In this document: positions 1 through 64,000 of the stretch, piece after piece | How positions within the stretch are numbered: position 1 is the first letter of the stretch | Layout: each line of letters opens with the position of its first letter | From: Streptomyces sp. NBC_01551 | GTDB lineage: Bacteria; Actinomycetota; Actinomycetes; Streptomycetales; Streptomycetaceae | Reading direction: 5' to 3' | Length of the DNA: 64,000 nt | Assembly: GCF_026339935.1 (NCBI RefSeq) | Contig: NZ_JAPEPX010000001.1 | Coordinates: forward strand, 5,793,501 to 5,857,500 | The notes under the pieces: model-generated | The model's database searches: none | Told to the model about the DNA's origin: nothing | Seen by the model: the letters and a program-made list of their open reading frames with translations, nothing else | Position numbers and translations under genes: made by a program

Positions 1-822
1 CTCCGCTTCCTCGCCGAACGCAGCGGCGACCACGGACTGCGCCGGCTGCTGCGCCCGGACAACAAGGACGCCCTCGCCCAGTGGTGCTGGGGCCGCCAGG
101 CCGTGGACGCGGTGGCCGAGTTCCCCGTACGGGCCGGGGCGCACGAGTGGGCGCAGGTGCTCGGGCGCCTCCAGCCGCGCCTGTACTCCATTTCCTCCAG
201 CCCGCTCACCGACCCGCACCAGGTCTCCCTGACCGTCTCCGTCGTCCGGTACGAGAACCTCGCAGGCCGCCCCCGCCATGGCGTCTGCTCGCCGTTCCTC
301 GCCGACTCCGAGGACGGCGCCCCCGTCCCCGTCTTCGTCCGGCGCTCCCCGGCCTTCCGGCCGCCGGCCGACCCGGCCACCCCCATGATCATGGTCGGCC
401 CCGGCACCGGCGTGGCCCCGTTCCTGGGCTTCCTCGACGAACGCCGTGCCCGCGGCCACCGAGCCCCGAACTGGCTGTTCTTCGGGGAGCAGCACCGGGC
501 GACCGAGTTCTACTACGAGGACGAACTGGGCGCCCTGCGCGCGGACGGCACCCTCACCCGCCTCGACACCGCCTTCTCCCGCGACCAGCGGGCCAAGGTC
601 TACGTACAGGACCGGATGCGCGAGCGCGGACCGCAGCTGTGGTCCTGGCTCCAGGACGGGGCGCACTTCTACGTCTGCGGGGACGCCTCCCGGATGGCCA
701 AGGACGTGGACCGGGCGCTGCGCGAGATCGCGCGCGTCCACGGCGGCCTGACCGAGGGCGAGGCCGCCGTGTACGTCAAACAGCTCGCCGCCGACAAGCG
801 CTACGTCCGGGACGTGTACTGA
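1..822 (+). CDS. Sulfite-reductase-type flavoprotein, C-terminal FAD/NADPH half (5' truncated)
   Basis: The reading frame is open from the first base, so the gene starts upstream of the window; 273 residues are visible. It carries the ferredoxin-NADP reductase module found in CysJ and cytochrome P450 reductases: the FAD-contacting RLYSISSSP, the NADP-binding GPGTGVAPFLGFL, then FFGEQH, and a late YVCGD segment followed by a helix ending in the family-typical YVRDVY terminus. The module moves electrons from NADPH through FAD to an FMN domain or a partner. The N-terminal half, which would separate a stand-alone CysJ from a fused nitrate/sulfite or P450 reductase, is outside the window, so the exact substrate is unknown. 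The gene converges on the aminotransferase gene across a strong hairpin. Confidence 0.85.
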   Translation, partial: LRFLAERSGDHGLRRLLRPDNKDALAQWCWGRQAVDAVAEFPVRAGAHEWAQVLGRLQPRLYSISSSPLTDPHQVSLTVSVVRYENLAGRPRHGVCSPFLADSEDGAPVPVFVRRSPAFRPPADPATPMIMVGPGTGVAPFLGFLDERRARGHRAPNWLFFGEQHRATEFYYEDELGALRADGTLTRLDTAFSRDQRAKVYVQDRMRERGPQLWSWLQDGAHFYVCGDASRMAKDVDRALREIARVHGGLTEGEAAVYVKQLAADKRYVRDVY

Positions 823-826
823 CGGC

Positions 827-858
827 GGCGGCGGTCGGCCGCCCGGCCGACCGCCGCC
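827..858. terminator. Bidirectional hairpin terminator
   Basis: A perfect 14-bp inverted repeat (827-840 with 845-858) with a 4-nt loop lies between two convergent genes, 5 bases after the flavoprotein stop and 20 bases before the aminotransferase stop. There is no U-tract, which is usual for streptomycete terminators. Confidence 0.8.
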
Positions 859-877
859 ACCGCCAGTACGGCTGGCG

Positions 878-2068
878 TCAGCCGGTCCGTTCGAGGACTC
901 CCGCGATGCCCCGCGCCAGACACGGGATCCGGTCCGCCGATATGCCCGCGATGTTGATCCGGCCCGCGGTCGTGCCGTAGATGGCGAACTCGCCGCGCAG
1001 CCGCAGCATCTGCTCCGGGGAGAGCGGCAGCATCGAGAACATGCCCTTCTGGCGTGCGAGCGACGCCGCCTGGGTGTCCCAGCCGAGCGCGGCCAGGCGC
1101 GCCGTCAGGTCGGTCCGGTTGTCCTCGATGCGGCCCCGCATGGCGTCGAGCTCGGCCCGCCAGGCGGCCCGCAGCCCGTCGTCCTCCCAGATGGCCGTCA
1201 CGACGGCCGCGCCGTGCTCCGGAGGCATCGAGTACAGGGTCCGGGCGGCGTTCTGCAGCGCCGTCTCGACGTGCCGCAGCGACTGGCGGGACGCGCCCAG
1301 CACCACGGCGCATCCGGTGCGGTCGCTGTAGAGCCCGAAGTTCTTCGAGCAGCTGATGGCGATGAGCATCTCCGGCACCCGCTCCGCGAGCATCCGGGTG
1401 GCCGCGAGGTCCGCTTCGAGGCCGTCGCCGAGCCCGTGGTACGCGAGGTCGACGAACGGGACCCACCCGGCCCGGGCCGCGAGGTCGGCGAGCGCCTCCC
1501 AGGCGTCCGCGTCCGGGTCCACCCCGGTGGGGTTGTGGCAGCAGCCCTGGAGCAGCACCACGTCGTCGCGGCGCGCGTCCGCGAGGTCGCGCAGCATGCC
1601 CGCCGTGTCGGAGCGGCCCTCGGCGTCGACCCAGCCGTACGTACGCACCGTCAGCCCGGCGGCCTCCAGGATCGGCCGGTGGTTGACGTATGCGGGGTCA
1701 CTGATCCACACCGTCGTGCCCGGGCGGGTCCGGCAGATCAGGTCCGCCAGCAGCCGCAGCGCCCCACTGCCCGCGACGGTCTGGACGGCCACGGCCCGCT
1801 CGGCCGCCCCGCCGGAACCCAGCACCATCGACAGCATCGCCCGGTTGAAGGCGGTATTGCCGGAGAGCCCGCGGTACTCCTTGGAGACGGAGCGCTGCGC
1901 CAGCCGTATCTCGGCCTCGCGCACGGCCGCCATGACCGGGGTCCCGCCCGTGTGGTCACGGTAGACGCCGAGGACCAGGTTCAGCCGCTCGGGGCGCGCG
2001 TCGGCGCCGAAGGCCTCGGTCAGGTCCCACAGCGGGTCGACGGGCGGCGGAAGGAGGAGCTCAAGCAT
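878..2068 (-). CDS. Aromatic/aspartate-type aminotransferase (class I, PLP)
   Basis: A 396-residue fold-type I aminotransferase of the AspC/TyrB subgroup. Visible landmarks are CCHNPTG around residues 176-182, the cofactor-contacting D207 and Y210 in VDLAYHGLG, the PLP lysine K242 in SCSKNFGLYSDRTG, and the C-terminal GRINIAGI arginine that binds the substrate carboxylate. Length fits the family (about 395). It would transfer the amino group of aspartate or an aromatic amino acid to 2-oxoglutarate in the cytoplasm. Its ATG overlaps the end of the upstream DMT transporter gene by 8 bases, so the two are co-transcribed. With the divergent Lrp/AsnC regulator this suggests an amino-acid-responsive catabolism and export unit. 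The exact substrate cannot be read from sequence. Confidence 0.88.
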   Translation of the reverse strand: MLELLLPPPVDPLWDLTEAFGADARPERLNLVLGVYRDHTGGTPVMAAVREAEIRLAQRSVSKEYRGLSGNTAFNRAMLSMVLGSGGAAERAVAVQTVAGSGALRLLADLICRTRPGTTVWISDPAYVNHRPILEAAGLTVRTYGWVDAEGRSDTAGMLRDLADARRDDVVLLQGCCHNPTGVDPDADAWEALADLAARAGWVPFVDLAYHGLGDGLEADLAATRMLAERVPEMLIAISCSKNFGLYSDRTGCAVVLGASRQSLRHVETALQNAARTLYSMPPEHGAAVVTAIWEDDGLRAAWRAELDAMRGRIEDNRTDLTARLAALGWDTQAASLARQKGMFSMLPLSPEQMLRLRGEFAIYGTTAGRINIAGISADRIPCLARGIAGVLERTG

Positions 2069-3119
2069 CTGCGGGAACCTCGGCTCGGGGGTGGGAGGGG
2101 GACACGGGCTGGGAGGGGGGCTCGGGCGCGGGCTGGGGTTCGGGCTCGGGCTCGGGCTCGGGCTCGGGCCGTGACGCGGACCGGGGGCGCCGGTTGGCGA
2201 GGACGACCCCCGCGGTGATCAGGGGCACGCCGATGAGGACGGCGACGGTCGGGGACTCGTGGAGCAGCGGGATGGCGAGCAGTACGACGGCCACCGGGCT
2301 GAGGCTGCCCACGACCGAGCTGCGCTCCGCGCCCAGCCTGCGGATGGCGAACGCGTACAGCAGACCGGCGCAGAGGCCGACGCCGAGCCCCTGCACCACC
2401 AGGAACAGCAGGATGTCGCCGCCGGCGGCGGAGGCGATGCCGGTGGGGAGCACGCCCGTCGCGACCAGGAGCACCATCACGGCGAACGAGGGCAGGCAGA
2501 GCAGACCTATCGAGCCCACGGGGTCGAGGTCCACCTCCTTCAGCCCGACCGTGTACAGCGCCCACAGCCCGCTGGCGACGAGGAGCACGCCGGCGCCGGC
2601 CAGCACCCCGGTGTCCGGCGGGGCGACGTAGCGCCAGACGAGGGCGACCACACCGGCCGCGATCAGCGCGAGCCCGGCGACCTGCGTGCCGCGGGGCACG
2701 CCGCGGCCCGCGGCGACCATCAGCGCGGAGACGAACAGCGGCACCATGCCGGGGACGATCGAGCCGACGAACGCGGCCGAGGTCAGCGAGCCGCCGTACA
2801 TCGCGGCGAGGAAGAACGGCACCCCCGCCCCGCAGATGATCTTCGCGGCGGCCGCCGGGCGCACCGCGGCGATCCGCCGGCGCCGCCGCCACAGCGCGGG
2901 CGCCAGGACGAGGACCGGAACGCCGAAGCGCAGCAGCGCGGCGTCGGCGGGGAGCAGGGAGGAGCTGCTGAGCGCGCGGGCGCTGAGCGCGAACGCGGCC
3001 CAGATGGTCACGGTCACCAGCAGCGCCAGCATCCCCCGCGCGTGCGGGGACAGCCGTGCGCGGCCCGCTTCCGGGGCCTTCGGGGGCGCCGTCGCGAGCG
3101 GGGTGTTCGGTGTCGCCAA
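2061..3119 (-). CDS. EamA/DMT-family transporter
   Basis: A 352-residue polytopic membrane protein with about ten hydrophobic segments in two five-helix halves, the layout of EamA (RhaT/YdcZ-type) drug and metabolite exporters. I chose the TTG at 3119 because GGAGGA lies 6 bases before it; an in-frame ATG at 3158 has no such site and would eat into the regulator's promoter. The C-terminus is a low-complexity Pro-Glu tail coded by tandem CGGGCT hexamers (2141-2170), which looks recently expanded. The aminotransferase start overlaps its 3' end, so both form one operon divergent from the Lrp/AsnC gene. The likely role is efflux of an amino acid or related metabolite; the substrate is inferred from context only. 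Confidence 0.85.
   Translation of the reverse strand: MATPNTPLATAPPKAPEAGRARLSPHARGMLALLVTVTIWAAFALSARALSSSSLLPADAALLRFGVPVLVLAPALWRRRRRIAAVRPAAAAKIICGAGVPFFLAAMYGGSLTSAAFVGSIVPGMVPLFVSALMVAAGRGVPRGTQVAGLALIAAGVVALVWRYVAPPDTGVLAGAGVLLVASGLWALYTVGLKEVDLDPVGSIGLLCLPSFAVMVLLVATGVLPTGIASAAGGDILLFLVVQGLGVGLCAGLLYAFAIRRLGAERSSVVGSLSPVAVVLLAIPLLHESPTVAVLIGVPLITAGVVLANRRPRSASRPEPEPEPEPEPQPAPEPPSQPVSPSHPRAEVPADA
2141..2170. repeat. CGGGCT hexamer microsatellite inside the DMT gene
   Basis: Four perfect CGGGCT units followed by CGGGCC. On the minus strand they encode the repeated Pro-Glu tail of the transporter. The unit is 6 bp, so slippage would keep the frame and only change tail length. Confidence 0.85.
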
Positions 3120-3258
3120 GACGGCTCCTCCAGCCTCAAGGGGGCCGGATCCGGCCATGTGGCAACGCTAGATCTTTGTGCGAAGCAGCCGATTGCCAGT
3201 TCTGCCTCCCAGGCATAGGTTTGGGGCAGAATCTGCCAAGGACGGCCAAGGAGTGGTG

Positions 3259-3717
3259 ATGGACGCAGTCGATCTGCAGATCATCCGTGAGTTGCAGGCC
3301 GACGGGCGGCTGTCCAACCAGGACCTCGCCGACCGCGTCCGGCTGTCCCCCTCCCCCTGTCTGCGCCGGGTCCGGCGGCTGGAGGAAGCGGGCCTGATCC
3401 GCGGCTATACGGCCATGGTCGACCAGGTCGCCTTCGGACTCCCGATCACCGTGTTCGTCCGGATACGGCTGGAGCGCCACACGGGCGAGGCGGTGCGGGT
3501 CTTCGAGGAGCACGTCGCCGTCATCGAGCACATCCAGGACTGCTACCTGATGGCCGGAAGCAGCGACTACCTGCTCAGGGTCGTCATCGAGAGCCTGGAG
3601 GCCTACGAGGCCCTGGTGCGGCACCGGATCCACGCCATCCCCGGCATCGCCTCGATCGAGTCGAGCTTCGCGTTCGGCAGCGTGAAGCAGTCCCGCGTCT
3701 ACCCGCGCCCGGCCTGA
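3259..3717 (+). CDS. Lrp/AsnC-family transcriptional regulator
   Basis: 152 residues: an N-terminal winged helix-turn-helix (DLQIIRELQADGRLSNQDLA, then SPSPCLRRVRRLEEAGLIRGY) and a C-terminal RAM/effector-binding domain (FVRIRLERH through VKQSRVYP). The start is the ATG at 3259, with AAGGAG 6 bases upstream; the open frame extends further 5' but has no signal there. Members bind amino acids and form octamers. This one is divergently paired with the DMT transporter and aminotransferase operon over a 139-bp gap, the classic arrangement for a local regulator sensing the amino acid handled by its neighbours. Regulation of the divergent operon is inferred, not shown. Confidence 0.93.
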   Translation: MDAVDLQIIRELQADGRLSNQDLADRVRLSPSPCLRRVRRLEEAGLIRGYTAMVDQVAFGLPITVFVRIRLERHTGEAVRVFEEHVAVIEHIQDCYLMAGSSDYLLRVVIESLEAYEALVRHRIHAIPGIASIESSFAFGSVKQSRVYPRPA

Positions 3718-3755
3718 CGGGTCCGCCACCGGGGTGAGCCGCCGCCCGGGAGCCG

Positions 3756-3780
3756 CCGGGGTGAGTCGCGTCTCACCCGG
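3756..3780 (+). terminator. Hairpin after the Lrp/AsnC gene
   Basis: GGGTGAG (3759-3765) pairs with CTCACCC (3772-3778) around TCGCGT, extended by flanking CC/GG with one bulge. It lies 38 bases after the regulator stop and before the PadR promoter. Confidence 0.55.
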
Positions 3781-3797
3781 GCGCAGCCGCTTGTCTG

Positions 3798-3811
3798 TGC
3801 AACCAGTTGCA
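3798..3811. promoter_or_regulatory. Palindromic operator candidate for PadR
   Basis: TGCAAC-CA-GTTGCA is a perfect 6-2-6 inverted repeat ending 15 bases before the padR-like start codon. It stands out in otherwise GC-rich sequence. PadR proteins commonly bind short AT-richer palindromes in their own promoters, so autoregulation and control of the downstream dehydrogenase are likely. Confidence 0.6.
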
Positions 3812-3826
3812 TAGAAAGATCGCGGC

Positions 3827-4393
3827 ATGGCGCTCGAACACGCGATCCTCGTCTCGCTGCTGGAGAAGCCGGGCTCAGGCTATGAGCTCGCCCGGCGTTT
3901 CGGCCGGTCCATCGGCTACTTCTGGACCGCCACCCACCAGCAGATCTACCGCGTGCTGGGGCGCATGGAGAGCGCCGGCCTGCTCGTCGTCCGCGAGGTC
4001 GCACAGCAGGGCCGGCCGGACAAGAAGGAGTACTCCGTCGCCGCCCCCGGCCGCGCCGCGCTCTCCCAGTGGCTGCACGAGCCGATCGAGCCCGAGAGCC
4101 TGCGGCACGACCTCGCCGTCAAGATCCGCGGCGCGGCCTTCGACGACCCCGCCGCGCTGGTCCGCGAGGTCGAACGGCACCGCCAGGTGCACAGCGACCG
4201 CCTCGCGCACTACCTCGCCGGAGAACTGCGCGACTTCACCGGCCCCGACGCCCCCGCAGTGCCCGACGCCGGACAGGAACTCCAGCACGTCGTGCTGCGC
4301 GGCGGCATCGCGTACGAGCGCATGACGATCGCCTGGCTCGACGACGTACTCGCCACCGTCCACCGGATCGGCGCGCCCCGCCCGCGCGCCTGA
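3827..4393 (+). CDS. PadR-family transcriptional regulator
   Basis: 188 residues. The N-terminal PadR winged helix is clear: LEHAILVSLLEKPGSGYELARRF, then TATHQQIYRVLGRMESAGLL and a wing with KKEYSVAAPG. The C-terminal half is the helical dimerisation domain of the larger VirR/AphA-like class (WLHEPIEPE, then a long helix around VREVERHRQVHSDRLAHYLAGEL). The usual length of this class is 180-190 residues. It sits 72 bases upstream of an acyl-CoA dehydrogenase gene in the same direction, and a perfect palindrome lies just before its start, pointing to an autoregulated repressor controlling that enzyme. The inducer is unknown. Confidence 0.92.
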   Translation: MALEHAILVSLLEKPGSGYELARRFGRSIGYFWTATHQQIYRVLGRMESAGLLVVREVAQQGRPDKKEYSVAAPGRAALSQWLHEPIEPESLRHDLAVKIRGAAFDDPAALVREVERHRQVHSDRLAHYLAGELRDFTGPDAPAVPDAGQELQHVVLRGGIAYERMTIAWLDDVLATVHRIGAPRPRA

Positions 4394-4465
4394 GCCGCTC
4401 CGCCCCCCGCATCTTCGTCAACGCCGCACCCGGCGACCCCTCAATCCCTCGGAAGGCGAACCTCC

Positions 4466-6187
4466 ATGGCCGACTCCCTGCTGTTCAACCCGCGCACCTA
4501 CGACCCGCAGCACTTCGACCCCGAGACCAGCAGGCTGCTGCGCGCCACCGTCGACTGGTTCGAGGAGCGCGGCAAGCGGAAGCTGATCGAGGACTACCGC
4601 ACCCGCGCCTGGCTGGGTGACTTCATCGCCTTCTCCGCCAAGGAAGGCCTGTTCGCCACCTTCCTCACCCCCGCCTCCGCCGCCGACGGCCGGCCGGACC
4701 AGCGCTGGGACACCGCCCGCATCGCCGCCCTCAACGAGATCTTCGGCTTCTACGGCCTCGACTACTGGTACGCCTGGCAGGTGACCATCCTCGGCCTCGG
4801 CCCCGTCTGGCAGAGCGACAACGCCGCCGCCCGCGCACGCGCCGCCGAACTCCTCTCCCAGGGCGAGGTGTTCGCCTTCGGCCTGTCCGAGAAGACCCAC
4901 GGCGCCGACATCTACTCCACCGACATGCTGCTGGAGCCCGACGGCGAGGCCGGGTTCCGCGCCACCGGTTCCAAGTACTACATCGGCAACGGCAACGCCG
5001 CCGGTCTCGTCTCCGTCTTCGGCCGCCGCACCGACGTCGAGGGCCCGGACGGCTACGTCTTCTTCGCCGCCGACAGCCGCCACCCGGCGTACCACCTGGT
5101 GAAGAACGTCGTCGACTCCTCGAAGTACGTCAGCGAGTTCCGCCTGGAGGACTACCCGGTCGGCGCGCAGGACGTCCTGCACACCGGCCGCGCCGCCTTC
5201 GACGCCGCCCTCAACACCGTCAACGTCGGCAAGTTCAACCTCTGCACCGCCTCCATCGGCATCTGCGAGCACGCGATGTACGAGGCCGTCACCCACGCGC
5301 AGAACCGCGTCCTCTACGGCCGCCCCGTCACCGCGTTCCCGCACGTGCGCCGCGAGCTGGCCGACGCGTACGTCCGGCTCGTCGGCATGAAGCTCTTCAG
5401 CGACCGCGCCGTCGACTACTTCCGCACCGCCGGCCCCGACGACCGCCGGTACCTCCTCTTCAACCCGATGACGAAGATGAAGGTGACCACGGAGGGCGAG
5501 AAGGTCATCGACCTGATGTGGGACGTCATCGCCGCCAAGGGCTTCGAGAAGGACACGTACTTCGCGCAGGCGGCCGTCGAGATCCGCGGCCTGCCCAAGC
5601 TGGAGGGCACCGTCCACGTCAACCTCGCGCTGATCCTCAAGTTCATGCGCAACCACCTGCTGGACCCGGCCGAGTACGCGCCCGTCCCGACCCGCCTCGA
5701 CGCGGCCGACGACGACTTCCTCTTCCGCCAGGGCCCGGCCCGGGGCCTGGGCTCCGTACGCTTCCACGACTGGCGCCCCGCCTTCGACGCGTACGCCGAG
5801 GTGGCGAACGTCGCCCGCTTCCGCGAGCAGGCCGACGCGCTGTGCGCCTTCGTCACCACCGCCGCCCCGGACGAGGAGCAGAGCCGTGACCTCGACCTGC
5901 TCCTCGCCGTCGGCCAGCTCTTCGCGCTCGTCGTCCACGGCCAGCTGATCCTGGAGCAGGCCCGCCTGACCGGCCTCGACCAGGACGTGCTGGACGAGCT
6001 GTTCTCCGTCCTCGTACGCGACTTCTCGGCGCACGCCGTCGAGCTGCACGGCAAGGACTCCGCCACCGAGCAGCAGCAGGCCTGGGCTCTCGGCGCGGTC
6101 CGCCGCCCGGTCGTCGACGAGGCCCGCGCGGCCCGCGTCTGGGCCCGCGTCGAGGCCCTCTCCGGCGCCTACGAGATGGCCCCGTAA
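4466..6187 (+). CDS. Acyl-CoA dehydrogenase family flavoprotein
   Basis: 573 residues. The core has the acyl-CoA dehydrogenase layout: an N-terminal helical part, the FAD-contacting FAFGLSEKTHGADIYSTD (about 143-160), the beta domain with TGSKYYIGNGNAAG, and a C-terminal helical domain with FNLCTASIGICEHAMYEAVTHAQNRVLYGRPV. It is longer than the usual 380-390 residues, with about 150 extra C-terminal helical residues, as in the larger acyl-CoA oxidase-like members. The ATG follows GGAAGGCG. It would use FAD to introduce an alpha-beta double bond in an acyl-CoA in the cytoplasm. The adjacent PadR gene suggests induction by its substrate or a related aromatic or fatty acid. A 13-bp hairpin follows the stop. 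Confidence 0.85.
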   Translation: MADSLLFNPRTYDPQHFDPETSRLLRATVDWFEERGKRKLIEDYRTRAWLGDFIAFSAKEGLFATFLTPASAADGRPDQRWDTARIAALNEIFGFYGLDYWYAWQVTILGLGPVWQSDNAAARARAAELLSQGEVFAFGLSEKTHGADIYSTDMLLEPDGEAGFRATGSKYYIGNGNAAGLVSVFGRRTDVEGPDGYVFFAADSRHPAYHLVKNVVDSSKYVSEFRLEDYPVGAQDVLHTGRAAFDAALNTVNVGKFNLCTASIGICEHAMYEAVTHAQNRVLYGRPVTAFPHVRRELADAYVRLVGMKLFSDRAVDYFRTAGPDDRRYLLFNPMTKMKVTTEGEKVIDLMWDVIAAKGFEKDTYFAQAAVEIRGLPKLEGTVHVNLALILKFMRNHLLDPAEYAPVPTRLDAADDDFLFRQGPARGLGSVRFHDWRPAFDAYAEVANVARFREQADALCAFVTTAAPDEEQSRDLDLLLAVGQLFALVVHGQLILEQARLTGLDQDVLDELFSVLVRDFSAHAVELHGKDSATEQQQAWALGAVRRPVVDEARAARVWARVEALSGAYEMAP

Positions 6188-6201
6188 CCCCACGCGAGAC
6201 A

Positions 6202-6231
6202 GGCGTCCGGCCCGCTCCCGGGCCGGACGCC
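6202..6231 (+). terminator. Strong hairpin terminator
   Basis: Perfect 13-bp stem (6202-6214 with 6219-6231) and 4-nt loop CTCC, 14 bases after the acyl-CoA dehydrogenase stop and before the recQ promoter. Confidence 0.85.
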
Positions 6232-6311
6232 CCCGGGTCGCGGGGACCGCGTTGTCCACAGGTTCGGGCGGACGGATCCGGGGTGTCGGCGGGTGCGGAT
6301 AGGCTTCGGGA

Positions 6312-8300
6312 ATGGCCCTTCCGGACGCTTCCCCCGAGATCTCCGACGCTCTGCAGGTACTGCACCGAGTCTTCGGTTACAGCTCCTTCCGCGGTGAGCA
6401 GCAGGAGATCATCGAGCAGCTCGTCGGCGGCGGTGACGCCCTCGTGCTGATGCCGACCGGCGGCGGCAAATCGCTCTGCTACCAGATCCCGGCGCTCGTC
6501 AGAGACGGCACCGGCGTCGTGATCTCACCCCTCATCGCCCTGATGCAGGACCAGGTGAACGCGCTCACCGCCCTCGGCGTCCGGGCCGGGTTCCTGAATT
6601 CGACGCAGCTGCCGCACGAGCGGCAGGCCGTCGAGCGCGCCTTCCTCGACGACGAGCTGGACCTGCTTTACCTGGCCCCCGAGCGGCTGCGCACCGAGAG
6701 CACGCAGCGGCTGCTCGACCAGGGCAAGGTGGCGCTCTTCGCGATCGACGAGGCGCACTGCGTCGCCCAGTGGGGCCACGACTTCCGGCCCGACTACCTC
6801 GCGCTGTCCATGCTGCACGAGCGCTGGCCCAAGGTGCCGCGGATCGCCCTGACCGCGACGGCCACCGAGGCCACCCACGCCGAGATCGTGGCCCGCCTCG
6901 GTCTGGAGGACGCCCGGCACTTCGTCGCCAGCTTCGACCGGCCGAACATCCAGTACCGCATCGTCTCGAAGAACAACCCGCTCAGGCAGCTGCTGGAGCT
7001 GATCCGGACCGAGCACGACGGGGACGCCGGAGTCGTCTACTGCCTCTCTCGGTCCTCGGTGGAGAAGACCGCGGCCTTCCTGGTGGAGCAGGGCATCGAC
7101 GCCGTGGCCTACCACGCCGGCATGGATGCCCGGACGCGCGCGGAGAACCAGGCCCGCTTCCTGCGGGAGGACGGCGTCGTCGTGGTGGCCACGATCGCCT
7201 TCGGCATGGGCATCGACAAGCCGGACGTCCGCTTCGTGGCACACCTGGACCTGCCGAAGTCGGTCGAGGGCTATTACCAGGAGACCGGCCGCGCCGGCCG
7301 CGACGGGGAGCCGGCCACCGCCTGGCTGGCCTACGGCCTCCAGGACGTGGTCCAGCAGCGCAAGCTCATCGACGGCTCCGAGGGCGACGAGGCGCACCGC
7401 CGCTCCCTGGGCATGCACCTCGACGCCATGCTCGCGCTGTGCGAGACGGTCGCCTGCCGCCGGGTCGGCCTGCTGGCGTACTTCGGGCAGGCGGGCGAGC
7501 CGTGCGGCAACTGCGACACGTGCCTGACTCCGGCCGAGTCCTGGGACGGGACGGTCGCGGCGCAGAAACTGCTGTCCACGGTCTGGAGACTGGCGAAGGA
7601 ACGGCGCCAGAAGTTCGGCGCCGGCCAGATCATCGACATCCTGCAGGGCAAGAAGACCGCCAAGGTGATCCAGTTCGACCACGACGGACTCTCCGTGTTC
7701 GGCGTCGGCGCGGACCTGAGCACCGCGGAGTGGCGAGGGGTCGTACGCCAGCTGCTCGCGCTCGGGCTGCTGACGGTGGAGGGGGACTACGGCACGCTCG
7801 TCCTGACGGACGCCAGCGGCGAGGTCCTCGGCGGCCGCCGGACCGTCCAGATGCGCAAGGAGAAGGCGGCCGCCGCCGCGCCCCGCAAGGAATCCGGATC
7901 GCGCTCCGGGAAGGGCGCCCGCGTGCCGGTCGACCTCCCGGCCGCGGCCGAACCGGTCTTCCTGGCCCTGCGCGCCTGGCGGGCCGCGACGGCGCGGGAG
8001 CAGGGCGTACCGGCATACGTCGTCTTCCACGACGCGACCCTGCGCGAGATCGCGACGCGCCTGCCCACCACGACGGAGGAACTGGGCACGATCGGCGGCG
8101 TCGGCGAGGCCAAGCTCGCCAAGTACGCCCAGGGCGTCCTGGACACCCTCGCGGACCGCGCCCCCGCCGACACCGCGGCAGCCCCCGCCCCGCCGCCCCC
8201 GACCACCCCACCCGCACGGCCCACGGCCCCGCACACCGACGAGGAGCCGCCCTTCGACCCGGACGAGGAGGAGCCCCCGCCCTGGGACGACTGGCAGTAG
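6312..8300 (+). CDS. recQ: ATP-dependent DNA helicase RecQ
   Basis: 662 residues. In order: the Q-motif region ([14 protein letters not shown]), Walker A PTGGGKS (48-54), DEAH at 146-149 followed by [13 protein letters not shown], motif III LTATAT, the second RecA lobe with [15 protein letters not shown] and the arginine-finger motif [10 protein letters not shown], then the zinc-binding RecQ-Ct region (CRR and CGNCDTC), the winged helix, and an HRDC domain around 540-600. A Pro/Asp/Glu-rich tail ends the protein. It unwinds 3'-5' at forks and recombination intermediates. The protein is full length with no broken motif. It is transcribed alone after a terminator and converges on the KAP NTPase gene. 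Confidence 0.96.
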
Positions 8301-8337
8301 GCCTCGGACACCGGGGAGGATCCGCACAGGCCCTGGC

Positions 8338-11097
8338 TCAGGGCGTCGGCCGCGGATGAAGGGGGCAGTCGGCGCGGCGCGAGGGGGGCACGGTCGGCGG
8401 CAGGCCGTCGGCCGGGCCGTCCGAGAGCTGCCACGCGGTGCGGATGGAGCCGATCAGATGCCGAGCGCTGTACGGCGAGACCTCCAGCTCCTGACGGGCC
8501 TCGCCGAGCAGATCCAGGTCCCCTTCCGGACCCCGCGCCTCCGCCGCGGCCCGCCGGCGGGCGAGGTCACCCTCGCCGAAGACGTCGAGCAGCGTCAGGG
8601 AGAACAAGACGTACGCCGACGCCTCGTCGATGAGTTCCCGGGCCTCTTCCGGCAGCTCCGCGGCCGCCTCTTCCCCCAGATGCCGGCGCAGATCGTGGAA
8701 AGCCACGTGCTCCAGCGCCCGCCGGAGCTCGGCGGAGCCACAGGGGCAGCCCGGACGCAGATGGCCCATCAGGTTCCGGAACGCGACCAGGATCGCGCTG
8801 GTCCGCGGCGTCCACCGCTGCTTGCTCAGGAGCGTGCGGATGCCGGCGAGCGTGTCGGCGAGCTCTTCGAGGATCAACTGGCGGGCGATGTCGGTGAGTT
8901 CGATGAACCGGGTCTTGTCCTTGATCTCGTCCAGACGCAGCCCGTAGCGGATGAGATCCCTGGGTATGCCGCCCGAGAGGGCGTGCGTGAGCACCTTGTA
9001 GGGCTCGGACAGACCCGATGCCCGGCGCCCCAGGATCTCCTTGGACTCCTCCAGCGTGCAGGGCAGGACGTGCACGATGTCGTCCAGCGAGCTGTCGGTG
9101 ACCCCGCGGTGAGGAAGCCCCCGGCGCACGAAGGAGGCGCCGACGTCCTCGGCGACCGAGATCAGGTAGTGGACGTGCGGCACACCGAGAATGGCCTTGA
9201 TCTCGCTCAGGAACGCGAGCGCCTGGGTGTCGGAGCCCAGCCGGTCCACCTCGTCGATCGCGATGACCACCCGCTGCTCCAGCCGGTGCTGCTCGTCGGC
9301 GATCCTCGTCAGCAGGTCGCGGAAGTCGGACACCAGCTCGGGGAAGTTCGGCGGCAGGGTCGACAGTGAGGTCGTCTGCGTGGTGAGGAACTGCGGGACA
9401 CCGGAGGCGACCGCGGAGGACGCCGTCTGCGCGGTCTGGAGCCGGTAGAGCTTGTCGCGGCATGCGGTGACGAGGGGCGGGGGCGGGGCCTTGGGGCTCC
9501 ACAGGGCCACCTTGATCAGCAGCAGCCCCACGATGATGCCGGCGAGACGGAGGGGATTCTCCGGGTCCGTCGCGATCGCCTGGGGCAGGGGCCTGGTGAA
9601 GACCAGCGCGAGTGCGACGAGGCATACGACGAGAGCGACGCGGCTTCGGAGGTACATGCCGACGAGGCGGCGCTGCCCGCTGGTTCTCCACTCCCATTCG
9701 GGGGACAGACTCGCGAACGCCGCGAACGACATGACCAACAGCAAGAGCGCCAGCGGGCCGTCCCGGCCGCTGATCTTCCCCAGGGTGGCGCGCAGACCGT
9801 CGTCGAAGAACAGCGACGCGAAGCCGGCGATGATCAGCGCCGCGCCGACGGCGAGCGAGGCGTACCAGGCACCCCGGCGGGCGGTCGCCCACCACTGCCA
9901 CCGCCTCAGATGCCACAGCAGAACGCCGGCGAGGACGATGAGGACGGCCGCCCCGATCCGCTCTCCCCGCCATGTGCCGAGCGCCACGTCCGCCGCCCCG
10001 TGCCAGAGCTCCGCCGCGTGCGCGCGCACGGACCGCTCGTGTCTGGCCGCGAGGGCGCGCACGCTCGACGCCACGCCGAGCACGACGAGCGCGCCCGCCG
10101 CGAGCCCGAAGGCCAGCAGGGGCAGCGCCTTGCGGAGTGCGGGGAGCAGGCGGCGTGCCGCTCTGCCGAACGCGGAGAGCCGGGTGAACGAGGGAGGGAC
10201 GTAGCCCCGGTGGACGATGTACCTCTCGCAGGTCCTGACGTAGAGGGACAGCAGGAAGTCGTACGGCGAGTACGTGGCCGGTGCCTGCGCGACGACCGCG
10301 AACCCGGCGTCGTTCGCGCAGGTTTCCAGCAGGGTCGTCTTGCCCGCGCCCCGGGATCCGCTGACGGCGATGGTCCCGCCGCTTTCCAGCTGGGCGACCT
10401 TGCGGGCGAGGCTCCGGGCGGCCCGGCTGTCGATCACGTACTGGGGATTGCGCGGCGAGCGCAGGCCGGCGTAGCTGTCGGCGAGGAGCAGCGAGTCGTG
10501 GTCGTCACCGAGGAGCGCCCGCACCACACGGTCGACGAGGGGGCGCACCCCGTTCTCCAGGAGGTCTCGGCGCCAGGAGTCTTCGGCCCACGCGGTTCTT
10601 CTCCTCCCGAGGAGGATGCGGGGCCTCAGCGCCCACTCCCGGAGGTTGAGCAGGACGTGCATGCGCCACACCGGGTGCCGCCAGATCACCGTGGCGGTCA
10701 GGGGAGGGATCACGGAGACGGCGAGGGCCGTCGTCCAGGATGCGAAGACGAGGAACACGAGGGCCGGCAGCGTGGTCGCGCCAAGAAGCACGGTGGCGGG
10801 ATGCGTCCCGCTGCGGAGGTAGTCGAGCCGTCGGCTCAGCTCCTGCCCCTCTTCGAGCAGCGAGCGGAAGCGCGTCTGGGTGTCCCGGCAGGGTTCGACG
10901 GCCCGCGCGACATTGGCCTCGGTGAGCATGGCCGCGCGGGCGTTCTCCCTGGTCGCCAGGGGACGCACGTCCAGGCGCCTCGCCATCGCCGACTCGGCCA
11001 GGCAGGCGTCCACCACGGCGAGGTACACCTCCGCTTCCCGCTCCAGGGCGAAGAAGCCGGCGACCTGCCATGCGCGGCGCGGTCGGGATCGGGGCAT
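8338..11097 (-). CDS. KAP-family membrane P-loop NTPase
   Basis: 919 residues. A helical N-terminus and two hydrophobic segments (about 105-145) precede Walker A GSRGAGKT (247-254). Between Walker A and Walker B (RVVIAIDEVDRLG, D615) lies an inserted block of about six hydrophobic segments (around 320-530); membrane helices inside the P-loop domain are the hallmark of KAP NTPases. The C-terminal helical part has GGIPRDLIRYGLRL. KAP proteins are inner-membrane STAND-like ATPases; the plasmid F exclusion protein PifA is the best-known bacterial example, and the family is sporadic and transferred. The gene follows an uncharacterised 494-aa gene by 55 bp in the same direction, so the two are probably one unit. 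A phage-exclusion role is an inference from the family. Confidence 0.82.
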   Translation of the reverse strand: MPRSRPRRAWQVAGFFALEREAEVYLAVVDACLAESAMARRLDVRPLATRENARAAMLTEANVARAVEPCRDTQTRFRSLLEEGQELSRRLDYLRSGTHPATVLLGATTLPALVFLVFASWTTALAVSVIPPLTATVIWRHPVWRMHVLLNLREWALRPRILLGRRRTAWAEDSWRRDLLENGVRPLVDRVVRALLGDDHDSLLLADSYAGLRSPRNPQYVIDSRAARSLARKVAQLESGGTIAVSGSRGAGKTTLLETCANDAGFAVVAQAPATYSPYDFLLSLYVRTCERYIVHRGYVPPSFTRLSAFGRAARRLLPALRKALPLLAFGLAAGALVVLGVASSVRALAARHERSVRAHAAELWHGAADVALGTWRGERIGAAVLIVLAGVLLWHLRRWQWWATARRGAWYASLAVGAALIIAGFASLFFDDGLRATLGKISGRDGPLALLLLVMSFAAFASLSPEWEWRTSGQRRLVGMYLRSRVALVVCLVALALVFTRPLPQAIATDPENPLRLAGIIVGLLLIKVALWSPKAPPPPLVTACRDKLYRLQTAQTASSAVASGVPQFLTTQTTSLSTLPPNFPELVSDFRDLLTRIADEQHRLEQRVVIAIDEVDRLGSDTQALAFLSEIKAILGVPHVHYLISVAEDVGASFVRRGLPHRGVTDSSLDDIVHVLPCTLEESKEILGRRASGLSEPYKVLTHALSGGIPRDLIRYGLRLDEIKDKTRFIELTDIARQLILEELADTLAGIRTLLSKQRWTPRTSAILVAFRNLMGHLRPGCPCGSAELRRALEHVAFHDLRRHLGEEAAAELPEEARELIDEASAYVLFSLTLLDVFGEGDLARRRAAAEARGPEGDLDLLGEARQELEVSPYSARHLIGSIRTAWQLSDGPADGLPPTVPPSRRADCPLHPRPTP

Positions 11098-11152
11098 GGA
11101 CGCAGGGCCTTTCGGGAGAGACGTCGGTCAGCGTGGGTGGGGACGGCGGCGG

Positions 11153-12637
11153 TCAGGACGAGAGGCGCACGCGTATGAGCTCCCGGCGCGAGATGCGCGT
11201 TCCCCGCTTGTGCTTGATCCGGAAGTACTCCCGGAGTCCTGGCTCGTCCGCGTCGTCGTCGAAGGTGACGGCGTGTGCGCTCCCGTCGTCGAGCAGCCGC
11301 CCGACGCACTCGGAGAGCGTGGTGGGCCCCGTGCCGCGGTACCCCCAGGACAGCCCCGGGGCGCCCATGGCGGGGGCCGGGTACAGCACGCCGTCGCTGG
11401 TGCGCACCCAGATCGGGTCGTCCAGGATGACTTCCTTGAGGACGGACCCCGCCGGAAGGCGCTTGGGGGCCCGTCCGATGTAGGTGATCTCGCGGGCGTC
11501 ACGGAAGATGAACTTCCCCTTGACGGCGACCACGGGGCTTCCGGTCGCCGGATCGACGAAGGTGCCCACGGTGTCGTAGTCCTCCTCCCACATCCGGTGG
11601 AGGGCGGTCGGCGGCACGGCACGCAGCCGGTTGATCCACTCGGCCGCGGCTCGGCTGACATTCGTCCGCATCACGTTGAACGTGCCCCCGTACGGAAGGT
11701 CCTCCGCGCCGCTCCACTGGCTGACCTGTTCCAAGCACTCCACCGCCAAGTCGTCGGTGCGCGCGCAGAGTTCGGCGAGGCCGGCGCCGACGATGTCGTC
11801 CGTGGCGACCTGCGCGAGACCGGGGTCGGCTGCCGTCTCCGGCACGGCCGGGAACACCATGGAGGCCGCCACCCTCCCAGCCCGACCACGGAGGTCCGCC
11901 ATCTCTTTCAGGGCGCCGTCCGCGGCTCCGGCCCGGATCCGGTGGCCGATCGTGAAACAGGCACGCCGGAGCGGGGAGCCTTCGGGCTCCTGCCGCGCCA
12001 GCGTGTAGAGCGGCTCCCAGGAGGGGGAGGTGACCACTTCCACGCGCCGGGGTTCGTCTCCCGGCCGCCATGTGGTCAGGTGCTCCTCGCGGCGCAGTGC
12101 ATCGGGCCACCACGGGACGCCCGTCCCCAGATGTGCCGCCAGCTCCGCCCAGGACGGGTGGTAGACGAGCTCGGGCCGCTCCCGGTCGACCGCGCGCAGC
12201 TCGGGCCCGTCGAGGTCGTGGGCGTAGCCGACGGCGACGACGGTGTCGGCGTCGTCGTGAAGGTCGAGGAGTCCGCGTTCCGCGTCGATCCAGTCGTACA
12301 GGGGGTAGGCCACGCCGACGACCACACCCTGTGGCGTCCGCCACAGCCCGGTGAAGCGGTCGGCGCGGTCGCTCGCGTCGTCCCGTGGGGCCCGGCACGC
12401 ACCGCCGAGGTATTGGGGCTGGGCCGGGGCCGCCGGGCGCAGGAGCAGGGGGCCCTTGCCCGCCAGTCCGGGATGTCCGGTGGCGAGCCAGCGGCCGAAG
12501 GCGTGCCCGGACCACATCGTCTCGCCGCCGGTGCGGGCGGGATCGAGCGGGGAGGGCATGCCGGTCGCGAGGCTCGCCCACGCGGCCTCCGACAGGCGGA
12601 ACACGTCCTTCAGCTCCGCCGCGGTCAGCTTCTCCAA
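11153..12637 (-). CDS. Uncharacterised protein partnered with the KAP NTPase
   Basis: I do not recognise this 494-residue protein. The start chosen is TTG at 12637 because GGAGGGGGG lies just before it; an in-frame GTG at 12718 has no such site. Residues 3-45 (LTAAELKDVFRLSEAAWASL, then a basic and aromatic hairpin and GRWLATG) look like an excisionase or MerR-like helix-turn-helix with a wing, so DNA binding is possible. The middle is globular and rich in Trp, Asp and Glu; the C-terminal third has short beta-like segments and ends in a basic RISRRELIRVRL. No membrane segment or catalytic motif is evident. It sits 55 bp before the KAP gene, and its upstream region carries three tandem 8-bp repeats. 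It could be the sensor, adaptor or regulator of the KAP protein. Confidence 0.75.
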   Translation of the reverse strand: MEKLTAAELKDVFRLSEAAWASLATGMPSPLDPARTGGETMWSGHAFGRWLATGHPGLAGKGPLLLRPAAPAQPQYLGGACRAPRDDASDRADRFTGLWRTPQGVVVGVAYPLYDWIDAERGLLDLHDDADTVVAVGYAHDLDGPELRAVDRERPELVYHPSWAELAAHLGTGVPWWPDALRREEHLTTWRPGDEPRRVEVVTSPSWEPLYTLARQEPEGSPLRRACFTIGHRIRAGAADGALKEMADLRGRAGRVAASMVFPAVPETAADPGLAQVATDDIVGAGLAELCARTDDLAVECLEQVSQWSGAEDLPYGGTFNVMRTNVSRAAAEWINRLRAVPPTALHRMWEEDYDTVGTFVDPATGSPVVAVKGKFIFRDAREITYIGRAPKRLPAGSVLKEVILDDPIWVRTSDGVLYPAPAMGAPGLSWGYRGTGPTTLSECVGRLLDDGSAHAVTFDDDADEPGLREYFRIKHKRGTRISRRELIRVRLSS

Positions 12638-12690
12638 CTCGGCCCCCCTCCAAGATCCTTGACGCTGTTCATCATGAGGGAAGGGGCTGA

Positions 12691-12714
12691 CAACTCGATA
12701 ACTCGACAACTCGA
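12691..12714. repeat. Three tandem 8-bp iterons upstream of the KAP unit
   Basis: CAACTCGA, TAACTCGA and CAACTCGA follow one another without spacers, 54-77 bases upstream of the TTG start of the 494-aa gene. They are conspicuously AT-richer than the surroundings. An operator with three half-sites or a direct-repeat binding site is likely. Confidence 0.7.
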
Positions 12715-12718
12715 CCAC

Positions 12719-13057
12719 ATGGCCCCGGCCGCGGTGTCCGGAGCGCTCGTCATGAACCGCCGGAGGGCTCCCTCACCCTGTGTGACGGTGCGCGATGGTC
12801 GTAGGTCCCGCCCCGCCCCTTGGCCGGGCCGGCCGTGTTCGCACGTCACCCGCCCCGCGCGGATTCCCGCTCCGCCTCGTGCGTCGCCGCCGCAACTCCC
12901 CTCCGTGCCGTATGTCCGCATTTGCGGTGACTTTGTGAGTGAAGCAGAACACTCTCCGCAAGGCATTGCGCATGGATCCCGGAAGCCGGGGCAGGCGGCC
13001 GGATCGTGCCGGTCTGACCGGCAGGGGGATCGCAAGCACGGAAAGGCCATACGCAAC
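12719..13057. promoter_or_regulatory. Divergent intergenic region with a betaine-operon operator candidate
   Basis: This stretch separates the KAP unit from betB and holds no gene I can support. It contains the inverted repeat CCGCA-TT-TGCGG (12916-12927), which is placed to act as an operator or promoter element for the bet operon 130 bases downstream. The betB ribosome site is a weak GGAAAGG about 10 bases before its GTG. Confidence 0.4.
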
Positions 13058-14566
13058 GTGACGGCAGCACAACAGACCATCCATGTGGGCGGAGAGTGGC
13101 GCACAGCACTGTCCGGGGCCACGCGCGAGATCATCGACCCCGTCGACGCGACCGCCTTCGCGGTCGTGGCGGAGGGCGGCGTTCAGGACACGGACGACGC
13201 CGTGGCGGTGGCGCGCGCCGCGTTCGACGACGGTGCCTGGCCGCGTACGCCGGTCGCCGAGCGGGCCGCCCTGCTGCGTCGGGTCGCCGCCCTGCTGGAG
13301 CGAGACCGCGAGCGGATCGGCGCCCTGGAGAGCCAGGACGCGGGCAAGACGCTGGAGGAGGGCCGCGTCGACGTCGACTGCGTCCGCGACGCCTTCCTCT
13401 ACTTCGCGGACCTCGTGGCGAACGAGGCCGCCGCACGGGTCGTCGACGCCGGTTCGGACGAGATCCACAGCGTCGTCGTGCACGAGCCGGTCGGGGTCTG
13501 CGCCCTGATCACGCCGTGGAACTACCCGCTGCTCCAGGCCAGCTGGAAGATCGCTCCCGCCCTCGCCGCCGGCAACACGTTCGTGATCAAGCCCAGCGAG
13601 ATCACCCCGCTGTCCACCGTCGTACTGGTCGAACTGCTCCTGGAAGCGGGACTTCCGCTCGGCGCGGCCAACATCGTCACCGGCCCCGGCGACACCGTCG
13701 GCGCCCGGCTCGCCGAACACCCCGACGTCGACCTCGTCTCGTTCACGGGCGGCCTCGTCAGCGGTACGAAGGTCGCCAGGGCGGCCGTCGACAGCGTGAA
13801 GAAGGTCGCCCTCGAACTGGGCGGCAAGAACCCCAACGTCGTGTTCGCCGACGCCTGTTCGACGCCCGAAGGGTTCGACACCGCCGTCGACCAAGCACTC
13901 AACGCCGCCTTCATCCACAGCGGCCAGGTCTGCTCCGCCGGCTCCCGCCTCATCGTCGAGGAGCCGCTGCGCGAGCGTTTCGTCGCCGAACTCGCCCGCC
14001 GGGCCGAACTGATCCGCCTGGGACGCGGCACCGACGAGGGTGTCGAGTGCGGTCCGCTGGTCTCCGCCGCCCAGCTGGCGAGGACACAGGGCTACGTCGC
14101 CTCCGCCCTCGCCGAGGGCGCGGTCCTGCGGGCCGGCGGCGAGAAGCCGGCCGGTCCCGGCTACTTCTTCCGCCCCACGGTCCTGGACCGCTGCCACCGC
14201 GGCATGCGCGTCGTCCGCGAGGAAGTCTTCGGCCCCGTCCTCACCGTGGAGACCTTCCGCACCGAGGAAGAGGCCGTCGCCCTCGCCAACGACACCGAGT
14301 ACGGCCTCGCCGGAGCGGTGTGGACCTCCGACGAGCACCGCGCCCAGCGCGTCGCGGCCCGGCTGCGCCACGGCACCGTCTGGATCAACGACTTCCACCC
14401 CTACCTGCCGCAGGCGGAATGGGGCGGTTTCGGGAAGTCCGGCATCGGCCGCGAACTGGGCCCCGGCGGCCTCGCCGAATACCGCGAGGCCAAGCACATC
14501 TACCGGAACCTCGCCCCGCGCCCCGTGCGCTGGTTCGCGGGCACGACGGAGAAGGACCAGGCATGA
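13058..14566 (+). CDS. betB: Betaine-aldehyde dehydrogenase
   Basis: 502 residues of the NAD(P)-dependent aldehyde dehydrogenase superfamily. The signatures are TPWNYPLLQASWKIAPALAAG, the catalytic general base E253 in LELGGKNP, the catalytic cysteine C292 in HSGQVCSAGSRL, and EEVFGPVL near the cofactor site. It oxidises betaine aldehyde to glycine betaine, the second step of choline oxidation; the assignment rests on the choline dehydrogenase gene that overlaps it by 4 bp and the betaine importer behind that. The start is the GTG at 13058, with GGAAAGG upstream; translation beyond it runs into the promoter. It is the first gene of a five-gene operon for compatible-solute synthesis and uptake. 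Confidence 0.92.
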   Translation: MTAAQQTIHVGGEWRTALSGATREIIDPVDATAFAVVAEGGVQDTDDAVAVARAAFDDGAWPRTPVAERAALLRRVAALLERDRERIGALESQDAGKTLEEGRVDVDCVRDAFLYFADLVANEAAARVVDAGSDEIHSVVVHEPVGVCALITPWNYPLLQASWKIAPALAAGNTFVIKPSEITPLSTVVLVELLLEAGLPLGAANIVTGPGDTVGARLAEHPDVDLVSFTGGLVSGTKVARAAVDSVKKVALELGGKNPNVVFADACSTPEGFDTAVDQALNAAFIHSGQVCSAGSRLIVEEPLRERFVAELARRAELIRLGRGTDEGVECGPLVSAAQLARTQGYVASALAEGAVLRAGGEKPAGPGYFFRPTVLDRCHRGMRVVREEVFGPVLTVETFRTEEEAVALANDTEYGLAGAVWTSDEHRAQRVAARLRHGTVWINDFHPYLPQAEWGGFGKSGIGRELGPGGLAEYREAKHIYRNLAPRPVRWFAGTTEKDQA

Positions 14567-16089
14567 ACGACCAGCACGTGTACGACTACGTCGTCGTCGG
14601 CGGCGGCACCGCGGGATCCGTGATCGCCTCCCGGCTGACCGAGGACCCCGATGTCAGCGTCGCCGTCATCGAGGGCGGCCCCAGCGACGTGGGCCGCGAC
14701 GACGTCCTCACCCTGCGCCGCTGGATGGGGCTCCTCGGCGGTGAGCTGGACTACGACTACCCCACCACCGAACAGCCCCGGGGCAACTCGTACATCCGCC
14801 ACAGCCGTGCGCGGGTGCTGGGCGGTTGTTCCTCGCACAACACCCTCATCGCGTTCAAGCCCCTCCCCTCCGACTGGGACGAGTGGGCGCAGGCCGGCGC
14901 CGACGGGTGGGACGCGGCGGCCATGGATCCCTACTTCGCCCGGCTGCGCAACAACATCGTCCCCGTCGGCGAGGCCGACCGGAACGCGATCGCCCGGGAC
15001 TTCGTCGACGCGGCGCAGAGCGCGCTCGGCGTGCCGCGCGTCGAGGGCTTCAACAAGCGCCCCTTCCACGAGGGCGCCGGCTTCTTCGACCTCGCCTACC
15101 ACCCGGAGAACAACAAGCGCTCGTCCGCGTCGGTCGCCTACCTGCACCCGTTCCTGGACCGGCCGAACCTGCACATCGCCCTGGAGACCTGGGCGTTCCG
15201 CCTGGAGCTGGAGGGCACCCGCGCCACGGGCGTGCACATCCGTACCAAGGAGGGCGCGGAGCACGTCGTACGCGCCCGGCGCGAGGTCCTGGTGTGCGCC
15301 GGGGCCGTGGACACCCCGCGCCTGCTGCTGCACTCGGGCATCGGGCCGCGCGCCGACCTGGAGAAGCTCGGCATCCCCGTCGTGCACGACCTGCCGGGCG
15401 TCGGGGAGAACCTGCTAGACCACCCCGAGTCGGTCATCGTGTGGGAGACGCACGGTCCGATCCCGGAGAACTCCGCGATGGACTCCGACGCCGGCCTGTT
15501 CGTCCGCCGGGACCCGGCGTCCGAGGGTCCGGACCTGATGTTCCACTTCTACCAGATCCCCTTCACCGACAACCCCGAGCGCCTGGGCTACGAACGGCCC
15601 GCGCACGGCGTGTCGATGACCCCGAACATCCCCAAGCCGCGCAGCCGCGGCCGGCTCTACCTGACCAGCGCCGACCCCGCGGACAAGCCCGCGCTCGACT
15701 TCCGGTACTTCACCGACGAGGACGACTACGACGGCCGGACCCTCGTCGACGGCATCCGCATCGCCCGGCAGATCGCGGCGAGCCAACCGCTGGCCGGATG
15801 GCTCAAGCGCGAGGTGTGCCCGGGGCCCGAGGTGACCTCCGACGAGGAGCTCAGCGCGTACGCCCGCCACGTCGCGCACACCGTCTACCACCCGGCCGGC
15901 ACCTGCCGGATGGGAGCCGTCGACGACGAACTCGCCGTCGTCGCGCCCGACCTGAGGATCCGGGGCCTCGACGGCATCCGGATCGCCGACGCGTCCGTCT
16001 TTCCCACCATGACCGCCGTCAACCCCATGATCGGCGTGCTCATGGTCGGCGAGAAATGCGCCGACCTGCTGGGAGGCACCACCCGATGA
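14563..16089 (+). CDS. betA: Choline dehydrogenase (GMC oxidoreductase)
   Basis: 508 residues. The N-terminal FAD-binding Rossmann motif is [15 protein letters not shown], followed by the GMC signature around [12 protein letters not shown]; the substrate domain and the C-terminal active-site segment [13 protein letters not shown] and [13 protein letters not shown] complete the family. It oxidises choline to betaine aldehyde. Start and stop overlap the neighbours (ATGA with betB, ATGA with the ABC ATPase gene), so translation of the operon is coupled. Some family members oxidise other alcohols, but pairing with an aldehyde dehydrogenase and a betaine-type importer makes choline the likely substrate. 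Confidence 0.92.
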
Positions 16090-17189
16090 ACACTCCGCCG
16101 CACACCACGACCCCGCACGCCGCGACCCCGTCGCAGACGTCCGCGGACTCCGTCTTCTCCGTACGAGACCTGTGGAAGGTCTTCGGTCCGAAGGCCGACC
16201 GCGTGCCCGCCGACAAGGAGCTCGCCTCCCTCGGCGCCGCCGAGCTGCGCGAGCGCACCGGCTGCACCGCGGCCGTCCGCGACGTCTCCTTCGACGTCCG
16301 CAAGGGCGAGGTCTTCGTCGTCATGGGCCTGTCGGGCTCGGGCAAGTCCACGCTCGTACGCTGCCTGACCCGGCTCATCGAGCCGACCTCGGGCAGCATC
16401 TCCATCGACGGCGAGGACGTGCTGTCCATGGACACCGGCCGGCTCCGCGAGCTGCGCCGGCACCGGGCGGCGATGGTCTTCCAGCACTTCGGGCTGCTGC
16501 CGCACCGGACGGTGCTCGACAACGTCGCCTACGGGCTGGAGATCCAGGGCGTGGGCCGCGGCGAACGGCGCGAGCGGGCGGCGGAGTTCATCACCAAGGT
16601 CGGTCTGGACGGCATGGAACAGCGCAGGCCGAGCCAGTTGTCCGGCGGCCAGCAGCAGCGCGTCGGCCTGGCCCGCGCACTCGCCGTGGACCCCGAAGTC
16701 CTGCTGTTCGACGAGCCGTTCAGCGCGCTGGACCCGCTCATCCGCCGGGACATGCAGGAGGAGGTCGTACGCCTGCACCGGGAGGAAGGCCGCACGATGG
16801 TCTTCATCACGCACGACCTGAGCGAGGCGCTGAAGCTCGGCGACCGCATCGCGCTCATGCGCGACGGCCGGATCGTGCAGCTCGGCACGCCGGAGGAGAT
16901 CGTGGGCGCCCCCGCCGACGACTACGTCAGGGACTTCGTCCGGGACGTGCCGCGCGAGCAGGTGCTGACCGTCCGCTCGGCGATGCGCCCCGCGCTCGCC
17001 GACGAGCGCGAGGCCGGTCCCGCGCTCGCCCCCAGCGCCACCGTCCACGAGGCCATCGAGGCCGTCGCCCGGACGGGCGAGAACGCGCGGGTCGTCGAGG
17101 ACGGCCGGTGCCTCGGTGTGGTCGACCACGCGGGACTCCTCGGTGTCGTCGCCGGGGTCCCGGCCGCGACAGGGAAGGCGGTGGCCTGA
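16086..17189 (+). CDS. Glycine betaine/proline ABC importer, ATPase (ProV/OpuAA)
   Basis: 367 residues. Walker A GLSGSGKS, the Q-loop [13 protein letters not shown], the ABC signature LSGGQQQR, Walker [14 protein letters not shown] and the switch histidine in FITHDL are all present. As in OpuAA/ProV, an N-terminal extension ([15 protein letters not shown]) precedes the nucleotide domain and a C-terminal region of about 100 residues ([13 protein letters not shown] onward) replaces a full tandem CBS module; in OpuA this part senses ionic strength. The gene starts inside the betA stop (ATGA). It powers uptake of betaine with the following permease and binding protein. Confidence 0.92.
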
Positions 17190-17241
17190 TGTATCCCCAT
17201 ACGACCTGGCCGCCGCCGTGCGACACGGGGAGGTGTGGCCG

Positions 17242-19257
17242 ATGACCGCCACCGTCACGCCCGCTCCCTCGGGCTCCCCGACCAAGACCGACACCGCCAC
17301 CGCGACCGGCAACGCGACCGACACCGCCACTGGCGCCGGGCCCGGGCTGCTGCGCGCGCTGGCGCACCACCGCGGTCGGCTGATCGGCGCCGGCGCGGCC
17401 GTCGCCCTCGTCCTCGGCTGCGTGCTCCTGGGCCGCGGCAGCTGGCCGGCGTCGCTCGCCGTCGACCTGTCCGGGCCGCTGGAGCGCACCAGCGACTGGA
17501 TCATCGACAACCGTGACGGCCACCCGCTGTTCCTCTACTTCCTCGGGCACGTCAGCAACGTCGTGGTCGTGTCCGTCCGCGCCGTGTACCTGGTGCTGCT
17601 CGCCCTCGGCTGGGCCGGCGTCACCGCCGCCGCCGCTCTCGTGGCCTGGCGGGTCGCGGGAGTCCGGCTCGCGCTGACCTCCCTCGCCGCCTTCGCCGTG
17701 TGCGGACTGCTCGGCATGTGGGTGCCCACCATGCAGACGCTCGCCCTGATGGTGGTCGCCGTCGCCGCGTCCGTGCTGCTCGGAGGTCTCCTCGGGCTGG
17801 CCGCCGGCCTGTCGGACCGTACGCACCGCATGCTGCGGCCGGTGCTGGACACCATGCAGGTGCTGCCGGCCTTCGCGTACCTCCTGCCCGTCGTCCTGGT
17901 CTTCGGCATCGGCGTGCCCGCGGCCGTCCTCGCGACCGTCGTCTACGCGGCCCCGCCCATGGCCCGCCTCACCGCGCTCGGACTGCGCGGCGCCGACGCC
18001 GGCGTCGTGGAGGCCGCCACCTCCCTCGGCGCCACCGGCAGGCAGCGGCTGCTGACGGCCCGGCTGCCGCTGGCCCGCAAGGAACTGCTGCTCGGCGTCA
18101 ACCAGTCGATCATGATGGCGCTCGGCATGGCCGTGATCGCCTCCGTCATCGGCGCGGGCGGTCTCGGCGACCGCGTCTACCAGGCGCTGGCCTCCGTCGA
18201 CGTCGGTGCCGCGCTCGCCGCCGGCGTGCCGATCGTGCTGCTCGCCATCGTCTTGGACCGGGTCACCGCCGGGGCGGGGGAGCGGATCGGCGCGGCCCCG
18301 ACCCACCGGGCGGGGCTCCGCTGGGCCGTCGCCGCCGCGACGACCGCCGCCGTCGCCCTCGCGGGACGCCTGTCCGACCGGCTCTCCTGGCCCGACGCGT
18401 GGACGGTCGACATCGCCGGACCCGTCAACGGCGCGGTCGACTGGATGACCGCCCACCTCTACTCCGGCCTGCCCCTCGTCGGCGGCACCGCCGACTGGGC
18501 GGCACGGTTCACCACCTGGGTCCTCAACCCCCTGCGCGGGGGCCTGCAGTGGCTGCCCTGGTGGGCGGTCCTTCTCACCGTCGGCGTCCTCGCCCTGCTC
18601 ATCGGCACCTGGCGCACCGCCGGGACCGCCGTCCTCGCCATGGCCGCGATCGGCGTGCTCGGCGTCTGGGACCCGGCGCTCGACACGCTGTCCCAGGTAC
18701 TGGCCGCGGTCGCCGTGACGCTCCTGCTCGGCTTCGCGCTCGGCGTCGCCGCCGCCCGCAGCGCCCGCCTGGGACGCGCGCTGCGACCGGTGCTCGACGT
18801 GTTCCAGACGATGCCGCAGTTCGTGTACCTGATCCCCGTGGTCGCCCTGTTCGGCGTGGGCCGTGCCCCGGCGGTCGCGGCCGCCGTGGTCTACGCGCTG
18901 CCCGCGGTCGTGCGGATCACAGCCCAGGGCGTGCGCGCGGTGGACCCGGCCGCCCTGAAGTCCTCGCGCTCGCTGGGCGCGACGGGGCGGCAGCAGCTGC
19001 TCCAGGTCCAGCTTCCGCTGGCCCGGCCCGCGCTGCTGCTGGCCGTCAACCAGGGCGTGGTGCTGGTCCTCGCCGTCGTCGTCATCGGCGGCCTCGTGGG
19101 CGGCGGGGCGCTCGGCTACGACGCCGTCTTCGGCCTCGCCCAGGGCGACCTGGCGACCGGTCTCGTCGCCGGCGCGGCGATCGTCTGCCTCGGCCTGATG
19201 CTCGACCGCGTCACCCAGCCGACCCAGCGCCGCGACCTCGCCGGAAAGGGGGCCTGA
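17242..19257 (+). CDS. Glycine betaine ABC importer, fused tandem permease
   Basis: 671 residues, about twice the length of a ProW or OpuAB permease. Two homologous halves each carry a full set of membrane helices and an EAA loop: VEAATSLGATGRQRLLTARLPL in the first half and LKSSRSLGATGRQQLLQVQLPL in the second, each following a FAYLLPVV or FVYLIPVV segment. One polypeptide can therefore supply both transmembrane subunits that usually form a homodimer. The ATG at 17242 follows GGGGAGG; a short disordered Thr/Ala-rich N-terminus precedes the first helix. It lies between the ATPase and binding-protein genes. The substrate is inferred from the bet operon. Confidence 0.9.
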   Translation: MTATVTPAPSGSPTKTDTATATGNATDTATGAGPGLLRALAHHRGRLIGAGAAVALVLGCVLLGRGSWPASLAVDLSGPLERTSDWIIDNRDGHPLFLYFLGHVSNVVVVSVRAVYLVLLALGWAGVTAAAALVAWRVAGVRLALTSLAAFAVCGLLGMWVPTMQTLALMVVAVAASVLLGGLLGLAAGLSDRTHRMLRPVLDTMQVLPAFAYLLPVVLVFGIGVPAAVLATVVYAAPPMARLTALGLRGADAGVVEAATSLGATGRQRLLTARLPLARKELLLGVNQSIMMALGMAVIASVIGAGGLGDRVYQALASVDVGAALAAGVPIVLLAIVLDRVTAGAGERIGAAPTHRAGLRWAVAAATTAAVALAGRLSDRLSWPDAWTVDIAGPVNGAVDWMTAHLYSGLPLVGGTADWAARFTTWVLNPLRGGLQWLPWWAVLLTVGVLALLIGTWRTAGTAVLAMAAIGVLGVWDPALDTLSQVLAAVAVTLLLGFALGVAAARSARLGRALRPVLDVFQTMPQFVYLIPVVALFGVGRAPAVAAAVVYALPAVVRITAQGVRAVDPAALKSSRSLGATGRQQLLQVQLPLARPALLLAVNQGVVLVLAVVVIGGLVGGGALGYDAVFGLAQGDLATGLVAGAAIVCLGLMLDRVTQPTQRRDLAGKGA

Positions 19258-19258
19258 C

Positions 19259-20236
19259 ATGGCTCGCACACGCTTCGCACTCGGCGGCTCCGCACTCGCG
19301 GCCGCCGTCGCCGTCGCCCTGACGGCCCTCACGGGCTGCGGCGCCGCCGACATGACCCGCCAGGCCTCCCCGTACGCCGACGCGAAGGGCTCCCGCACGG
19401 TGACGCTGTCCGTGCAGTCGTGGGTGGGCGCACAGGCCAACGTCGCCGTCGCCCAGTACCTGCTGGAGCACGAGCTGGGCTACCGGGTGGACACCGTCCA
19501 GATCGACGAGGTACCCGCCTGGGACGCACTCAGCCAGGGCCGCGTGGACGCCATCCTGGAGGACTGGGGCCACCCGGAGCAGGAGAAGCGGTACGTCGAA
19601 GACAAGGCGACGATCAAGCGGGGCGGCGACCTCGGCGTGACCGGCCACATCGGCTGGTTCGTGCCGACGTACTTCGCCGAGGAACACCCGGACGTCACCG
19701 ACTGGAAGAACCTGAACAAGTACGCCGACGAGTTCCGCACCGCGGAGAGCGGCGGCAAGGGCCAACTGCTCGACGGCTCCCCCTCGTACGTGACGAACGA
19801 CAAGGCGCTCGTGAACAGCCTGGACCTCGACTACCAGGTCGTCTTCGCGGGCTCGGAGGCGGCGCAGATCACCCAGATCAAGCAGTTCGCCAAGGAGAAG
19901 AAGCCGTTCCTGAGCTACTGGTACAAGCCCCAGTGGCTCTTCGAGAAGGTCCCGATGACGGAGGTGAAACTGCCCGCCTACCAGGAGGGCTGCGACGCCG
20001 ACCCGGCGAAGGTGGCCTGCGCGTACCCGCACACGCCGCTGCAGAAGTTCCTCAACGCCCGCTTCGCGGACGGCGGGGGCGACGCCGCCGCGTTCCTGAA
20101 GAAGTTCCGCTGGACGACCGACATGCAGAACGACGTCTCCCTGATGATCGCGGAACAGAAACTGGCCCCCCAGGAAGCGGCGGCCCGCTGGGTGAAGGAG
20201 AACGAGCCCACCTGGCGGACCTGGCTCCCGTCCTGA
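19259..20236 (+). CDS. Glycine betaine-binding lipoprotein (OpuAC-type)
   Basis: 325 residues with a lipoprotein signal peptide: a basic start, a hydrophobic run, and the lipobox LTGC with the acylated cysteine at about residue 23. The mature part is an OpuAC/ProX fold; the segments VSLTVQSWVGAQANVAVAQYLLEHELGY, LEDWGHPEQ and WYKPQWLFEKVPM match betaine-binding proteins, where clustered tryptophans cage the quaternary amine. It delivers the solute to the fused permease from the outer face of the membrane. The ATG begins 1 base after the permease stop. A 12-bp hairpin follows the gene and ends the operon. Confidence 0.92.
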   Translation: MARTRFALGGSALAAAVAVALTALTGCGAADMTRQASPYADAKGSRTVTLSVQSWVGAQANVAVAQYLLEHELGYRVDTVQIDEVPAWDALSQGRVDAILEDWGHPEQEKRYVEDKATIKRGGDLGVTGHIGWFVPTYFAEEHPDVTDWKNLNKYADEFRTAESGGKGQLLDGSPSYVTNDKALVNSLDLDYQVVFAGSEAAQITQIKQFAKEKKPFLSYWYKPQWLFEKVPMTEVKLPAYQEGCDADPAKVACAYPHTPLQKFLNARFADGGGDAAAFLKKFRWTTDMQNDVSLMIAEQKLAPQEAAARWVKENEPTWRTWLPS

Positions 20237-20240
20237 CACC

Positions 20241-20281
20241 CGTGCCCGGAGGAGGATCCCCGAGACCCCCCTCCGGGCACG
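20241..20281. terminator. Bidirectional terminator between the bet operon and the HEPN-like gene
   Basis: CGTGCCCGGAGG (20241-20252) pairs perfectly with CCTCCGGGCACG (20270-20281) around a 17-nt loop. It lies between two convergent transcription units. Confidence 0.75.
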
Positions 20282-20289
20282 CCGGGACC

Positions 20290-21732
20290 TCAGGAGCACA
20301 GGACGTGCACCAGGGCCTCCAGTGCGGAGTTGTCGAGAGTGGTGCGGTGGGCGAGTTTGTTGCGGGACATCCACAGGGTGCGCAGCCGGTCGGCCTCCGG
20401 CTGGGTGAGCCGTACGTGGCCCTGCAAGTGAGCGCGCCACATCGCGCCGAGTTCCATTTCGGCCCGCTGGCCGTAGAGGACGGCGAGTTCGGTTGCGGGG
20501 AGGCGTGAGCGGACCCCGATGACCTCGGTGAACTGCTCACGCGCCTCGTCGAGCAGGGGCAACAGGGCGTGATTCTGAGCCAGCCAGATACGGGCGCGCA
20601 CACTGTGCTCGTGTTCGCCCGCGCCGTCGGGGCGGCGGCGCAGCCGCCCGTCCCACCTGTCGAGCGTGCCCAGGTTCCATTCGGGGCGCAGCGAGGCGTT
20701 CGGATGGAGCAGGGCCGCGGTCGGCTCCGTCTTACGCGGGCCGGGCACGGGGATCGGGTCGGGTACCGGTCCGGCCGTGAGCAGCCGCAACTGCGAGGGA
20801 AGGCTGTCCGGGAGTCCGTCCCACTCGACCGCCAGTCGCGCCGCCAGATCGAGGAAGGGCCCGCACACTTCGACCACGGTGGCCTGCGCCACCGCTTCGA
20901 GGAGCTGGTGCCGGGCGGCCGGACCGGACGGGCGGGGCCGGGCCATGGCAACCACGGTGGCGGTGTCCAGCCGGCCGAGGGCACCCCACCACCAGTGCAC
21001 GCCGACATCCTCGCGCGCGATCTGCTCAGGCAGTTCCACGGGCAGCCCCGCTGACGTGGCCAGCACCAGCAGCCGCGGGCGCCGTCCCGGAGGCAGGCCG
21101 GCCGCCTTGACCGTGGCGGACAACCGCCGCAGCAGGTCGGTCGCAGCGGTCGGAGCCGGTTCCCGCCAGCCGCGCACCACGATCACCCGGGTCGCGTCAG
21201 GGCCGCCCGCAGCGGTGGTGAGGCGTTCGAGGAGACCCTCGATCCCCGTGTGCCCCCCCTGGTACTCGCCGGAGACCGAGTCTCCGAGTTCCTTGGCGAT
21301 CCGGTCGGCCAGGGCAGGGACGCCGGACTCCTCCCGCTGGACGTCTGGGGCCGAGGCCGCACGAGCCTGCGGAACCGCCGCGTCGTGCGCCCGCACGGCC
21401 GAGAAGGCGGACAGCCCGTCGTCGTAGTCCAGGATCGGGTCCGTACCGCCCCACGGGTCCGAGGGCGCGGGCGGCGGTGGGGCCGGGGCAAGGCTCCCGG
21501 GCGCCGCGCCGTCGCCGGGTGCGGGAACGAGGACGAAGTCCGCCAGTTCGTGGAGCAGCTCGTCCAGCAGGGCTTCGGCGGCGGCCGGTACGCCGGTCAA
21601 CTGGGCCTGCGGGAACAGGCAGAGGCAGCTCTTTCCCGCCCGAAGGTCACCCAGCAGCCGCCGCATCCACAACCGCACTCCGGGCAGCGCGGTCACCGGG
21701 GTCCCGGAGGGCGCGTGGGACACGGGAGTCAC
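20290..21732 (-). CDS. Walker-A protein with C-terminal HEPN-like RNxxxH motif (partner of the giant ATPase)
   Basis: I do not recognise this 480-residue protein as a named family. The start is GTG at 21732, which overlaps the upstream giant ATPase stop as GTGA, so translation is coupled. Residues 28-35 read GDLRAGKS, a formal Walker A; I see no clear Walker B. The middle has an NTPase-like strand-helix pattern (RVIVVRGWREP, then RRPRLLVLATSAGLP and VHWWWGALGRLDT). The C-terminal about 90 residues are helical and contain WMSRNKLAHRT: R457-N-K-L-A-H462, an Rx4H motif in the sequence context typical of HEPN domains, many of which are RNases in toxin and defence systems. It may be the effector of the two-gene unit. 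The function is inferred from motifs only. Confidence 0.72.
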   Translation of the reverse strand: MTPVSHAPSGTPVTALPGVRLWMRRLLGDLRAGKSCLCLFPQAQLTGVPAAAEALLDELLHELADFVLVPAPGDGAAPGSLAPAPPPPAPSDPWGGTDPILDYDDGLSAFSAVRAHDAAVPQARAASAPDVQREESGVPALADRIAKELGDSVSGEYQGGHTGIEGLLERLTTAAGGPDATRVIVVRGWREPAPTAATDLLRRLSATVKAAGLPPGRRPRLLVLATSAGLPVELPEQIAREDVGVHWWWGALGRLDTATVVAMARPRPSGPAARHQLLEAVAQATVVEVCGPFLDLAARLAVEWDGLPDSLPSQLRLLTAGPVPDPIPVPGPRKTEPTAALLHPNASLRPEWNLGTLDRWDGRLRRRPDGAGEHEHSVRARIWLAQNHALLPLLDEAREQFTEVIGVRSRLPATELAVLYGQRAEMELGAMWRAHLQGHVRLTQPEADRLRTLWMSRNKLAHRTTLDNSALEALVHVLCS

Positions 21733-24700
21733 GACGGTTCCGACAGGACCTGGAGCGCCCGGAAGGTGATCCGGTCCAGCGAGCAGCCCTCCGGTCCGTC
21801 GTCCAGCACGCCGTGGTCGAGCAGTCGGCCCACGAGCGATCCGACTTCCTCGATCTGCAGCCCGGTGACCGAAGCGATGTCGGCATAGGCACACCCCTCG
21901 CCCGGTTCCACGTACTGACTCCACTCGGTCAGCACCTCTGTCAGACGGGTGTCGAGCTCGACCCGCTCCAGGTGCACACGGGCGAACTCACGCTGCCCGA
22001 TGAAGTCCCTGGCGTCCTCCAGGGCTGCTTCGAGCGTGGAGCCCTCCCGGGTGATGCGGTGCACGGTCCGCTCCAGCAGGTGGGGCCAGCCACCGGTGAG
22101 CTCGATGACCCGCCGCCGCTTGTCCGGCGTGTCGAACGGACACTCCGGCCAGGCGCGGAGACTGTCGGCGGTCCACCGTTCGGGACGCACCACGCAGGTG
22201 ATGAGTTCGTCCTTCTGGTCGAGCTCGGCCGGGTCCACCAGCAGGACGGCCGTCCGGTGGGGTACTCCGCCCTCCGGCGAAGAGGTATGGGCGTGCAGGG
22301 CCTTCGCCCAGTCGGCGACCTCGGCGGACCCGCGACCCCGGACGTCGGCCAGGAGCAGGAACGGTCGGCCGTCCGCGTTCTGCGTCAGAGCCTGGGGCAG
22401 GGCCCCGGCGGGCGCGTCCCGGAAGTCCAGTCCGCGCGCGGTGGAGTACGACTTCACCGCACGCTTCACGAGCGCCGGACCGTGGGCCTCGGTCAGGCAC
22501 ACCGCGGCCACTCCGGGCGCCGTCACCAGGTGCAGCTGGTGCTCCGTCAGCGGGCTGTAGCGGGAGATGCCCGCGCGGTCCGGCCCGACGAAGCGCCTGG
22601 AGAAGCGCGGGTTGTAGTCGTAGGGCAGGTCGAATTCGGTTTGGCGCAACTCGAGTTCGAGGTCTTCCCGGGTTCCCAGCATGCTGACGACGTTCGGGCT
22701 GCGGACGGCGTACAGACGCGCGTCGGCCAGCTGGATGAGCAGGCCCAGGCCGACCATCTCGTCCAGGTAGATCCGTACGTCGCTCGCGGTGAGCGAGCTG
22801 AACCCCTCCCGCCAACGCTCCTTGGCCGCCCTCAGGAGCTCGTCGGCGTCGTAGCCGTACCGGTACCGGTCCTCCTGGCTGCGCAACGCGATCACCAGGG
22901 CGAGGACCCGGTAGCGGTCCTCCAGGTTGATGGTGATCCGCAGCCGCTCGGCGATGTGGCGGTGGACCTGGGCGGATCCGGTCACGGACCGGACGTCCTC
23001 GTCGGTGACCGTGATGGGCCACTTCGCCGAGGCGAGCGACTTCCCGCGGAGCGTCGCGACGAGCCGCTCGCAGAAGATCTGGACCAGGCAGGCCTGGTAG
23101 TTCGTCGCGGCGAGTACCCGCCAGACCAGCTCGGGCCGCTCGAAGCGGTACCCGAACGCCGCCATCGGCTCGACGACCAGGCGCTGTGCCTCGGCCGGCT
23201 TCAGTGTGCTGATCAGCACGTCCGGGCCGCCGTGCGTCAGGGGCACGTTGGACAGGTGGCTGAAGCGCTGGACCTGGTGCAGACCGGCGAAGACGATTTT
23301 GAAGCGACGGTCGGTGCGGTCCATCAGCCCCTTGAGACGGAGCACGTTGGAGAACGTGGCCTCCCCGCCCCGCCCGCGTACGGCCTTGGAGTCCGCGGTC
23401 AGGAAGGCGTCGGCCTCGTCGGCGAGCACCAGCACCCGCCTGTCGTGACTCTCCTCCAGCCACCTCTCCACCCTGTCGAGCATCGCATCCGGGGCGTGGC
23501 CGGAATCCACCGACTCGCCCAGCACGCCCACGCGCTTCAGCTCGTCCTCGAGTACCGCCCAGATGCGCTCGGCCGGCTCGGCCTCACCCACTCCACGCGC
23601 CTTGAGGTCGACGTAGATGGCCTTGCGGCCGGGGGTGCCCGGGAAGGTCGCCTGCACCTTGCGCAGGAGAGCGGACTTGCCCAACTGGCGCCCGCCGTAG
23701 AGGAACAGCGCGCCGAGCGGGTCCGTGACGGCGGCGATCTCCTCCTGCCGCCCGTAGAAGACCTCCGGCGGCACGAGCCCGGCCACGAAGGGCGTGTACG
23801 GGTTGTACGCCGTCCAGGGCAGGGTCACGCGTTGGGTGGCCCGGAAGGATCGCGGCGAGCGCGCCGCGACCCAGCCGAACACGGCAGGGTCCACCACCAG
23901 CGCCTGTTGGGAGGAGGCGGTGCGCGCGCGGGCCGCCATCGCCCGGCGTCCGTTCAGCCCGAGCGGGTACAGGTAGAGGATCAGGCAGGCCCCGGAGTCG
24001 CTGCTGTCCAGCAGTTCCAGCGGGCTGCGGCCGCGCTGTTCGTCGGAGACCACGAGGATCGTGTACGAGGACGCGGCCGACCCCAGGGCGGCGACGTAAC
24101 CGGGCGCCGTCTCGCTCGCCCGAGCCCGGGCGGTGAGCCGCAGAACACCCCGCACCTCGTGCTGCTGGTCCCGGACGGGCGTCTGGGGGCATTCCAGCCC
24201 CAGCACGCGCAGGACCGACGGGATGTGCCGCTGCCACTCCGAGCCCCGGGTGGCGGGCCGGCACAGGGCGTCCCACGAGTCCAGCCCGCTCTTCGCGCCC
24301 TCGGTGAGGGGCTCCCCGTCCACGTAGAAGTCGGCCCAGGGCCGGGCGGAGTAGCCCTGGGCGCCGGCCTTGCGCACCCCGGACAGCTCGATCCCGGCGG
24401 TGAAACGCTCCAGCTCCGCCCCCGAGTCCGTACTGCTCCAGTCGGGGAGGGGTTTGCCCTCGCGCAGCAGCGCCAGACATTCCTCGGCGGTGACCGTGTC
24501 CCCGGCGTGGAGCAGCGAGGTGAGGCGCTGTAGTTCCTCCGCCGGGGGGTTCAACGCGGCCAGGCTTTCGTGGAGGCGCTCCACGTACTCCTGGACCTTC
24601 GCCCGCATCTCGCCCTCGAGGACGGTGATGCCGGCGCAGGCACGGCCGAACGCGCCCTCCGGGGCGGGTCGGCGCAGCTCTTCGAGGCGGCCGACGAGTT

Positions 24701-27578
24701 CCCGCTCCGTCTGCATGTCGAGCTGCTGGGTCCGCAGTTCGGCGAGGAGGGCGCTCGCCGCGGCGTGGGCCTTGCGGTGAACGGCACTCCAGCGGGTCCA
24801 CTCGGGGTCGCGCAGTTGCCGCCAGTCGCGGGGCACGGCTTCGAGGCCCTCCGGCAGGGCGGGAACGAGGTCCTGCTCCAGCGCCGAGACCAGGGCGTCG
24901 GCGAGATGAAGGTCGCCCCGCTCGAAGTACCTCCGGAGCACCGTGCGCACGTCGACCGGCTCCAGCAGCGTGAGCACCGCCTCCCCGAAGCCCTCCTCGT
25001 CGGGCCGGGGTGCCCCTTCGGCCGACCGCGGGAGCTCCGGCGCGGCGAGCAGAGCCTCCGTCCGGGGTTGGTCCATCACACGCGGGGCGTCGGGGTCACG
25101 CGCCGGGACGGCGGCGCCGGGTGACCGGTCACCCTCGAGCAGCCACGTGCGCAGCCGCAGCAGAGCGGCCCCTTCGACGCCCGGCGGGGGCGCTTCGTGA
25201 AGTACCTGGTCCAAGGCGTGGCGGAGGCCGGTGGTGCTGTCCGCTCGCTCGTCGACGGCGGGGGCGGCCAGCGCACGGGCACGGGACAACAGGTCGGACA
25301 CCTGCTCGATGCTGCGGAGCAGAGCCCTTTTGGCGGCGGCCTCGATCGGTTCCTTCGCCTGCTTCGGCGTGCGGATCTCGGCGTCGGCCTCCTCGATCAT
25401 GCGTTCCGCGGAGCCGCGCTTGCGGAAGAGCTCCCAGATCTGGTCGAGGTCGGCCGCTCCGGCGGTGCCGGCCGCCCAGGCGCTGACTCCGTCCAGAGCC
25501 TTCCCCAAGGGCTGGTCCGAGCCGATCAGACGGGTGCGGACCTGGGTCGCGCGGGTGTAGCCGATGCGCTGGCGCCGCAGGGCATCACGCAGTGCGGCGG
25601 CTTCCGAGGAGAGTTGGTCCGCGGTGAGTCCGGTCATGTCGTCGGTGGTGAGACGGGTCGCGCTCAGGTCGAGCCGGTGGTAGCGGCGCAGCGCGTCGAC
25701 GGCCCGTTCGAGGAGCTTGCCCCAGTTCCCGGGCACGGTGGAGGAGAGGTCCGTCTGGATCAGGAGGTCGTTGGGCCATCCCGCCAGCAGACCGGCCCGC
25801 AGCGAGGCCACGGCGGCGAGCACCAGGGCGGGCCGGTCGGCCTGGAGCAGCTGGATCTCCGGGTCGAAGCCGGTCATCACGGCCACGGCCTCTCCCTCGT
25901 CGCCGCAGGCGAAGGCGGCCTCGGCGAAGGCGAGGCAGTCGGCGCGGTGCGGGGGCTCCGCCGAGCCGGCCGTCGTCCAGTAGGCCTCCTGGAAGCGGCC
26001 CTGGCCGATCAGTCGGGCCACCGCGGCCTCGTCGTCGCCGGGCGTCGTCGGGGTCTTCCAGGGCAGGAAGGACGATTTCGCCGCGGCCGCCGGATCGAGG
26101 GCCGGGGCCGGCGTGTCCGTCGGGGCGCCGGAGGCTTCCGTGTAGGTCCGTTTCGACGGCGGGCTCTGTGTCCCCGCCGCGCGCGACCCGCCTTCGGTCT
26201 CGACCTCCCGAGTGGGGACGGATCCGGCGGCCGATGCCGCGGGCGGGGCGGGCGGGGCGGGCGTGGATGCCGCGGCCGGTTCGGCCTTGGAGGATCGGGC
26301 CGCGGCCGGCTCCGCATCCGGGACCGCTTCGGGCTCCGGCTCCGGCTCCGAGTGCGAGCCCGAGTCCGAGTCCGAGGGCACGGTCGACACCGCGACCGTG
26401 GCGGTCTCGACAGCCGGCTCCGGGACCACATCGGGTGCGTGGTTCTGCTCCGCCGTGAGATCCGGCGTCGGTTCCGTAGCCGGTTCCGTTGCCGGTTCGG
26501 ATCCCTCGCCGGGATCGATGCTCCGGGCGCGTTCGGGCGCGGCGGCGGGCAGGGCGTCGTCCGGCGGTGCGGCGGCATGGGCCCCCGCCGCCACGAGTTC
26601 GCCGATGCGCGCCTCGAGCGCGGTCAGTGACTGCTGCAGCGGTATGCGGTGCGGTGCGTCGGACGCGGTCCTGTCCAGGAGGACGCGAAGTCCCTCGCGG
26701 TCCTCATCCAGCCTGCGCAGCTCCTCGGCGCGCTCTGCCGCGGTGTCCCGCAGCTCCTGCGTGATCGCGTCGAGTTCGGCGAATCCCGCTTGCCCGGACC
26801 ACTCCCGGCCGTTGGCGGCGAGGCTGTCCGCGATGCGGGACCGAGCCTGGCGCCATTCCTCCAACCGCAAGGCCAGCAGACCCGGAACAGCCCGTCCCGC
26901 CTGGACCTGCCCCAGTGCCTCTTCCAACACCCGGCCCAGTTCCGCCGACCGCTCTCTCAGCACCTGCCGCGACGCAACCACCTGCTCCTCAGTGATCCCC
27001 ACGATCGACGGTTCGCCCTCTTCTCCTTGTATGACATCCGACTCGACGGCTTCCCCGTCGGCGTCGGATCCGTCTTCGGATCCGTCTTCGGCTTCGCCGG
27101 CCGGACGGCATGGTCCGTGGCCCCGCCCGCACCTGCACGGTGTCCCGGCGGCCGAGGCGGCCGCCCACAGGTCTTCCCAGTGGTCCCCGACCGACCCGCC
27201 GTCGGCGACGGGACGGTCGCAGAGGCCGTACAGGGTGATCTGCGCGAGCACGGGATCGACCTCGCTCAGCATCTGCCGCAGATGCTGAGCGGCGGGTGCC
27301 GACAACTGCTCCGCCGGATGTCCGTAACACCGCTCCAAGCGGTACATCGTCCAGCCCGAGGCATATTGCGCGATCGCCGCGAGGCTGCCCGCACTCGTGC
27401 GGCTCAGCCATGTACGAGCCGCCTGGACCTCGCGGCGCCGCAAGCGCGGCGCCAGCCCGTTCACGGCGGCGATTCCCGGTATGTGCGCCAACATGCCCGG
27501 GATCATGAGCAGTTCTCGGAGTGCGCGGTCGTCCAGCCCGGTCACCCAGGCGCGGAGCGCGTCCCCCTTGGTGTGCAT
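21729..27578 (-). CDS. Giant P-loop ATPase (1949 aa), candidate sensor of a conflict system
   Basis: Not a named family that I recognise. The start ATG at 27578 is chosen because similarity-like sequence begins there; an in-frame GTG at 27647 is possible. Layout: N-terminal helical region; a Cys-rich CRCGRGHGPC; a coiled-coil-like region around 190-330; a low-complexity acidic Pro/Ser hinge (about 340-490); a long helical repeat region; a mixed domain around 1130-1260; then NPYTPFVAGLVPPEVFYGR leading into Walker A GGRQLGKS (K1301) and Walker B VLVLADEAD (D1387), the layout of ATPase_2/STAND-like AAA proteins; a winged-helix region; a second, P-loop-less segment with ELTGGWPHLLERTVHRI, which reads like an ATPase lid; and a final winged helix. 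It overlaps the HEPN-like gene by 4 bp. Confidence 0.78.
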   Translation of the reverse strand: MHTKGDALRAWVTGLDDRALRELLMIPGMLAHIPGIAAVNGLAPRLRRREVQAARTWLSRTSAGSLAAIAQYASGWTMYRLERCYGHPAEQLSAPAAQHLRQMLSEVDPVLAQITLYGLCDRPVADGGSVGDHWEDLWAAASAAGTPCRCGRGHGPCRPAGEAEDGSEDGSDADGEAVESDVIQGEEGEPSIVGITEEQVVASRQVLRERSAELGRVLEEALGQVQAGRAVPGLLALRLEEWRQARSRIADSLAANGREWSGQAGFAELDAITQELRDTAAERAEELRRLDEDREGLRVLLDRTASDAPHRIPLQQSLTALEARIGELVAAGAHAAAPPDDALPAAAPERARSIDPGEGSEPATEPATEPTPDLTAEQNHAPDVVPEPAVETATVAVSTVPSDSDSGSHSEPEPEPEAVPDAEPAAARSSKAEPAAASTPAPPAPPAASAAGSVPTREVETEGGSRAAGTQSPPSKRTYTEASGAPTDTPAPALDPAAAAKSSFLPWKTPTTPGDDEAAVARLIGQGRFQEAYWTTAGSAEPPHRADCLAFAEAAFACGDEGEAVAVMTGFDPEIQLLQADRPALVLAAVASLRAGLLAGWPNDLLIQTDLSSTVPGNWGKLLERAVDALRRYHRLDLSATRLTTDDMTGLTADQLSSEAAALRDALRRQRIGYTRATQVRTRLIGSDQPLGKALDGVSAWAAGTAGAADLDQIWELFRKRGSAERMIEEADAEIRTPKQAKEPIEAAAKRALLRSIEQVSDLLSRARALAAPAVDERADSTTGLRHALDQVLHEAPPPGVEGAALLRLRTWLLEGDRSPGAAVPARDPDAPRVMDQPRTEALLAAPELPRSAEGAPRPDEEGFGEAVLTLLEPVDVRTVLRRYFERGDLHLADALVSALEQDLVPALPEGLEAVPRDWRQLRDPEWTRWSAVHRKAHAAASALLAELRTQQLDMQTERELVGRLEELRRPAPEGAFGRACAGITVLEGEMRAKVQEYVERLHESLAALNPPAEELQRLTSLLHAGDTVTAEECLALLREGKPLPDWSSTDSGAELERFTAGIELSGVRKAGAQGYSARPWADFYVDGEPLTEGAKSGLDSWDALCRPATRGSEWQRHIPSVLRVLGLECPQTPVRDQQHEVRGVLRLTARARASETAPGYVAALGSAASSYTILVVSDEQRGRSPLELLDSSDSGACLILYLYPLGLNGRRAMAARARTASSQQALVVDPAVFGWVAARSPRSFRATQRVTLPWTAYNPYTPFVAGLVPPEVFYGRQEEIAAVTDPLGALFLYGGRQLGKSALLRKVQATFPGTPGRKAIYVDLKARGVGEAEPAERIWAVLEDELKRVGVLGESVDSGHAPDAMLDRVERWLEESHDRRVLVLADEADAFLTADSKAVRGRGGEATFSNVLRLKGLMDRTDRRFKIVFAGLHQVQRFSHLSNVPLTHGGPDVLISTLKPAEAQRLVVEPMAAFGYRFERPELVWRVLAATNYQACLVQIFCERLVATLRGKSLASAKWPITVTDEDVRSVTGSAQVHRHIAERLRITINLEDRYRVLALVIALRSQEDRYRYGYDADELLRAAKERWREGFSSLTASDVRIYLDEMVGLGLLIQLADARLYAVRSPNVVSMLGTREDLELELRQTEFDLPYDYNPRFSRRFVGPDRAGISRYSPLTEHQLHLVTAPGVAAVCLTEAHGPALVKRAVKSYSTARGLDFRDAPAGALPQALTQNADGRPFLLLADVRGRGSAEVADWAKALHAHTSSPEGGVPHRTAVLLVDPAELDQKDELITCVVRPERWTADSLRAWPECPFDTPDKRRRVIELTGGWPHLLERTVHRITREGSTLEAALEDARDFIGQREFARVHLERVELDTRLTEVLTEWSQYVEPGEGCAYADIASVTGLQIEEVGSLVGRLLDHGVLDDGPEGCSLDRITFRALQVLSEPS

Positions 27579-27713
27579 GGACGGATCTTGCCAGAAGCGC
27601 GTGCTGCCGCAGGCGGTTTCCGGCAGATCCGGCGACCCGGGGTGCACGGCGGCAGCAAACCCGGGAGACGACGCAGCGCGTCGAAGGGGTGGGAGCGGCC
27701 AGGGTCACTACAA

Positions 27714-28118
27714 CTAGGCTTTGCTCCACCCGGCTGTGCCGGAATACGAGTCCAGCAGGTCCACCACGAAGACCAGGGTCGACCCCGCCGGGATCAACGG
27801 CGATGGCGACTGATTGCCGTAGCCGAGACGCGGGGGAACGATGATCTCGCGCCGACCGCCGACCCTCATCCCCCTCACCCCCCGGTCCCAGCCCTTGATG
27901 ACCTTGCCACTGCCCAGGGCGAACTTGTACGGCTGGCCCCGGTCCCAGGAGGCATCGAACTCCTTCCCGGACTCGAAGGTCACCCCGACATAGTGGACCC
28001 TCACCACCATGCCCGGCTTCACCTCGGCCCCGTCCCCGACGACCAGGTCCCGGATGGTCAGCTCGGTAGGAGCGTCACCCTCCGGAACCTCGACCTCGGG
28101 CTTCGTCGGTTCACTCAT
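27714..28118 (-). CDS. FKBP-type peptidyl-prolyl cis-trans isomerase
   Basis: 134 residues, a single FKBP domain after a short acidic N-terminus. The core motifs are VRVHYVGVTFESGKEFDASWDRG, FALGSGKVIKGWDRGVRGMRVGGRRE and VPPRLGYGNQSPSPLIPAGSTLVFVVDLL. Most aromatic and hydrophobic residues that line the FK506/proline pocket (Y, F, D, W, Y, F) are in place. There is no signal peptide, so it acts in the cytoplasm as a folding helper. The ATG at 28118 has GAGG upstream; a longer frame from 28169 has no ribosome site. It is transcribed in the same direction as the giant ATPase gene but 135 bases separate them, so it is probably the local core gene rather than part of that unit. Confidence 0.92.
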   Translation of the reverse strand: MSEPTKPEVEVPEGDAPTELTIRDLVVGDGAEVKPGMVVRVHYVGVTFESGKEFDASWDRGQPYKFALGSGKVIKGWDRGVRGMRVGGRREIIVPPRLGYGNQSPSPLIPAGSTLVFVVDLLDSYSGTAGWSKA

Positions 28119-28285
28119 TGCAGCCTCATTCACTCTCCGTCGAAAGCCCCGCACGGACCAGCCGGACACATGGACACCCCATGCGGCTGATGGTCACGTT
28201 ACCGAGAATGCCGATCCCCGGAGCGCGGCCTCGCAGCCGTGGGTGACCGGAGAGTGTGACCTCCAGCGCCAGCCGCTCCAGCCCG

Positions 28286-28558
28286 AGGTCCAGCGGGCCC
28301 CAGATCGGACCGGCCATGCTCGCCGTCCTGGCCGCCGCTTCCCGCGACCACGAGATCGTCACCTTCGACTACACCACGCGCCAAGGCGCCTCCAGCTCCC
28401 GCCGCGTGGAACCCCACAGCCTCGTCCCCGCCATGGGCCGCTGGTACCTCGTCGCGTGCGACACCCGTGCGAACGACTGGCGGATCCACCGCCTCGACCG
28501 CATGACCGGTCCCGCCCCCACCGGCCACCGGGTCCCCGCGCGCACCGTGCCGGCCCCC
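28286..28558 (+). pseudogene. WYL-domain regulator remnant
   Basis: About 90 codons read as the central WYL domain of a YafY/DeoR-type regulator: GPQIGPAMLAVLAAASRDHE, VTFDYT, RRVEPHSLV, RWYLVACD and DWRIHRLDRM. The N-terminal helix-turn-helix is missing and the frame leaves the family after RVPARTVPA, where a full protein would continue for about 80 residues. No ribosome site precedes it. It is a fragment, probably inactive. Confidence 0.7.
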
Positions 28559-28605
28559 CACCCCCCGTCAACCACGCCGGCCTTCTTCTGGGCGAGGTGG
28601 GCGTG

Positions 28606-28648
28606 CCGGGCTGGGCGGTGCCGTGGCTGCGACCACCGCCCAGCCCGG
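28606..28648 (-). terminator. Terminator of the zinc-limitation L32/GTPase unit
   Basis: A perfect 15-bp stem (28606-28620 with 28634-28648) with a 13-nt loop, 4 bases beyond the stop of the COG0523 GTPase gene. Confidence 0.8.
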
Positions 28649-28652
28649 AGTT

Positions 28653-29825
28653 TCAGGCCGCCTCGGGGAGGGGGTGTTCGTGCTCGCAGGCGTCGTCGAT
28701 GCCGTACGTCTCCCACGCCGGGAAGTCGTCCTCGGCGGGTACCGGCTCGCCCGGGTCGAGCAGGCAGGCTTCGAGGGCTGCGCGGAGGGCGTCGGGGCGA
28801 AGCCCGGTGCCGATGAAGACCAGCTCCTGACCCTGGGCGGTATCCGGACCGAGGGCGCCCGAGGGTTCGAAGCGGGCGACGGCGCCGGCCTGGGACCAGA
28901 GGCCGGTCACGCGGGGGCGGCCGGCGAGCCGGAAGAATCCCTTGGAGCGCAGGATCTGCCCGAAGGTGCCGCTGTCGAGGCCCTTGGTGACGAACGTCCA
29001 CAGCCGGCCGGGGTGGAAGGGCAGGTCGGCGCGGAAGACGAGCGAGGAGATTCCGTACTCCTCGGTCTCCGGAACGTGGTCGCCGTTGAGCTCCTTGACC
29101 CAGCCCGGGGCCTGCTGTGCGCGCTCGACGTCGAACAGGCCGGTGCCCAGCACCTGTTCGAGGGTCACCTGCCCGCGGACGGCGGGAACGATCCTCGCCT
29201 CGGGGTTCAGCCGCGAGAGCGTGGCGCGCAGCCTGGCGACCTCGGTCGGCCCGACCAGGTCGAGCTTGTTGAGGACGATGACGTCCGCGAACTCGACCTG
29301 GTCCATGAGGAGGTCGCTGACGGTGCGTTCGTCGTCCTCGTACTGGTCGAGGCCGCGGGCGGTGAGTTCGTCGCCACCGGTGAGTTCCGGCAGGAAGTTC
29401 GCGGCGTCCACGACGGTGACCATGGTGTCGAGCCGGGCGAGGTCGTCCAGGGTGGCGCCGTCGTCGCGCGGGAACGAGAACGTGGCCGCCACGGGCATCG
29501 GCTCGGAAATTCCGCTGGACTCGATGAGGAGGTGGTCGAAGCGCCCCTCGCGGGCCAGCCGGGCGACCTCCTCCAGCAGGTCGTCGCGCAGGGTGCAGCA
29601 GATGCACCCGTTGGTCATTTCGATCAGCCGCTCCTCGGTGCGCGACAGCGCGGCCTGTCCGCCGCGGACGAGCGCGGCGTCGATGTTGACCTCGCTCATG
29701 TCATTGACGATGACCGCGACGCGCAGGCCCTCGCGGTTGCCGAGGATGTGGTTGAGCAGGGTGGTCTTTCCCGCGCCGAGGAAGCCGGACAAGACGGTTA
29801 CGGGCAGTCGGTCGTACGTCGTCAT
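28653..29825 (-). CDS. COG0523 (CobW-type) zinc-handling GTPase
   Basis: 390 residues. Walker [10 protein letters not shown] (14-22), the metal-binding CICC (74-77) in [14 protein letters not shown], the switch region ESSGISEP, the guanine-specifying NKLD in [10 protein letters not shown], and a C-terminal CobW_C domain. The His-rich tail ([10 protein letters not shown]) fits a metal chaperone. COG0523 members under zinc repression deliver or allocate scarce zinc. The gene follows the cysteine-free L32 gene by 7 bp, and a Zur-box-like site precedes L32, so both should be induced when zinc is short. All GTPase motifs are intact here, unlike its paralogue at 30433-31587. Confidence 0.92.
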
Positions 29826-29832
29826 GGCCTGC

Positions 29833-30003
29833 TCAGCCCTCGGGGCGGAGCAGGCCGCGCTCGTACGCCTTCACCAGGCGCTGCGGCACCTGGTACACCG
29901 AGCCGTCGACCGTGATCGGAACGAGCTGTGGGGTGGTGGCCTTCCACTGGGCGCGGCGGTGGCGGGTGTTGCTGCGGGACATCTTCCGCTTGGGGACAGC
30001 CAT
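29833..30003 (-). CDS. rpmF: Alternative 50S ribosomal protein L32 (zinc-independent form)
   Basis: 56 residues, beginning [20 protein letters not shown], the conserved L32 start. The usual C-terminal zinc ribbon is absent: there is not one cysteine, which defines the C-minus type made when zinc is scarce. A Zur-box-like site lies 49 bases upstream, and the COG0523 GTPase gene follows by 7 bp. GGAGATACC lies before the ATG. It replaces the zinc-bearing L32 in ribosomes so that zinc can be spared. Confidence 0.93.
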
Positions 30004-30051
30004 GGGTATCTCCTGTGTGAGTCGGGGCCGGGCCTCGTCGGCGACACTATG

Positions 30052-30072
30052 TGAAAATGGATTCCATTACCA
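30052..30072. promoter_or_regulatory. Zur box 1 (controls L32 and GTPase)
   Basis: The core AAATGGATTCCATTACCA closely resembles the actinobacterial Zur consensus (an imperfect AT-rich palindrome around TGAAAATGATTTTCA) and nearly equals the site at 32056-32076. It sits 49 bases before the L32 start, where repression is expected when zinc is present. Confidence 0.8.
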
Positions 30073-30131
30073 ATTATGCTCTCCGGTGGGGTCGCCGTCG
30101 AGGAGTTCTCGCTCGGCACACCACCGTGTGG

Positions 30132-30371
30132 TTACCGGCTGCTGCCGTATGGGAGCAGGGCCATCTCGCGAGCGTTCTTGATCGCCGCGGCGAGGCGGCG
30201 CTGCTGCTGGGCCGTGACGCGGGTGACGCGGCGGCTGCGGATTTTCCCGCGGTCGGAGATGAACTTCCGCAGCAGGTCGGTGTCCTTGTAGTCGATGTAG
30301 GTGATCTTTGCCGCGTCCAGGGGGTTGGGGCGGGGCTTGAGCGGCTTGTGCGGGGTTTGGCGGCGGGCCAT
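30132..30371 (-). CDS. rpsR: Alternative 30S ribosomal protein S18 (zinc-independent form)
   Basis: 79 residues with the S18 core: [30 protein letters not shown], then [21 protein letters not shown]. It has no cysteines, as expected for the zinc-free paralogue. It lies at the 3' end of a minus-strand unit L33, L31, COG0523-like protein, S18, all presumably read from the Zur box at 32056-32076. GGAGTCCCC precedes the ATG. The gap before it (61 bp) carries a small GTGGGT microsatellite. Confidence 0.93.
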
Positions 30372-30386
30372 GGGGACTCCTTGCGG

Positions 30387-30408
30387 GGTGTGGGTGTGGG
30401 TGTGGGTG
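30387..30408. repeat. GTGGGT microsatellite before S18
   Basis: About three and a half copies of GTGGGT lie in the 61-bp gap between the COG0523-like stop and the S18 ribosome site. On the transcribed strand this is a C- and A-rich unstructured leader. Confidence 0.7.
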
Positions 30409-30432
30409 TCGGAGGTTCTCGGATCCGGATGT

Positions 30433-31587
30433 TCAGGCGACGGGGTCGAGGAGGGAGTCGAAGACAGCGGGGAATTCCCGCCATGCCTCGCGTCCGGCGG
30501 TGTATTCGGCGTCTGTGAGCAGGCAGGACTCGAGGAGTCGCTCCAGCCCGTCGCGGTCGAGGTCGGGCGAGGTGAAGACGAGGTGCTGGCAGCAGTCCCC
30601 GTGCTCGGGATGCCAGTCGAGGGAGGCAGCCGCCCTGCGCATCGGCGGCACCATCTCCCAGGCGGCGTCCGGCAGGGAGGCCAGCCAGGGCCCGGCGTTC
30701 TCCACGCACAGGGCGCCGCCCGCGGCGTCCCAGGCGAGCAGGGTGTCGGGGCGGTCGGCGAGCCAGAACCGGCCGCGGCTGCGGGCGGCGGCGCAGCAGA
30801 GGTCTTCCAATGCCTCGTAGAGGCGCTCGGGGTGGAAGGGGCGACGGCGGTGCCAGACGAAGGTGGTGATCCCCGCTTCCTCTGCCTCTTGGGGCAGGAG
30901 GGCGCAGGCCGGGTGCTGAGCGGCTGCCGCCGTTTCCACGTCGAAGCCGGCGAAGGCCAGCTGGGCGAGCTCTCCGGATCCGGCCGATACTCGGCGGGCG
31001 GTCGGGTGGAGTTGGGCGAGGAGGGCGCGGTCCTCGTCGTCGGCGTCTTCGCTGTCGACGAGGGCGAGTACGGGGGCGTACTCCAACTGGCGCGCCCAGG
31101 TGTCCCCGACGGTGCGCTGGTCGGTGGGGGCCGCGGCGAGGCCCGCCTCGGCCAGGTCGTCGCCATTGACCAGGTAGGGCAGCACGAGCGCGGGGTCGAC
31201 CGCAGTCATGACACCGGTGAGATCGAGTACGTCGCCACCGTGTTCGGTGATGACCTCGGCCATCGCCTTGGGCTCGACGGAGTCCCACAGCTCGACGATG
31301 GCCAGTCGGGTCATGCCGCTTTCCGCCAGCCGTTCCAGCTCCGGGACGAGGTCCTCGCGCAGTGCGCAGCAGGCACAGTCGTTGAAGAGCGGGGCCTCGT
31401 CGCGGGACAGCTCGCCCGAGGCGTCGCGCACCAGACGCTGGACCGTGCCCGCCGCTGCCGTGGCGAGGTCGTGATGGAGGGCGACGCTTCCGAGGACGGT
31501 GTGCAGCAGCCGGTCCACCACCTCCTTGCGGGCGTCGCAGTGGAGCCCGCCGACGATGACGACGGGCAGCCGGGCTCTGTCCCGCAT
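30433..31587 (-). CDS. COG0523-like protein with lost GTP-binding motifs (pseudo-GTPase)
   Basis: 384 residues, clearly a relative of the GTPase at 28653-29825 in length, order and C-terminal domain ([11 protein letters not shown], then [23 protein letters not shown]). The metal-binding CACC (71-74) in [12 protein letters not shown] is kept. The P-loop is not: where GFLGAGKTT is expected it reads [10 protein letters not shown], and the NKxD motif is replaced by [10 protein letters not shown]. It should therefore not bind GTP in the usual way and may act as a zinc-binding or partner protein. It starts in the L31 stop (TGATG), so the two are translationally coupled. The unit order S18, COG0523-like, L31 matches the known Zur-controlled cluster of other streptomycetes, where this protein is described only as a putative GTP-binding protein. 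Confidence 0.85.
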
Positions 31588-31841
31588 CAGTTCGCACCGT
31601 GGCGTGCGTAGCGGCGCTCGAAGCGCTCGACGCGGCCGGCGGTGTCCAGGACGCGGGCGGTGCCGGTGTGGAAGGGGTGGCTCTGCGAGGAGATCTCCAC
31701 GTCGATGACGGGGTGGGTATTGCCGTCCTCCCATTCGACCGCCTTGTCGCTGGTGGCGGTGGACCGGGTGAGGAAGGCGAAGTCGGCGGCCTTGTCGCGG
31801 AAGACGACGGGGCCGTAGGCGGGGTGGATTTCAGGCTTCAT
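31587..31841 (-). CDS. rpmE2: Alternative 50S ribosomal protein L31 (type B, zinc-independent)
   Basis: 84 residues: [26 protein letters not shown], then [29 protein letters not shown]. This is the type-B form, which lacks the CxxC zinc pair of L31 and has the characteristic insertion. It is part of the Zur-controlled minus-strand unit behind L33 and overlaps the COG0523-like gene start. In streptomycetes and Bacillus this replacement frees zinc from ribosomes under limitation. Confidence 0.95.
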
Positions 31842-31878
31842 GGCGGTGTCCTTCTGGGGTGTGTCGGCGCGGGCGGGG

Positions 31879-32043
31879 TCAGCGCTCATCGCGGAAGTCG
31901 ACGTGTCGGCGGACCACCGGGTCGAACTTGCGCAGGCCCATCCGGTCCGGGTCGTTCCGGCGGTTCTTGCGGGTGACGTCGGTGTAGCCGGTTCCGGCGG
32001 TGGAGCGGAGCTTGATGATCGGGCGTACTTCGGGGCGAGCCAT
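31879..32043 (-). CDS. rpmG: Alternative 50S ribosomal protein L33 (zinc-independent form)
   Basis: 54 residues: [46 protein letters not shown]. The fold is L33, but both CxxC pairs are replaced, which is the zinc-free type. It is the first gene after the Zur box at 32056-32076 on the minus strand, with L31, the COG0523-like gene and S18 following. A longer frame from 32061 overlaps the Zur box and has no ribosome site, so the ATG at 32043 is used. Confidence 0.94.
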
Positions 32044-32055
32044 GAGGCTAGTATA

Positions 32056-32076
32056 CGACAATGGTTTCCATTACCA
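32056..32076. promoter_or_regulatory. Zur box 2 (divergent promoter for L33 and L28 units)
   Basis: The core CAATGGTTTCCATTACCA matches the box at 30052-30072 at nearly every position. It sits 13 bases from the L33 start on one side and 37 bases from the L28 start on the other, so one bound Zur dimer pair could repress both divergent units. Confidence 0.82.
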
Positions 32077-32112
32077 ATAGGCGCTCCGTCGCCTGGAGAG
32101 GCAGGTAGTCCC

Positions 32113-32349
32113 ATGTCCGCCCACTGCCAACTGACCGGCGCCCAGCCGGGCTTCGGCAACAACATCTCCCACTCGCACCGACGCACCTCCCGCCGCTTCG
32201 ACCCCAACATCCAGCGAAAGCGGTACTGGCTGGCGAGCGAGGGGCGACACGTGCGCCTCACCCTGAGCGCGAAGGCGATCAAGGCCATCGACACCATCGG
32301 CATCGAGGCCGCGGTGTCCCGGATCCGCGCTCGGGGGGTGAAGGTCTGA
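32113..32349 (+). CDS. rpmB: Alternative 50S ribosomal protein L28 (zinc-independent form)
   Basis: 78 residues: the L28 signature [22 protein letters not shown] is complete. The zinc-ligand region at the N-terminus is reduced to a single cysteine ([10 protein letters not shown], against CxxC in the zinc form). It begins the plus-strand Zur unit and is followed by S14 with a TGATGG overlap. Confidence 0.94.
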
Positions 32350-32654
32350 TGGCCAAGAAGAGCAAGATCGCGCAGAACGAGAAGCGCAAGGCGATCGTCG
32401 AGCGGTACGCCGCCAGGCGCGCCGAGCTGAAGGAGGCCCTCCGGCAGCCGTCCTCGACAGAGGCCGAGCGGCGCGCGGCGCTCGAGGAACTGCGCAAGCA
32501 GCCCCGCAATGCCAGCGCCACGCGGGTGCGGAACAGGGACAGCGTCGACGGTCGGCCCCGCGGGCACCTGCGGAAGTTCGGGCTCTCGCGTGTCCGGATG
32601 CGTGAGCAGGCGCACGCCGGATTCCTCCCCGGAGTCACCAAGTCGTCCTGGTAG
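32349..32654 (+). CDS. rpsN: Alternative 30S ribosomal protein S14 (zinc-independent, long form)
   Basis: 101 residues, starting [14 protein letters not shown] and ending in [24 protein letters not shown]. It is the long C-minus form; the zinc form is about 61 residues with CxxC pairs. The start overlaps the L28 stop by one base. A hairpin 27 bases after the stop ends the unit. Confidence 0.95.
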
Positions 32655-32680
32655 TACCCGTGTATCCGGCGGGAGTGCGT

Positions 32681-32710
32681 GGGCCCACATTCCCGGCGGG
32701 GTGTGGGCCT
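32681..32710 (+). terminator. Terminator after the L28-S14 unit
   Basis: GGCCCACA (32682-32689) pairs with TGTGGGCC (32702-32709), extended inward by two GU and two CG pairs. Confidence 0.7.
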
Positions 32711-32748
32711 ACGCGTCACCCTGCCCGTATCGACTGATGGGAAGCGAA

Positions 32749-33270
32749 ATGCCCAAGGGTCTGCTGAGCGTGGTCGCCGGCAGTGCCCCTTGCATCCGGG
32801 GCCTGGTGGTGGATCAGCAGCCGCAGGCCGGCCCGCGTGCGGTGGTGCTGTCGGTGTCGCTCCACTGCCGCGACGAGGGCTGTCCCGTCGTGCAGCGATT
32901 CAGTACCGGGCCGATGCGGAGCCGGCCGAGACCGTGACGCGGGGCGCGTCCGGTGACCCGGTGGTGATCCTCCGCCAGGACTTGCCGGCCATCCGGCGGG
33001 CGATGGGACAGCCCCACGTCATCCTCGCCCTCCCTCCGGAGCTGGATGTCCTACCGTTCCTGTTGGAGTTGTGGCAGCCGCGGACCGCGGTGAGGGCCGT
33101 GTGCGACCACTACGATCCCGCGCCGGTTCTGGTCGGCGTCGATCTGGATTCCTTCACGGCCGACATCGGGCGTGTCCACCGGGCCGTGAGCCTGTGGGAG
33201 GGCGGGGCCTGCGCCACTCCCGCGACACCGGCCGAGGTCGCTGCCCGTCAGGTGGAGGCGGCGAGCCGTT
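32749..33270 (+). pseudogene. Frameshifted hypothetical gene
   Basis: An ATG at 32749 with GGGAAGCGAA upstream opens a frame (KGLLSVVAGSAPCIRGLVVD, then VVLSVSLHCRDEGCPVVQ) that ends after 62 codons. Coding-like sequence continues in another frame from about 32890 (DPVVILRQDLPAIRRAMGQP, VDLDSFTADIGRVHRAVSLW) to about 33270. Joining the two needs a frameshift near 32890-32900. I do not recognise the family. It may be a broken gene of the decayed element that follows. Confidence 0.4.
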
Positions 33271-33342
33271 CGTCGCCATGCCCGCACGGAGCATGGCGCA
33301 GTACATCTCCTACGGGGGGCCGTCGCCGAAGGCTGAGCTGCA

Positions 33343-33549
33343 AACCTACTGCCGACCGCAGCTACATGGAGGCTGGGGTCTACGGCATCACCTGGTCGAG
33401 TGCGAGGAAGTACGTCTTGGCCCGGACGGAACTCGCCACGGGTCTGGCCAAGCGTCCTGGACGGTGTTCAGGAGCAGGCCAACCGTCTCATCGAGCAGTC
33501 GGTGGAGGAGCGGAACCGCGTCAGCCAAGGCGCCGGACCTGCGAGGTGA
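33343..33549 (+). pseudogene. Tyrosine-recombinase (phage/AICE integrase) remnant
   Basis: AGVYGITWSSARKYVLARTELATGLAKRP (33343-33458) is the stretch that precedes the catalytic DLRHA box in actinomycete integrases, and LDGVQEQANRLIEQSVEERN (from 33457, another frame) is the usual tail that follows the active-site tyrosine. The catalytic Arg-His-Arg-Tyr part between them, about 55-60 residues, is deleted at CGTCC/TGGAC with a frame change. The upstream part of the gene is missing too. It marks an ancient integration event and cannot be active. Confidence 0.6.
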
Positions 33550-34537
33550 GCCGGGTTTGGTCCGTGACTGGTCCGGAAGTGCTGGTCAGATGCGGGATAC
33601 GAGTGGGAGGAACTGGGAGGAAAGGAGTAGATCGAAGCTCACCTCGAGCGAGTCGAGCTGAAGGCGCCTGCCGGGTAAAGGCCCAGGTCAGGCGCCTTCT
33701 TCTATGTCTCTAGAAGAAGCCGAGACGCTTCGGCGAGTACGAGACGAGGAGGTTCTTCGTCTGCTGGCGGTACAGCAGCTGCACTCATCCTGACCTGCTG
33801 AAATGGTAGTCGGTGAAGCCTTCTGCCAGGGGCTGGCCCGGAAATGGTCCGGATCTTGGTAGGTTCCGGCCCGGGCGGCAGGGATCGGGCAGGAGCGGGA
33901 AGCCGTGGGAGCGATCGGCAGCGGGGAGGGCGCTCCCTCGGGTGGCCTGAGCTTTCGGCTAGGAAGGGGGAAACCGCTTCATGATCAGTTCCAGAGGTAC
34001 GCGACCGGTACGCAACCACGGAACCGTCGTGTCCCGCGCCGTGTCCTGGCTGTCCGTCTGCCGTGCGTCCAGCACGTCCGCCCGTCGGGCCGCCACATCC
34101 CGTGCCTGAATCTCGCGCGGGTTGCCGTCCTCGGCGTCGCTTTGCACGTGGGCGGCGATGACTCTGCCCATCCGCTGGTACACCGACATGCGCTCGATGA
34201 AGCCGCGTTCCTCGCGCACTTCTGCACAAGTGAGGCGGCGGGGTACGTGCAATCGGCGATCACGGAGGTCTTGTTCGAGCAGTGCCGCGCCGCCTGCCGC
34301 TCCGAGGTCCGGTTTGTCAGGTCCAGATGTCGGTCGAAACCTGAGAGCCGCACGTACCGGTTGGGCATGCCGGCCTCCGCTCGCTGTACGGCCACCCTGG
34401 GCCGCTGCTTCTGTCAGGGGCATTCCCCCGGTGCAATGCGATAGTCCGAGCTCCGATCGTGACAGGGACAGCTGCGCTCGTCCGGGGGCTGGCAGGCGCG
34501 CTGGCCGATGCACGAGGCATGGTCGCAAGTACGCCAC
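33550..34537. other. Gene-poor decayed stretch
   Basis: No intact gene can be supported here. It holds the first copy of a duplicated gene end (33655-33860). From 33959 to 34537 the minus strand is open but its third codon positions are not GC-biased as in real neighbours, no ribosome site is evident and no family is recognisable. GC is lower than in the flanks. Confidence 0.5.
33655..33860 (-). repeat. Duplicated gene end, copy 1 (with terminator)
   Basis: On the minus strand the sequence reads TDYHFSRSG, a stop, then VQLLYRQQTKNLLVSYSPKR and LGFF before a stop at 33710. The hairpin AAGGCGCCT (33661-33669) with AGGCGCCTT (33690-33698) follows. Copy 2 at 39225-39425 matches in gene end, spacing and hairpin position, about 60-65 percent by eye. 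The in-frame stop makes this copy a remnant. Confidence 0.55.
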
Positions 34538-35317
34538 TCATTCAGGCCCCGGAAGGGGTGCATTGACGACTCCGAACGGTACGTGAACGCTTGGGGTGGC
34601 CGGCGCCGTGCCGGCCAGGTGGGAGACCTGGTCGTCGAAGAAGATGTGCGGGTCGAGGGCGCTCATCACGGCGGCCTCGTCGATGCCGCCGAGGAAGAAG
34701 GCGTCGTTGACGCGCAGTCCCCACTGCTTGAGGCTACGCACGGCACGTTCGTGCGCGCGGAACCCGTCGATGCCGGCGGTTCGGTAGATCCGCTCAGAGG
34801 AGTCGCCCGCCAGTACGCCGTCGAAGTCGAAGGCGATACGGAGTTCCTGGTCGGTGTCGTCATCGACTCGCTCGGTCTCGAGTACATGCCCCGCCGGCAG
34901 GCCGTCGGCCACTGCTTCCCGAACGTCGGAACCGTTGGCCGACAGGAACAGGGACATGTTCAGAGCGGGTATGAAGCGGTGTGACGACCGGCCTTGCTGG
35001 AACACGGCCCGACTGATGTGCAGGCCGTGCGCCGCGATGGAACGCATGACGCGGAGCCCGGTGTCCGGGTCATTGCGTGACAGGATGATGACCTCGACCA
35101 GCGGATCGAGGGGCTCCGCGAGGTCGTTCAGCGACAGCAGGCGCCGGACGAAGGGGAAGGCCACCCCCTTGTCGAGGACGTCGTCCACGTGGGCCTCCTG
35201 GTACCTCCGGTGCGCGTCCTCACCCTGCTCCCGGAACACCGCGTCGCAGTCGGCGAGGTCGAACAGGGCGCTGGAGGCGATCCCGATGACGACACGGTCG
35301 GACAGGTCGTACTCCAT
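34538..35317 (-). CDS. 5'-nucleotidase (cN-I-like, PF06189 type) with an internal deletion
   Basis: 259 residues from the ATG at 35317, which begins YDLSDRVVIGIASSALFDL. The family landmarks follow in order: VEVIILSRNDPDTGLRV, SRAVFQQG, LFLSANGSDVREAV, the nucleophile motif FDFDGVLAGDSSERIYR, NDAFFLGGIDEAAVM and HIFFDDQVSHL. Between GFRAHE and RAVRSLKQWG about 50 residues are missing compared with the family layout I know; the lost piece includes the ALVTAR-type motif II with its catalytic Ser/Thr. The frame is kept. The protein is probably impaired or inactive. It is flanked by decayed sequence on both sides. Confidence 0.72.
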   Translation of the reverse strand: MEYDLSDRVVIGIASSALFDLADCDAVFREQGEDAHRRYQEAHVDDVLDKGVAFPFVRRLLSLNDLAEPLDPLVEVIILSRNDPDTGLRVMRSIAAHGLHISRAVFQQGRSSHRFIPALNMSLFLSANGSDVREAVADGLPAGHVLETERVDDDTDQELRIAFDFDGVLAGDSSERIYRTAGIDGFRAHERAVRSLKQWGLRVNDAFFLGGIDEAAVMSALDPHIFFDDQVSHLAGTAPATPSVHVPFGVVNAPLPGPE

Positions 35318-35566
35318 CTCGCCCCCTGCTGGCACACGTGCAACATCGAGATGGTTATCGCCTGTTCGAATATGCCGAAAACGTGCGCGCCCCCTGCTCT
35401 GTAACCAGCTGCGCTCCGGGCGGCCGCGTCCGGTGACTCGTGGACGGGGCGGCGTGCAGAGCGAGAACGGCCGACCGCACGGGTCGCAGCCGTCCTTCTC
35501 CGGTACCCCTTCGCGCCTCCGTGTCCCCTCGGGGAGTCAGGGATCCATCCCGTGAAGGGGATCTTC
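35318..35566. other. Intergenic stretch before the metE fragment
   Basis: No gene is supported. I looked for a cobalamin riboswitch, as precedes metE in some streptomycetes, and saw no convincing B12 box or conserved stems. The GC-rich direct half contains only short imperfect inverted repeats. Confidence 0.4.
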
Positions 35567-35681
35567 GTGACCACCACGGCCGCAGCCGCGGCAGCAGCCG
35601 CCACTGCCCACGGCTACCCCCGCCAGGGCGGGAACCGAGAGCTGAAGAAGGCGATCGAGGGCTACTGGAAGGGCGTCTCAC
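35567..35681 (+). pseudogene. metE: metE N-terminal fragment
   Basis: A GTG at 35567 with AAGGGGA upstream opens TTTAAAAAAAATAHGYPRQG followed by NRELKKAIEGYWKG, the conserved start of cobalamin-independent methionine synthase (about 755 residues). Similarity ends after some 38 codons; the frame then runs into sequence antisense to the desaturase gene. The rest of metE is absent, so this is a truncation left by a deletion or by insertion of the desaturase unit. The intact ribosome site suggests the break is fairly recent. Confidence 0.75.
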
Positions 35682-35734
35682 CGAACCCGGCGGCGCCGCC
35701 GGTACGGCCGAAAGATCTGAACCGGTACTGGGAA

Positions 35735-36853
35735 TCAGGCAGCGACGAGCTCCTGCTCGCGGTCCGGCGCATCGACCTTGGGCTTCTTGTTCGGCAGCGA
35801 GAGCCGGAAGACCTTGTGCCACGCGGAGAACACCTGCTTGGGCAGCGGCCCGGTGACGTACTCCAGCTCGTACTTTTCGAACAGCGCGCGCACCTTCACC
35901 GCGACCTCGGCGTACCGGTTGCTCGGCAGGTCCGGGAACAGGTGGTGCTCGATCTGGTGCGACAGGTTGCCGGTCATGAAGTGCATGGCCCTGCTGCCGC
36001 TGATGTTTGCCGAGCCCATCATCTGGCGCAGGTACCACTGGCCGCGCGTCTCGCCCTTGATCGACCGGCGCTCGAAGACCTGCACGCCCTCGGGGAAGTG
36101 CCCGCACATGATCACCGAGTGGGACCAGATGTTGCGGACCAGGTTCGCGGTGAACGTGGCGGCGAGCGTGGTGAGGAACGACGGGCCCGACAGCAGCGGG
36201 TGGATCACGTAGTCCTTGAGCACCTGCTTGCGGATCTTGCGGCCCACGGCCTTGGCCCGCGCGCGGAACTCCGGGTTCTTGCGGCGGCGCTTGTGCAGGT
36301 TCTTGCCGAGCTCCAGGTCGTACGCCGCGATGCCGTACTCGAAGAAGCAGGCGTTGAGGAAGTTCCACAGCGGCTGGCCGAGGTGGAACGGGTGCCACTT
36401 CTGGTCCTCGTCGACGCGCATGATGCCGTAGCCGAGGTCGTTGTCCTTGCCGATCACGTTGGTGTGCGTGTGGTGCAGCTCGTTGTGCGAGTGCTTCCAC
36501 TGATCGGACGGCGAGACGTGATCCCACTCCCAGGTGGTGGAGTGGATCTTCGGGTCTCGCATCCAGTCCCACTGGCCGTGCAGGACGTTGTGGCCGATCT
36601 CCATGTTGTCCATGATCTTCGCCACGGACAGACCGGCGGTGCCGAGCAGCCACGCGGGTGGGAAGAACGAGAACAGCAGTACGCCCCTGCTGACCAGCTC
36701 GAGCCTGCGCTGCGCCGAGATGACCTTGCGGATGTAGGCGGCGTCCTTCTCGCCGCGGCTGGCGATCACCTCGTCGCGGATCGCGTCCAGCTCGCGGCCG
36801 AGCTCCTCGATCTGCTCCGCGGTCAGGTGGGCGGTGGGGTCGATGGCGGTCAA
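35735..36853 (-). CDS. Membrane fatty-acid (acyl-CoA) desaturase, DesA3-like
   Basis: 372 residues. The three di-iron histidine boxes are complete: HNVLHGQW, HNELHHTHTN and HQIEHHLFP. Two hydrophobic stretches flank the first box. The start is TTG at 36853, with GTAGGAG just upstream; that site overlaps the stop of the reductase gene 7 bp before it. Members of this family put a cis double bond into stearoyl- or palmitoyl-CoA, using electrons from a ferredoxin-type reductase. The upstream gene is exactly such a reductase; the pair matches mycobacterial DesA3 and Rv3230c, which make oleic acid together. The unit is divergent from a PucR-type regulator. Confidence 0.9.
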   Translation of the reverse strand: MTAIDPTAHLTAEQIEELGRELDAIRDEVIASRGEKDAAYIRKVISAQRRLELVSRGVLLFSFFPPAWLLGTAGLSVAKIMDNMEIGHNVLHGQWDWMRDPKIHSTTWEWDHVSPSDQWKHSHNELHHTHTNVIGKDNDLGYGIMRVDEDQKWHPFHLGQPLWNFLNACFFEYGIAAYDLELGKNLHKRRRKNPEFRARAKAVGRKIRKQVLKDYVIHPLLSGPSFLTTLAATFTANLVRNIWSHSVIMCGHFPEGVQVFERRSIKGETRGQWYLRQMMGSANISGSRAMHFMTGNLSHQIEHHLFPDLPSNRYAEVAVKVRALFEKYELEYVTGPLPKQVFSAWHKVFRLSLPNKKPKVDAPDREQELVAA

Positions 36854-36860
36854 GGTGCTC

Positions 36861-37916
36861 CTACCGTTCGATGTCGCAGGGGCCCGCCGCGGCGGACACG
36901 CAGGTCTGGATGAGGACGCCCGGCTCGGCCTCGGTGATCTCGCCGGTGCGCAGGTCGCGCACGGCGCCCGCCTTGAGCGGCGTGATGCAGCCGAAGCAGA
37001 TGCCCATGCGGCACCCGGAGGGCATGAGCACGCCGGCCTCCTCGCCGACGTCCAACAACGGCGTGGCGCCGTCCGCCTCGACGGTCTTGCCGGTGGCGCT
37101 GAACGTGACCTCGCCGCCGTCACCGGCGACGACGATGCCGGGGCGGAAGCGTTCGGTGTGCAGGCGCTCTCCGACGCCGTGGCCGCTCCAGAACTCCTCG
37201 GCGGCGTCGAGCAGGCCGGCGGGCCCGCAAGCCCAGGTCTCGCGCTCGGCCCAGTCGGGTACCAGCTCGTCGAGACGGGCGATGTCGAGCACGCCGTCCG
37301 TGTCAGTGTGCACCTCGGTGAGCCGCAGCTTCTCGGCCGCGACCAGGTCGTGCAGTTCATTGCGGAAGATCACGTCTTGCGGCTGTGGCGCGCAGTGGAC
37401 CATGACGACGTCGTCGAACTCGATGTCACGCAGCATGCCCATCACAGGCGTGATGCCGCTGCCGGCCGTCAGGTAGAGCACCTTGGCGGGCTTGGCCTTC
37501 GGCAGTACGAAGTCACCGGTTGGCTGGTCGAGCTGGACCAGCGTGCCCGGTTTCGCCCTGCGGACCAGGTGGTTGCTGACCTTGCCGTCCGGGATCGCCT
37601 TCACGGTGATCGTGACGCGGCCGTCCTGGCGGTTCGTCGGCGAGGTGATGGAGTAGGCACGCCACAGGCGCCTCCCGTCGACGTCGACCCCGATCCGCAC
37701 GTACTGACCGGCCGTGTGACCGCGCCAGCCCCTTCCCGGCCTGATCACGATGGTCGCGGCGTCACCCGTCTCCGGGTGCACGGCCTCGATGCGCCCACGC
37801 AGGTCAGCGCCCGCACGCAGCGGGCTGACCAGGTCGAGGTAGTCCGACGGCAGCAGCGGCGTCGTGATCATCTCCAGCAGCTTCCACGCCCCACTGCGGA
37901 GGGTTGCACTCGTCAT
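36861..37916 (-). CDS. Ferredoxin reductase with C-terminal 2Fe-2S domain (desaturase electron donor)
   Basis: 351 residues. In order: a FAD-binding barrel (WRAYSITSPTN), an NAD(P)-binding domain (YLTAGSGITPVMGML, then ACGPAGLL), and a plant-type ferredoxin domain with the cluster cysteines in CRMGICFGC and a later IQTCV. It carries electrons from NADPH via FAD and the 2Fe-2S centre to the desaturase that follows by 7 bp. The layout and the neighbour match the Rv3230c-DesA3 system. The ATG at 37916 has a GGGG-rich site 5-6 bases before it. A perfect inverted repeat lies 32 bases upstream, in the shared promoter with the regulator. Confidence 0.92.
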   Translation of the reverse strand: MTSATLRSGAWKLLEMITTPLLPSDYLDLVSPLRAGADLRGRIEAVHPETGDAATIVIRPGRGWRGHTAGQYVRIGVDVDGRRLWRAYSITSPTNRQDGRVTITVKAIPDGKVSNHLVRRAKPGTLVQLDQPTGDFVLPKAKPAKVLYLTAGSGITPVMGMLRDIEFDDVVMVHCAPQPQDVIFRNELHDLVAAEKLRLTEVHTDTDGVLDIARLDELVPDWAERETWACGPAGLLDAAEEFWSGHGVGERLHTERFRPGIVVAGDGGEVTFSATGKTVEADGATPLLDVGEEAGVLMPSGCRMGICFGCITPLKAGAVRDLRTGEITEAEPGVLIQTCVSAAAGPCDIER

Positions 37917-37941
37917 GACCCCAGCTTGATGCGCCTCAGGG

Positions 37942-37968
37942 CGTAAAGTCCTGACCGCAGGACGTAAA
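37942..37968. promoter_or_regulatory. Inverted repeat in the divergent desaturase/regulator promoter
   Basis: GTCCTG-ACCG-CAGGAC (37948-37963) is a perfect 6-4-6 palindrome. The direct repeat CGTAAA flanks it on the left and right (37942-37947 and 37963-37968). It lies between the reductase start and the regulator start, a natural operator position for the PucR-type protein. Confidence 0.6.
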
Positions 37969-38002
37969 TCTGGCCGGTCGAATTGTTCGCAGGGAATAAA
38001 AA

Positions 38003-39142
38003 ATGAGCCATCCCATCCGGAGGGTCACCGACCTGACCCTGGACCGGACGACGGTCACCGCAGTTCGGGCCGCGCTGAAGACCACCGCCGACGAGGTCGT
38101 CCAGGCGATCATCGACGAGGTCCCTCCCTACGCCAACGCCCTCTCGGGCCGCATGGGCGTCACCATCCGCCGAGCCGTCCGCACCGCCCTGGGGCACTAC
38201 CTGGACCTCGCGAGCGGGAACGCCACCGGCGGCGACGCCGGTGACGCGGCCTACGAGCTGGGCCGCGGCGAGGTGCGCGACGGGCGTTCGATGGACGCCC
38301 TGCTCAGCGCCTACCGCGTCGGCGCCCGCGTGGCCTGGCGATGCCTGGCGGCGGGTGCCGTACCCGCAGGTCTGCCCGCCGCCGAGGTCGCCAAGTTCGC
38401 CGAGCTGACCTTCGCCTACATCGACGAGCTCTCCGCCGCGAGCGCCGCGGGCCACGCCGACGAGCTGGCCGCCCGGGGCCGTGACCACGAGCGCCACCTG
38501 GAACACCTGGCCCGCGACCTCCTCGCCGACGCGAGCCCCGACGTGCTGCTGGCCTCTGTTCAACGGGCTAGGTGGCAGCCTCCGGTTTCGCTGACCGCCG
38601 TCTTGCTGCCCGCTGCCCAGGCCCGGCCCGCCTACCGCGCGCTCGACCCGAGCACCCTCGTCCTCGACGATCTGCCGGACGCCTTCGGGGTGCTGCTCGT
38701 CCCCGATGCCGACCGGTCACATCTCTTGCGGCAGCTGACCGACCGCACGGCCGTGGTCGGCCCGGCCCGGCCGTGGACTCGTGCATCCGCCTCGTACGCA
38801 CGAGCCGCACGCGCGCGCTCCCTCTCCTCCGATATCCGCGACACCGAGGACCACCTGCCCGAGCTGGTGCTGAGCGCCGACGTGGACGCGTTCGCAGACC
38901 TGCGGGCCCGAGCCCTCGCACCCCTCCGGACCTTGCCTGTCGCGACCGCACGGCGGCTGGAGGAGACGTTGCGGGCGTGGCTGCTTCACCAAGGCAGGCG
39001 GGACGAGGTGGCGGCGGCGTTGTTCGTCCATCCCCAGACCGTCCGGTACCGGATGTCGCAGCTGCGGGAGCTGTTTCCGGATCTCGCATCGCCACACCGG
39101 GTCCTCGAACTGACGCTGGCGGTCGGTCTTCGGGTCAGCTGA
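38003..39142 (+). CDS. PucR/CdaR-type helix-turn-helix regulator
   Basis: 379 residues. The C-terminus holds the PucR-type helix-turn-helix: RRLEETLRAWLLHQGRRDEVAAALFVHPQTVRYRMSQLRELF. A helical N-terminal domain (RTTVTAVRAALKTTADEVVQAIIDEV, then GRSMDALLSAYRVGARVAW) resembles the RsbR-like sensor part of related streptomycete regulators; a GGDEF-like middle segment is reduced. It is divergent from the reductase and desaturase genes and the promoter between them has a perfect palindrome. By analogy it likely senses acyl chains or fatty-acid status and controls the pair. The ATG at 38003 follows CAGGGA. Confidence 0.88.
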   Translation: MSHPIRRVTDLTLDRTTVTAVRAALKTTADEVVQAIIDEVPPYANALSGRMGVTIRRAVRTALGHYLDLASGNATGGDAGDAAYELGRGEVRDGRSMDALLSAYRVGARVAWRCLAAGAVPAGLPAAEVAKFAELTFAYIDELSAASAAGHADELAARGRDHERHLEHLARDLLADASPDVLLASVQRARWQPPVSLTAVLLPAAQARPAYRALDPSTLVLDDLPDAFGVLLVPDADRSHLLRQLTDRTAVVGPARPWTRASASYARAARARSLSSDIRDTEDHLPELVLSADVDAFADLRARALAPLRTLPVATARRLEETLRAWLLHQGRRDEVAAALFVHPQTVRYRMSQLRELFPDLASPHRVLELTLAVGLRVS

Positions 39143-39224
39143 CGCGTACTTCGACCGTGGGAGAGGGGCTGGATGAACCGGGAAGAACAGAAAGAGTTGA
39201 CACCCGTGTCGAGCGGGTCGCGCC

Positions 39225-39264
39225 GACGGCTCCTGACGGGCGAAAGCCCAGGTCAGGCGCCGTC
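39225..39264. terminator. GAAA-loop terminator shared by the PucR-type gene and the gene remnant
   Basis: GACGGC, TCCTGA and GGGC pair with GCCC, TCAGG and GCCGTC around a GAAA tetraloop (39242-39245), followed on the plus strand by a short T run. It lies 83 bases after the regulator stop and just beyond the stop of the minus-strand remnant. The copy-1 hairpin at 33661-33698 is its homologue. Confidence 0.7.
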
Positions 39265-39273
39265 TTTCATGCC

Positions 39274-39415
39274 CTAAAAGAAGCCGAGCTTCTTGGGGGA
39301 GTAGCTGGTCAGTATGTTCTTCGAGTACTGGTGGTACACCCGCCACACCCCTCCTGACCAGGCAAGATGAAGGTACCTGCCATCGGTGGTCCGGTGCTGG
39401 CCCGCCACTGGCCCG
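39274..39415 (-). pseudogene. Duplicated gene end, copy 2 (SYSPKKLGFF C-terminus)
   Basis: On the minus strand the frame reads GQHRTTDGRYLHLAWSGG, then VWRVYHQYSKNILTSYSPKK and LGFF before a TAG at 39274. It is homologous to the copy at 33655-33860 in the coding part and the downstream hairpin. No start codon with a ribosome site lies upstream, so it looks like the 3' end of a lost gene. I do not recognise the protein. The two copies bracket the metE fragment, nucleotidase, desaturase pair and PucR gene. Confidence 0.5.
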
Positions 39416-39528
39416 GATCTTGGTCGGTGAGGGAGGGGGCACTGTAGTTCCGTGGCCAGGGCCCGAAGCGATGGTCGTGGGTGGAGGGCCTCAGGGCTTG
39501 GGCTGTGCGACGGCGCGCCAGCCGAAGA

Positions 39529-39660
39529 TCACTCACTGCTGCTGCTCGCCCACTGGAGGCCCGGCGTGGTTTCGAAGTTCATGCCGTAGACCGTGCCAGC
39601 CAGGGTGGGGGCGAAGAGGGTGGCGGCCCAGGAGGAGATCTTCTTGAAGTCCTCGCCCAC
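39529..39660 (-). pseudogene. corA: CorA magnesium-transporter C-terminal fragment
   Basis: On the minus strand the sequence reads VGEDFKKISSWAATLFAPTL, then AGTVYGMNFETTPGLQW, and stops. This is the first membrane helix and the YGMN signature loop of CorA, which lets hydrated magnesium enter. The large N-terminal cytoplasmic domain and the last helix are absent. The fragment cannot work as a transporter. Confidence 0.78.
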
Positions 39661-39759
39661 AACGCGCTGACCTGGGCAGATTGCTGTACGAGCCGGGCTG
39701 ACCTGCGAATTTGCTCGTTTCCGGGGCTTTCAGGGTGACGCCGTTTTGCGCGGTCGCTT

Positions 39760-39798
39760 CTCCCCAGCCGCTCCCCAGAACGGCTTCGTTCTCCCCAG
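39760..39798. repeat. Three CTCCCCAG direct repeats
   Basis: CTCCCCAG occurs at 39760, 39771 and 39791 in the gene-poor stretch. Sequences of this sort with GGGGAG runs are found near actinomycete integration sites, but function cannot be shown here. Confidence 0.6.
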
Positions 39799-40099
39799 AT
39801 TCTCCCCCTCCGCGGCTCGTTCTTGGCGATGTTTCCGCTGGTGAGGCGGCCCTTCGTTGGGTTGGGGTGTGGTGACGCGCCGTTTCGGGGGGTCTCGGGG
39901 CGAGTGTGCGGGTGTCGCGACCTTGCGCGTTCGCGCCCGTGACACTGCGCGGATCTCGTCCTTGACCGGTTGTGCGCTGTCGTGCCAACCCCTGGGCGCA
40001 GGAGGTCAATGCGGTCGGTCGGGTCGCTCGTAGCTTGAAGAAGTGCCGAGCCGCGGACGCGGCGGGGGCACGTTACCGATTGCTTCGAGAGGACCCCTC

Positions 40100-40762
40100 A
40101 TGTTCGACGTCAACAAGGTGCAGGCCGCCCCGAGCAAGGATCTGCTCACGCCCGACAACGCGGTCATGCTCTTCGTGGACCACCAGCCGCAGATGTTCTT
40201 CGGCACCGGGAGCGGCGATCGCGCCGCGATCATCAACAGCACCGTGGGTCTCGCCAAGGCGGCTCAGGCATTCGATGTGCCGGCCGTGCTGACCACGGTC
40301 GCCGCCGAGTCGTTCTCCGGGCCCCTGCTGCCCCAGCTTGCCGAGGTGTTCCCCAAGCACGAGGTCATCGACCGTACGACCATGAACGCCTGGGAGGACG
40401 AGGCGCTCGTGGCGGCGGTCAAGGCTACCGGCCGCAAGAAGATCATCCTGTCCGGCCTGTGGACCGAGGTCTGCCTGGTGCTGCCCGCGCTGTCCGCCCT
40501 GGAGCAGGGTTACGAGGTGTACGTGGTCTCCGACGCCTCCGGCGGCGTCAGCCCGGCCGCCCACGAGCACGCGCTCCAGCGGATGATCGCCGCCGGCGCC
40601 GTACCGGTGACCTGGGTCCAGGTCCTCCTGGAGCTGCAGCGCGACTGGGCGCGCCAGGAGTCGTACGGCGCGGTCATGGAGATCGTCAAGGCCCACGCGG
40701 GCGCGTACGGCCTGGGCGTCGTGTACGCGCAGAGCGTCATCGGCGCGCACGCCGCCGGCTGA
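40100..40762 (+). CDS. Isochorismatase-family cysteine hydrolase (YcaC-like)
   Basis: 220 residues. The catalytic aspartate is in AVMLFVDHQPQMF, the lysine region is near KATGRKKIILSGL, and the nucleophilic cysteine is in GLWTEVCLVLPALSALEQGYEVYVVSDASGG. Isochorismatase-fold enzymes of the YcaC type cleave amides or related bonds; YcaC itself has no known substrate. The start at 40100 has GAGAGGA upstream. A DoxX gene starts 5 bases after its stop, and the following Dps gene points to a stress-linked unit. The substrate is not evident. Confidence 0.88.
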   Translation: MFDVNKVQAAPSKDLLTPDNAVMLFVDHQPQMFFGTGSGDRAAIINSTVGLAKAAQAFDVPAVLTTVAAESFSGPLLPQLAEVFPKHEVIDRTTMNAWEDEALVAAVKATGRKKIILSGLWTEVCLVLPALSALEQGYEVYVVSDASGGVSPAAHEHALQRMIAAGAVPVTWVQVLLELQRDWARQESYGAVMEIVKAHAGAYGLGVVYAQSVIGAHAAG

Positions 40763-40767
40763 CCCCT

Positions 40768-41274
40768 GTGGACACCGGCATTCTGATCCTGCGTCTGCTG
40801 GTGGGACTGCTCGTCGCCGGCCACGGTGTGCAAAAGATCAGTTCGCACCTGGGCGGCAATGGACTCAACGGCGGTACCGAGGAGTTCCGCGCCGACGGTT
40901 TCCGCGGCGGTGCCCTCACCGCCCTGGCGGCGGGCGGTGGTCAGATCGGATCGGGCCTGCTGCTCGCCGCCGGCCTCCTGACCCCGCTCGCCGCGACCGG
41001 CGCCATCGGGGTCATGACGGTCGCGCTCACCGTGAAGTGGCGCCACGGGCTCTGGGTGCAGAACGACGGATACGAGTACCCGCTCGTCCTCATCGGCACC
41101 GCCGCCGCCCTCGCCGCCACCGGCCCCGGCGCCTGGTCCGTCGACGCGGCCCTCGGCCTCACGCCGTACCCGCTGTGGTGGGCGGCCCTCGCGCTCGTGG
41201 CCGGTCTCGGTAGCGGACTCCTCACCCGGCTCGTCCTGCACCGGCCCCCCGCCCCGGCGATCGCCGACCGCTGA
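40768..41274 (+). CDS. DoxX-family membrane protein
   Basis: 168 residues with four hydrophobic helices: ILILRLLVGLLVAGHG, then LTALAAGGGQIGSGLLLAAGLL, AIGVMTVALTV and ALALVAGLGSGLL. The DoxX hallmarks GHGVQK near the first helix and the KWRHGLW loop are present. It starts with a GTG at 40768, five bases after the hydrolase stop. DoxX proteins are linked to thiol and redox stress, for example the mycobacterial DoxX-SodA-SseA complex. In this position it belongs to the hydrolase and Dps unit. The precise substrate is unknown. Confidence 0.85.
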   Translation: MDTGILILRLLVGLLVAGHGVQKISSHLGGNGLNGGTEEFRADGFRGGALTALAAGGGQIGSGLLLAAGLLTPLAATGAIGVMTVALTVKWRHGLWVQNDGYEYPLVLIGTAAALAATGPGAWSVDAALGLTPYPLWWAALALVAGLGSGLLTRLVLHRPPAPAIADR

Positions 41275-41366
41275 GCGCGAGCCGCACAGACCGGGTCCGG
41301 CCGCCCGCGTACCCCCGACCGGGCGGCCGGGCCCTTCCCACCCTCTCTCCCGAACAGGAGCACCCG

Positions 41367-41945
41367 ATGGACACCCTCACGACCCCACACGGCGGCGGCC
41401 AGCCGCTGCTGCGTCAGAAGGGAGCCGAGACCCAGGCGTTCGGCACGCTCAAGCAGCTGCCGATCGGCCTCGGCCACGACACCCGCATGTACGCGTGCCA
41501 GCGGCTGAACCGCGTACTCGCCGACGCGCAGATCCTGTACTCCCTCTACAAGAAGCACCACTGGCTCATGCGCGGAGCGACCTTCTACTCACTCCACTTG
41601 ATGCTGGACAAGCACGCGGAAGCCCAGCTGGCCATCGTTGACGCGCTGGCCGAGCGGGTCCAGAGCCTCGGCGGCGTCGCCGTCGGAGACCCGCGCCACG
41701 TCGCCGAGCTGACGTCGATCCCCCGGCCGCCGGACGGCGTCGAGCCGGTGCCCGTCATGCTGTCGCGGCTCCTCGACGCGCACGAGCGGATCCTGATCGA
41801 CGCCCGGGACGCCGCCGCCCGGCTCTCCGGGGAGGGCGACGAGGGCAGCGCCGACCTGCTCGTCTCCGATGTCATCCGCACCGGCGAGGCGCAGGTGTGG
41901 TTCCTCGCCGAGCATCTCGTGGACACTCCTCTGGTGCGCGGCTGA
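41367..41945 (+). CDS. dps: Dps-type ferritin-like DNA-binding stress protein
   Basis: 192 residues. The four-helix ferritin-like bundle shows the Dps ferroxidase residues in KKHHWLMRGATFYSLHLMLDKHAEAQ, with the His, Asp and Glu ligands at inter-subunit sites. A flexible N-terminal tail of about 35 residues precedes it and may bind DNA. The ATG lies after an AGGAG site. It stores iron and shields DNA during oxidative or starvation stress. Its stop overlaps the start of the next gene (TGATG), which codes for a flavin disulfide reductase, so the two are coupled. Streptomycetes usually carry several Dps copies. Confidence 0.9.
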   Translation: MDTLTTPHGGGQPLLRQKGAETQAFGTLKQLPIGLGHDTRMYACQRLNRVLADAQILYSLYKKHHWLMRGATFYSLHLMLDKHAEAQLAIVDALAERVQSLGGVAVGDPRHVAELTSIPRPPDGVEPVPVMLSRLLDAHERILIDARDAAARLSGEGDEGSADLLVSDVIRTGEAQVWFLAEHLVDTPLVRG

Positions 41946-43369
41946 TGGACACGTACGACCTCGTCGTGGTCGGCGGCGGTCCGGCCGGCGAGGTCGTCGC
42001 CGACCGGGCCGTCCGATCGGGACTGACCGCCGTCGTCGTCGAGGCCGAGGCGGTCGGCGGCGAGTGCTCCTACCGTGCCTGCGTGCCGAGCAAGGCCCTG
42101 CTGCGACCCGGCGCCGCCCGAGCGGCGGCCCGGTCGGTCGACGGGGCCCGGCAGGCGGTCACGGCGGCACTCGACCCGGCGCGCGTCCTGGCCCGCCGTG
42201 ACCGTTTCACCGGGCGCGGTGACGACACCGGCCAGGCCGACTGGCTCGACGGTGCGGGCATCGCGCTCGTACGGGGGCACGGACGGCTCGCCGGTGAGCG
42301 CCGGGTGGAGGTGACCGGGGCCGACGGCACGGTCCGTACCCTGCGGGCCCGGCGCGCGGTCGTGGTCTGCACCGGCACGGAGCCCGCCCTTCCGCCGGTC
42401 GAAGGGCTCGACCGGATCGGTGTGTGGACCAGCCGGCAGGCCACCACGGCCGACGCGGTGCCCGAGCGGCTCGTCGTCATCGGCGGGGGAGTGGTGGCCT
42501 GCGAGATGGCCACCGCGTGGCGCACGCTCGGCTCCTCCGTCACTCTGCTGGTCCGCGACCAGGCCCTGCTGACCGGCTGGGAACCGTGTGCCGGCGAAGA
42601 GGTCACCCGGGGGCTGAGCGATCTGAGCGTCACGATCCGCTTCGGGGTGTCGGCCGTCCGGGTCGCCCGTGACGCCGACACCCGCACGGTGACCGTGAAC
42701 ACGGACGACGGCACCGCACTCGTCTGCGACGAGGTCCTCGCCGCCGTCGGCCGGCGCCCGCGCACCACAGACCTCGGCCTGGACTCCGTCGGACTGCCGG
42801 CGGGCGACTGGCTCCCGGTCGACGACACCTGTCGGGTCACCGCGGTCGAGGGCGCATGGCTCTACGCCGTCGGCGATGTGAATCACCGTGCGCCGCTGAC
42901 CCACATGGCCAAGTACCAGGCCCGCGCCTGCGCGGCGGCGATCGCAGAGCGAGCAGCGGGCCGCCCCGCCGACACCGGCGGCGGGCAGCCCTGGAGTGCG
43001 GAAGCCGACCGCTTCGCCGTCCCCCAGGCCGTCTTCACCCACCCCGAGATCGCGAGCGTCGGTCTCACGGAACGCGCCGCACGCGAAGCGGGTCTCGCGG
43101 TACGCGTGGTCGAGTACCGCATCGACGACGTCGCCGGTGCCGCGCTCCACGCGGACGACTACCGCGGCCTCGCGAAGCTCGTCGTCGACGAGACCCGAGG
43201 GGTCGTCGTCGGCTGCACGTTCACCGGTCCGATGGCGACCGAGCTCATCCACACGGCCACCGTGGCCATCGTGGGTGAGGTCCCCCTGGAGCGCCTGTGG
43301 CACGCCGTGCCCGCCTTTCCGACGGTGAGCGAGGTCTGGCTCCGGCTCCTGGAGGCGTACGGCCTCTGA
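41945..43369 (+). CDS. FAD-dependent pyridine-nucleotide disulfide reductase
   Basis: 474 residues. The FAD motif VVVGGGPAGEVVADR, the redox-active Cx4C in GGECSYRACVPSK, the NAD-binding VVIGGGVVACEMATAW, the second FAD motif WLYAVGDVN and the C-terminal dimerisation domain with HPEIASVGLTE place it with dihydrolipoamide and mercuric reductases. The catalytic His-Glu near the C-terminus is modified (WHAVPAFPTVSE, where HAHPTxxE is usual, so the second His is replaced by Val). That change argues against a classic lipoamide dehydrogenase. The gene overlaps the dps stop by one base. It may reduce a small thiol or metal under oxidative stress. Confidence 0.82.
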   Translation: MDTYDLVVVGGGPAGEVVADRAVRSGLTAVVVEAEAVGGECSYRACVPSKALLRPGAARAAARSVDGARQAVTAALDPARVLARRDRFTGRGDDTGQADWLDGAGIALVRGHGRLAGERRVEVTGADGTVRTLRARRAVVVCTGTEPALPPVEGLDRIGVWTSRQATTADAVPERLVVIGGGVVACEMATAWRTLGSSVTLLVRDQALLTGWEPCAGEEVTRGLSDLSVTIRFGVSAVRVARDADTRTVTVNTDDGTALVCDEVLAAVGRRPRTTDLGLDSVGLPAGDWLPVDDTCRVTAVEGAWLYAVGDVNHRAPLTHMAKYQARACAAAIAERAAGRPADTGGGQPWSAEADRFAVPQAVFTHPEIASVGLTERAAREAGLAVRVVEYRIDDVAGAALHADDYRGLAKLVVDETRGVVVGCTFTGPMATELIHTATVAIVGEVPLERLWHAVPAFPTVSEVWLRLLEAYGL

Positions 43370-43412
43370 GGCCTGGTCCCCTTCTCCCGCGCCGGGTCCC
43401 GTCCGCCCGGCC

Positions 43413-43466
43413 GGCGCACCCCTCCGCCCGAGCGGCGCACCCCTCCTGCTCGACCGAGCGCACCCC
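43413..43466. repeat. Three GCGCACCCC direct repeats in a leader region
   Basis: GCGCACCCC occurs at 43414, 43435 and 43458, with 21- and 23-base spacing, between the disulfide reductase stop and the secreted hydrolase start. It could be an operator with three sites or old sequence duplication. Confidence 0.55.
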
Positions 43467-43500
43467 CACGCTTCCCCATCCGACAAGGAAACACCCACCC

Positions 43501-44331
43501 ATGCAGCTCACGAGGCGCACCCTCGCCCTCGCCATGCCCGCGACGCTGGCCGCCCTGATCGGCGCCGCACCCGCCGCACCCGCGAGCCGCCCGGCCGCGG
43601 CCGACACCGACCGGCACGACCCGAAGCCGACGATCGTCCTGGTCCACGGAGCGTTCGCGGACGCCTCCAGCTGGAGCGGCACGATCCGGCGGCTGCAGCA
43701 CGCCGGCTACCCCGTCCTGGCGCCCGCCAACCCGCTGCGCGGTCTCGCCGCGGACACCGACTACCTGCGCAGCGTGCTGGCCGCCGTCGACGGGCCCGTC
43801 GTCCTGGTCGGCCACTCCTACGGCGGCGCCGTCATCAGTGGCGCCGCAGTGGGCAACAGCCGTGTGAAGGCCCTCGTCTACATCGCCGCGTTCACCCCGG
43901 ACAAGGGGGAGAGCGCGGCCGAGCTCGCCGCCAAGTTCCCGGGCTCCACCCTCGGCGACACCGTGAGCCCGCGGTCGTACCCGCTGCCCGGCGGTGGCAC
44001 CGGTACCGAACTCGTCATCGAACGAGCCAAGTTCCACAGGCAGTTCGCCGCCGACGTACCCGCCGCCGAAGCGGCGGTCATGGCCGCGACCCAGCGCCCG
44101 GTCGCCACCGCCGCGCTGGAGGAGAAGGCCGGGGAAGCGGCCTGGAAGACGATCCCGTCCTGGGCGCTGATCGCCACCGCCGACAAGAACATCCCGGCCG
44201 CCGCCGAACGGTGGATGGCCCGGCGTGCCGGTTCGCACATCACCGAAGTGGACGCGTCCCATGCAGTGGCGGTCTCCCGCCCGGCCGTGGTCACCCACGT
44301 GATCCTCGCCGCCGTGCGAGCGACCCGCTGA
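43501..44331 (+). CDS. Secreted alpha/beta hydrolase
   Basis: 276 residues. The N-terminus MQLTRRTLALAMPATLAAL has a twin-arginine and hydrophobic run ending in small residues, a Tat or Sec signal. The mature part has LVHGAFADASSW around the oxyanion hole, the nucleophile elbow GHSYGG and a late catalytic His in VDASHAVAVS. This resembles the salicylate-esterase-like (methyl-ketone/salicylate methylesterase) group. A close paralogue without the signal lies at 48401-49126. GACAAGGAAACACCC precedes the ATG. The substrate cannot be told; an ester hydrolase or stress-induced esterase is likely. Confidence 0.85.
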   Translation: MQLTRRTLALAMPATLAALIGAAPAAPASRPAAADTDRHDPKPTIVLVHGAFADASSWSGTIRRLQHAGYPVLAPANPLRGLAADTDYLRSVLAAVDGPVVLVGHSYGGAVISGAAVGNSRVKALVYIAAFTPDKGESAAELAAKFPGSTLGDTVSPRSYPLPGGGTGTELVIERAKFHRQFAADVPAAEAAVMAATQRPVATAALEEKAGEAAWKTIPSWALIATADKNIPAAAERWMARRAGSHITEVDASHAVAVSRPAVVTHVILAAVRATR

Positions 44332-44373
44332 CGCTCCGACCCGCCCCGTACATCCTCTGAAGGAGAGCCCCTC

Positions 44374-45327
44374 ATGAACAACCGTCCGGTCCTCGAACCC
44401 GCAGCCCAGGCCTTCGCCGACGCCACCGCCCAGCCGCCGTACCTCTACCAGATCCCCGTCGCCGAAGGCCGTAAGGCCGTGGACGACGTCCAGAACGGTG
44501 AGGGCGTCCCCCTGCCGGACGTCGACGAGGAGTGGACCACCGTCCACGGCGGCCCGACCGGCGACGTCCGCGCCCGGATCGTCCGCCCCCGCGGCGCCAC
44601 CGGCCCGCTCCCCGTCATCCTCTACATCCACGGCGCGGGCTGGGTCTTCGGCAACGCCCACACCCACGACCGGCTCGTCCGCGAACTCGCCGTCGGCACC
44701 GGGGCGGCCGTGGTCTTCCCCGAGTACGACCTGTCGCCCGAGGCGCGTTACCCCGTCGCGATCGAGCAGAACTACAGCGTCGCCCAGTGGGTCGCCCGCG
44801 AGGGACACCACAAGGACCTCGACGGCACCCGGATCGCCGTAGCCGGTGATTCCGTCGGCGGCAACATGAGCGCCGCCCTCACCCTCATGGCCAAGCAGCG
44901 CGGCGATGTCACGCTCGTCCAGCAGGTCCTCTTCTACCCGGTGACCGACGCGAGCTTCGACACGGATTCGTACCACGCCTTCGGCGAGGGCTACTTCCTG
45001 CGCCGCGACGCCATGAAGTGGTTCTGGGACCAGTACACGACCGACGAGGCCGAGCGGGCCCAGATCACCGCTTCCCCGCTGCGCGCCTCCACCGAGCAGC
45101 TCACCGGCCTGCCGCCGGCCCTGGTCATCACTGCCGAGGCCGACGTCCTGCGCGACGAGGGCGAGGCGTACGCGGCGAAGCTCCGTGCCGCCGGCGTCCC
45201 CGTCACCGCCCTGCGAGTCCAGGGCGTCATCCACGACTTCGTGATGCTGAACGCACTGCGCGATACGCAGGCCGCGGAACTCGCCATCGGCCTCGCCACC
45301 GACATCCTGCGCAAGGCCCTCGCATGA
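44374..45327 (+). CDS. Alpha/beta hydrolase, hormone-sensitive-lipase type esterase
   Basis: 317 residues. The oxyanion-hole motif is HGAGWVFGN (HGGG type), the nucleophile is in GDSVGGN, and the Asp and His of the triad are in LVITAEADVLRDEGE and VIHDFVMLN. Length and motif order match the acetyl-esterase/Aes branch. There is no signal peptide. AAGGAGAG precedes the ATG, and the next gene starts within its stop (ATGA), so both are co-expressed. It probably hydrolyses short-chain esters. Together with the YtcJ-type amidohydrolase behind it this suggests catabolism of a small ester or amide. Confidence 0.9.
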   Translation: MNNRPVLEPAAQAFADATAQPPYLYQIPVAEGRKAVDDVQNGEGVPLPDVDEEWTTVHGGPTGDVRARIVRPRGATGPLPVILYIHGAGWVFGNAHTHDRLVRELAVGTGAAVVFPEYDLSPEARYPVAIEQNYSVAQWVAREGHHKDLDGTRIAVAGDSVGGNMSAALTLMAKQRGDVTLVQQVLFYPVTDASFDTDSYHAFGEGYFLRRDAMKWFWDQYTTDEAERAQITASPLRASTEQLTGLPPALVITAEADVLRDEGEAYAAKLRAAGVPVTALRVQGVIHDFVMLNALRDTQAAELAIGLATDILRKALA

Positions 45328-47210
45328 CCGGGCCGTCGACGAGCATGCCGGTGGCGGGCCTCGTCCCCGCCCCGCGTCGGGAGCACGAGCACGCCGACCT
45401 CCTCGTCCGTAACGCCAAGGTCTTCACCGGTGACCCCGACCGGCCAAAGGCCCGTGCCGTCGCGATCCGCGACGGCCGGGTCCTGGCCCTGGGCGACGAC
45501 CACGACCTCGCCCACCTCGTCGGGCCGGGAACGAAGGTCGTCGACGCCCTCGGCCGCCGGGTGATTCCCGGCCTCAACGACTCGCACCTGCATGTCATCC
45601 GGGGCGGCCTGAACTACGTTCTGGAGCTGCGCTGGGACGGCGTACGAAGCCTCCGACACGCCCTCGCGATGCTGCGCGAGCAGGCTGGCCGCACCCCGAA
45701 GGGGCAGTGGATCCGGGTGGTGGGCGGCTGGACCGCCGAGCAGTTCGCCGAGCGCAGGATGCCGACCGTCGCGGAGCTGAACGCCGCCGCCCCCGACACC
45801 CCGGTCTTCGTCCTGCACCTGTACCAGTCGGCGCTGATGAACCGGGCCGCGGTCAAGGCGGCCGGGTTCACCCGGGAGACCCCCGACCCCCGGGGCGGGC
45901 AGATCGTCCGCGGCCGGGACGGCGAACCCAACGGCGTGCTCCTCGCGGCGCCGAGCGCTCTCGTCCTGTACTCGACGCTGGCCAAGGCGCCTGCCCTCGA
46001 CGAGGCCGACAAGCGGACGTCGACGCGCCACTTCCTGCGCGAGCTGAACCGCTTCGGCCTGACGTCCGCTGTCGACGCCGCCGGCGGCTTCCAGAACTTC
46101 CCCGACAACTACGCGACGGTCACCGACCTCGCCAGGTCCGGGGAGCTGACCCTCCGGATCGCCTACCACCTCTTCCCGCAGACGGCCGGGCAGGAACTCG
46201 CCGACCTGAAGCGCTGGACCGAGATGGTCAAGCCCGGGGACGGGGACGAGTGGCTCCGGCTGAACGGCGCGGGCGAGAACCTGACCTGGGCCGCCGCCGA
46301 CTTCGAGAACTTCTCCGAGCCCCGGCCCGAGCTCGCCGCGGGCTACGAGACCGAGTTCGAGAGCGCCGTACGGCTCCTGCTCGAAAACGGCTGGGGCTTC
46401 CGGCTCCACGCGACCTACGACGAGACCATCCGCCGCGACCTGGCCGTCTTCGAGAAGCTCGCCGGGGAGGGACTCTTCCCCGGCGGCAACCGCTGGCTCT
46501 TCGACCACGCGGAGACGGTCTCGGCCGACAGCCTGGACCGGATCGCGGCCCTCGGCGGCGCCGTGTCCGTGCAGAACCGCATGTCCTTCCAGGGCGCCGC
46601 GTTCCTCGACCGTTACGGCGCCGAGGCCGCCGCCCACACCCCGCCGGTCCGGGCCATGCTCGACCGCGGCCTGACGGTCGCCGCCGGAACCGACGCGACC
46701 CGCGTCTCTTCGTACAACCCGTGGGTCGCGCTGCACTGGCTGGTGGCCGGGCGCACCGTCGCCGGCACCGTGCTCTATCCGGCGGGGAACCTGCTCGACC
46801 GGGAGACCGCCCTCGGCCTCTACACCCGGGGCGGAGCGCAGCTCACCGGCGAGCAGGACGTCAAGGGAACCCTGCGAGAAGGGTCGTACGGCGACCTCGC
46901 GATCCTGTCCGACGACTACCTCACCGTACCCGAGGACGTCATCCCCGACATCGAGTCCGTCCTCACCGTCGTCGGCGGCCGCATCGTCTACGCGACCGCG
47001 GAGTACGAAGGTCTCGACGAGGCCGTCCCGCCGGTGAGCCCCGAGTGGAGCCCCGTGGCCCACTTCGGCGGCTACCAGAGCGGTGCCCGTCAGGCCTCGC
47101 TCGTGGCCGAGGCCGTCGCCGAGTCCGAGCAGTACCGCCGGTGGCGCGTCGCGCGTGGCTCCCTCCCCGACACACAGCCGTCGTTCGTCGACCCCTGCTT
47201 CGAGCACTGA
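45324..47210 (+). CDS. YtcJ-type metal-dependent amidohydrolase
   Basis: 628 residues. The N-terminal beta part (LLVRNAKVFTGDPDRPKARAVAIRDGRVLALGDD) and the metal-binding HLH in PGLNDSHLHVIRGG identify the amidohydrolase superfamily. Later landmarks are the His of LHATYDET, WLFDHAETV and the catalytic Asp in AAGTDATRVSSYNPW. YtcJ-like enzymes hydrolyse N-substituted or formyl-type amides. The gene overlaps the esterase gene by 4 bp and precedes a small membrane protein gene by 14 bases. It is cytoplasmic. The substrate is not known. Confidence 0.9.
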   Translation: MTGPSTSMPVAGLVPAPRREHEHADLLVRNAKVFTGDPDRPKARAVAIRDGRVLALGDDHDLAHLVGPGTKVVDALGRRVIPGLNDSHLHVIRGGLNYVLELRWDGVRSLRHALAMLREQAGRTPKGQWIRVVGGWTAEQFAERRMPTVAELNAAAPDTPVFVLHLYQSALMNRAAVKAAGFTRETPDPRGGQIVRGRDGEPNGVLLAAPSALVLYSTLAKAPALDEADKRTSTRHFLRELNRFGLTSAVDAAGGFQNFPDNYATVTDLARSGELTLRIAYHLFPQTAGQELADLKRWTEMVKPGDGDEWLRLNGAGENLTWAAADFENFSEPRPELAAGYETEFESAVRLLLENGWGFRLHATYDETIRRDLAVFEKLAGEGLFPGGNRWLFDHAETVSADSLDRIAALGGAVSVQNRMSFQGAAFLDRYGAEAAAHTPPVRAMLDRGLTVAAGTDATRVSSYNPWVALHWLVAGRTVAGTVLYPAGNLLDRETALGLYTRGGAQLTGEQDVKGTLREGSYGDLAILSDDYLTVPEDVIPDIESVLTVVGGRIVYATAEYEGLDEAVPPVSPEWSPVAHFGGYQSGARQASLVAEAVAESEQYRRWRVARGSLPDTQPSFVDPCFEH

Positions 47211-47224
47211 GAGGGATCCACACC

Positions 47225-47965
47225 ATGAGTACCGCCTCACCCACCGCAGACAGCGGCGACGACGCCCGGGCCACCCCGCGGGACGTCCCCCCGGGACGCC
47301 GTTTCGAACCGGACCTCCGGTCGATGACACGGATCAACCTGCGCCCCATCGCCTCACCCATGCCGCTCGGCTTCTTCACGATCGCCATCGCGTCCGTGAT
47401 GACGGGCTGCCTCCAGCTCGGGATCCTCGGCGAGGAGGCCCGTACCGCCGTCGCCTTCACCGTGCTGCCGGCCTTCGTCCTCCAACTCCTGGTCAGTGTC
47501 CTGGCCTTCGGCGCCCGTGACGTGATCGCGGCGACCCTGATGGCCGTGTTCGCCGGAAGCTGGCTGCCCTACTCGCTGATCATGCTCAGCGGCGCGGCCG
47601 ACGGCCTGAAGGTCCTCGGCGTCTTCAACCTGGCGCTCCTCTGCTTCGGCGCGCTGATGACCGCCGTGACCGGGCCCAAGCGGGCGCTGTGGCTCGTCCT
47701 CGCGGTCTCCCTGCCCCGCTGGGCGGCCACCGGCCTCGCGGGCGTCACCGGCGCCGAATGGCTGACGCGCACGTCCGGGGCGCTCGGCCTGCTGGTGGGG
47801 GTCGTCGCGATGTACACGGCGTTCGCCCTGATGCTCGAGGACATGCGCAGCGAGCAGGTCCTGCCCATCGGCCGCAGCGGCCCCGCCCACCTCGCCGTGG
47901 AAGGCGACCTGTCCGTCCAGCTCCGCAACCTGGAACGGCAGGCAGGCGTACGCCGCACGCTCTGA
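47225..47965 (+). CDS. GPR1/FUN34/YaaH-like membrane protein
   Basis: 246 residues. After a hydrophilic N-terminus of about 45 residues there are six hydrophobic helices. The motif ASPMPLGFFTIAIASVMTG at the first helix is close to the NPAPLGL signature of acetate/succinate transporters of the GPR1/FUN34/YaaH group. The C-terminus is hydrophilic. A GAGAGGGA site precedes the ATG. It follows the amidohydrolase by 14 bases. A small-carboxylate exporter or importer for the product of the upstream amidohydrolase would fit, but this is inference. Confidence 0.65.
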   Translation: MSTASPTADSGDDARATPRDVPPGRRFEPDLRSMTRINLRPIASPMPLGFFTIAIASVMTGCLQLGILGEEARTAVAFTVLPAFVLQLLVSVLAFGARDVIAATLMAVFAGSWLPYSLIMLSGAADGLKVLGVFNLALLCFGALMTAVTGPKRALWLVLAVSLPRWAATGLAGVTGAEWLTRTSGALGLLVGVVAMYTAFALMLEDMRSEQVLPIGRSGPAHLAVEGDLSVQLRNLERQAGVRRTL

Positions 47966-48010
47966 CCGCGCGCACCCACCCCGTCACACCACGACCGCAC
48001 AGGAGCACCC

Positions 48011-48325
48011 ATGGAACCGCAGGTGACGGACCGGCCCCAGAAGTCTCGGTACGAGATCCTCGCCGGCGACGACGGCACCGAGACCGCGGGCTTCGCCGAG
48101 TACCACCTCTCGGAGGGTGAGATCGCCTTCATCCACACCGAGATCGACAGCCGGTTCGCCGGCCAGGGCTTGGGCGGTCTCCTTGCCCGGGGAGCGCTCG
48201 ACGACGCCCGGGCTCGTGGGCTGCGCGTCCTGCCGTACTGCCCCTTCATCCGGGGCTGGATCGGCAAGCATCCCGAGTACACCGACCTGGTGCCCGAGGC
48301 GAGGCGCGCCCGCTTCGGCCTGTGA
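48011..48325 (+). CDS. Small GNAT acetyltransferase (YjdJ-type)
   Basis: 104 residues. This is the short GNAT group exemplified by YjdJ: RYEILAGDDGTETAGFAEYHL, HTEIDSRFAGQGLGGLLARGALDDARARGL with the acetyl-CoA P-loop GQGLGG, and PYCPFIRGWIGKHPEY. GGAGCACCC precedes the ATG. The usual length is 90-105. The acetyl acceptor is not known; relatives act on small amines or protein N-termini. It sits between the membrane protein and a hydrolase. Confidence 0.9.
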   Translation: MEPQVTDRPQKSRYEILAGDDGTETAGFAEYHLSEGEIAFIHTEIDSRFAGQGLGGLLARGALDDARARGLRVLPYCPFIRGWIGKHPEYTDLVPEARRARFGL

Positions 48326-48400
48326 AGCACCACACGAACACCACATATCCGCCTCCCGCATCCCCAGCCCCATCACCCGTCACGCACCAAGGAGTTCCCC

Positions 48401-49126
48401 ATGCCCCGACACGCCCGCCCCACCGTCGTCCTGGTCCACGGCGCCTTCGCCGACGCCTCCAGCTTCGCCCGCGTCATCCCCGAACTGGCCGCCGCCGGTA
48501 TGGAAGTGGTGGCCCCGGCCGTGCCCAACCGCAGCCTCGTCGACGACGCCGCGTACATAGCCTCGGTGATCCGCGCCGTCGAAGGCCCCGTGATCCTGGT
48601 CGGGCACTCCTACGGTGGTGCCGTCATCACCCTCGCCGGCGCGGAGGACAACGTCCGCGCACTGGTGTACCTCGCGGGATACGCACTGGAGGAGGGCGAG
48701 AGCCTGGGCGAGCTGCAGGGCCGCTTCCCCGACTCCGGCCTCGCCGACGCGCTCGTCTACACCCCGTTCCCGGTGGCCGGCTCCACCGAGACCGGCACTG
48801 ATGTCTCGGTGGACATCGAGAAGTTCCCCGCCCTCTTCGCGGCGGACGTCGACCCCGACCTCGCCGCGGTGCTCGCCGTCTCCCAGCGCCCCCTGGCAGC
48901 ACGTGCCTTCTCGGAGGCGGCGCCTGTCGCGGCGTGGAAGACCAAGCCCTCGTGGGGCCTGGTCGCCTCCTCCGACCGCACGATCAACCCCGATGTGGAG
49001 CGCTACGGGTACGAGCGCGCCGGCATGACCACCGTCGAGGTCGACTCCTCCCATCTGGTCATGCTTGCCCAGCCCAAGGCCGTGGCAGAGCTGATCCAGG
49101 ACGCGGCCCGGTCCACCGCCCACTGA
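48401..49126 (+). CDS. Alpha/beta hydrolase, cytoplasmic paralogue
   Basis: 241 residues, clearly related to the secreted hydrolase at 43501-44331 (same LVHGAFADASSF, GHSYGGAVI and VDSSHLVML motifs, similar spacing) but without a signal peptide. The start ATG has AAGGAG 7 bases upstream. The triad is Ser in GHSYGG, Asp in ASSDRTINP and His in SSHLVM. As a methyl-ester-type hydrolase it may act on similar substrates inside the cell. The duplication within 5 kb points to local expansion. Confidence 0.88.
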   Translation: MPRHARPTVVLVHGAFADASSFARVIPELAAAGMEVVAPAVPNRSLVDDAAYIASVIRAVEGPVILVGHSYGGAVITLAGAEDNVRALVYLAGYALEEGESLGELQGRFPDSGLADALVYTPFPVAGSTETGTDVSVDIEKFPALFAADVDPDLAAVLAVSQRPLAARAFSEAAPVAAWKTKPSWGLVASSDRTINPDVERYGYERAGMTTVEVDSSHLVMLAQPKAVAELIQDAARSTAH

Positions 49127-49130
49127 CCCG

Positions 49131-49150
49131 ATCGTTCAGGATCGAACGAT
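49131..49150. promoter_or_regulatory. Inverted repeat upstream of the sugar ABC importer
   Basis: ATCGTTC-AGGATC-GAACGAT is a perfect 7-6-7 palindrome, 80 bases before the binding-protein start and next to the AT-rich GTCGATAATGTTCGA. It suits an operator for a sugar-responsive regulator. Confidence 0.6.
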
Positions 49151-49182
49151 TAGTCGATAATGTTCGAGCGCTGGTAGCTTCT

Positions 49183-49214
49183 GATCGCCCCTGAGGACCC
49201 CTCGGCGGGCGATC
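49183..49214 (+). promoter_or_regulatory. Leader hairpin before the sugar-binding gene
   Basis: GATCGCCC (49183-49190) pairs with GGGCGATC (49207-49214), with an inner GAGG/CCTC pair. It ends immediately before the ribosome site GGAGGAGAT. It could affect translation or message stability. Confidence 0.5.
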
Positions 49215-49229
49215 GGAGGAGATACACCC

Positions 49230-50561
49230 ATGAGGTTCGGCGCGAGGCTCGCGCTCGCCGGCATCGCCCTCGCCGTCCTTGCCACCGCCTGCGGTGTTCC
49301 GCAGGACAGCGGTTCGCAGTCGCACACCCCCGTGGACTGTGGGCCGTACGCCAGGTACGGCGAACACCCCGGCACCAAGGTCACCGTCTACGCGGAGAAC
49401 CGGGACCGGGAGGCCGACCTGTTCGAAGAGACCTGGGCGGACTTCGCGGACTGCACGGGAATCGACGTCCGGTACGAGGGGGACGGGGAGTTCGAGGCCC
49501 AGATCCAGCTCCGGGTCGACGGCGGGAGCGCACCGGATGTGGCGTTCTTCCCCCAGCCGGGGCTCCTGGAACGCTTCGCGCGGGCGGGGAAGCTCAAGCC
49601 CGCGAGCGCCGGGGTCGTGGCCCTCGCGAAGAAGGGCTGGTCGGCGGACTGGAACAGCTACGCGACCGTGAACGGCACCCTCTACGGCACGCCGCTGGTC
49701 GCGAACGTGAAGTCGTTCGTCTGGTACTCCCCGAAGTTCTTCCGCGACAGGGGACTGAACGTTCCCCGCACGTGGTCCGAGCTGATGGCCGTGACGGAGA
49801 AGGTCGCGGCGTCGGGCGTCAAGCCGTGGTGCGCGGGCATCGAGTCCGCCGAGGCAACCGGCTGGCCCGTCACGGACTGGATCGAGGACGTCCTGCTGCG
49901 TCAGCAGGGCACGGACGTCTACGACCAGTGGGTCGCTCACCAGATCCCGTTCAACGACCCGCGGGTGATCAAGGCCATGGACACCGTCGGGTCCCTCCTC
50001 AAGAACGACCGGTACGCCAACGGCGGTTTCGGTCCGGCCCGTTCGATGGCGTCGATCTCCTTCCAGGAGGCCGGCACACCGGTTCTCTCAGGCGACTGCG
50101 CGATGCACCGCCAGGCCTCGTTCTATGCCGACATGTGGCCGAAGGGCACCGAGATCGGACCGGACGAGGACGTCTACGCCTTCCTCCTGCCGGGGGCCGA
50201 CCCGGCCGACCGGCCCGTCCTGGGCGGTGGGGTGTTCACCGCGGTGTTCGCCGACCGTCCCGAAGTGCGGGCGTTCCAGGAGTATCTGGCCTCCGCGGAC
50301 TTCGCGAACGCGCGCATGAAGAAGGGCCCGTTCGTCTCGGCGAACAAGGGCGTGGATCCGGCGAACGCCGCCACCCCGGTCGACAGGCTCTCGATCCAGC
50401 TGCTCCAGGACTCAGGCACACAGTTCAGGTTCGACGGTTCGGACCTGATGCCCGCTTCGGTCGGCGCCGGGACGTTCTGGAAGGGAGCCGTCGACTGGAT
50501 CGGCGGCGCGAGCACCCGACAGGTCGCCGACTCCGTCGAACGGTCCTGGCCGAGCCACTGA
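49230..50561 (+). CDS. Sugar ABC importer, substrate-binding lipoprotein (AglE-like)
   Basis: 443 residues. A signal peptide ending in the lipobox ATAC (acylated Cys at about residue 21) is followed by a group 1 bacterial solute-binding domain: KVTVYAENRDREADLFEETW, VAFFPQPGLLERFARAGKL and YATVNGTLYGTPL. It is closest in layout to alpha-glucoside binding proteins. The ATG follows GGAGGAGAT. The next two genes are the permeases (TGATG and GTGA overlaps). There is no ATPase; streptomycete sugar importers share the MsiK ATPase encoded elsewhere. It captures a mono- or oligosaccharide outside the membrane. Confidence 0.9.
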   Translation: MRFGARLALAGIALAVLATACGVPQDSGSQSHTPVDCGPYARYGEHPGTKVTVYAENRDREADLFEETWADFADCTGIDVRYEGDGEFEAQIQLRVDGGSAPDVAFFPQPGLLERFARAGKLKPASAGVVALAKKGWSADWNSYATVNGTLYGTPLVANVKSFVWYSPKFFRDRGLNVPRTWSELMAVTEKVAASGVKPWCAGIESAEATGWPVTDWIEDVLLRQQGTDVYDQWVAHQIPFNDPRVIKAMDTVGSLLKNDRYANGGFGPARSMASISFQEAGTPVLSGDCAMHRQASFYADMWPKGTEIGPDEDVYAFLLPGADPADRPVLGGGVFTAVFADRPEVRAFQEYLASADFANARMKKGPFVSANKGVDPANAATPVDRLSIQLLQDSGTQFRFDGSDLMPASVGAGTFWKGAVDWIGGASTRQVADSVERSWPSH

Positions 50562-51526
50562 TGCCGTTCGACGCCGTCGCCCAGCAGCCCAAGCTGCTGT
50601 ACCTGCTCCAGGGCGTCGCCGCCTTCGCGGCGGTGGTCTCCCTGATCCTGCTCGCGCTGCACCGGGGGCCGGTTCGGAGAAGGGCCGCGGCCCTGATCCT
50701 GCTGACCCCCGCGCTGCTGCTGCTCACGGTGGGTCTCCTCCTGCCCGGTCTGCGCACCCTGGCGCTGTCGTTCACGCAGAACGGGGGAGACGCCTGGGCC
50801 GGCCTCGACAACTACGTGTGGATGGTCACCGACCCCCGGGCGCTGGTCGCGCTGCGCAACACTCTGGCGTGGGTGGTGCTCGTGCCGCTGCTGGCCACCT
50901 CGGTTGGTCTGCTCTACGCGGCGGCCGTCGTACGGTCGCGGTTCAGAGCGTTCGCGCTGCTCCTAGTCCTGATGCCGATGGCGATCTCCTTCGTCGGCGC
51001 GGGCGTCGTCTGGAAGTTCGTCTACGCCTACCGTCCCGCGGAGGCCGGGCAGATCGGGCTGCTCAACCAGCTCGTCGTCGCGTTCGGCGGCGAACCGAGG
51101 CAATGGCTCGTGGACTCTCCCTGGAACGTACTGTTCCTCATCGTGGCGATGGTGTGGACACAGGCGGGCTTCGCGGCCGTCCTGCTGGCCGGCGCGATCA
51201 GGGCCGTTCCCGGCGAGCTCACCGAGGCGGCCCGACTCGACGGCGCGTCCCCCCGCCAGATCTTCTGGCGGATCACCCTGCCGTCGATCAGACCCACGCT
51301 GCTCGTCGTGGTCCTGGCCCAGGCGATCGGCACTTTCAAGGCCTTCGACATCGTCAAGACCATGACCGGCGGGCAGTTCGACACGGGCGTCATCGCCCAC
51401 GAGATGTACGACCAGGCCTTCCGCCACGGCGAGACGGGCCGCGGCGCCGCTCTCGCCGTGCTCCTCTTCATCCTCGTCACCCCCTTCGTCGCCCACCAGG
51501 TCCGGGCACAGCGGAGGGCAGCGTGA
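50561..51526 (+). CDS. Sugar ABC importer, permease 1 (MalF-like)
   Basis: 321 residues with seven or so helices and the EAA loop AARLDGASPRQIFWRITLPSI. It overlaps the binding-protein stop by one base (TGATG). It resembles AglF/MalF permeases; the extra N-terminal helix (LLYLLQGVAAFAAVVSLILLALH) is typical. It pairs with permease 2 and uses an external ATPase (MsiK type). Confidence 0.9.
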   Translation: MPFDAVAQQPKLLYLLQGVAAFAAVVSLILLALHRGPVRRRAAALILLTPALLLLTVGLLLPGLRTLALSFTQNGGDAWAGLDNYVWMVTDPRALVALRNTLAWVVLVPLLATSVGLLYAAAVVRSRFRAFALLLVLMPMAISFVGAGVVWKFVYAYRPAEAGQIGLLNQLVVAFGGEPRQWLVDSPWNVLFLIVAMVWTQAGFAAVLLAGAIRAVPGELTEAARLDGASPRQIFWRITLPSIRPTLLVVVLAQAIGTFKAFDIVKTMTGGQFDTGVIAHEMYDQAFRHGETGRGAALAVLLFILVTPFVAHQVRAQRRAA

Positions 51527-52410
51527 ACGGCGTCCGGGAGCGTCTGGCCTCCCGCGCCTTCACGTCGATCGCCGTGGTGATCGCGATCCTCTGGACGACA
51601 CCGACCCTCGGTCTGCTGCTCTCCTCCTTCCGTCCCGAGGAGGAGATCAAGACGACGGGCTGGTGGACCGTGTTCGGTACGCCACACCTCACGCTCGACA
51701 ACTACGGCGAGGTGCTGTCCGGCGGCGGGAACGGGTCGGGGCGGTTGGCGGAGTACTTCGTCAATTCCGTCGTCATCACCCTTCCCTCGGTGCTGTTCCC
51801 GCTCGTGCCGGCGTTCTTCGCGGCGTACGCCCTGGCGTGGATCGACTTCAGAGGGCGGGACGCGCTCGTCGTCGGCATCTTCGCGCTCCAGGCCGTGCCG
51901 CTTCAGATGGCGCTCGTCCCCCTCCTGAAGCTGTTCTCCCAGGGCTGGCTGTTCCTGCCCGCGTGGCACCTCACCGGTCCCGCGCGTTTCGGCCAGGTCT
52001 GGTTCGCCCACACGGTCTTCGCGCTGCCGTTCGCGGTGTTCCTCCTGCACAACTTCCTGGCGGGACTGCCCCGGGACCTGATCGAAGCCGCCCGCGTTGA
52101 CGGCGCCTCGCACGGGGCGCTGCTGCTCCGGATCGTGCTGCCCCTGGCCCGCCCGGCCCTCGTCTCCTTCGCCGTCATCCAGTTCATCTGGGTGTGGAAC
52201 GACCTCCTCGTGGCACTGACGCTGTCGGGCGGAACGGCCGAGACCGCGCCGATGACGGTCAGACTGGCGAGCCTGGCCGGGACGTACGGCAACGAGTGGC
52301 AGCGGCTCACCGCAGGAGCCTTCGTGGCGGCGTTCGTCCCGCTGCTCGTCTTCATCGCCCTCCGTCGGCACTTCGCACGGGGACTGCTCGCCGGATCGGT
52401 CAAGGGATGA
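51523..52410 (+). CDS. Sugar ABC importer, permease 2 (MalG-like)
   Basis: 295 residues with six helices and the EAA loop AARVDGASHGALLLRIVLPLA. The GTG start overlaps the permease 1 stop (GTGA). The segment SSFRPEEEIKTTGWWTVF is typical of MalG/AglG permeases. It completes the membrane channel. The next gene, a LAL-type regulator, overlaps it by 4 bp, so the regulator is made with the importer. Confidence 0.9.
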   Translation: MNGVRERLASRAFTSIAVVIAILWTTPTLGLLLSSFRPEEEIKTTGWWTVFGTPHLTLDNYGEVLSGGGNGSGRLAEYFVNSVVITLPSVLFPLVPAFFAAYALAWIDFRGRDALVVGIFALQAVPLQMALVPLLKLFSQGWLFLPAWHLTGPARFGQVWFAHTVFALPFAVFLLHNFLAGLPRDLIEAARVDGASHGALLLRIVLPLARPALVSFAVIQFIWVWNDLLVALTLSGGTAETAPMTVRLASLAGTYGNEWQRLTAGAFVAAFVPLLVFIALRRHFARGLLAGSVKG

Positions 52411-55181
52411 GCCTCGACCGGCCCGAGGGAGAAGGCACGGCGGTGCCCGGGAGCGCGGCGCTGAGCCGGCCCGGGCTGCGGGGCCGCGAAGCCGAGCTGG
52501 AGCGGCTGCGCGCCCTGGTCGAGGCGGTGCGCGACGGCGAGGGAGGAGCGGTCGCGCTGCTCCTGGGCGAACCCGGGATCGGGAAGACCGTACTGCTCCA
52601 GGAGACCGTCTCTATCGCGCGGGCTCACGGGTTCGTCGTCAGCCACGGGCGCGCCGAGGAACTGCACGAGCTGGCACCGCTCGCCTCACTGGCCTCCGGC
52701 CTCCTGCGCGGTGACCCGCCGCTGCTTTCCAGCACGGACTTCGCAGACCTCGCGGGCCATCACGACCAGCGCATCTGGCTCGTCGAACGACTGGCCCAGC
52801 TGATCGAGGAACGCTCGGCGGGCACACCCGTACTGATCGCGGTCGACGACGTCCAATGGGCCGACCCGCTCAGCCGGTTCGCCCTGAGCGTCATGCCGGC
52901 GCGGCTGCTCAGCTCCCCGGTCCTCTGGCTGCTCACGGGCAGGAACGACCCGGAGCCGTACGGGCAGGGGCCGCTGGCGACTACCCTCCCCCTCCGACCG
53001 CTGTCCGACACGGCCCTGGCCGAGCTGGCACGGGACGTCCTCGGCGGGGACGTACCGGAGCAGGTCGCGGAACTCCTCGACGGGGCGGGAGGCAACCCCT
53101 TCCTCGCGGCCGAGCTGCTCACGGGCATCGCGGCGTCGGGCGGGGACGCGGACGTGCCGGAGCCGCCGGAGCGGCTGGTCCTCGGTGTACGCGACCGGCT
53201 GGCCGGCCTCCGGCCGGGCACCCTCCACTTCCTGCGGATCGGCTCGGTCCTCGGCCGCGCGTTCTCGCTCGCGGACGCCGCCGCGCTGTGCGGCCGGCCC
53301 GCCTCCGGACTCAGCGCCGAAGTGGACGAGGCGATCGCCGCCGCCCTCCTCCACGACGATGGCGAACGCCTCCTGTTCCGCCACGACCTGCTCCGCCAGG
53401 CGGTGTACGCCGATCTCGCCCCCTCCGTACGCCGGGCGCTCCACCGTGAGGCCGCGAGCCGGCTCGTCGCGGCGGGCCGGAGCTCCACCGACGCGGTCCC
53501 GCATCTGCTGAAGAGCGCCGACCCCGGCGACCAGGAGGCGATCGGGCTGCTCGGCACGGCCGCCACGGACGTGATCGCCGTGATGCCCGACCTCGCCGCC
53601 GACCTGGCCGTACGCGCCCTTGAACTCGTACCGCCCCACGCGCCCATGGTGTTCGACGTGGGCGAACGGGCCATCGTCGCGCTGACCCGCGCGGGCCGGT
53701 ACACCCAGGCACGGGACACCGGCGACACGCTGCTCGCCCGGCAGCCGCCCCTGGACGTCTTCGCCCGTCTGCAGTCCGTACTCGGCGACACGCTGTGGCA
53801 CCTCGACGACATCCACGAGCTGACCCGACGTTCGACGGCAGCACTGGCCGCAGTCACCGACCCGACAATCCGCGCCCGGCTCACCGCCCGGCAGGCCCTC
53901 GCCCGGTCCCGCGGGCGCGACCTCGGGGCCGCTCGCGAGACCGGCGAACGGGCGCTCGCCGAAGCGGAGCGGTCCGGTGACCGGGAGGCCCGTGTCCTCG
54001 CGCTGTGGGGCCTGGGCGAGATCGCCCTCAACGCGGGCGATTGCGCCGCCGCCGCCGAACACCACACGGCGCTGAGCGTGTTCGACACGGCCTTCCTGCC
54101 CGAGGAGGCCGTCGCCCGGATCCACATGGACGACTTCGATACCGTACGGCGACTGCTCCGGACGGCGGGCGACGCTCCCCTGCGCCCCGCCATGCTGAGT
54201 TGGGCCCAGGGAACCCTGAACATGGGGCTCGGCCGGCTCGACGACGCGGACGCCGACCTCGTCACCGCCGAGCGGCTCGAAGCGGACCTCCACGTGCCCG
54301 GCAACCTGGTCAACATCCGCGTCAACCGCGGCCTCCTCGCGATGCTGCGCGGCGACCGCGAAGCCGCGCGGGAACACCTGGACGTCGTGCGGGCGACCGT
54401 GGCCGAGCGGCCGAACACGGGCAACCACGCCACGCACCAGTATTTCGAGGCCGTCGTCGCCGACGCCGACGGCGACCACGCGGCAGCGGCCGAACTGGTC
54501 CGATCCGTGCAGCGTGACCATTCCTTCCTCCGATGGCGGCTCCTGCGCCCCCATGTCGTCCAGGCCGTGCGGATCGCCCTGCGCGGCGGGGATCGGAACC
54601 TGGCCGAGGACCTCGCGGCCCAGGCTGTCGAACACGCCACCCGCAACCCCGGCGTGCCGACCGCCCAGGGGGCGGCCGCCCACGCATCCGCCTTGGCGAA
54701 CGCCGACCCCGGACTCCTGGAGCGATCGGTCCGCATCCTCCTCACCGGCCCCCGGCCGCTGCCCCTCGCCGCCGCATCCGCCGACCTCGGGCGCGCTCTT
54801 CTTGCGGCAGGCGACCCCGCTGCGACACCCACTCTGACCAGGGCCCACGACATCTACGCCCAGGCGGGGGCCGATGTCGAGGCCGATCGGGTCCGGGCCG
54901 ATCTGGAACGGGCCACCAGCCGCCCCGGCCGACGCACCGGAGGCCTCCGGCCGCGCCCCGGCCAGGGCTGGGACGCGCTCACGGCCTCGGAACGCAAGGT
55001 GGCCCGGCTGATCGCCGCGGGCCACACCAACCGGTCGGCCGCGGAGGCCCTCGTCGTCTCCCCGCACACGGTCAACACCCATCTGGCGTCGATCTTCCGC
55101 AAGCTCTCGGTGCGCTCCAGGGTCCACCTGGCCCGGATCGCGCTTGCGGAGGGCGACGCCGGAACAGTCACCGGCGGCTGA
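52407..55181 (+). CDS. LAL-type (large ATP-binding) LuxR-family regulator
   Basis: 924 residues. N-terminal AAA-type ATPase with Walker A GEPGIGKT (about 54-61) and Walker B VLIAVDDVQWAD, a long helical TPR-like middle (about 380-820), and a C-terminal LuxR helix-turn-helix (LTASERKVARLIAAGHTNRSAAEALVVSPHTVNTHLASIFRKL). Such regulators in Streptomyces often switch on polyketide or sugar genes, with ATP-driven assembly sensing a ligand as in MalT. The ATGA overlap with the sugar permease points to control of the ABC importer and perhaps of the divergent metabolic genes that follow. The length fits the LAL class (870-1000). Confidence 0.94.
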   Translation: MSLDRPEGEGTAVPGSAALSRPGLRGREAELERLRALVEAVRDGEGGAVALLLGEPGIGKTVLLQETVSIARAHGFVVSHGRAEELHELAPLASLASGLLRGDPPLLSSTDFADLAGHHDQRIWLVERLAQLIEERSAGTPVLIAVDDVQWADPLSRFALSVMPARLLSSPVLWLLTGRNDPEPYGQGPLATTLPLRPLSDTALAELARDVLGGDVPEQVAELLDGAGGNPFLAAELLTGIAASGGDADVPEPPERLVLGVRDRLAGLRPGTLHFLRIGSVLGRAFSLADAAALCGRPASGLSAEVDEAIAAALLHDDGERLLFRHDLLRQAVYADLAPSVRRALHREAASRLVAAGRSSTDAVPHLLKSADPGDQEAIGLLGTAATDVIAVMPDLAADLAVRALELVPPHAPMVFDVGERAIVALTRAGRYTQARDTGDTLLARQPPLDVFARLQSVLGDTLWHLDDIHELTRRSTAALAAVTDPTIRARLTARQALARSRGRDLGAARETGERALAEAERSGDREARVLALWGLGEIALNAGDCAAAAEHHTALSVFDTAFLPEEAVARIHMDDFDTVRRLLRTAGDAPLRPAMLSWAQGTLNMGLGRLDDADADLVTAERLEADLHVPGNLVNIRVNRGLLAMLRGDREAAREHLDVVRATVAERPNTGNHATHQYFEAVVADADGDHAAAAELVRSVQRDHSFLRWRLLRPHVVQAVRIALRGGDRNLAEDLAAQAVEHATRNPGVPTAQGAAAHASALANADPGLLERSVRILLTGPRPLPLAAASADLGRALLAAGDPAATPTLTRAHDIYAQAGADVEADRVRADLERATSRPGRRTGGLRPRPGQGWDALTASERKVARLIAAGHTNRSAAEALVVSPHTVNTHLASIFRKLSVRSRVHLARIALAEGDAGTVTGG

Positions 55182-55236
55182 GTGACCTCTGCGCCCCGGT
55201 GCAAGGTGTGGTGCGCGGTACGGCAACAGGAGGTGC

Positions 55237-55248
55237 AGGACCGGTCCT
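55237..55248. promoter_or_regulatory. Palindrome in the hydrolase promoter
   Basis: AGGACCGGTCCT is a perfect 12-bp palindrome 68 bases before the hydrolase start, followed at once by a -10-like TAGCGT. A regulator bound there would overlap the promoter. Confidence 0.5.
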
Positions 55249-55255
55249 AGCGTGA

Positions 55256-56152
<897 letters not shown>

Positions 56153-56256
56153 CGCCGCACCGCCCACCCGCCGGGAGATGCCGGAGCCCCCGGCGTCACC
56201 CTGGCCCCCGGTTCCCCGGCGCGGGAACCGGACGAGCTCAGGAGAGCAGACACCCC

Positions 56257-57342
56257 ATGCAGTTCGGCATCTTCACCGTCGGGGACGTGACCCCCGACCC
56301 CACCAACGGTCGCACTCCGACCGAACGCGAGCGCATCAAGGCGATGGTGGCCATCGCGCTCAAGGCCGAGGAAGTCGGCCTGGACGTCTTCGCGACGGGC
56401 GAGCACCACAATCCGCCGTTCGTCCCGTCGTCGCCGACGACCATGCTCGGCTACATCGCCGCCCGCACCGAGAAGCTGATCCTGTCCACCTCCACGACGC
56501 TGATCACCACGAACGACCCGGTGAAGATCGCCGAGGACTACGCGATGCTCCAGCACCTGGCCGACGGCCGGGTCGACCTCATGCTGGGGCGCGGCAACAC
56601 CGGTCCGGTCTACCCGTGGTTCGGCCAGGACATCCGCCAGGGCATCAACCTCGCCAAGGAGAACTACGCGCTGCTGCGCCGGCTGTGGCGCGAGGACGTC
56701 GTGGACTGGGAGGGCACGTTCCGTACGCCGCTCCAGGCCTTCACGTCGACACCGCGGCCCCTGGACGGCGTCCCGCCGTTCGTCTGGCACGGATCCATCA
56801 GGTCCCCCGAGATCGCGGAGCAGGCCGCCTTCTACGGCGACGGCTTCTTCCACAACAACATCTTCTGGCCGGCCGACCACACCCGGCGCATGGTGCAGCT
56901 CTACCGGCGCCGGTTCGCGCACCACGGCCACGGCCGGCCGGAGGACGCCATCGTCGGCCTGGGCGGACAGGTCTTCATGCGGAAGAACTCCCAGGCCGCC
57001 GTACGGGAGTTCCGTCCCTACTTCGACAACGCTCCCGTGTACGGCCACGGCCCGTCGCTGGAGGACTTCACCGAGCAGACCCCGTTGACGGTGGGCTCTC
57101 CCCAGCAGGTCATCGAGCGGACCCTGTCGTTCCGGGAGAGCGTCGGCGACTACCAGCGCCAGCTGTTCCTGATGGACCACGCGGGCCTGCCCCTCAAGAC
57201 CGTCCTCGAACAGCTGGACATCCTCGGCGAAGAGGTCGTGCCCGTGCTGCGCAGGGAGTTCGCGAAGGGACGTCCGGCCGACGTGCCGGAGGCCCCCACG
57301 CACGCGTCCCTTCGAGCCGTCCGGGGGGTGTCCGCCGCATGA
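56257..57342 (+). CDS. Luciferase-like (LLM) flavin-dependent monooxygenase
   Basis: 361 residues. The bacterial luciferase-like TIM barrel is evident: MQFGIFTVGDV at the start, EEVGLDVFATGEHHNPPF, LSTSTTLITTNDPVKIAEDYAMLQHLADGRVDLMLGRGNTGPVYPWFGQD. CAGGAGAG precedes the ATG. It needs reduced FMN from a partner; the next gene, overlapping by 4 bp, encodes the FMN reductase, so the two form a two-component monooxygenase. The substrate is unknown (alkane-, sulfonate- or ketone-type oxidation is possible). Confidence 0.9.
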   Translation: MQFGIFTVGDVTPDPTNGRTPTERERIKAMVAIALKAEEVGLDVFATGEHHNPPFVPSSPTTMLGYIAARTEKLILSTSTTLITTNDPVKIAEDYAMLQHLADGRVDLMLGRGNTGPVYPWFGQDIRQGINLAKENYALLRRLWREDVVDWEGTFRTPLQAFTSTPRPLDGVPPFVWHGSIRSPEIAEQAAFYGDGFFHNNIFWPADHTRRMVQLYRRRFAHHGHGRPEDAIVGLGGQVFMRKNSQAAVREFRPYFDNAPVYGHGPSLEDFTEQTPLTVGSPQQVIERTLSFRESVGDYQRQLFLMDHAGLPLKTVLEQLDILGEEVVPVLRREFAKGRPADVPEAPTHASLRAVRGVSAA

Positions 57343-57953
57343 AGCTGATCGTCGTCTCCGCGGGGCTGAGTACCCCTTCCTCCACCCGCCTGCTCGCGGA
57401 CCGGCTGGCCGAGGCGGCCCGCGACGAACTCGCCGCCAGGGGGCAGGTGCCGACGGCCGAGGTCGTGGAGCTGCGGGAGCTGGCCGGTGACATCGCCAAC
57501 CACCTCGTGACCGGCTTTCCGCCGCCGCGGCTGAGCGCCGCGATCGACGCGGTGACGGCGGCCGACGGCCTGATCGTGGTGACTCCCGTGTTCGCGGCTT
57601 CCTACAGCGGTCTCTTCAAGTCCTTCTTCGACGTGATCGATCCGGACACCCTTTCCGGGAAGCCGGTCCTGATCGCGGCGACGGGCGGCACCGCGCGCCA
57701 TTCCCTGGTCCTTGAGCACGCAGTGCGCCCGCTCTTCGCCTATCTCCGCGCCGTCGTCGTCCCCACCGCCGTGTTCGCGGCTTCCGAGGACTGGGGCTCG
57801 GGGGGAGACGAGTACACCGACGGCCTTCCCGGCCGCGTGCGCCGGGCGGGCGTCGAGCTCGCCGCGCTCATGGCGGCGCGCCCGGTCGGTGAAGAGCCCG
57901 AGGACGACGTCACCGTCCTCGAACGGCAACTCGCCGACCTGCGCTTCGACTGA
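57339..57953 (+). CDS. NAD(P)H-dependent FMN reductase
   Basis: 204 residues. Flavodoxin-like fold: KLIVVSAGLSTPSSTRLLADRL at the N-terminus binds FMN phosphate, then VVTPVFAASYSGLFKSFFDVID and LIAATGGTARHSL. This is the CE1759/SsuE-like group that gives reduced FMN to luciferase-like monooxygenases. The ATGA overlap with the monooxygenase gene supports this role. The length fits (about 200). Confidence 0.93.
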   Translation: MKLIVVSAGLSTPSSTRLLADRLAEAARDELAARGQVPTAEVVELRELAGDIANHLVTGFPPPRLSAAIDAVTAADGLIVVTPVFAASYSGLFKSFFDVIDPDTLSGKPVLIAATGGTARHSLVLEHAVRPLFAYLRAVVVPTAVFAASEDWGSGGDEYTDGLPGRVRRAGVELAALMAARPVGEEPEDDVTVLERQLADLRFD

Positions 57954-57984
57954 GACGGGCCCCTGGGCCGGGCGACGGCGGGGT

Positions 57985-58001
57985 GGTTCATATGGTTCAT
58001 A
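57985..58001 (+). promoter_or_regulatory. Direct repeat just before the second LAL regulator
   Basis: GGTTCATA occurs twice (57985-57992 and 57994-58001) with a 9-base period, 12 bases before the ATG. No ribosome site is visible before the start, so the message may be leaderless, with this repeat at or near the -10 region. Confidence 0.5.
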
Positions 58002-58013
58002 CTGTTTCGCCGT

Positions 58014-60878
58014 ATGAGCGTGAACCGAGTGACGACAAGGACCGTGCCCGAGGAGCTCGACGGCGTACGGACACCCCTCCGGGGCAGGGACGCCGAAATG
58101 GCGTTCATCGAGGAGCGGCTCGACGCGCTCGGCCGGGGCGAAGGCGGGATCGTCCGCGTCGAGGGCCCCGCCGGCATCGGCAGGTCCAGGATCCTCGCGG
58201 AGGCCGCGGCAGCCGCGAGACGGCGCGGGACGAGGGTGTTCGAGGGAGCGGCGGACCCCGACGAACAGTTCGTGCCGCTCGGCCCGCTCCTCGACGGTCT
58301 GCTCTCCGGCGAGGAACCCCTGTCCGGCGCCGTCCGCCTCAGGGACCTCGCCACGACGCCCGGCCAGCGCTTCTGGCTGCTCCAGGAACTGGGGGACCGC
58401 CTGCGGGAGACGGCGCGAAACGGCCCCCTGCTCGTCGTCCTCGACGACCTCCAGTGGTGCGACGACCTGACCCTTCTCACCTTCAACACCCTCGCGGCCG
58501 GACTCTCGTCGCACGCCATCCTGTGGCTGGTCGCCGTGCGCGGCGGCAGCGTGCCGTCGGGAGTGCGCACGACCCTGGACCGGATCCGGCAGGCAGGCGC
58601 ACACGAGCTGGCGCTGGGAGCGCTGGAGGACCAGGCGACCACACGGATCACCGAGGACGTCCTCGGCGCCGCTCCCGACCCGGACGTCCTCCGCGTCGCC
58701 CGCCGCGCCGAAGGAGTCCCGCAGCTGCTGGTCGAGCTGCTCGGGTCGCTGCGGGAGGCGGTGACGATCGAGAACGGCACGGCCGGGCTGTCGGCCGGAC
58801 CACCCGCCCCACGGGAACTCCCCTCGGTCGTGCGCCGCCTCGACCGGCTGTCCGACGAGGCACGGGAGCTGGTGCAGACGGCGGCCGCCGTGGGCGCCCC
58901 GGTCACCGTCGCGCTGCTGGCCGAACTGCTCGGCAGGTCCCCGGCGGCGCTCATCACAGCGGTACGGGAATCCCTCGACGCCGATCTGCTCACCGAGAGC
59001 GGCGATCGCCTCGCCTTCCGCCACGGCCTGATCCGTGAGGCGGTGGAAGCCGGCCTCCCCCTGTCCCTGCGTCAGGCCCTGCGTGGTCAAGCCGCCGAGC
59101 CGCCGCCGGGGAGCGCGGCCTCCTCTGTCGAGCATCCCGGGCCGTCGGCCGGGAGAGCACCGGCAGCTGCGGCGGAGGCCGGGACGGGAGACGCGGCGGA
59201 GGCCGACCGGCTGCGCACCGCCGCGGCGGAGTACGCGGCCACGGCTCCCGGACCCGCTGCGGAACGCAGCCTCATGGCCCTGGAACTCACCTCCGCGGAC
59301 GCTCCGGAGCGGCCGCGGGTCATCGCCGAGACGATCCCGCTGCTCTGGCAGACGGGCCGGGCCGCCCAGGCGCGTGAACTGGGAGCCACCGCCCTGGCGG
59401 CCGGCGGTCTCGGACCCGAGGACGAGGCGCTCATACGCCTGGCCCTGGCACGCCTCGCCGTACAGTTCGACTTCTCCGAGGCGGTCCGGCAGGCCCGAGC
59501 CGGGGCGGCACTGCCCGGGATCTCCCTGACCGCGAGGGGGCGACTGCTCGCCATGCTCGCCGTCGGCCTGTCGATGTCGGGCGAACACGCGGCGGCCGAG
59601 CAGGTCGCCGCGCAGGCGTGGGACACCGCGGCGGCAGCGGGAGACCGCACCGCCGAGGCCACGCTGACGACGGTCCGCTCGGCCGTGAGCTTCCACCGCA
59701 TGGACCTGGCCGAGGCGTTCCGGCAGGCCGAGAGGGCCGCCGCGCTGGCCGACGCCCTGGGCGTCAGCACCTCGCTGTGGCTGCCGGAGGCCTTGTGGCA
59801 CGCCCTCCTGTCGAACACCACCGGACGCACCGCGGAGGCGCTCGCCGTCGCGGAGGAGGGCATCCGGATCACCAGGGAGCAGGGCCGGACGGCCGCCACC
59901 CGCATGTGGCTTATGACCCGCACCCGCATCCATCTGGAGACCGGACGGCTGTCGGACGCCCGGGCCGACGCGGAAGCCGCGTCCCCGGCGACCGACGAAC
60001 CCGGCCCGGGCAACCTCGCCGATGTCACGCTCCGGTACGTGATGCTGCGCGTCGCCCTCCACACCGGCGACCGGCAGACCGCGGAGGCGTACGCGGCACA
60101 GGCGCGGCGCATGCGGAGCGACGACGCACCCGTCGTCCGGCACTTCGGCACCTGGATGCTGGCGCTGATGGCCGACTACGAAGGCCGGACCGACCGCGCC
60201 ATGGCCGAGCTCGACGCGGTGATGACGTCGCCCGCCGCGGACCGGCCCGCCTACGCCGGCCTGATCGACCCTGCCGACGCCCCGGTGCTCGTCCGCCTGG
60301 CGCTGCGCGCGGGCAGGCACGAACGGGCCGTGCAGGCGGTCGCCATGGCCGAGAAGCGAGCCGTGCTCAATCCCGACCTCCCGTTCCTCGCCGCAACCGC
60401 CGCGCACGCCCGGGGGCTCCTCGACAACGACCTCGCCCCTCTCGTACGCGCCGTTCGGCTGTACGAGAACTGCTCTCGGGTGCTGGCCCGGGCGTCGGCG
60501 CTGGAGGACGCCGGACGCAAGCTGGCGGTCACCCGCAAGCCGGAAGCGGTCCCGTACTTCGAGACGGCCCTCACGCTCTATGTGCGAGCGGGCGCCGAGA
60601 GGGACGTCGCACGCGTCCGCCGGCGTCTGCGGGCCGCTGGTGTCCGCCGCCGGCCCTCGACGGCCGGGCTCTCCGGGGCATGGCCCGAGCTGACGGCCGC
60701 GGAGATACGGGTGGTACGGCTCGTGGCACAAGGGCTGACCAACCAGCAGGTGGCCGAGTACCTCTCCCTCTCGCCGCACACGGTGAGTTCGCACCTGCGC
60801 CGGGCCTTCACCAAGCTGGACACCACCTCGCGCGTGGAGCTGACCCGGCTGGTGAAGCATCGTGACAGCGGAGAGTAG
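58014..60878 (+). CDS. LAL-type LuxR-family regulator, second copy
   Basis: 954 residues. It begins RGRDAEMAFIEERLDALGRG, then a P-loop region EGPAGIGRSRIL in which the usual Walker A GKT is replaced by GRS, then VVLDDLQWCDD as Walker B, TPR-like helices, and a C-terminal LuxR helix-turn-helix (LTAAEIRVVRLVAQGLTNQQVAEYLSLSPHTVSSHLRRAFTKL). The missing Lys in Walker A suggests reduced ATP hydrolysis. No ribosome site precedes the ATG. It is 60 bases after the FMN reductase gene and may control the hydrolase and monooxygenase unit before it. It is the second such regulator within 3 kb. Confidence 0.92.
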   Translation: MSVNRVTTRTVPEELDGVRTPLRGRDAEMAFIEERLDALGRGEGGIVRVEGPAGIGRSRILAEAAAAARRRGTRVFEGAADPDEQFVPLGPLLDGLLSGEEPLSGAVRLRDLATTPGQRFWLLQELGDRLRETARNGPLLVVLDDLQWCDDLTLLTFNTLAAGLSSHAILWLVAVRGGSVPSGVRTTLDRIRQAGAHELALGALEDQATTRITEDVLGAAPDPDVLRVARRAEGVPQLLVELLGSLREAVTIENGTAGLSAGPPAPRELPSVVRRLDRLSDEARELVQTAAAVGAPVTVALLAELLGRSPAALITAVRESLDADLLTESGDRLAFRHGLIREAVEAGLPLSLRQALRGQAAEPPPGSAASSVEHPGPSAGRAPAAAAEAGTGDAAEADRLRTAAAEYAATAPGPAAERSLMALELTSADAPERPRVIAETIPLLWQTGRAAQARELGATALAAGGLGPEDEALIRLALARLAVQFDFSEAVRQARAGAALPGISLTARGRLLAMLAVGLSMSGEHAAAEQVAAQAWDTAAAAGDRTAEATLTTVRSAVSFHRMDLAEAFRQAERAAALADALGVSTSLWLPEALWHALLSNTTGRTAEALAVAEEGIRITREQGRTAATRMWLMTRTRIHLETGRLSDARADAEAASPATDEPGPGNLADVTLRYVMLRVALHTGDRQTAEAYAAQARRMRSDDAPVVRHFGTWMLALMADYEGRTDRAMAELDAVMTSPAADRPAYAGLIDPADAPVLVRLALRAGRHERAVQAVAMAEKRAVLNPDLPFLAATAAHARGLLDNDLAPLVRAVRLYENCSRVLARASALEDAGRKLAVTRKPEAVPYFETALTLYVRAGAERDVARVRRRLRAAGVRRRPSTAGLSGAWPELTAAEIRVVRLVAQGLTNQQVAEYLSLSPHTVSSHLRRAFTKLDTTSRVELTRLVKHRDSGE

Positions 60879-61015
60879 TCACTTCGTATCCCCCGTGGGT
60901 GTCATGGCAATGGACGATTCGTGTGATGTGCCGACGTCGTCGCTTCCTCAGAATGATCAAGAGCCGCGGAATGGAGAAGTCCGCGGGGAACCGTTGATCG
61001 AGAGAGGAACAGCGC

Positions 61016-62263
61016 GTGACCGTAAGGCTCCTGCGAGCCCGCCCCGGCAGCCCCGAGCTCCAGGCGCTTGTCGACGAGCTCGCGGAGCGGCTCGGCCGGT
61101 CCGTCGCCGTCGACGACCCGCTGGTCCGCATGGTCTGCACGAGCCGCCACTTCGGCGACGAGGACCCGGTCCGCATCGGCACCCTGTTGCAGGGCCGCGC
61201 CGACAACGCGACCATCCGCTACGTCCTCGCCCAGGGCGTGACCCAGTGGTCCCGAGCCGGATTCATCGACGGCCGTGACGATCTCGGACTGCTGCCCCGT
61301 TACGTCGTGCCGCTGCGCGAGCGCGGGCACCTCCTCGGGCTGCTCATGGTGGTCGTGCCCGAGAAGGCGCTAGGAGAGCGGGAGACACATGCCATCGCCC
61401 GGGCCGCGGACGCCATGGCCGCCCAGATGTTCGGAGAGTACATCGCCGCCGACACCCGGAGGGTCGACGAGCGGGACCTGGTCCTCGCACTCGTCGGTAC
61501 CGACGTCGCCGCCCGTACCACCGCACGGCGGCGAGGCAAGGAACTCGGACTGCTCGGAGCGGCGGAGCACGTCCTTGTCACCGTCGTCCAGCTGAGCTGC
61601 GCGACGGAGTTCGTGCGGCAGTCCGAGGCTGCCCTGTGGGGGGCGTTGGAGGGGTTCCGGCAGACGCGCTCTGCCCAGGGCCTCATCGCGATCGGCAGGG
61701 AGCGGGCGACGCTGCTCCAGCTGCGCGACCGCCCACCCGGCCAGGACGAGGTCACGGCACAGTCCGCTCGCATCCTGGACGAACTCCGCACCTTCCTGGG
61801 CCCGTCGGCGGACCCGGTGATCGGCGTCGGTGGCCGACACCCCGGCCTGGACGATGCATGGACGTCGTACGAGCAGGCGCTGGTGGCGGCGCGCGCGGCA
61901 CGCCGACTGCCCACCCTGAAGAGCGCCGGTGACTGGGAGCTGCTCGGGGAACTCGCCGTGCTGCTCCAGCTCCCCGAGCACGCCCTGAACGCGTCCCTGG
62001 TCCCGAAGCCGCTCCGTACCCTGAGCGAGGCTCATGCCGGCGACCGCCTGCGGGACACGCTGCGCTGCTTCCTCGAACACGCGGGATCGATTCCCCGGAC
62101 CGCGGACGCGCTGGGAATCCACCGCACCTCGCTCTACTACCGCCTGCGCCAGATCCAGGAGATCACCGGACTGGACCTCGACGACGGCGCCCACCGGCTC
62201 ACTCTGCACCTCGGCCTCAGGATCGAGGAACTCCTCGCCCCCGGCGGCGACGGGGCCGTCTGA
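61016..62263 (+). CDS. PucR/CdaR-type helix-turn-helix regulator
   Basis: 415 residues. The N-terminal half is a GAF-like sensor (LQALVDELAERLGRSVAVDDPLVRMVCTS, then VVPLRERGHLLGLLMVVVP), followed by a GGDEF-like middle (PVIGVGGRHPGLDDAWTSYEQALVAARAA) and the C-terminal HTH (LRDTLRCFLEHAGSIPRTADALGIHRTSLYYRLRQIQEITGLDL). The GTG start has GAGAGGA upstream. Such regulators sense metabolites such as purines or aromatic acids. The flanking alpha/beta hydrolase gene is a plausible target. The 137-bp gap before it has no other element I recognise. Confidence 0.92.
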   Translation: MTVRLLRARPGSPELQALVDELAERLGRSVAVDDPLVRMVCTSRHFGDEDPVRIGTLLQGRADNATIRYVLAQGVTQWSRAGFIDGRDDLGLLPRYVVPLRERGHLLGLLMVVVPEKALGERETHAIARAADAMAAQMFGEYIAADTRRVDERDLVLALVGTDVAARTTARRRGKELGLLGAAEHVLVTVVQLSCATEFVRQSEAALWGALEGFRQTRSAQGLIAIGRERATLLQLRDRPPGQDEVTAQSARILDELRTFLGPSADPVIGVGGRHPGLDDAWTSYEQALVAARAARRLPTLKSAGDWELLGELAVLLQLPEHALNASLVPKPLRTLSEAHAGDRLRDTLRCFLEHAGSIPRTADALGIHRTSLYYRLRQIQEITGLDLDDGAHRLTLHLGLRIEELLAPGGDGAV

Positions 62264-62401
62264 CCACGGACTCGCTTCGACAAAGCGAGGAGGATCCACG
62301 GCCCGATTCCTACAGCTCGCGGTGGTGCGGGCGGCGGGCCCCATTCGATGATGTTCGGGACGGGCGGGAGCGATGCACCGCCTCTGACCAGGGGAGAGGT
62401 C

Positions 62402-63253
62402 ATGAAGGAACTGATCACGACGGACGGCGCACGGCTCGCGTACCAGGACACCGGCGGCGAGGGCGTCCCGCTGGTGATGCTGCACGGCTGGGGGCAGACG
62501 CAGGCGATGTTCCGCCACCAGATCGAGGGGTTGGCGCCCGGCCGTCGCGTCGTCACCGTCGACCTCCGCGGCCATGGGAAATCCGGCAAGCCGCGGCACG
62601 GCTACCGCATCGCCCGGCTCTCCCGCGATGTGCTCGAACTCGTCGACCATCTCGGTCTCGACCGTTTCGACGCACTGGGCTGGTCCATGGGTGTCTCGGT
62701 GTGGTGGAGCTTCATCGACCAGTACGGGACCGGACGGATCCGGCGCTTCGTCGCCGTCGACCAGCCCGCGGCGGTCGCCGCCGTGCCCTGGATGACCGAG
62801 CGGGAACAGCGGGACTCCGGTGCCATCTTCGATGTGTCGGGGCTGTTGTACCTGGGTGCGGCCCTCGCGGGGCCGGAGGGCGACACGGTCCGCGCCGACT
62901 TCGTGCGCGGCATGTTCTCCGGCGAGCCCGACCCCGAGGTGCTGGCCTTCGTCGGCGAGGAGATCCGGTCGACACCCGCCTACGCGGGCGTACCGCTGCT
63001 GTTCGACCACTGCGCGCAGGACTGGCGCGACGTGCTTCCCCGGATCGATGTGCCGACCCTGGTGATCGGCTGTGAGGGAAGCCATGTGCACCCCGATTCG
63101 CAGCGCTTCGTCGCCGAGCGGATTCCCGGCGCACGCCTGCACGTCTTCGCCTCCGACGTGGCGAGCTCGCACTTCCCCTTCCTGGAGAACCCGCCGGCCT
63201 TCAACGCCGTGGTGGAGAAGTTCCTGGCCGAGGAGCCGGCGAACGGGGCGTGA
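62402..63253 (+). CDS. Alpha/beta hydrolase (esterase/lactonase-like)
   Basis: 283 residues from the ATG at 62402, with GGGGAGAGG upstream; a longer frame from 62348 lacks a site. HGWGQTQAMF, the DLRGHGKSGKP loop, the nucleophile in LGWSMG and the Asp and His in VIGCEGSHV and SSHFPFLENP match the group of haloperoxidase/AHL-lactonase-type hydrolases. It stands between a PucR and an AraC regulator gene, so it is likely under local control. The substrate is unknown. Confidence 0.9.
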   Translation: MKELITTDGARLAYQDTGGEGVPLVMLHGWGQTQAMFRHQIEGLAPGRRVVTVDLRGHGKSGKPRHGYRIARLSRDVLELVDHLGLDRFDALGWSMGVSVWWSFIDQYGTGRIRRFVAVDQPAAVAAVPWMTEREQRDSGAIFDVSGLLYLGAALAGPEGDTVRADFVRGMFSGEPDPEVLAFVGEEIRSTPAYAGVPLLFDHCAQDWRDVLPRIDVPTLVIGCEGSHVHPDSQRFVAERIPGARLHVFASDVASSHFPFLENPPAFNAVVEKFLAEEPANGA

Positions 63254-63294
63254 ATCCGCCCTCCGCCCGCACGCACCTACGGCTAGGAATCCCC

Positions 63295-64000
63295 ATGACC
63301 CCCACACTGATGTCACGTGCGCCCGAACGGGTGCCCCGGCGAGCGCCCGATCCGGCCTCGCCCTCCTCCCGCTCGGGGTGGCTGGTCCAGATGCTTTCCG
63401 AGATGCCGGAGACGAACGACCGGACCCACGTCTACCTCGGCGTCCATGTCCGTGGGCCCGTCACCGTCGTCCACGAGCGCGCCAAGAGCCTGTTGGAGCC
63501 GAACGACCTTGTCTTCTGCGACCCGGCCCGACGGCATCTGCTGCAGTTCGGAGAAGACTGCCAGATGATCTTCTTCCGGGTGCCCCGGTGCTATCTGGGC
63601 GTCACGGAGTCGGAACTGAACCAGGTGCTCGGCGTACCCGTACGCGGCGGGGAGGGGATCGGGGCGCTGGCGTCCGACTTCCTGACCGCGCTCGCCGGCA
63701 AGGCGGAGTTCCGCCGGTCCACGATCGGGGACCGGCGTGCCCGGACGGCCGTACACCTCCTCTCCGTCCTGGTCATGGAGCTCCTCGAAGCGGACACGAC
63801 GGACGAGGCCGACGACGCGTCCGGGGCCGTCAACGAGATGCTGTCCCGGATCCGCGCCTACATCGAAGAGCATCTGATGGACCCGGACCTCTCACCGGAG
63901 TCGATCGCACGCGCCCACCACATCTCCGTCCGGTACCTGCAGAAGCTCTTCCAGAACGACGGCAGCACGGTGAGCCAATGGGTGCGGGAACGCAGGCTCG
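63295..64000 (+). CDS. AraC-family regulator (3' truncated by window end)
   Basis: 235 residues are visible from the ATG at 63295, and the frame continues past the window. The N-terminal part fits the AraC_binding_2 ligand domain (PVTVVHERAKSLLEPNDLVFCDPARRHLLQF); the C-terminal part is the double helix-turn-helix of AraC/XylS, of which the first helix-turn-helix (LSPESIARAHHISVRYLQKLFQ) and the start of the second (TVSQWVRERRL) are present. The gene starts 41 bases after the hydrolase stop, so both may be co-transcribed. Only a weak GGAAT-like site lies before the ATG. The effector is unknown. Confidence 0.88.
   Translation, partial: MTPTLMSRAPERVPRRAPDPASPSSRSGWLVQMLSEMPETNDRTHVYLGVHVRGPVTVVHERAKSLLEPNDLVFCDPARRHLLQFGEDCQMIFFRVPRCYLGVTESELNQVLGVPVRGGEGIGALASDFLTALAGKAEFRRSTIGDRRARTAVHLLSVLVMELLEADTTDEADDASGAVNEMLSRIRAYIEEHLMDPDLSPESIARAHHISVRYLQKLFQNDGSTVSQWVRERRL

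Follow-up and report, generated by a model that had tools for sequence, protein, structure and literature searches.

The two overlapping genes A and B of Streptomyces sp. NBC_01551, located within a stretch of 64,000 nucleotides (the window), probably constitute a two-gene, horizontally moving immune system of the abortive-infection type, as judged from sequence comparison. A encodes a giant ATPase and B its partner protein, whose C-terminus is likely a HEPN RNase. A preliminary description, made from the DNA letters and their open reading frames, had proposed both genes; they were found to be open at the coordinates it gave, and their sizes and their 4-bp overlap (GTGA) were borne out (Table 1). 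A search of the whole genome identified B as a single copy. Likewise, the genes reported to flank the pair were recognized by Pfam as OpuAC and FKBP matches. The FKBP gene (27714-28213), which adjoins A, was ruled out as part of the A-B unit, as it recurs beside other genes in six further Streptomyces genomes: in these genomes, which were fetched from among the best matches of its search, 414-514 bp recur with 82-95% identity and the FKBP-type copies adjoin different genes each time. The FKBP-type gene hence looks like a wandering single gene and not like a fixed landmark. Relatives of two other window genes (3827-6187) apparently lie at a distance of about 1 kb from the pair in the S. toxytricini locus (L002), although in the window these two genes are some 14 kb away from it.

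Table 1. Position of genes A and B in the window and of the domains and motifs assigned to their products.
Feature	Position	Strand	Basis or remark
Gene A: giant AAA+ ATPase (ORC/STAND-like)	21729..27578	-	1949 aa, ATG start
A residues 1-335: variable N-terminal region, candidate sensor	26574..27578	-	alignment
A residues 340-515: Pro/Ala/Glu-rich linker, length variable	26034..26561	-	alignment
A residues 517-1135: conserved region, helical from residue 840	24174..26030	-	alignment; model of 840-1949
A residues 1140-1255: small alpha/beta domain preceding ATPase, highly conserved	23814..24161	-	model
A residues 1274-1440: AAA+ core	23259..23759	-	Pfam AAA_22 E=3e-6; model; Foldseek
A Walker A GGRQLGKS, residues 1295-1302, K1301	23673..23696	-	K1301 invariant 18/18
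A Walker B, D1387 and E1388, in LADEADAF	23415..23432	-	invariant 18/18
A residues 1554-1636: winged-helix-like region after ATPase	22671..22919	-	model secondary structure; assigned by eye
A residues 1661-1840: second alpha/beta AAA-like domain, no P-loop	22059..22598	-	model strands; AAA by eye
Gene B: partner protein of A	20290..21732	-	480 aa, GTG start, 4-bp overlap with A
B residues 12-320: probable degenerate AAA/STAND-like domain, no conserved P-loop	20773..21699	-	model; Foldseek best E=0.11
B GDLRAGKS, residues 28-35, P-loop not conserved	21628..21651	-	GK in 2/22
B residues 372-480: HEPN-like helical bundle	20293..20619	-	model; HEPN_Swt1 below cut-off in 5/22 members
B RNKLAH, residues 457-462, predicted RNase active site	20347..20364	-	R, H 32/32; N 30/32

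Domain architecture of the two proteins

The AAA/STAND-like P-loop read earlier from the sequence of A was substantiated, as K1301 and D1387 are invariant in all 18 aligned A proteins. The only Pfam match of A above its cut-off was AAA_22 (residues 1289-1437, 28 bits versus a cut-off of 27, E=3e-6), with AAA_16 and ATPase_2 being weaker. In the model of residues 840-1949 (pLDDT 79.1, pTM 0.68) the chain starts with helices, continues with the small alpha/beta domain, whose strands span about 1145-1229, and then forms the AAA+ core, the winged-helix-like region, the second alpha/beta domain and terminal helices. The second alpha/beta domain is without a P-loop, the pattern G-x4-GK[ST] matching once per protein in 15/15 A-like proteins. 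Comparison of this model with known structures by Foldseek yielded 105 chains at E<=0.001, led by RuvB (3.0e-6) and Cdc6/Orc1 (3.2e-6). Among the best 50 of these 105 were also SSO1545 and PABY2304 (TM by target 0.50 and 0.54), both of which we take to be STAND-like, further CED-4, and tandem-AAA proteins such as NSF and p97, which aligned over 630-690 columns. The fits are partial and their rmsd is often high, and therefore the fold class alone is claimed, i.e., going by the model, A has an AAA+ fold. As to an ORC/STAND subclass, Cdc6/Orc1, SSO1545, PABY2304 and CED-4 match, but RuvB, NSF and p97 do so likewise. A single-sequence search of A against the PDB returned nothing at E<=0.1, and in the PHROGs no family was found beyond one at E=0.033.

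For B, an RNxxxH motif at the C-terminus had been pointed out before, and R457, N458 and H462 are indeed present in 22/22 aligned B proteins. When the last 40 residues of B were shuffled, RNxxxH arose in 215 of 20000 cases, so that one copy is weak evidence and conservation carries the weight. Conservation was followed in an alignment of 32 rows, composed of the 22 B proteins and ten distant B-like proteins chosen with the B profile (E<=5.4e-10 against the B model for 15 sequences, lowest score 28.6 bits); left out were the Euzebya protein (weak, E=0.008), two Bosea ORFs, a Brasilonema helicase and the DinG protein of genome G513. R457 and H462 are the sole columns with one letter across all 32 rows, which cover three phyla, and N458 is found in 30/32, being replaced by R in two Azospirillum rows. 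Among rows with a letter, D256 (31/31) and G18 (30/30) are uniform as well. In the AlphaFold model of B (480 aa, pLDDT 77.5, pTM 0.76) a linker of low confidence joins an alpha/beta domain to a helical bundle at the C-terminus, where pLDDT is 95-97 around the motif; RN closes helix 444-461, and H462 lies in the loop preceding helix 468-479. According to the excerpted text of PMC3710099, the motif of the HEPN active site locates to the end of helix 3 or the start of the loop to helix 4. The position in the model fits this description, and R and H, spaced in accord with the Rx4-6H motif of the HEPN superfamily, are identical in 32/32 rows; the HEPN reading of the B C-terminus, as put forward earlier, was thus supported. 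The Pfam family HEPN_Swt1 matched B below its curated cut-off (best E=0.02, 15.6 bits versus 27.5), and did so below cut-off in 5/22 B members (E<=1) and in two distant relatives. R398, which is present in 29/32 rows and has acidic residues nearby, differs in spacing from the Ex3[KR] of HEPN helix 2. From motif conservation and model, the B C-terminus is likely a HEPN RNase with R457 and H462 as the active pair, RNase activity being predicted.

The Walker A motif proposed for B (GDLRAGKS) did not withstand comparison. It is P-loop-like in the window and in the nearest relative only, with GK in 2/22 aligned B proteins and GR, GL or GS in the others, and B was hence ruled out as a P-loop ATPase. 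A Foldseek search with the whole B model gave no match at E<=0.001 (best E=0.11) and 442 matches at E<=10, of which the best 50 are AAA+ and other P-loop NTPases, including chains of archaeal ORC2, ORC, Dark, NRC3, CED-4 and BrxC. The model thus suggests, without proving it, that the N-terminal domain of B is a degenerate ORC/STAND-type AAA domain. B gave no Pfam match above cut-off, nothing at E<=1 in a single-sequence search of the PDB and no family in the PHROGs. The B protein of S. toxytricini (L002:16516-18948) comprises 810 aa, as its linker contains about 300 additional residues inserted in frame.

Pairing, distribution and genomic sites

A pattern scan for A over 84,980 species genomes, which detects close relatives only, identified 13 loci, each with B directly downstream (13/13). 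Among 295 Streptomyces genomes B was found in at least 15, the window's own included, this count being a lower bound as few candidates were scored per genome, and A adjoins B in 14 of these 15; the exception (G217) possesses a B remnant with no A within a 19-kb stretch. Conserved pairing, which had been named as support for a functional unit, was thereby confirmed for the close family. At the level of the phylum, B was found in 3/198 sampled genomes, or in 6/396 when searched with a profile, of which one (G410) failed to hold up, and the class sample, which overlaps with the phylum samples, gave 7/394 B matches with three dropped. G410 was rejected because tblastn matched neither A nor B there, the three others (G763, G823 and G837) for matching positions 232-290 of the B model only, the weak match of G763 sitting in an ORF read as RuvB. 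With the B start codon chosen nearest to the stop of A, a 4-bp stop/start overlap was counted in 17/24 A-B pairs. The protein distance matrices of A and B correlate with r=0.98 (18 loci), a value reached in 0/2000 permutations among 13 clade-1 loci, and when four pairs of relatives were compared, dN/dS of either gene lay at 0.22-0.40. A and B co-diverge under purifying selection.

Variable locations, as anticipated in the preliminary description, were observed for clade 1 (the window, L001-L010, L012, L013, L035 and L037), where the flanking genes mostly differ between loci; L010 and L013 lie at a common site, and by eye L012, L039 and L006 have some neighbours in common. Clade 2 comprises seven chromosomal loci (L011, L032, L033, L034, L036, L038 and L040) between tldD- and fabG-like genes, which we take to be tldD and fabG. 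For this site 61 genomes were searched at the fabG locus and 30 were opened, whereby 26 of the 30 were found to be without the pair and to have the two flanking genes close together, two to carry the pair and two to be undecided. A conserved core locus with a housekeeping role, which had been considered at the outset, is ruled out by this empty site (26/30) together with the distribution of B (15/295). The pair is furthermore carried by the 927-kb plasmid of S. fungicidicus (WP_121548695.1 and WP_121548693.1, both annotated as hypothetical), whose copy groups with clade 2 in the tree; since long branches meet among the distant rows, shallow groups alone were used from this tree. One such group (SH-aLRT 99) joins the copies of Actinocrinis, i.e., of another family, and Kitasatospora. 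Their A proteins are 75% identical, the Kitasatospora A being 58% identical to the window A and 65% to that of L004, and identity and grouping therefore suggest horizontal transfer. Judged from sequence distribution, the A-B pair is accessory, rare and horizontally moving in Streptomyces. For the seven clade-2 pairs at one site, old vertical inheritance with loss also fits. Among 50,697 phage records no match to B was found.

Wider family and neighbouring genes

A profile of the pre-ATPase domain of A matched in 5/296 genomes, including G329, which had already been found by B and contains A and B with RNRLAH as B motif, and G513. The A homologue of G513 (hhalign probability 100, E=1.9e-55, 1326 columns) is overlapped by a 1998-aa protein (L127:650-6646) in place of B, for which DEDDh, DinG-like and DpdF-like matches (RecQ-type by eye) were obtained. 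A tblastn search with the G513 A protein against 72,556 plasmids returned 24 records, 17 of which were read (16 regions and the S. fungicidicus region), L132, L134 and L144 being left out as broken or unannotated. A-like proteins are likewise encoded on plasmids of Proteobacteria, Cyanobacteria and Rhodothermota. A B-like partner was identified by profile for nine of 15 A-like proteins (E<=5.4e-10 for 15 sequences), i.e., those of S. fungicidicus, two Azospirillum, Microvirga, Bradyrhizobium, Agrobacterium, Methylocystis, Thiodictyon and Salinibacter. The A-like genes of Euzebya, Bosea, Brasilonema and G513 have neighbours other than B, and for those of S. xanthophaeus and NBC_01546 no partner was seen by eye. 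Six of these 15 proteins showed no B-like partner, and pairing is therefore strict in the close family only. In Euzebya, the A-like gene is followed by one for an 895-aa protein (L129:16251-18938) with a weak TPR match; its C-terminus gave no profile match for DUF2325, which by eye it presumably resembles.

The A-like proteins of Microvirga, Bradyrhizobium and A. oryzae are 3100-3394 aa long and carry pPIWI-RE X, MID and RNaseH domains at the N-terminus, all above the Pfam cut-off, and in A. ramasamyi the pPIWI-RE module is split over two ORFs. These fusions reside on alphaproteobacterial plasmids (L136:2075-12259; L137:2945-12247; L140:2693-12463), where they are preceded by a protein of 1126-1138 aa and then followed by a B-like protein (AAA_33 confirmed in L137). 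The B-like partners of A. ramasamyi and Bradyrhizobium end in a Pfam AAA_33 domain, which in that of Agrobacterium was matched below cut-off.

Several relatives of the pair lie near known defence genes, a finding that refers to neighbour proteins picked by eye and then scanned with PADLOC or Pfam, with no random-site control. The clade-1 loci with neighbours in the PADLOC scan were L003, L004, L005, L013 and L037 (five loci). Located near the pair were Wadjet-II JetA/B/C (L013), an XhoI-type (type II) R-M pair 0.2 kb from B (L003), AbiEii and a HEC-01A-like ATPase (L005), an OLD/GajA-like ATPase (L037) and generic GajB-like helicases (L004). In G329 the pair is flanked by genes for DruE and a DruK-like nuclease and, on its other side, by the PADLOC candidate PDC-S68, in G513 Wadjet-II JetA, JetB and JetC lie beside the A-like gene and its 1998-aa partner, and the Agrobacterium copy has an E2-ThiF-JAB gene and a patatin gene nearby. 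For L035 and L002 the neighbours picked matched no Pfam family, and the one picked for L041 is a carbohydrate-binding protein according to Pfam. The window copy, flanked by an osmoprotectant gene and the FKBP gene, has no defence gene among the few neighbours examined with Pfam.

Proposed function and relation to described systems

The A-B pair had been interpreted as a sensor-effector immune or stress unit. This proposal is supported, the immune role being what we infer from pairing, mobility, partner exchange and the defence neighbours of some relatives. It is regarded as the likeliest role because of the partner swap in G513, the pPIWI-RE fusions and the defence-gene company of some relatives. 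The suggested mechanism assumes that A acts as an ORC/STAND-type AAA+ switch, whereby its N-terminal and helical regions together with the small alpha/beta domain would sense an invader-associated cue. ATP binding and hydrolysis at K1301/D1387 may next induce a conformational or oligomeric change in A, as its motifs suggest. The second, P-loop-less AAA-like domain of A may serve for docking the degenerate AAA-like domain of B, so that A would keep B silent until triggered and release it then. The released HEPN RNase is expected to cut cellular or viral RNA, upon which the infected hypha would stop growing and the phage would fail to spread. Such a switch would be modular, as relatives of A overlap a DEDDh-DinG-DpdF-like protein instead, and others form one protein with a pPIWI-RE guide-binding module; next to the latter comes a B-like protein, which in some has a kinase-like domain. 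Counted against an immune role were the location of the window copy outside an obvious defence island, HEPN scores below cut-offs, the lack of a B match among the phage records, the single site of clade 2 and the 6/15 A-like proteins without a B-like partner.

An alternative explanation, which we consider unlikely, takes the pair as a toxin-antitoxin or plasmid/island maintenance unit, with B as HEPN RNase toxin and A as ATPase antitoxin or chaperone, that keeps the island and has no anti-phage role. The overlapping gene pair, the HEPN-like effector, the patchy mobile distribution and the megaplasmid copy would all agree with it, and toxin-antitoxin genes are found nearby in some loci (Fic/Doc at L010; YefM/YoeB-like genes, read by eye, at L012 and L039). 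However, the cost of an antitoxin would be very high at about 2000 aa, with ATPase motifs under conservation and another AAA-like domain on top, and next to one relative of A the place of B is taken by an overlapping helicase-nuclease gene.

In PADLOC-DB 2.0.0 neither A nor B matched any family at E<=1, and in NCBIfam 20.0 nothing was found at E<=1. The earlier failure to match the pair to named systems was thereby reproduced for BREX and Avs, and as neither A nor B has a corresponding Pfam or PADLOC match, identity with BREX, DUF499 or Avs systems was ruled out. A related idea, to which we assign a low probability, is DNA targeting in the manner of BREX or DUF499 systems, where A as ORC-like ATPase would load onto or scan DNA and the HEPN domain would be a second-line suicide effector. 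This idea would be in line with the resemblance of the A AAA+ domain to RuvB and Cdc6/Orc1 and with the occurrence of a BrxC chain (E 0.46) and a chain of the BrxC-BrxB-PglZ complex (E 0.81) among the weak B matches (best 50 of 442). Fusions of HEPN to ORC-type DUF499 ATPases are known, as is BrxB as a dead STAND protein, according to the excerpt of PMC12839542. As described there, DUF499-centred BREX-related (BR/Hma) systems resemble A-B in coupling an ORC/STAND AAA+ ATPase to a HEPN RNase, and BREX BrxC with BrxB does so in combining an active ORC-like AAA+ protein with a P-loop-less STAND-domain protein. Yet flank comparison of the loci revealed no third gene in common, DUF499 and PADLOC matches are absent from A and B, B is a separate protein whose best conserved part is the HEPN site, and the excerpt of PMC12839542 describes no HEPN on BrxB.

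The Abi2/Swt1-like HEPN clade, one bacterial group of which is fused to the AAA+ ATPase DUF499, shares with B the Rx4H motif, the polar N after R, its placement at helix end and loop start and the helical bundle, as far as the excerpted portion of PMC3710099 describes them. B differs from this clade in its Pfam score (15.6 versus 27.5 bits) and in that its HEPN part lies C-terminal to a degenerate AAA-like domain within a separate protein. According to the excerpt of PMC7159879, the ternary vWA-MoxR-iSTAND systems also employ a dead STAND domain, comparable to that suggested for B, as component of a conflict system, but no third gene is conserved with A-B, a vWA gene being located near the S. 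fungicidicus plasmid copy only. A host regulatory or RNA-processing unit for development or stress, with no immune role, is highly improbable: seven clade-2 loci at one chromosomal site, purifying selection and the window copy without a defence gene seen alongside would suit it, but 280/295 Streptomyces genomes have no match, clade-1 sites differ, horizontal transfer is suggested and some relatives lie amid defence genes.

In Avs and other prokaryotic STAND immune sensors, a STAND-type switch ATPase is coupled to a nuclease effector. An immune A-B pair would differ from these in that its effector is encoded by a gene of its own, which overlaps that of the switch, and in that the ATPase of A is followed by another AAA-like domain; in addition A gave no PADLOC or nSTAND match, whereby PADLOC-DB presumably contains Avs models. 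The pPIWI-RE three-gene system (PMC3702460, excerpt) resembles the relatives of A in two ways: alphaproteobacterial A-like proteins include the X, MID and RNaseH domains of pPIWI-RE as a fusion, and the G513 partner comprises a DinG-like helicase. The excerpted text of PMC3702460 contains 0 mentions each of HEPN and AAA. The window pair differs from it in that neither A nor B has a pPIWI-RE match in Pfam, the module occurring in distant relatives only.

Tentatively, A may be seen as the common switch of a cross-phylum modular immune family, in which a giant tandem-AAA-like ATPase would pass recognition on to one of several exchangeable effectors, be it a HEPN RNase, HEPN combined with a kinase, or a DEDDh-DinG-DpdF-like protein. 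In the alphaproteobacterial plasmids, the recognition part would then be the fused pPIWI-RE, which as an Argonaute-like reader of guides would be coupled directly to a STAND-type switch firing a HEPN suicide RNase. If true, the fusions hint at what the enigmatic pPIWI-RE proteins might trigger. If the immune role of A-B holds true, Streptomyces and relatives would possess a new two-gene immune family without a model in PADLOC-DB 2.0.0, and a clean model of a STAND/ORC-type ATPase which restrains, and then releases, a separate HEPN RNase would be at hand. In its excerpted portions, the open-licence literature on HEPN/STAND, Streptomyces defence and pPIWI-RE held no description of the A-B pair, which may exist elsewhere. 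What appears to be new is the A-B pair, which matched no PADLOC-DB or NCBIfam model; the domain types are already known. An A-like and a B-like gene were also observed on a contig of the IMG/VR viral collection (L128:8001-11878).
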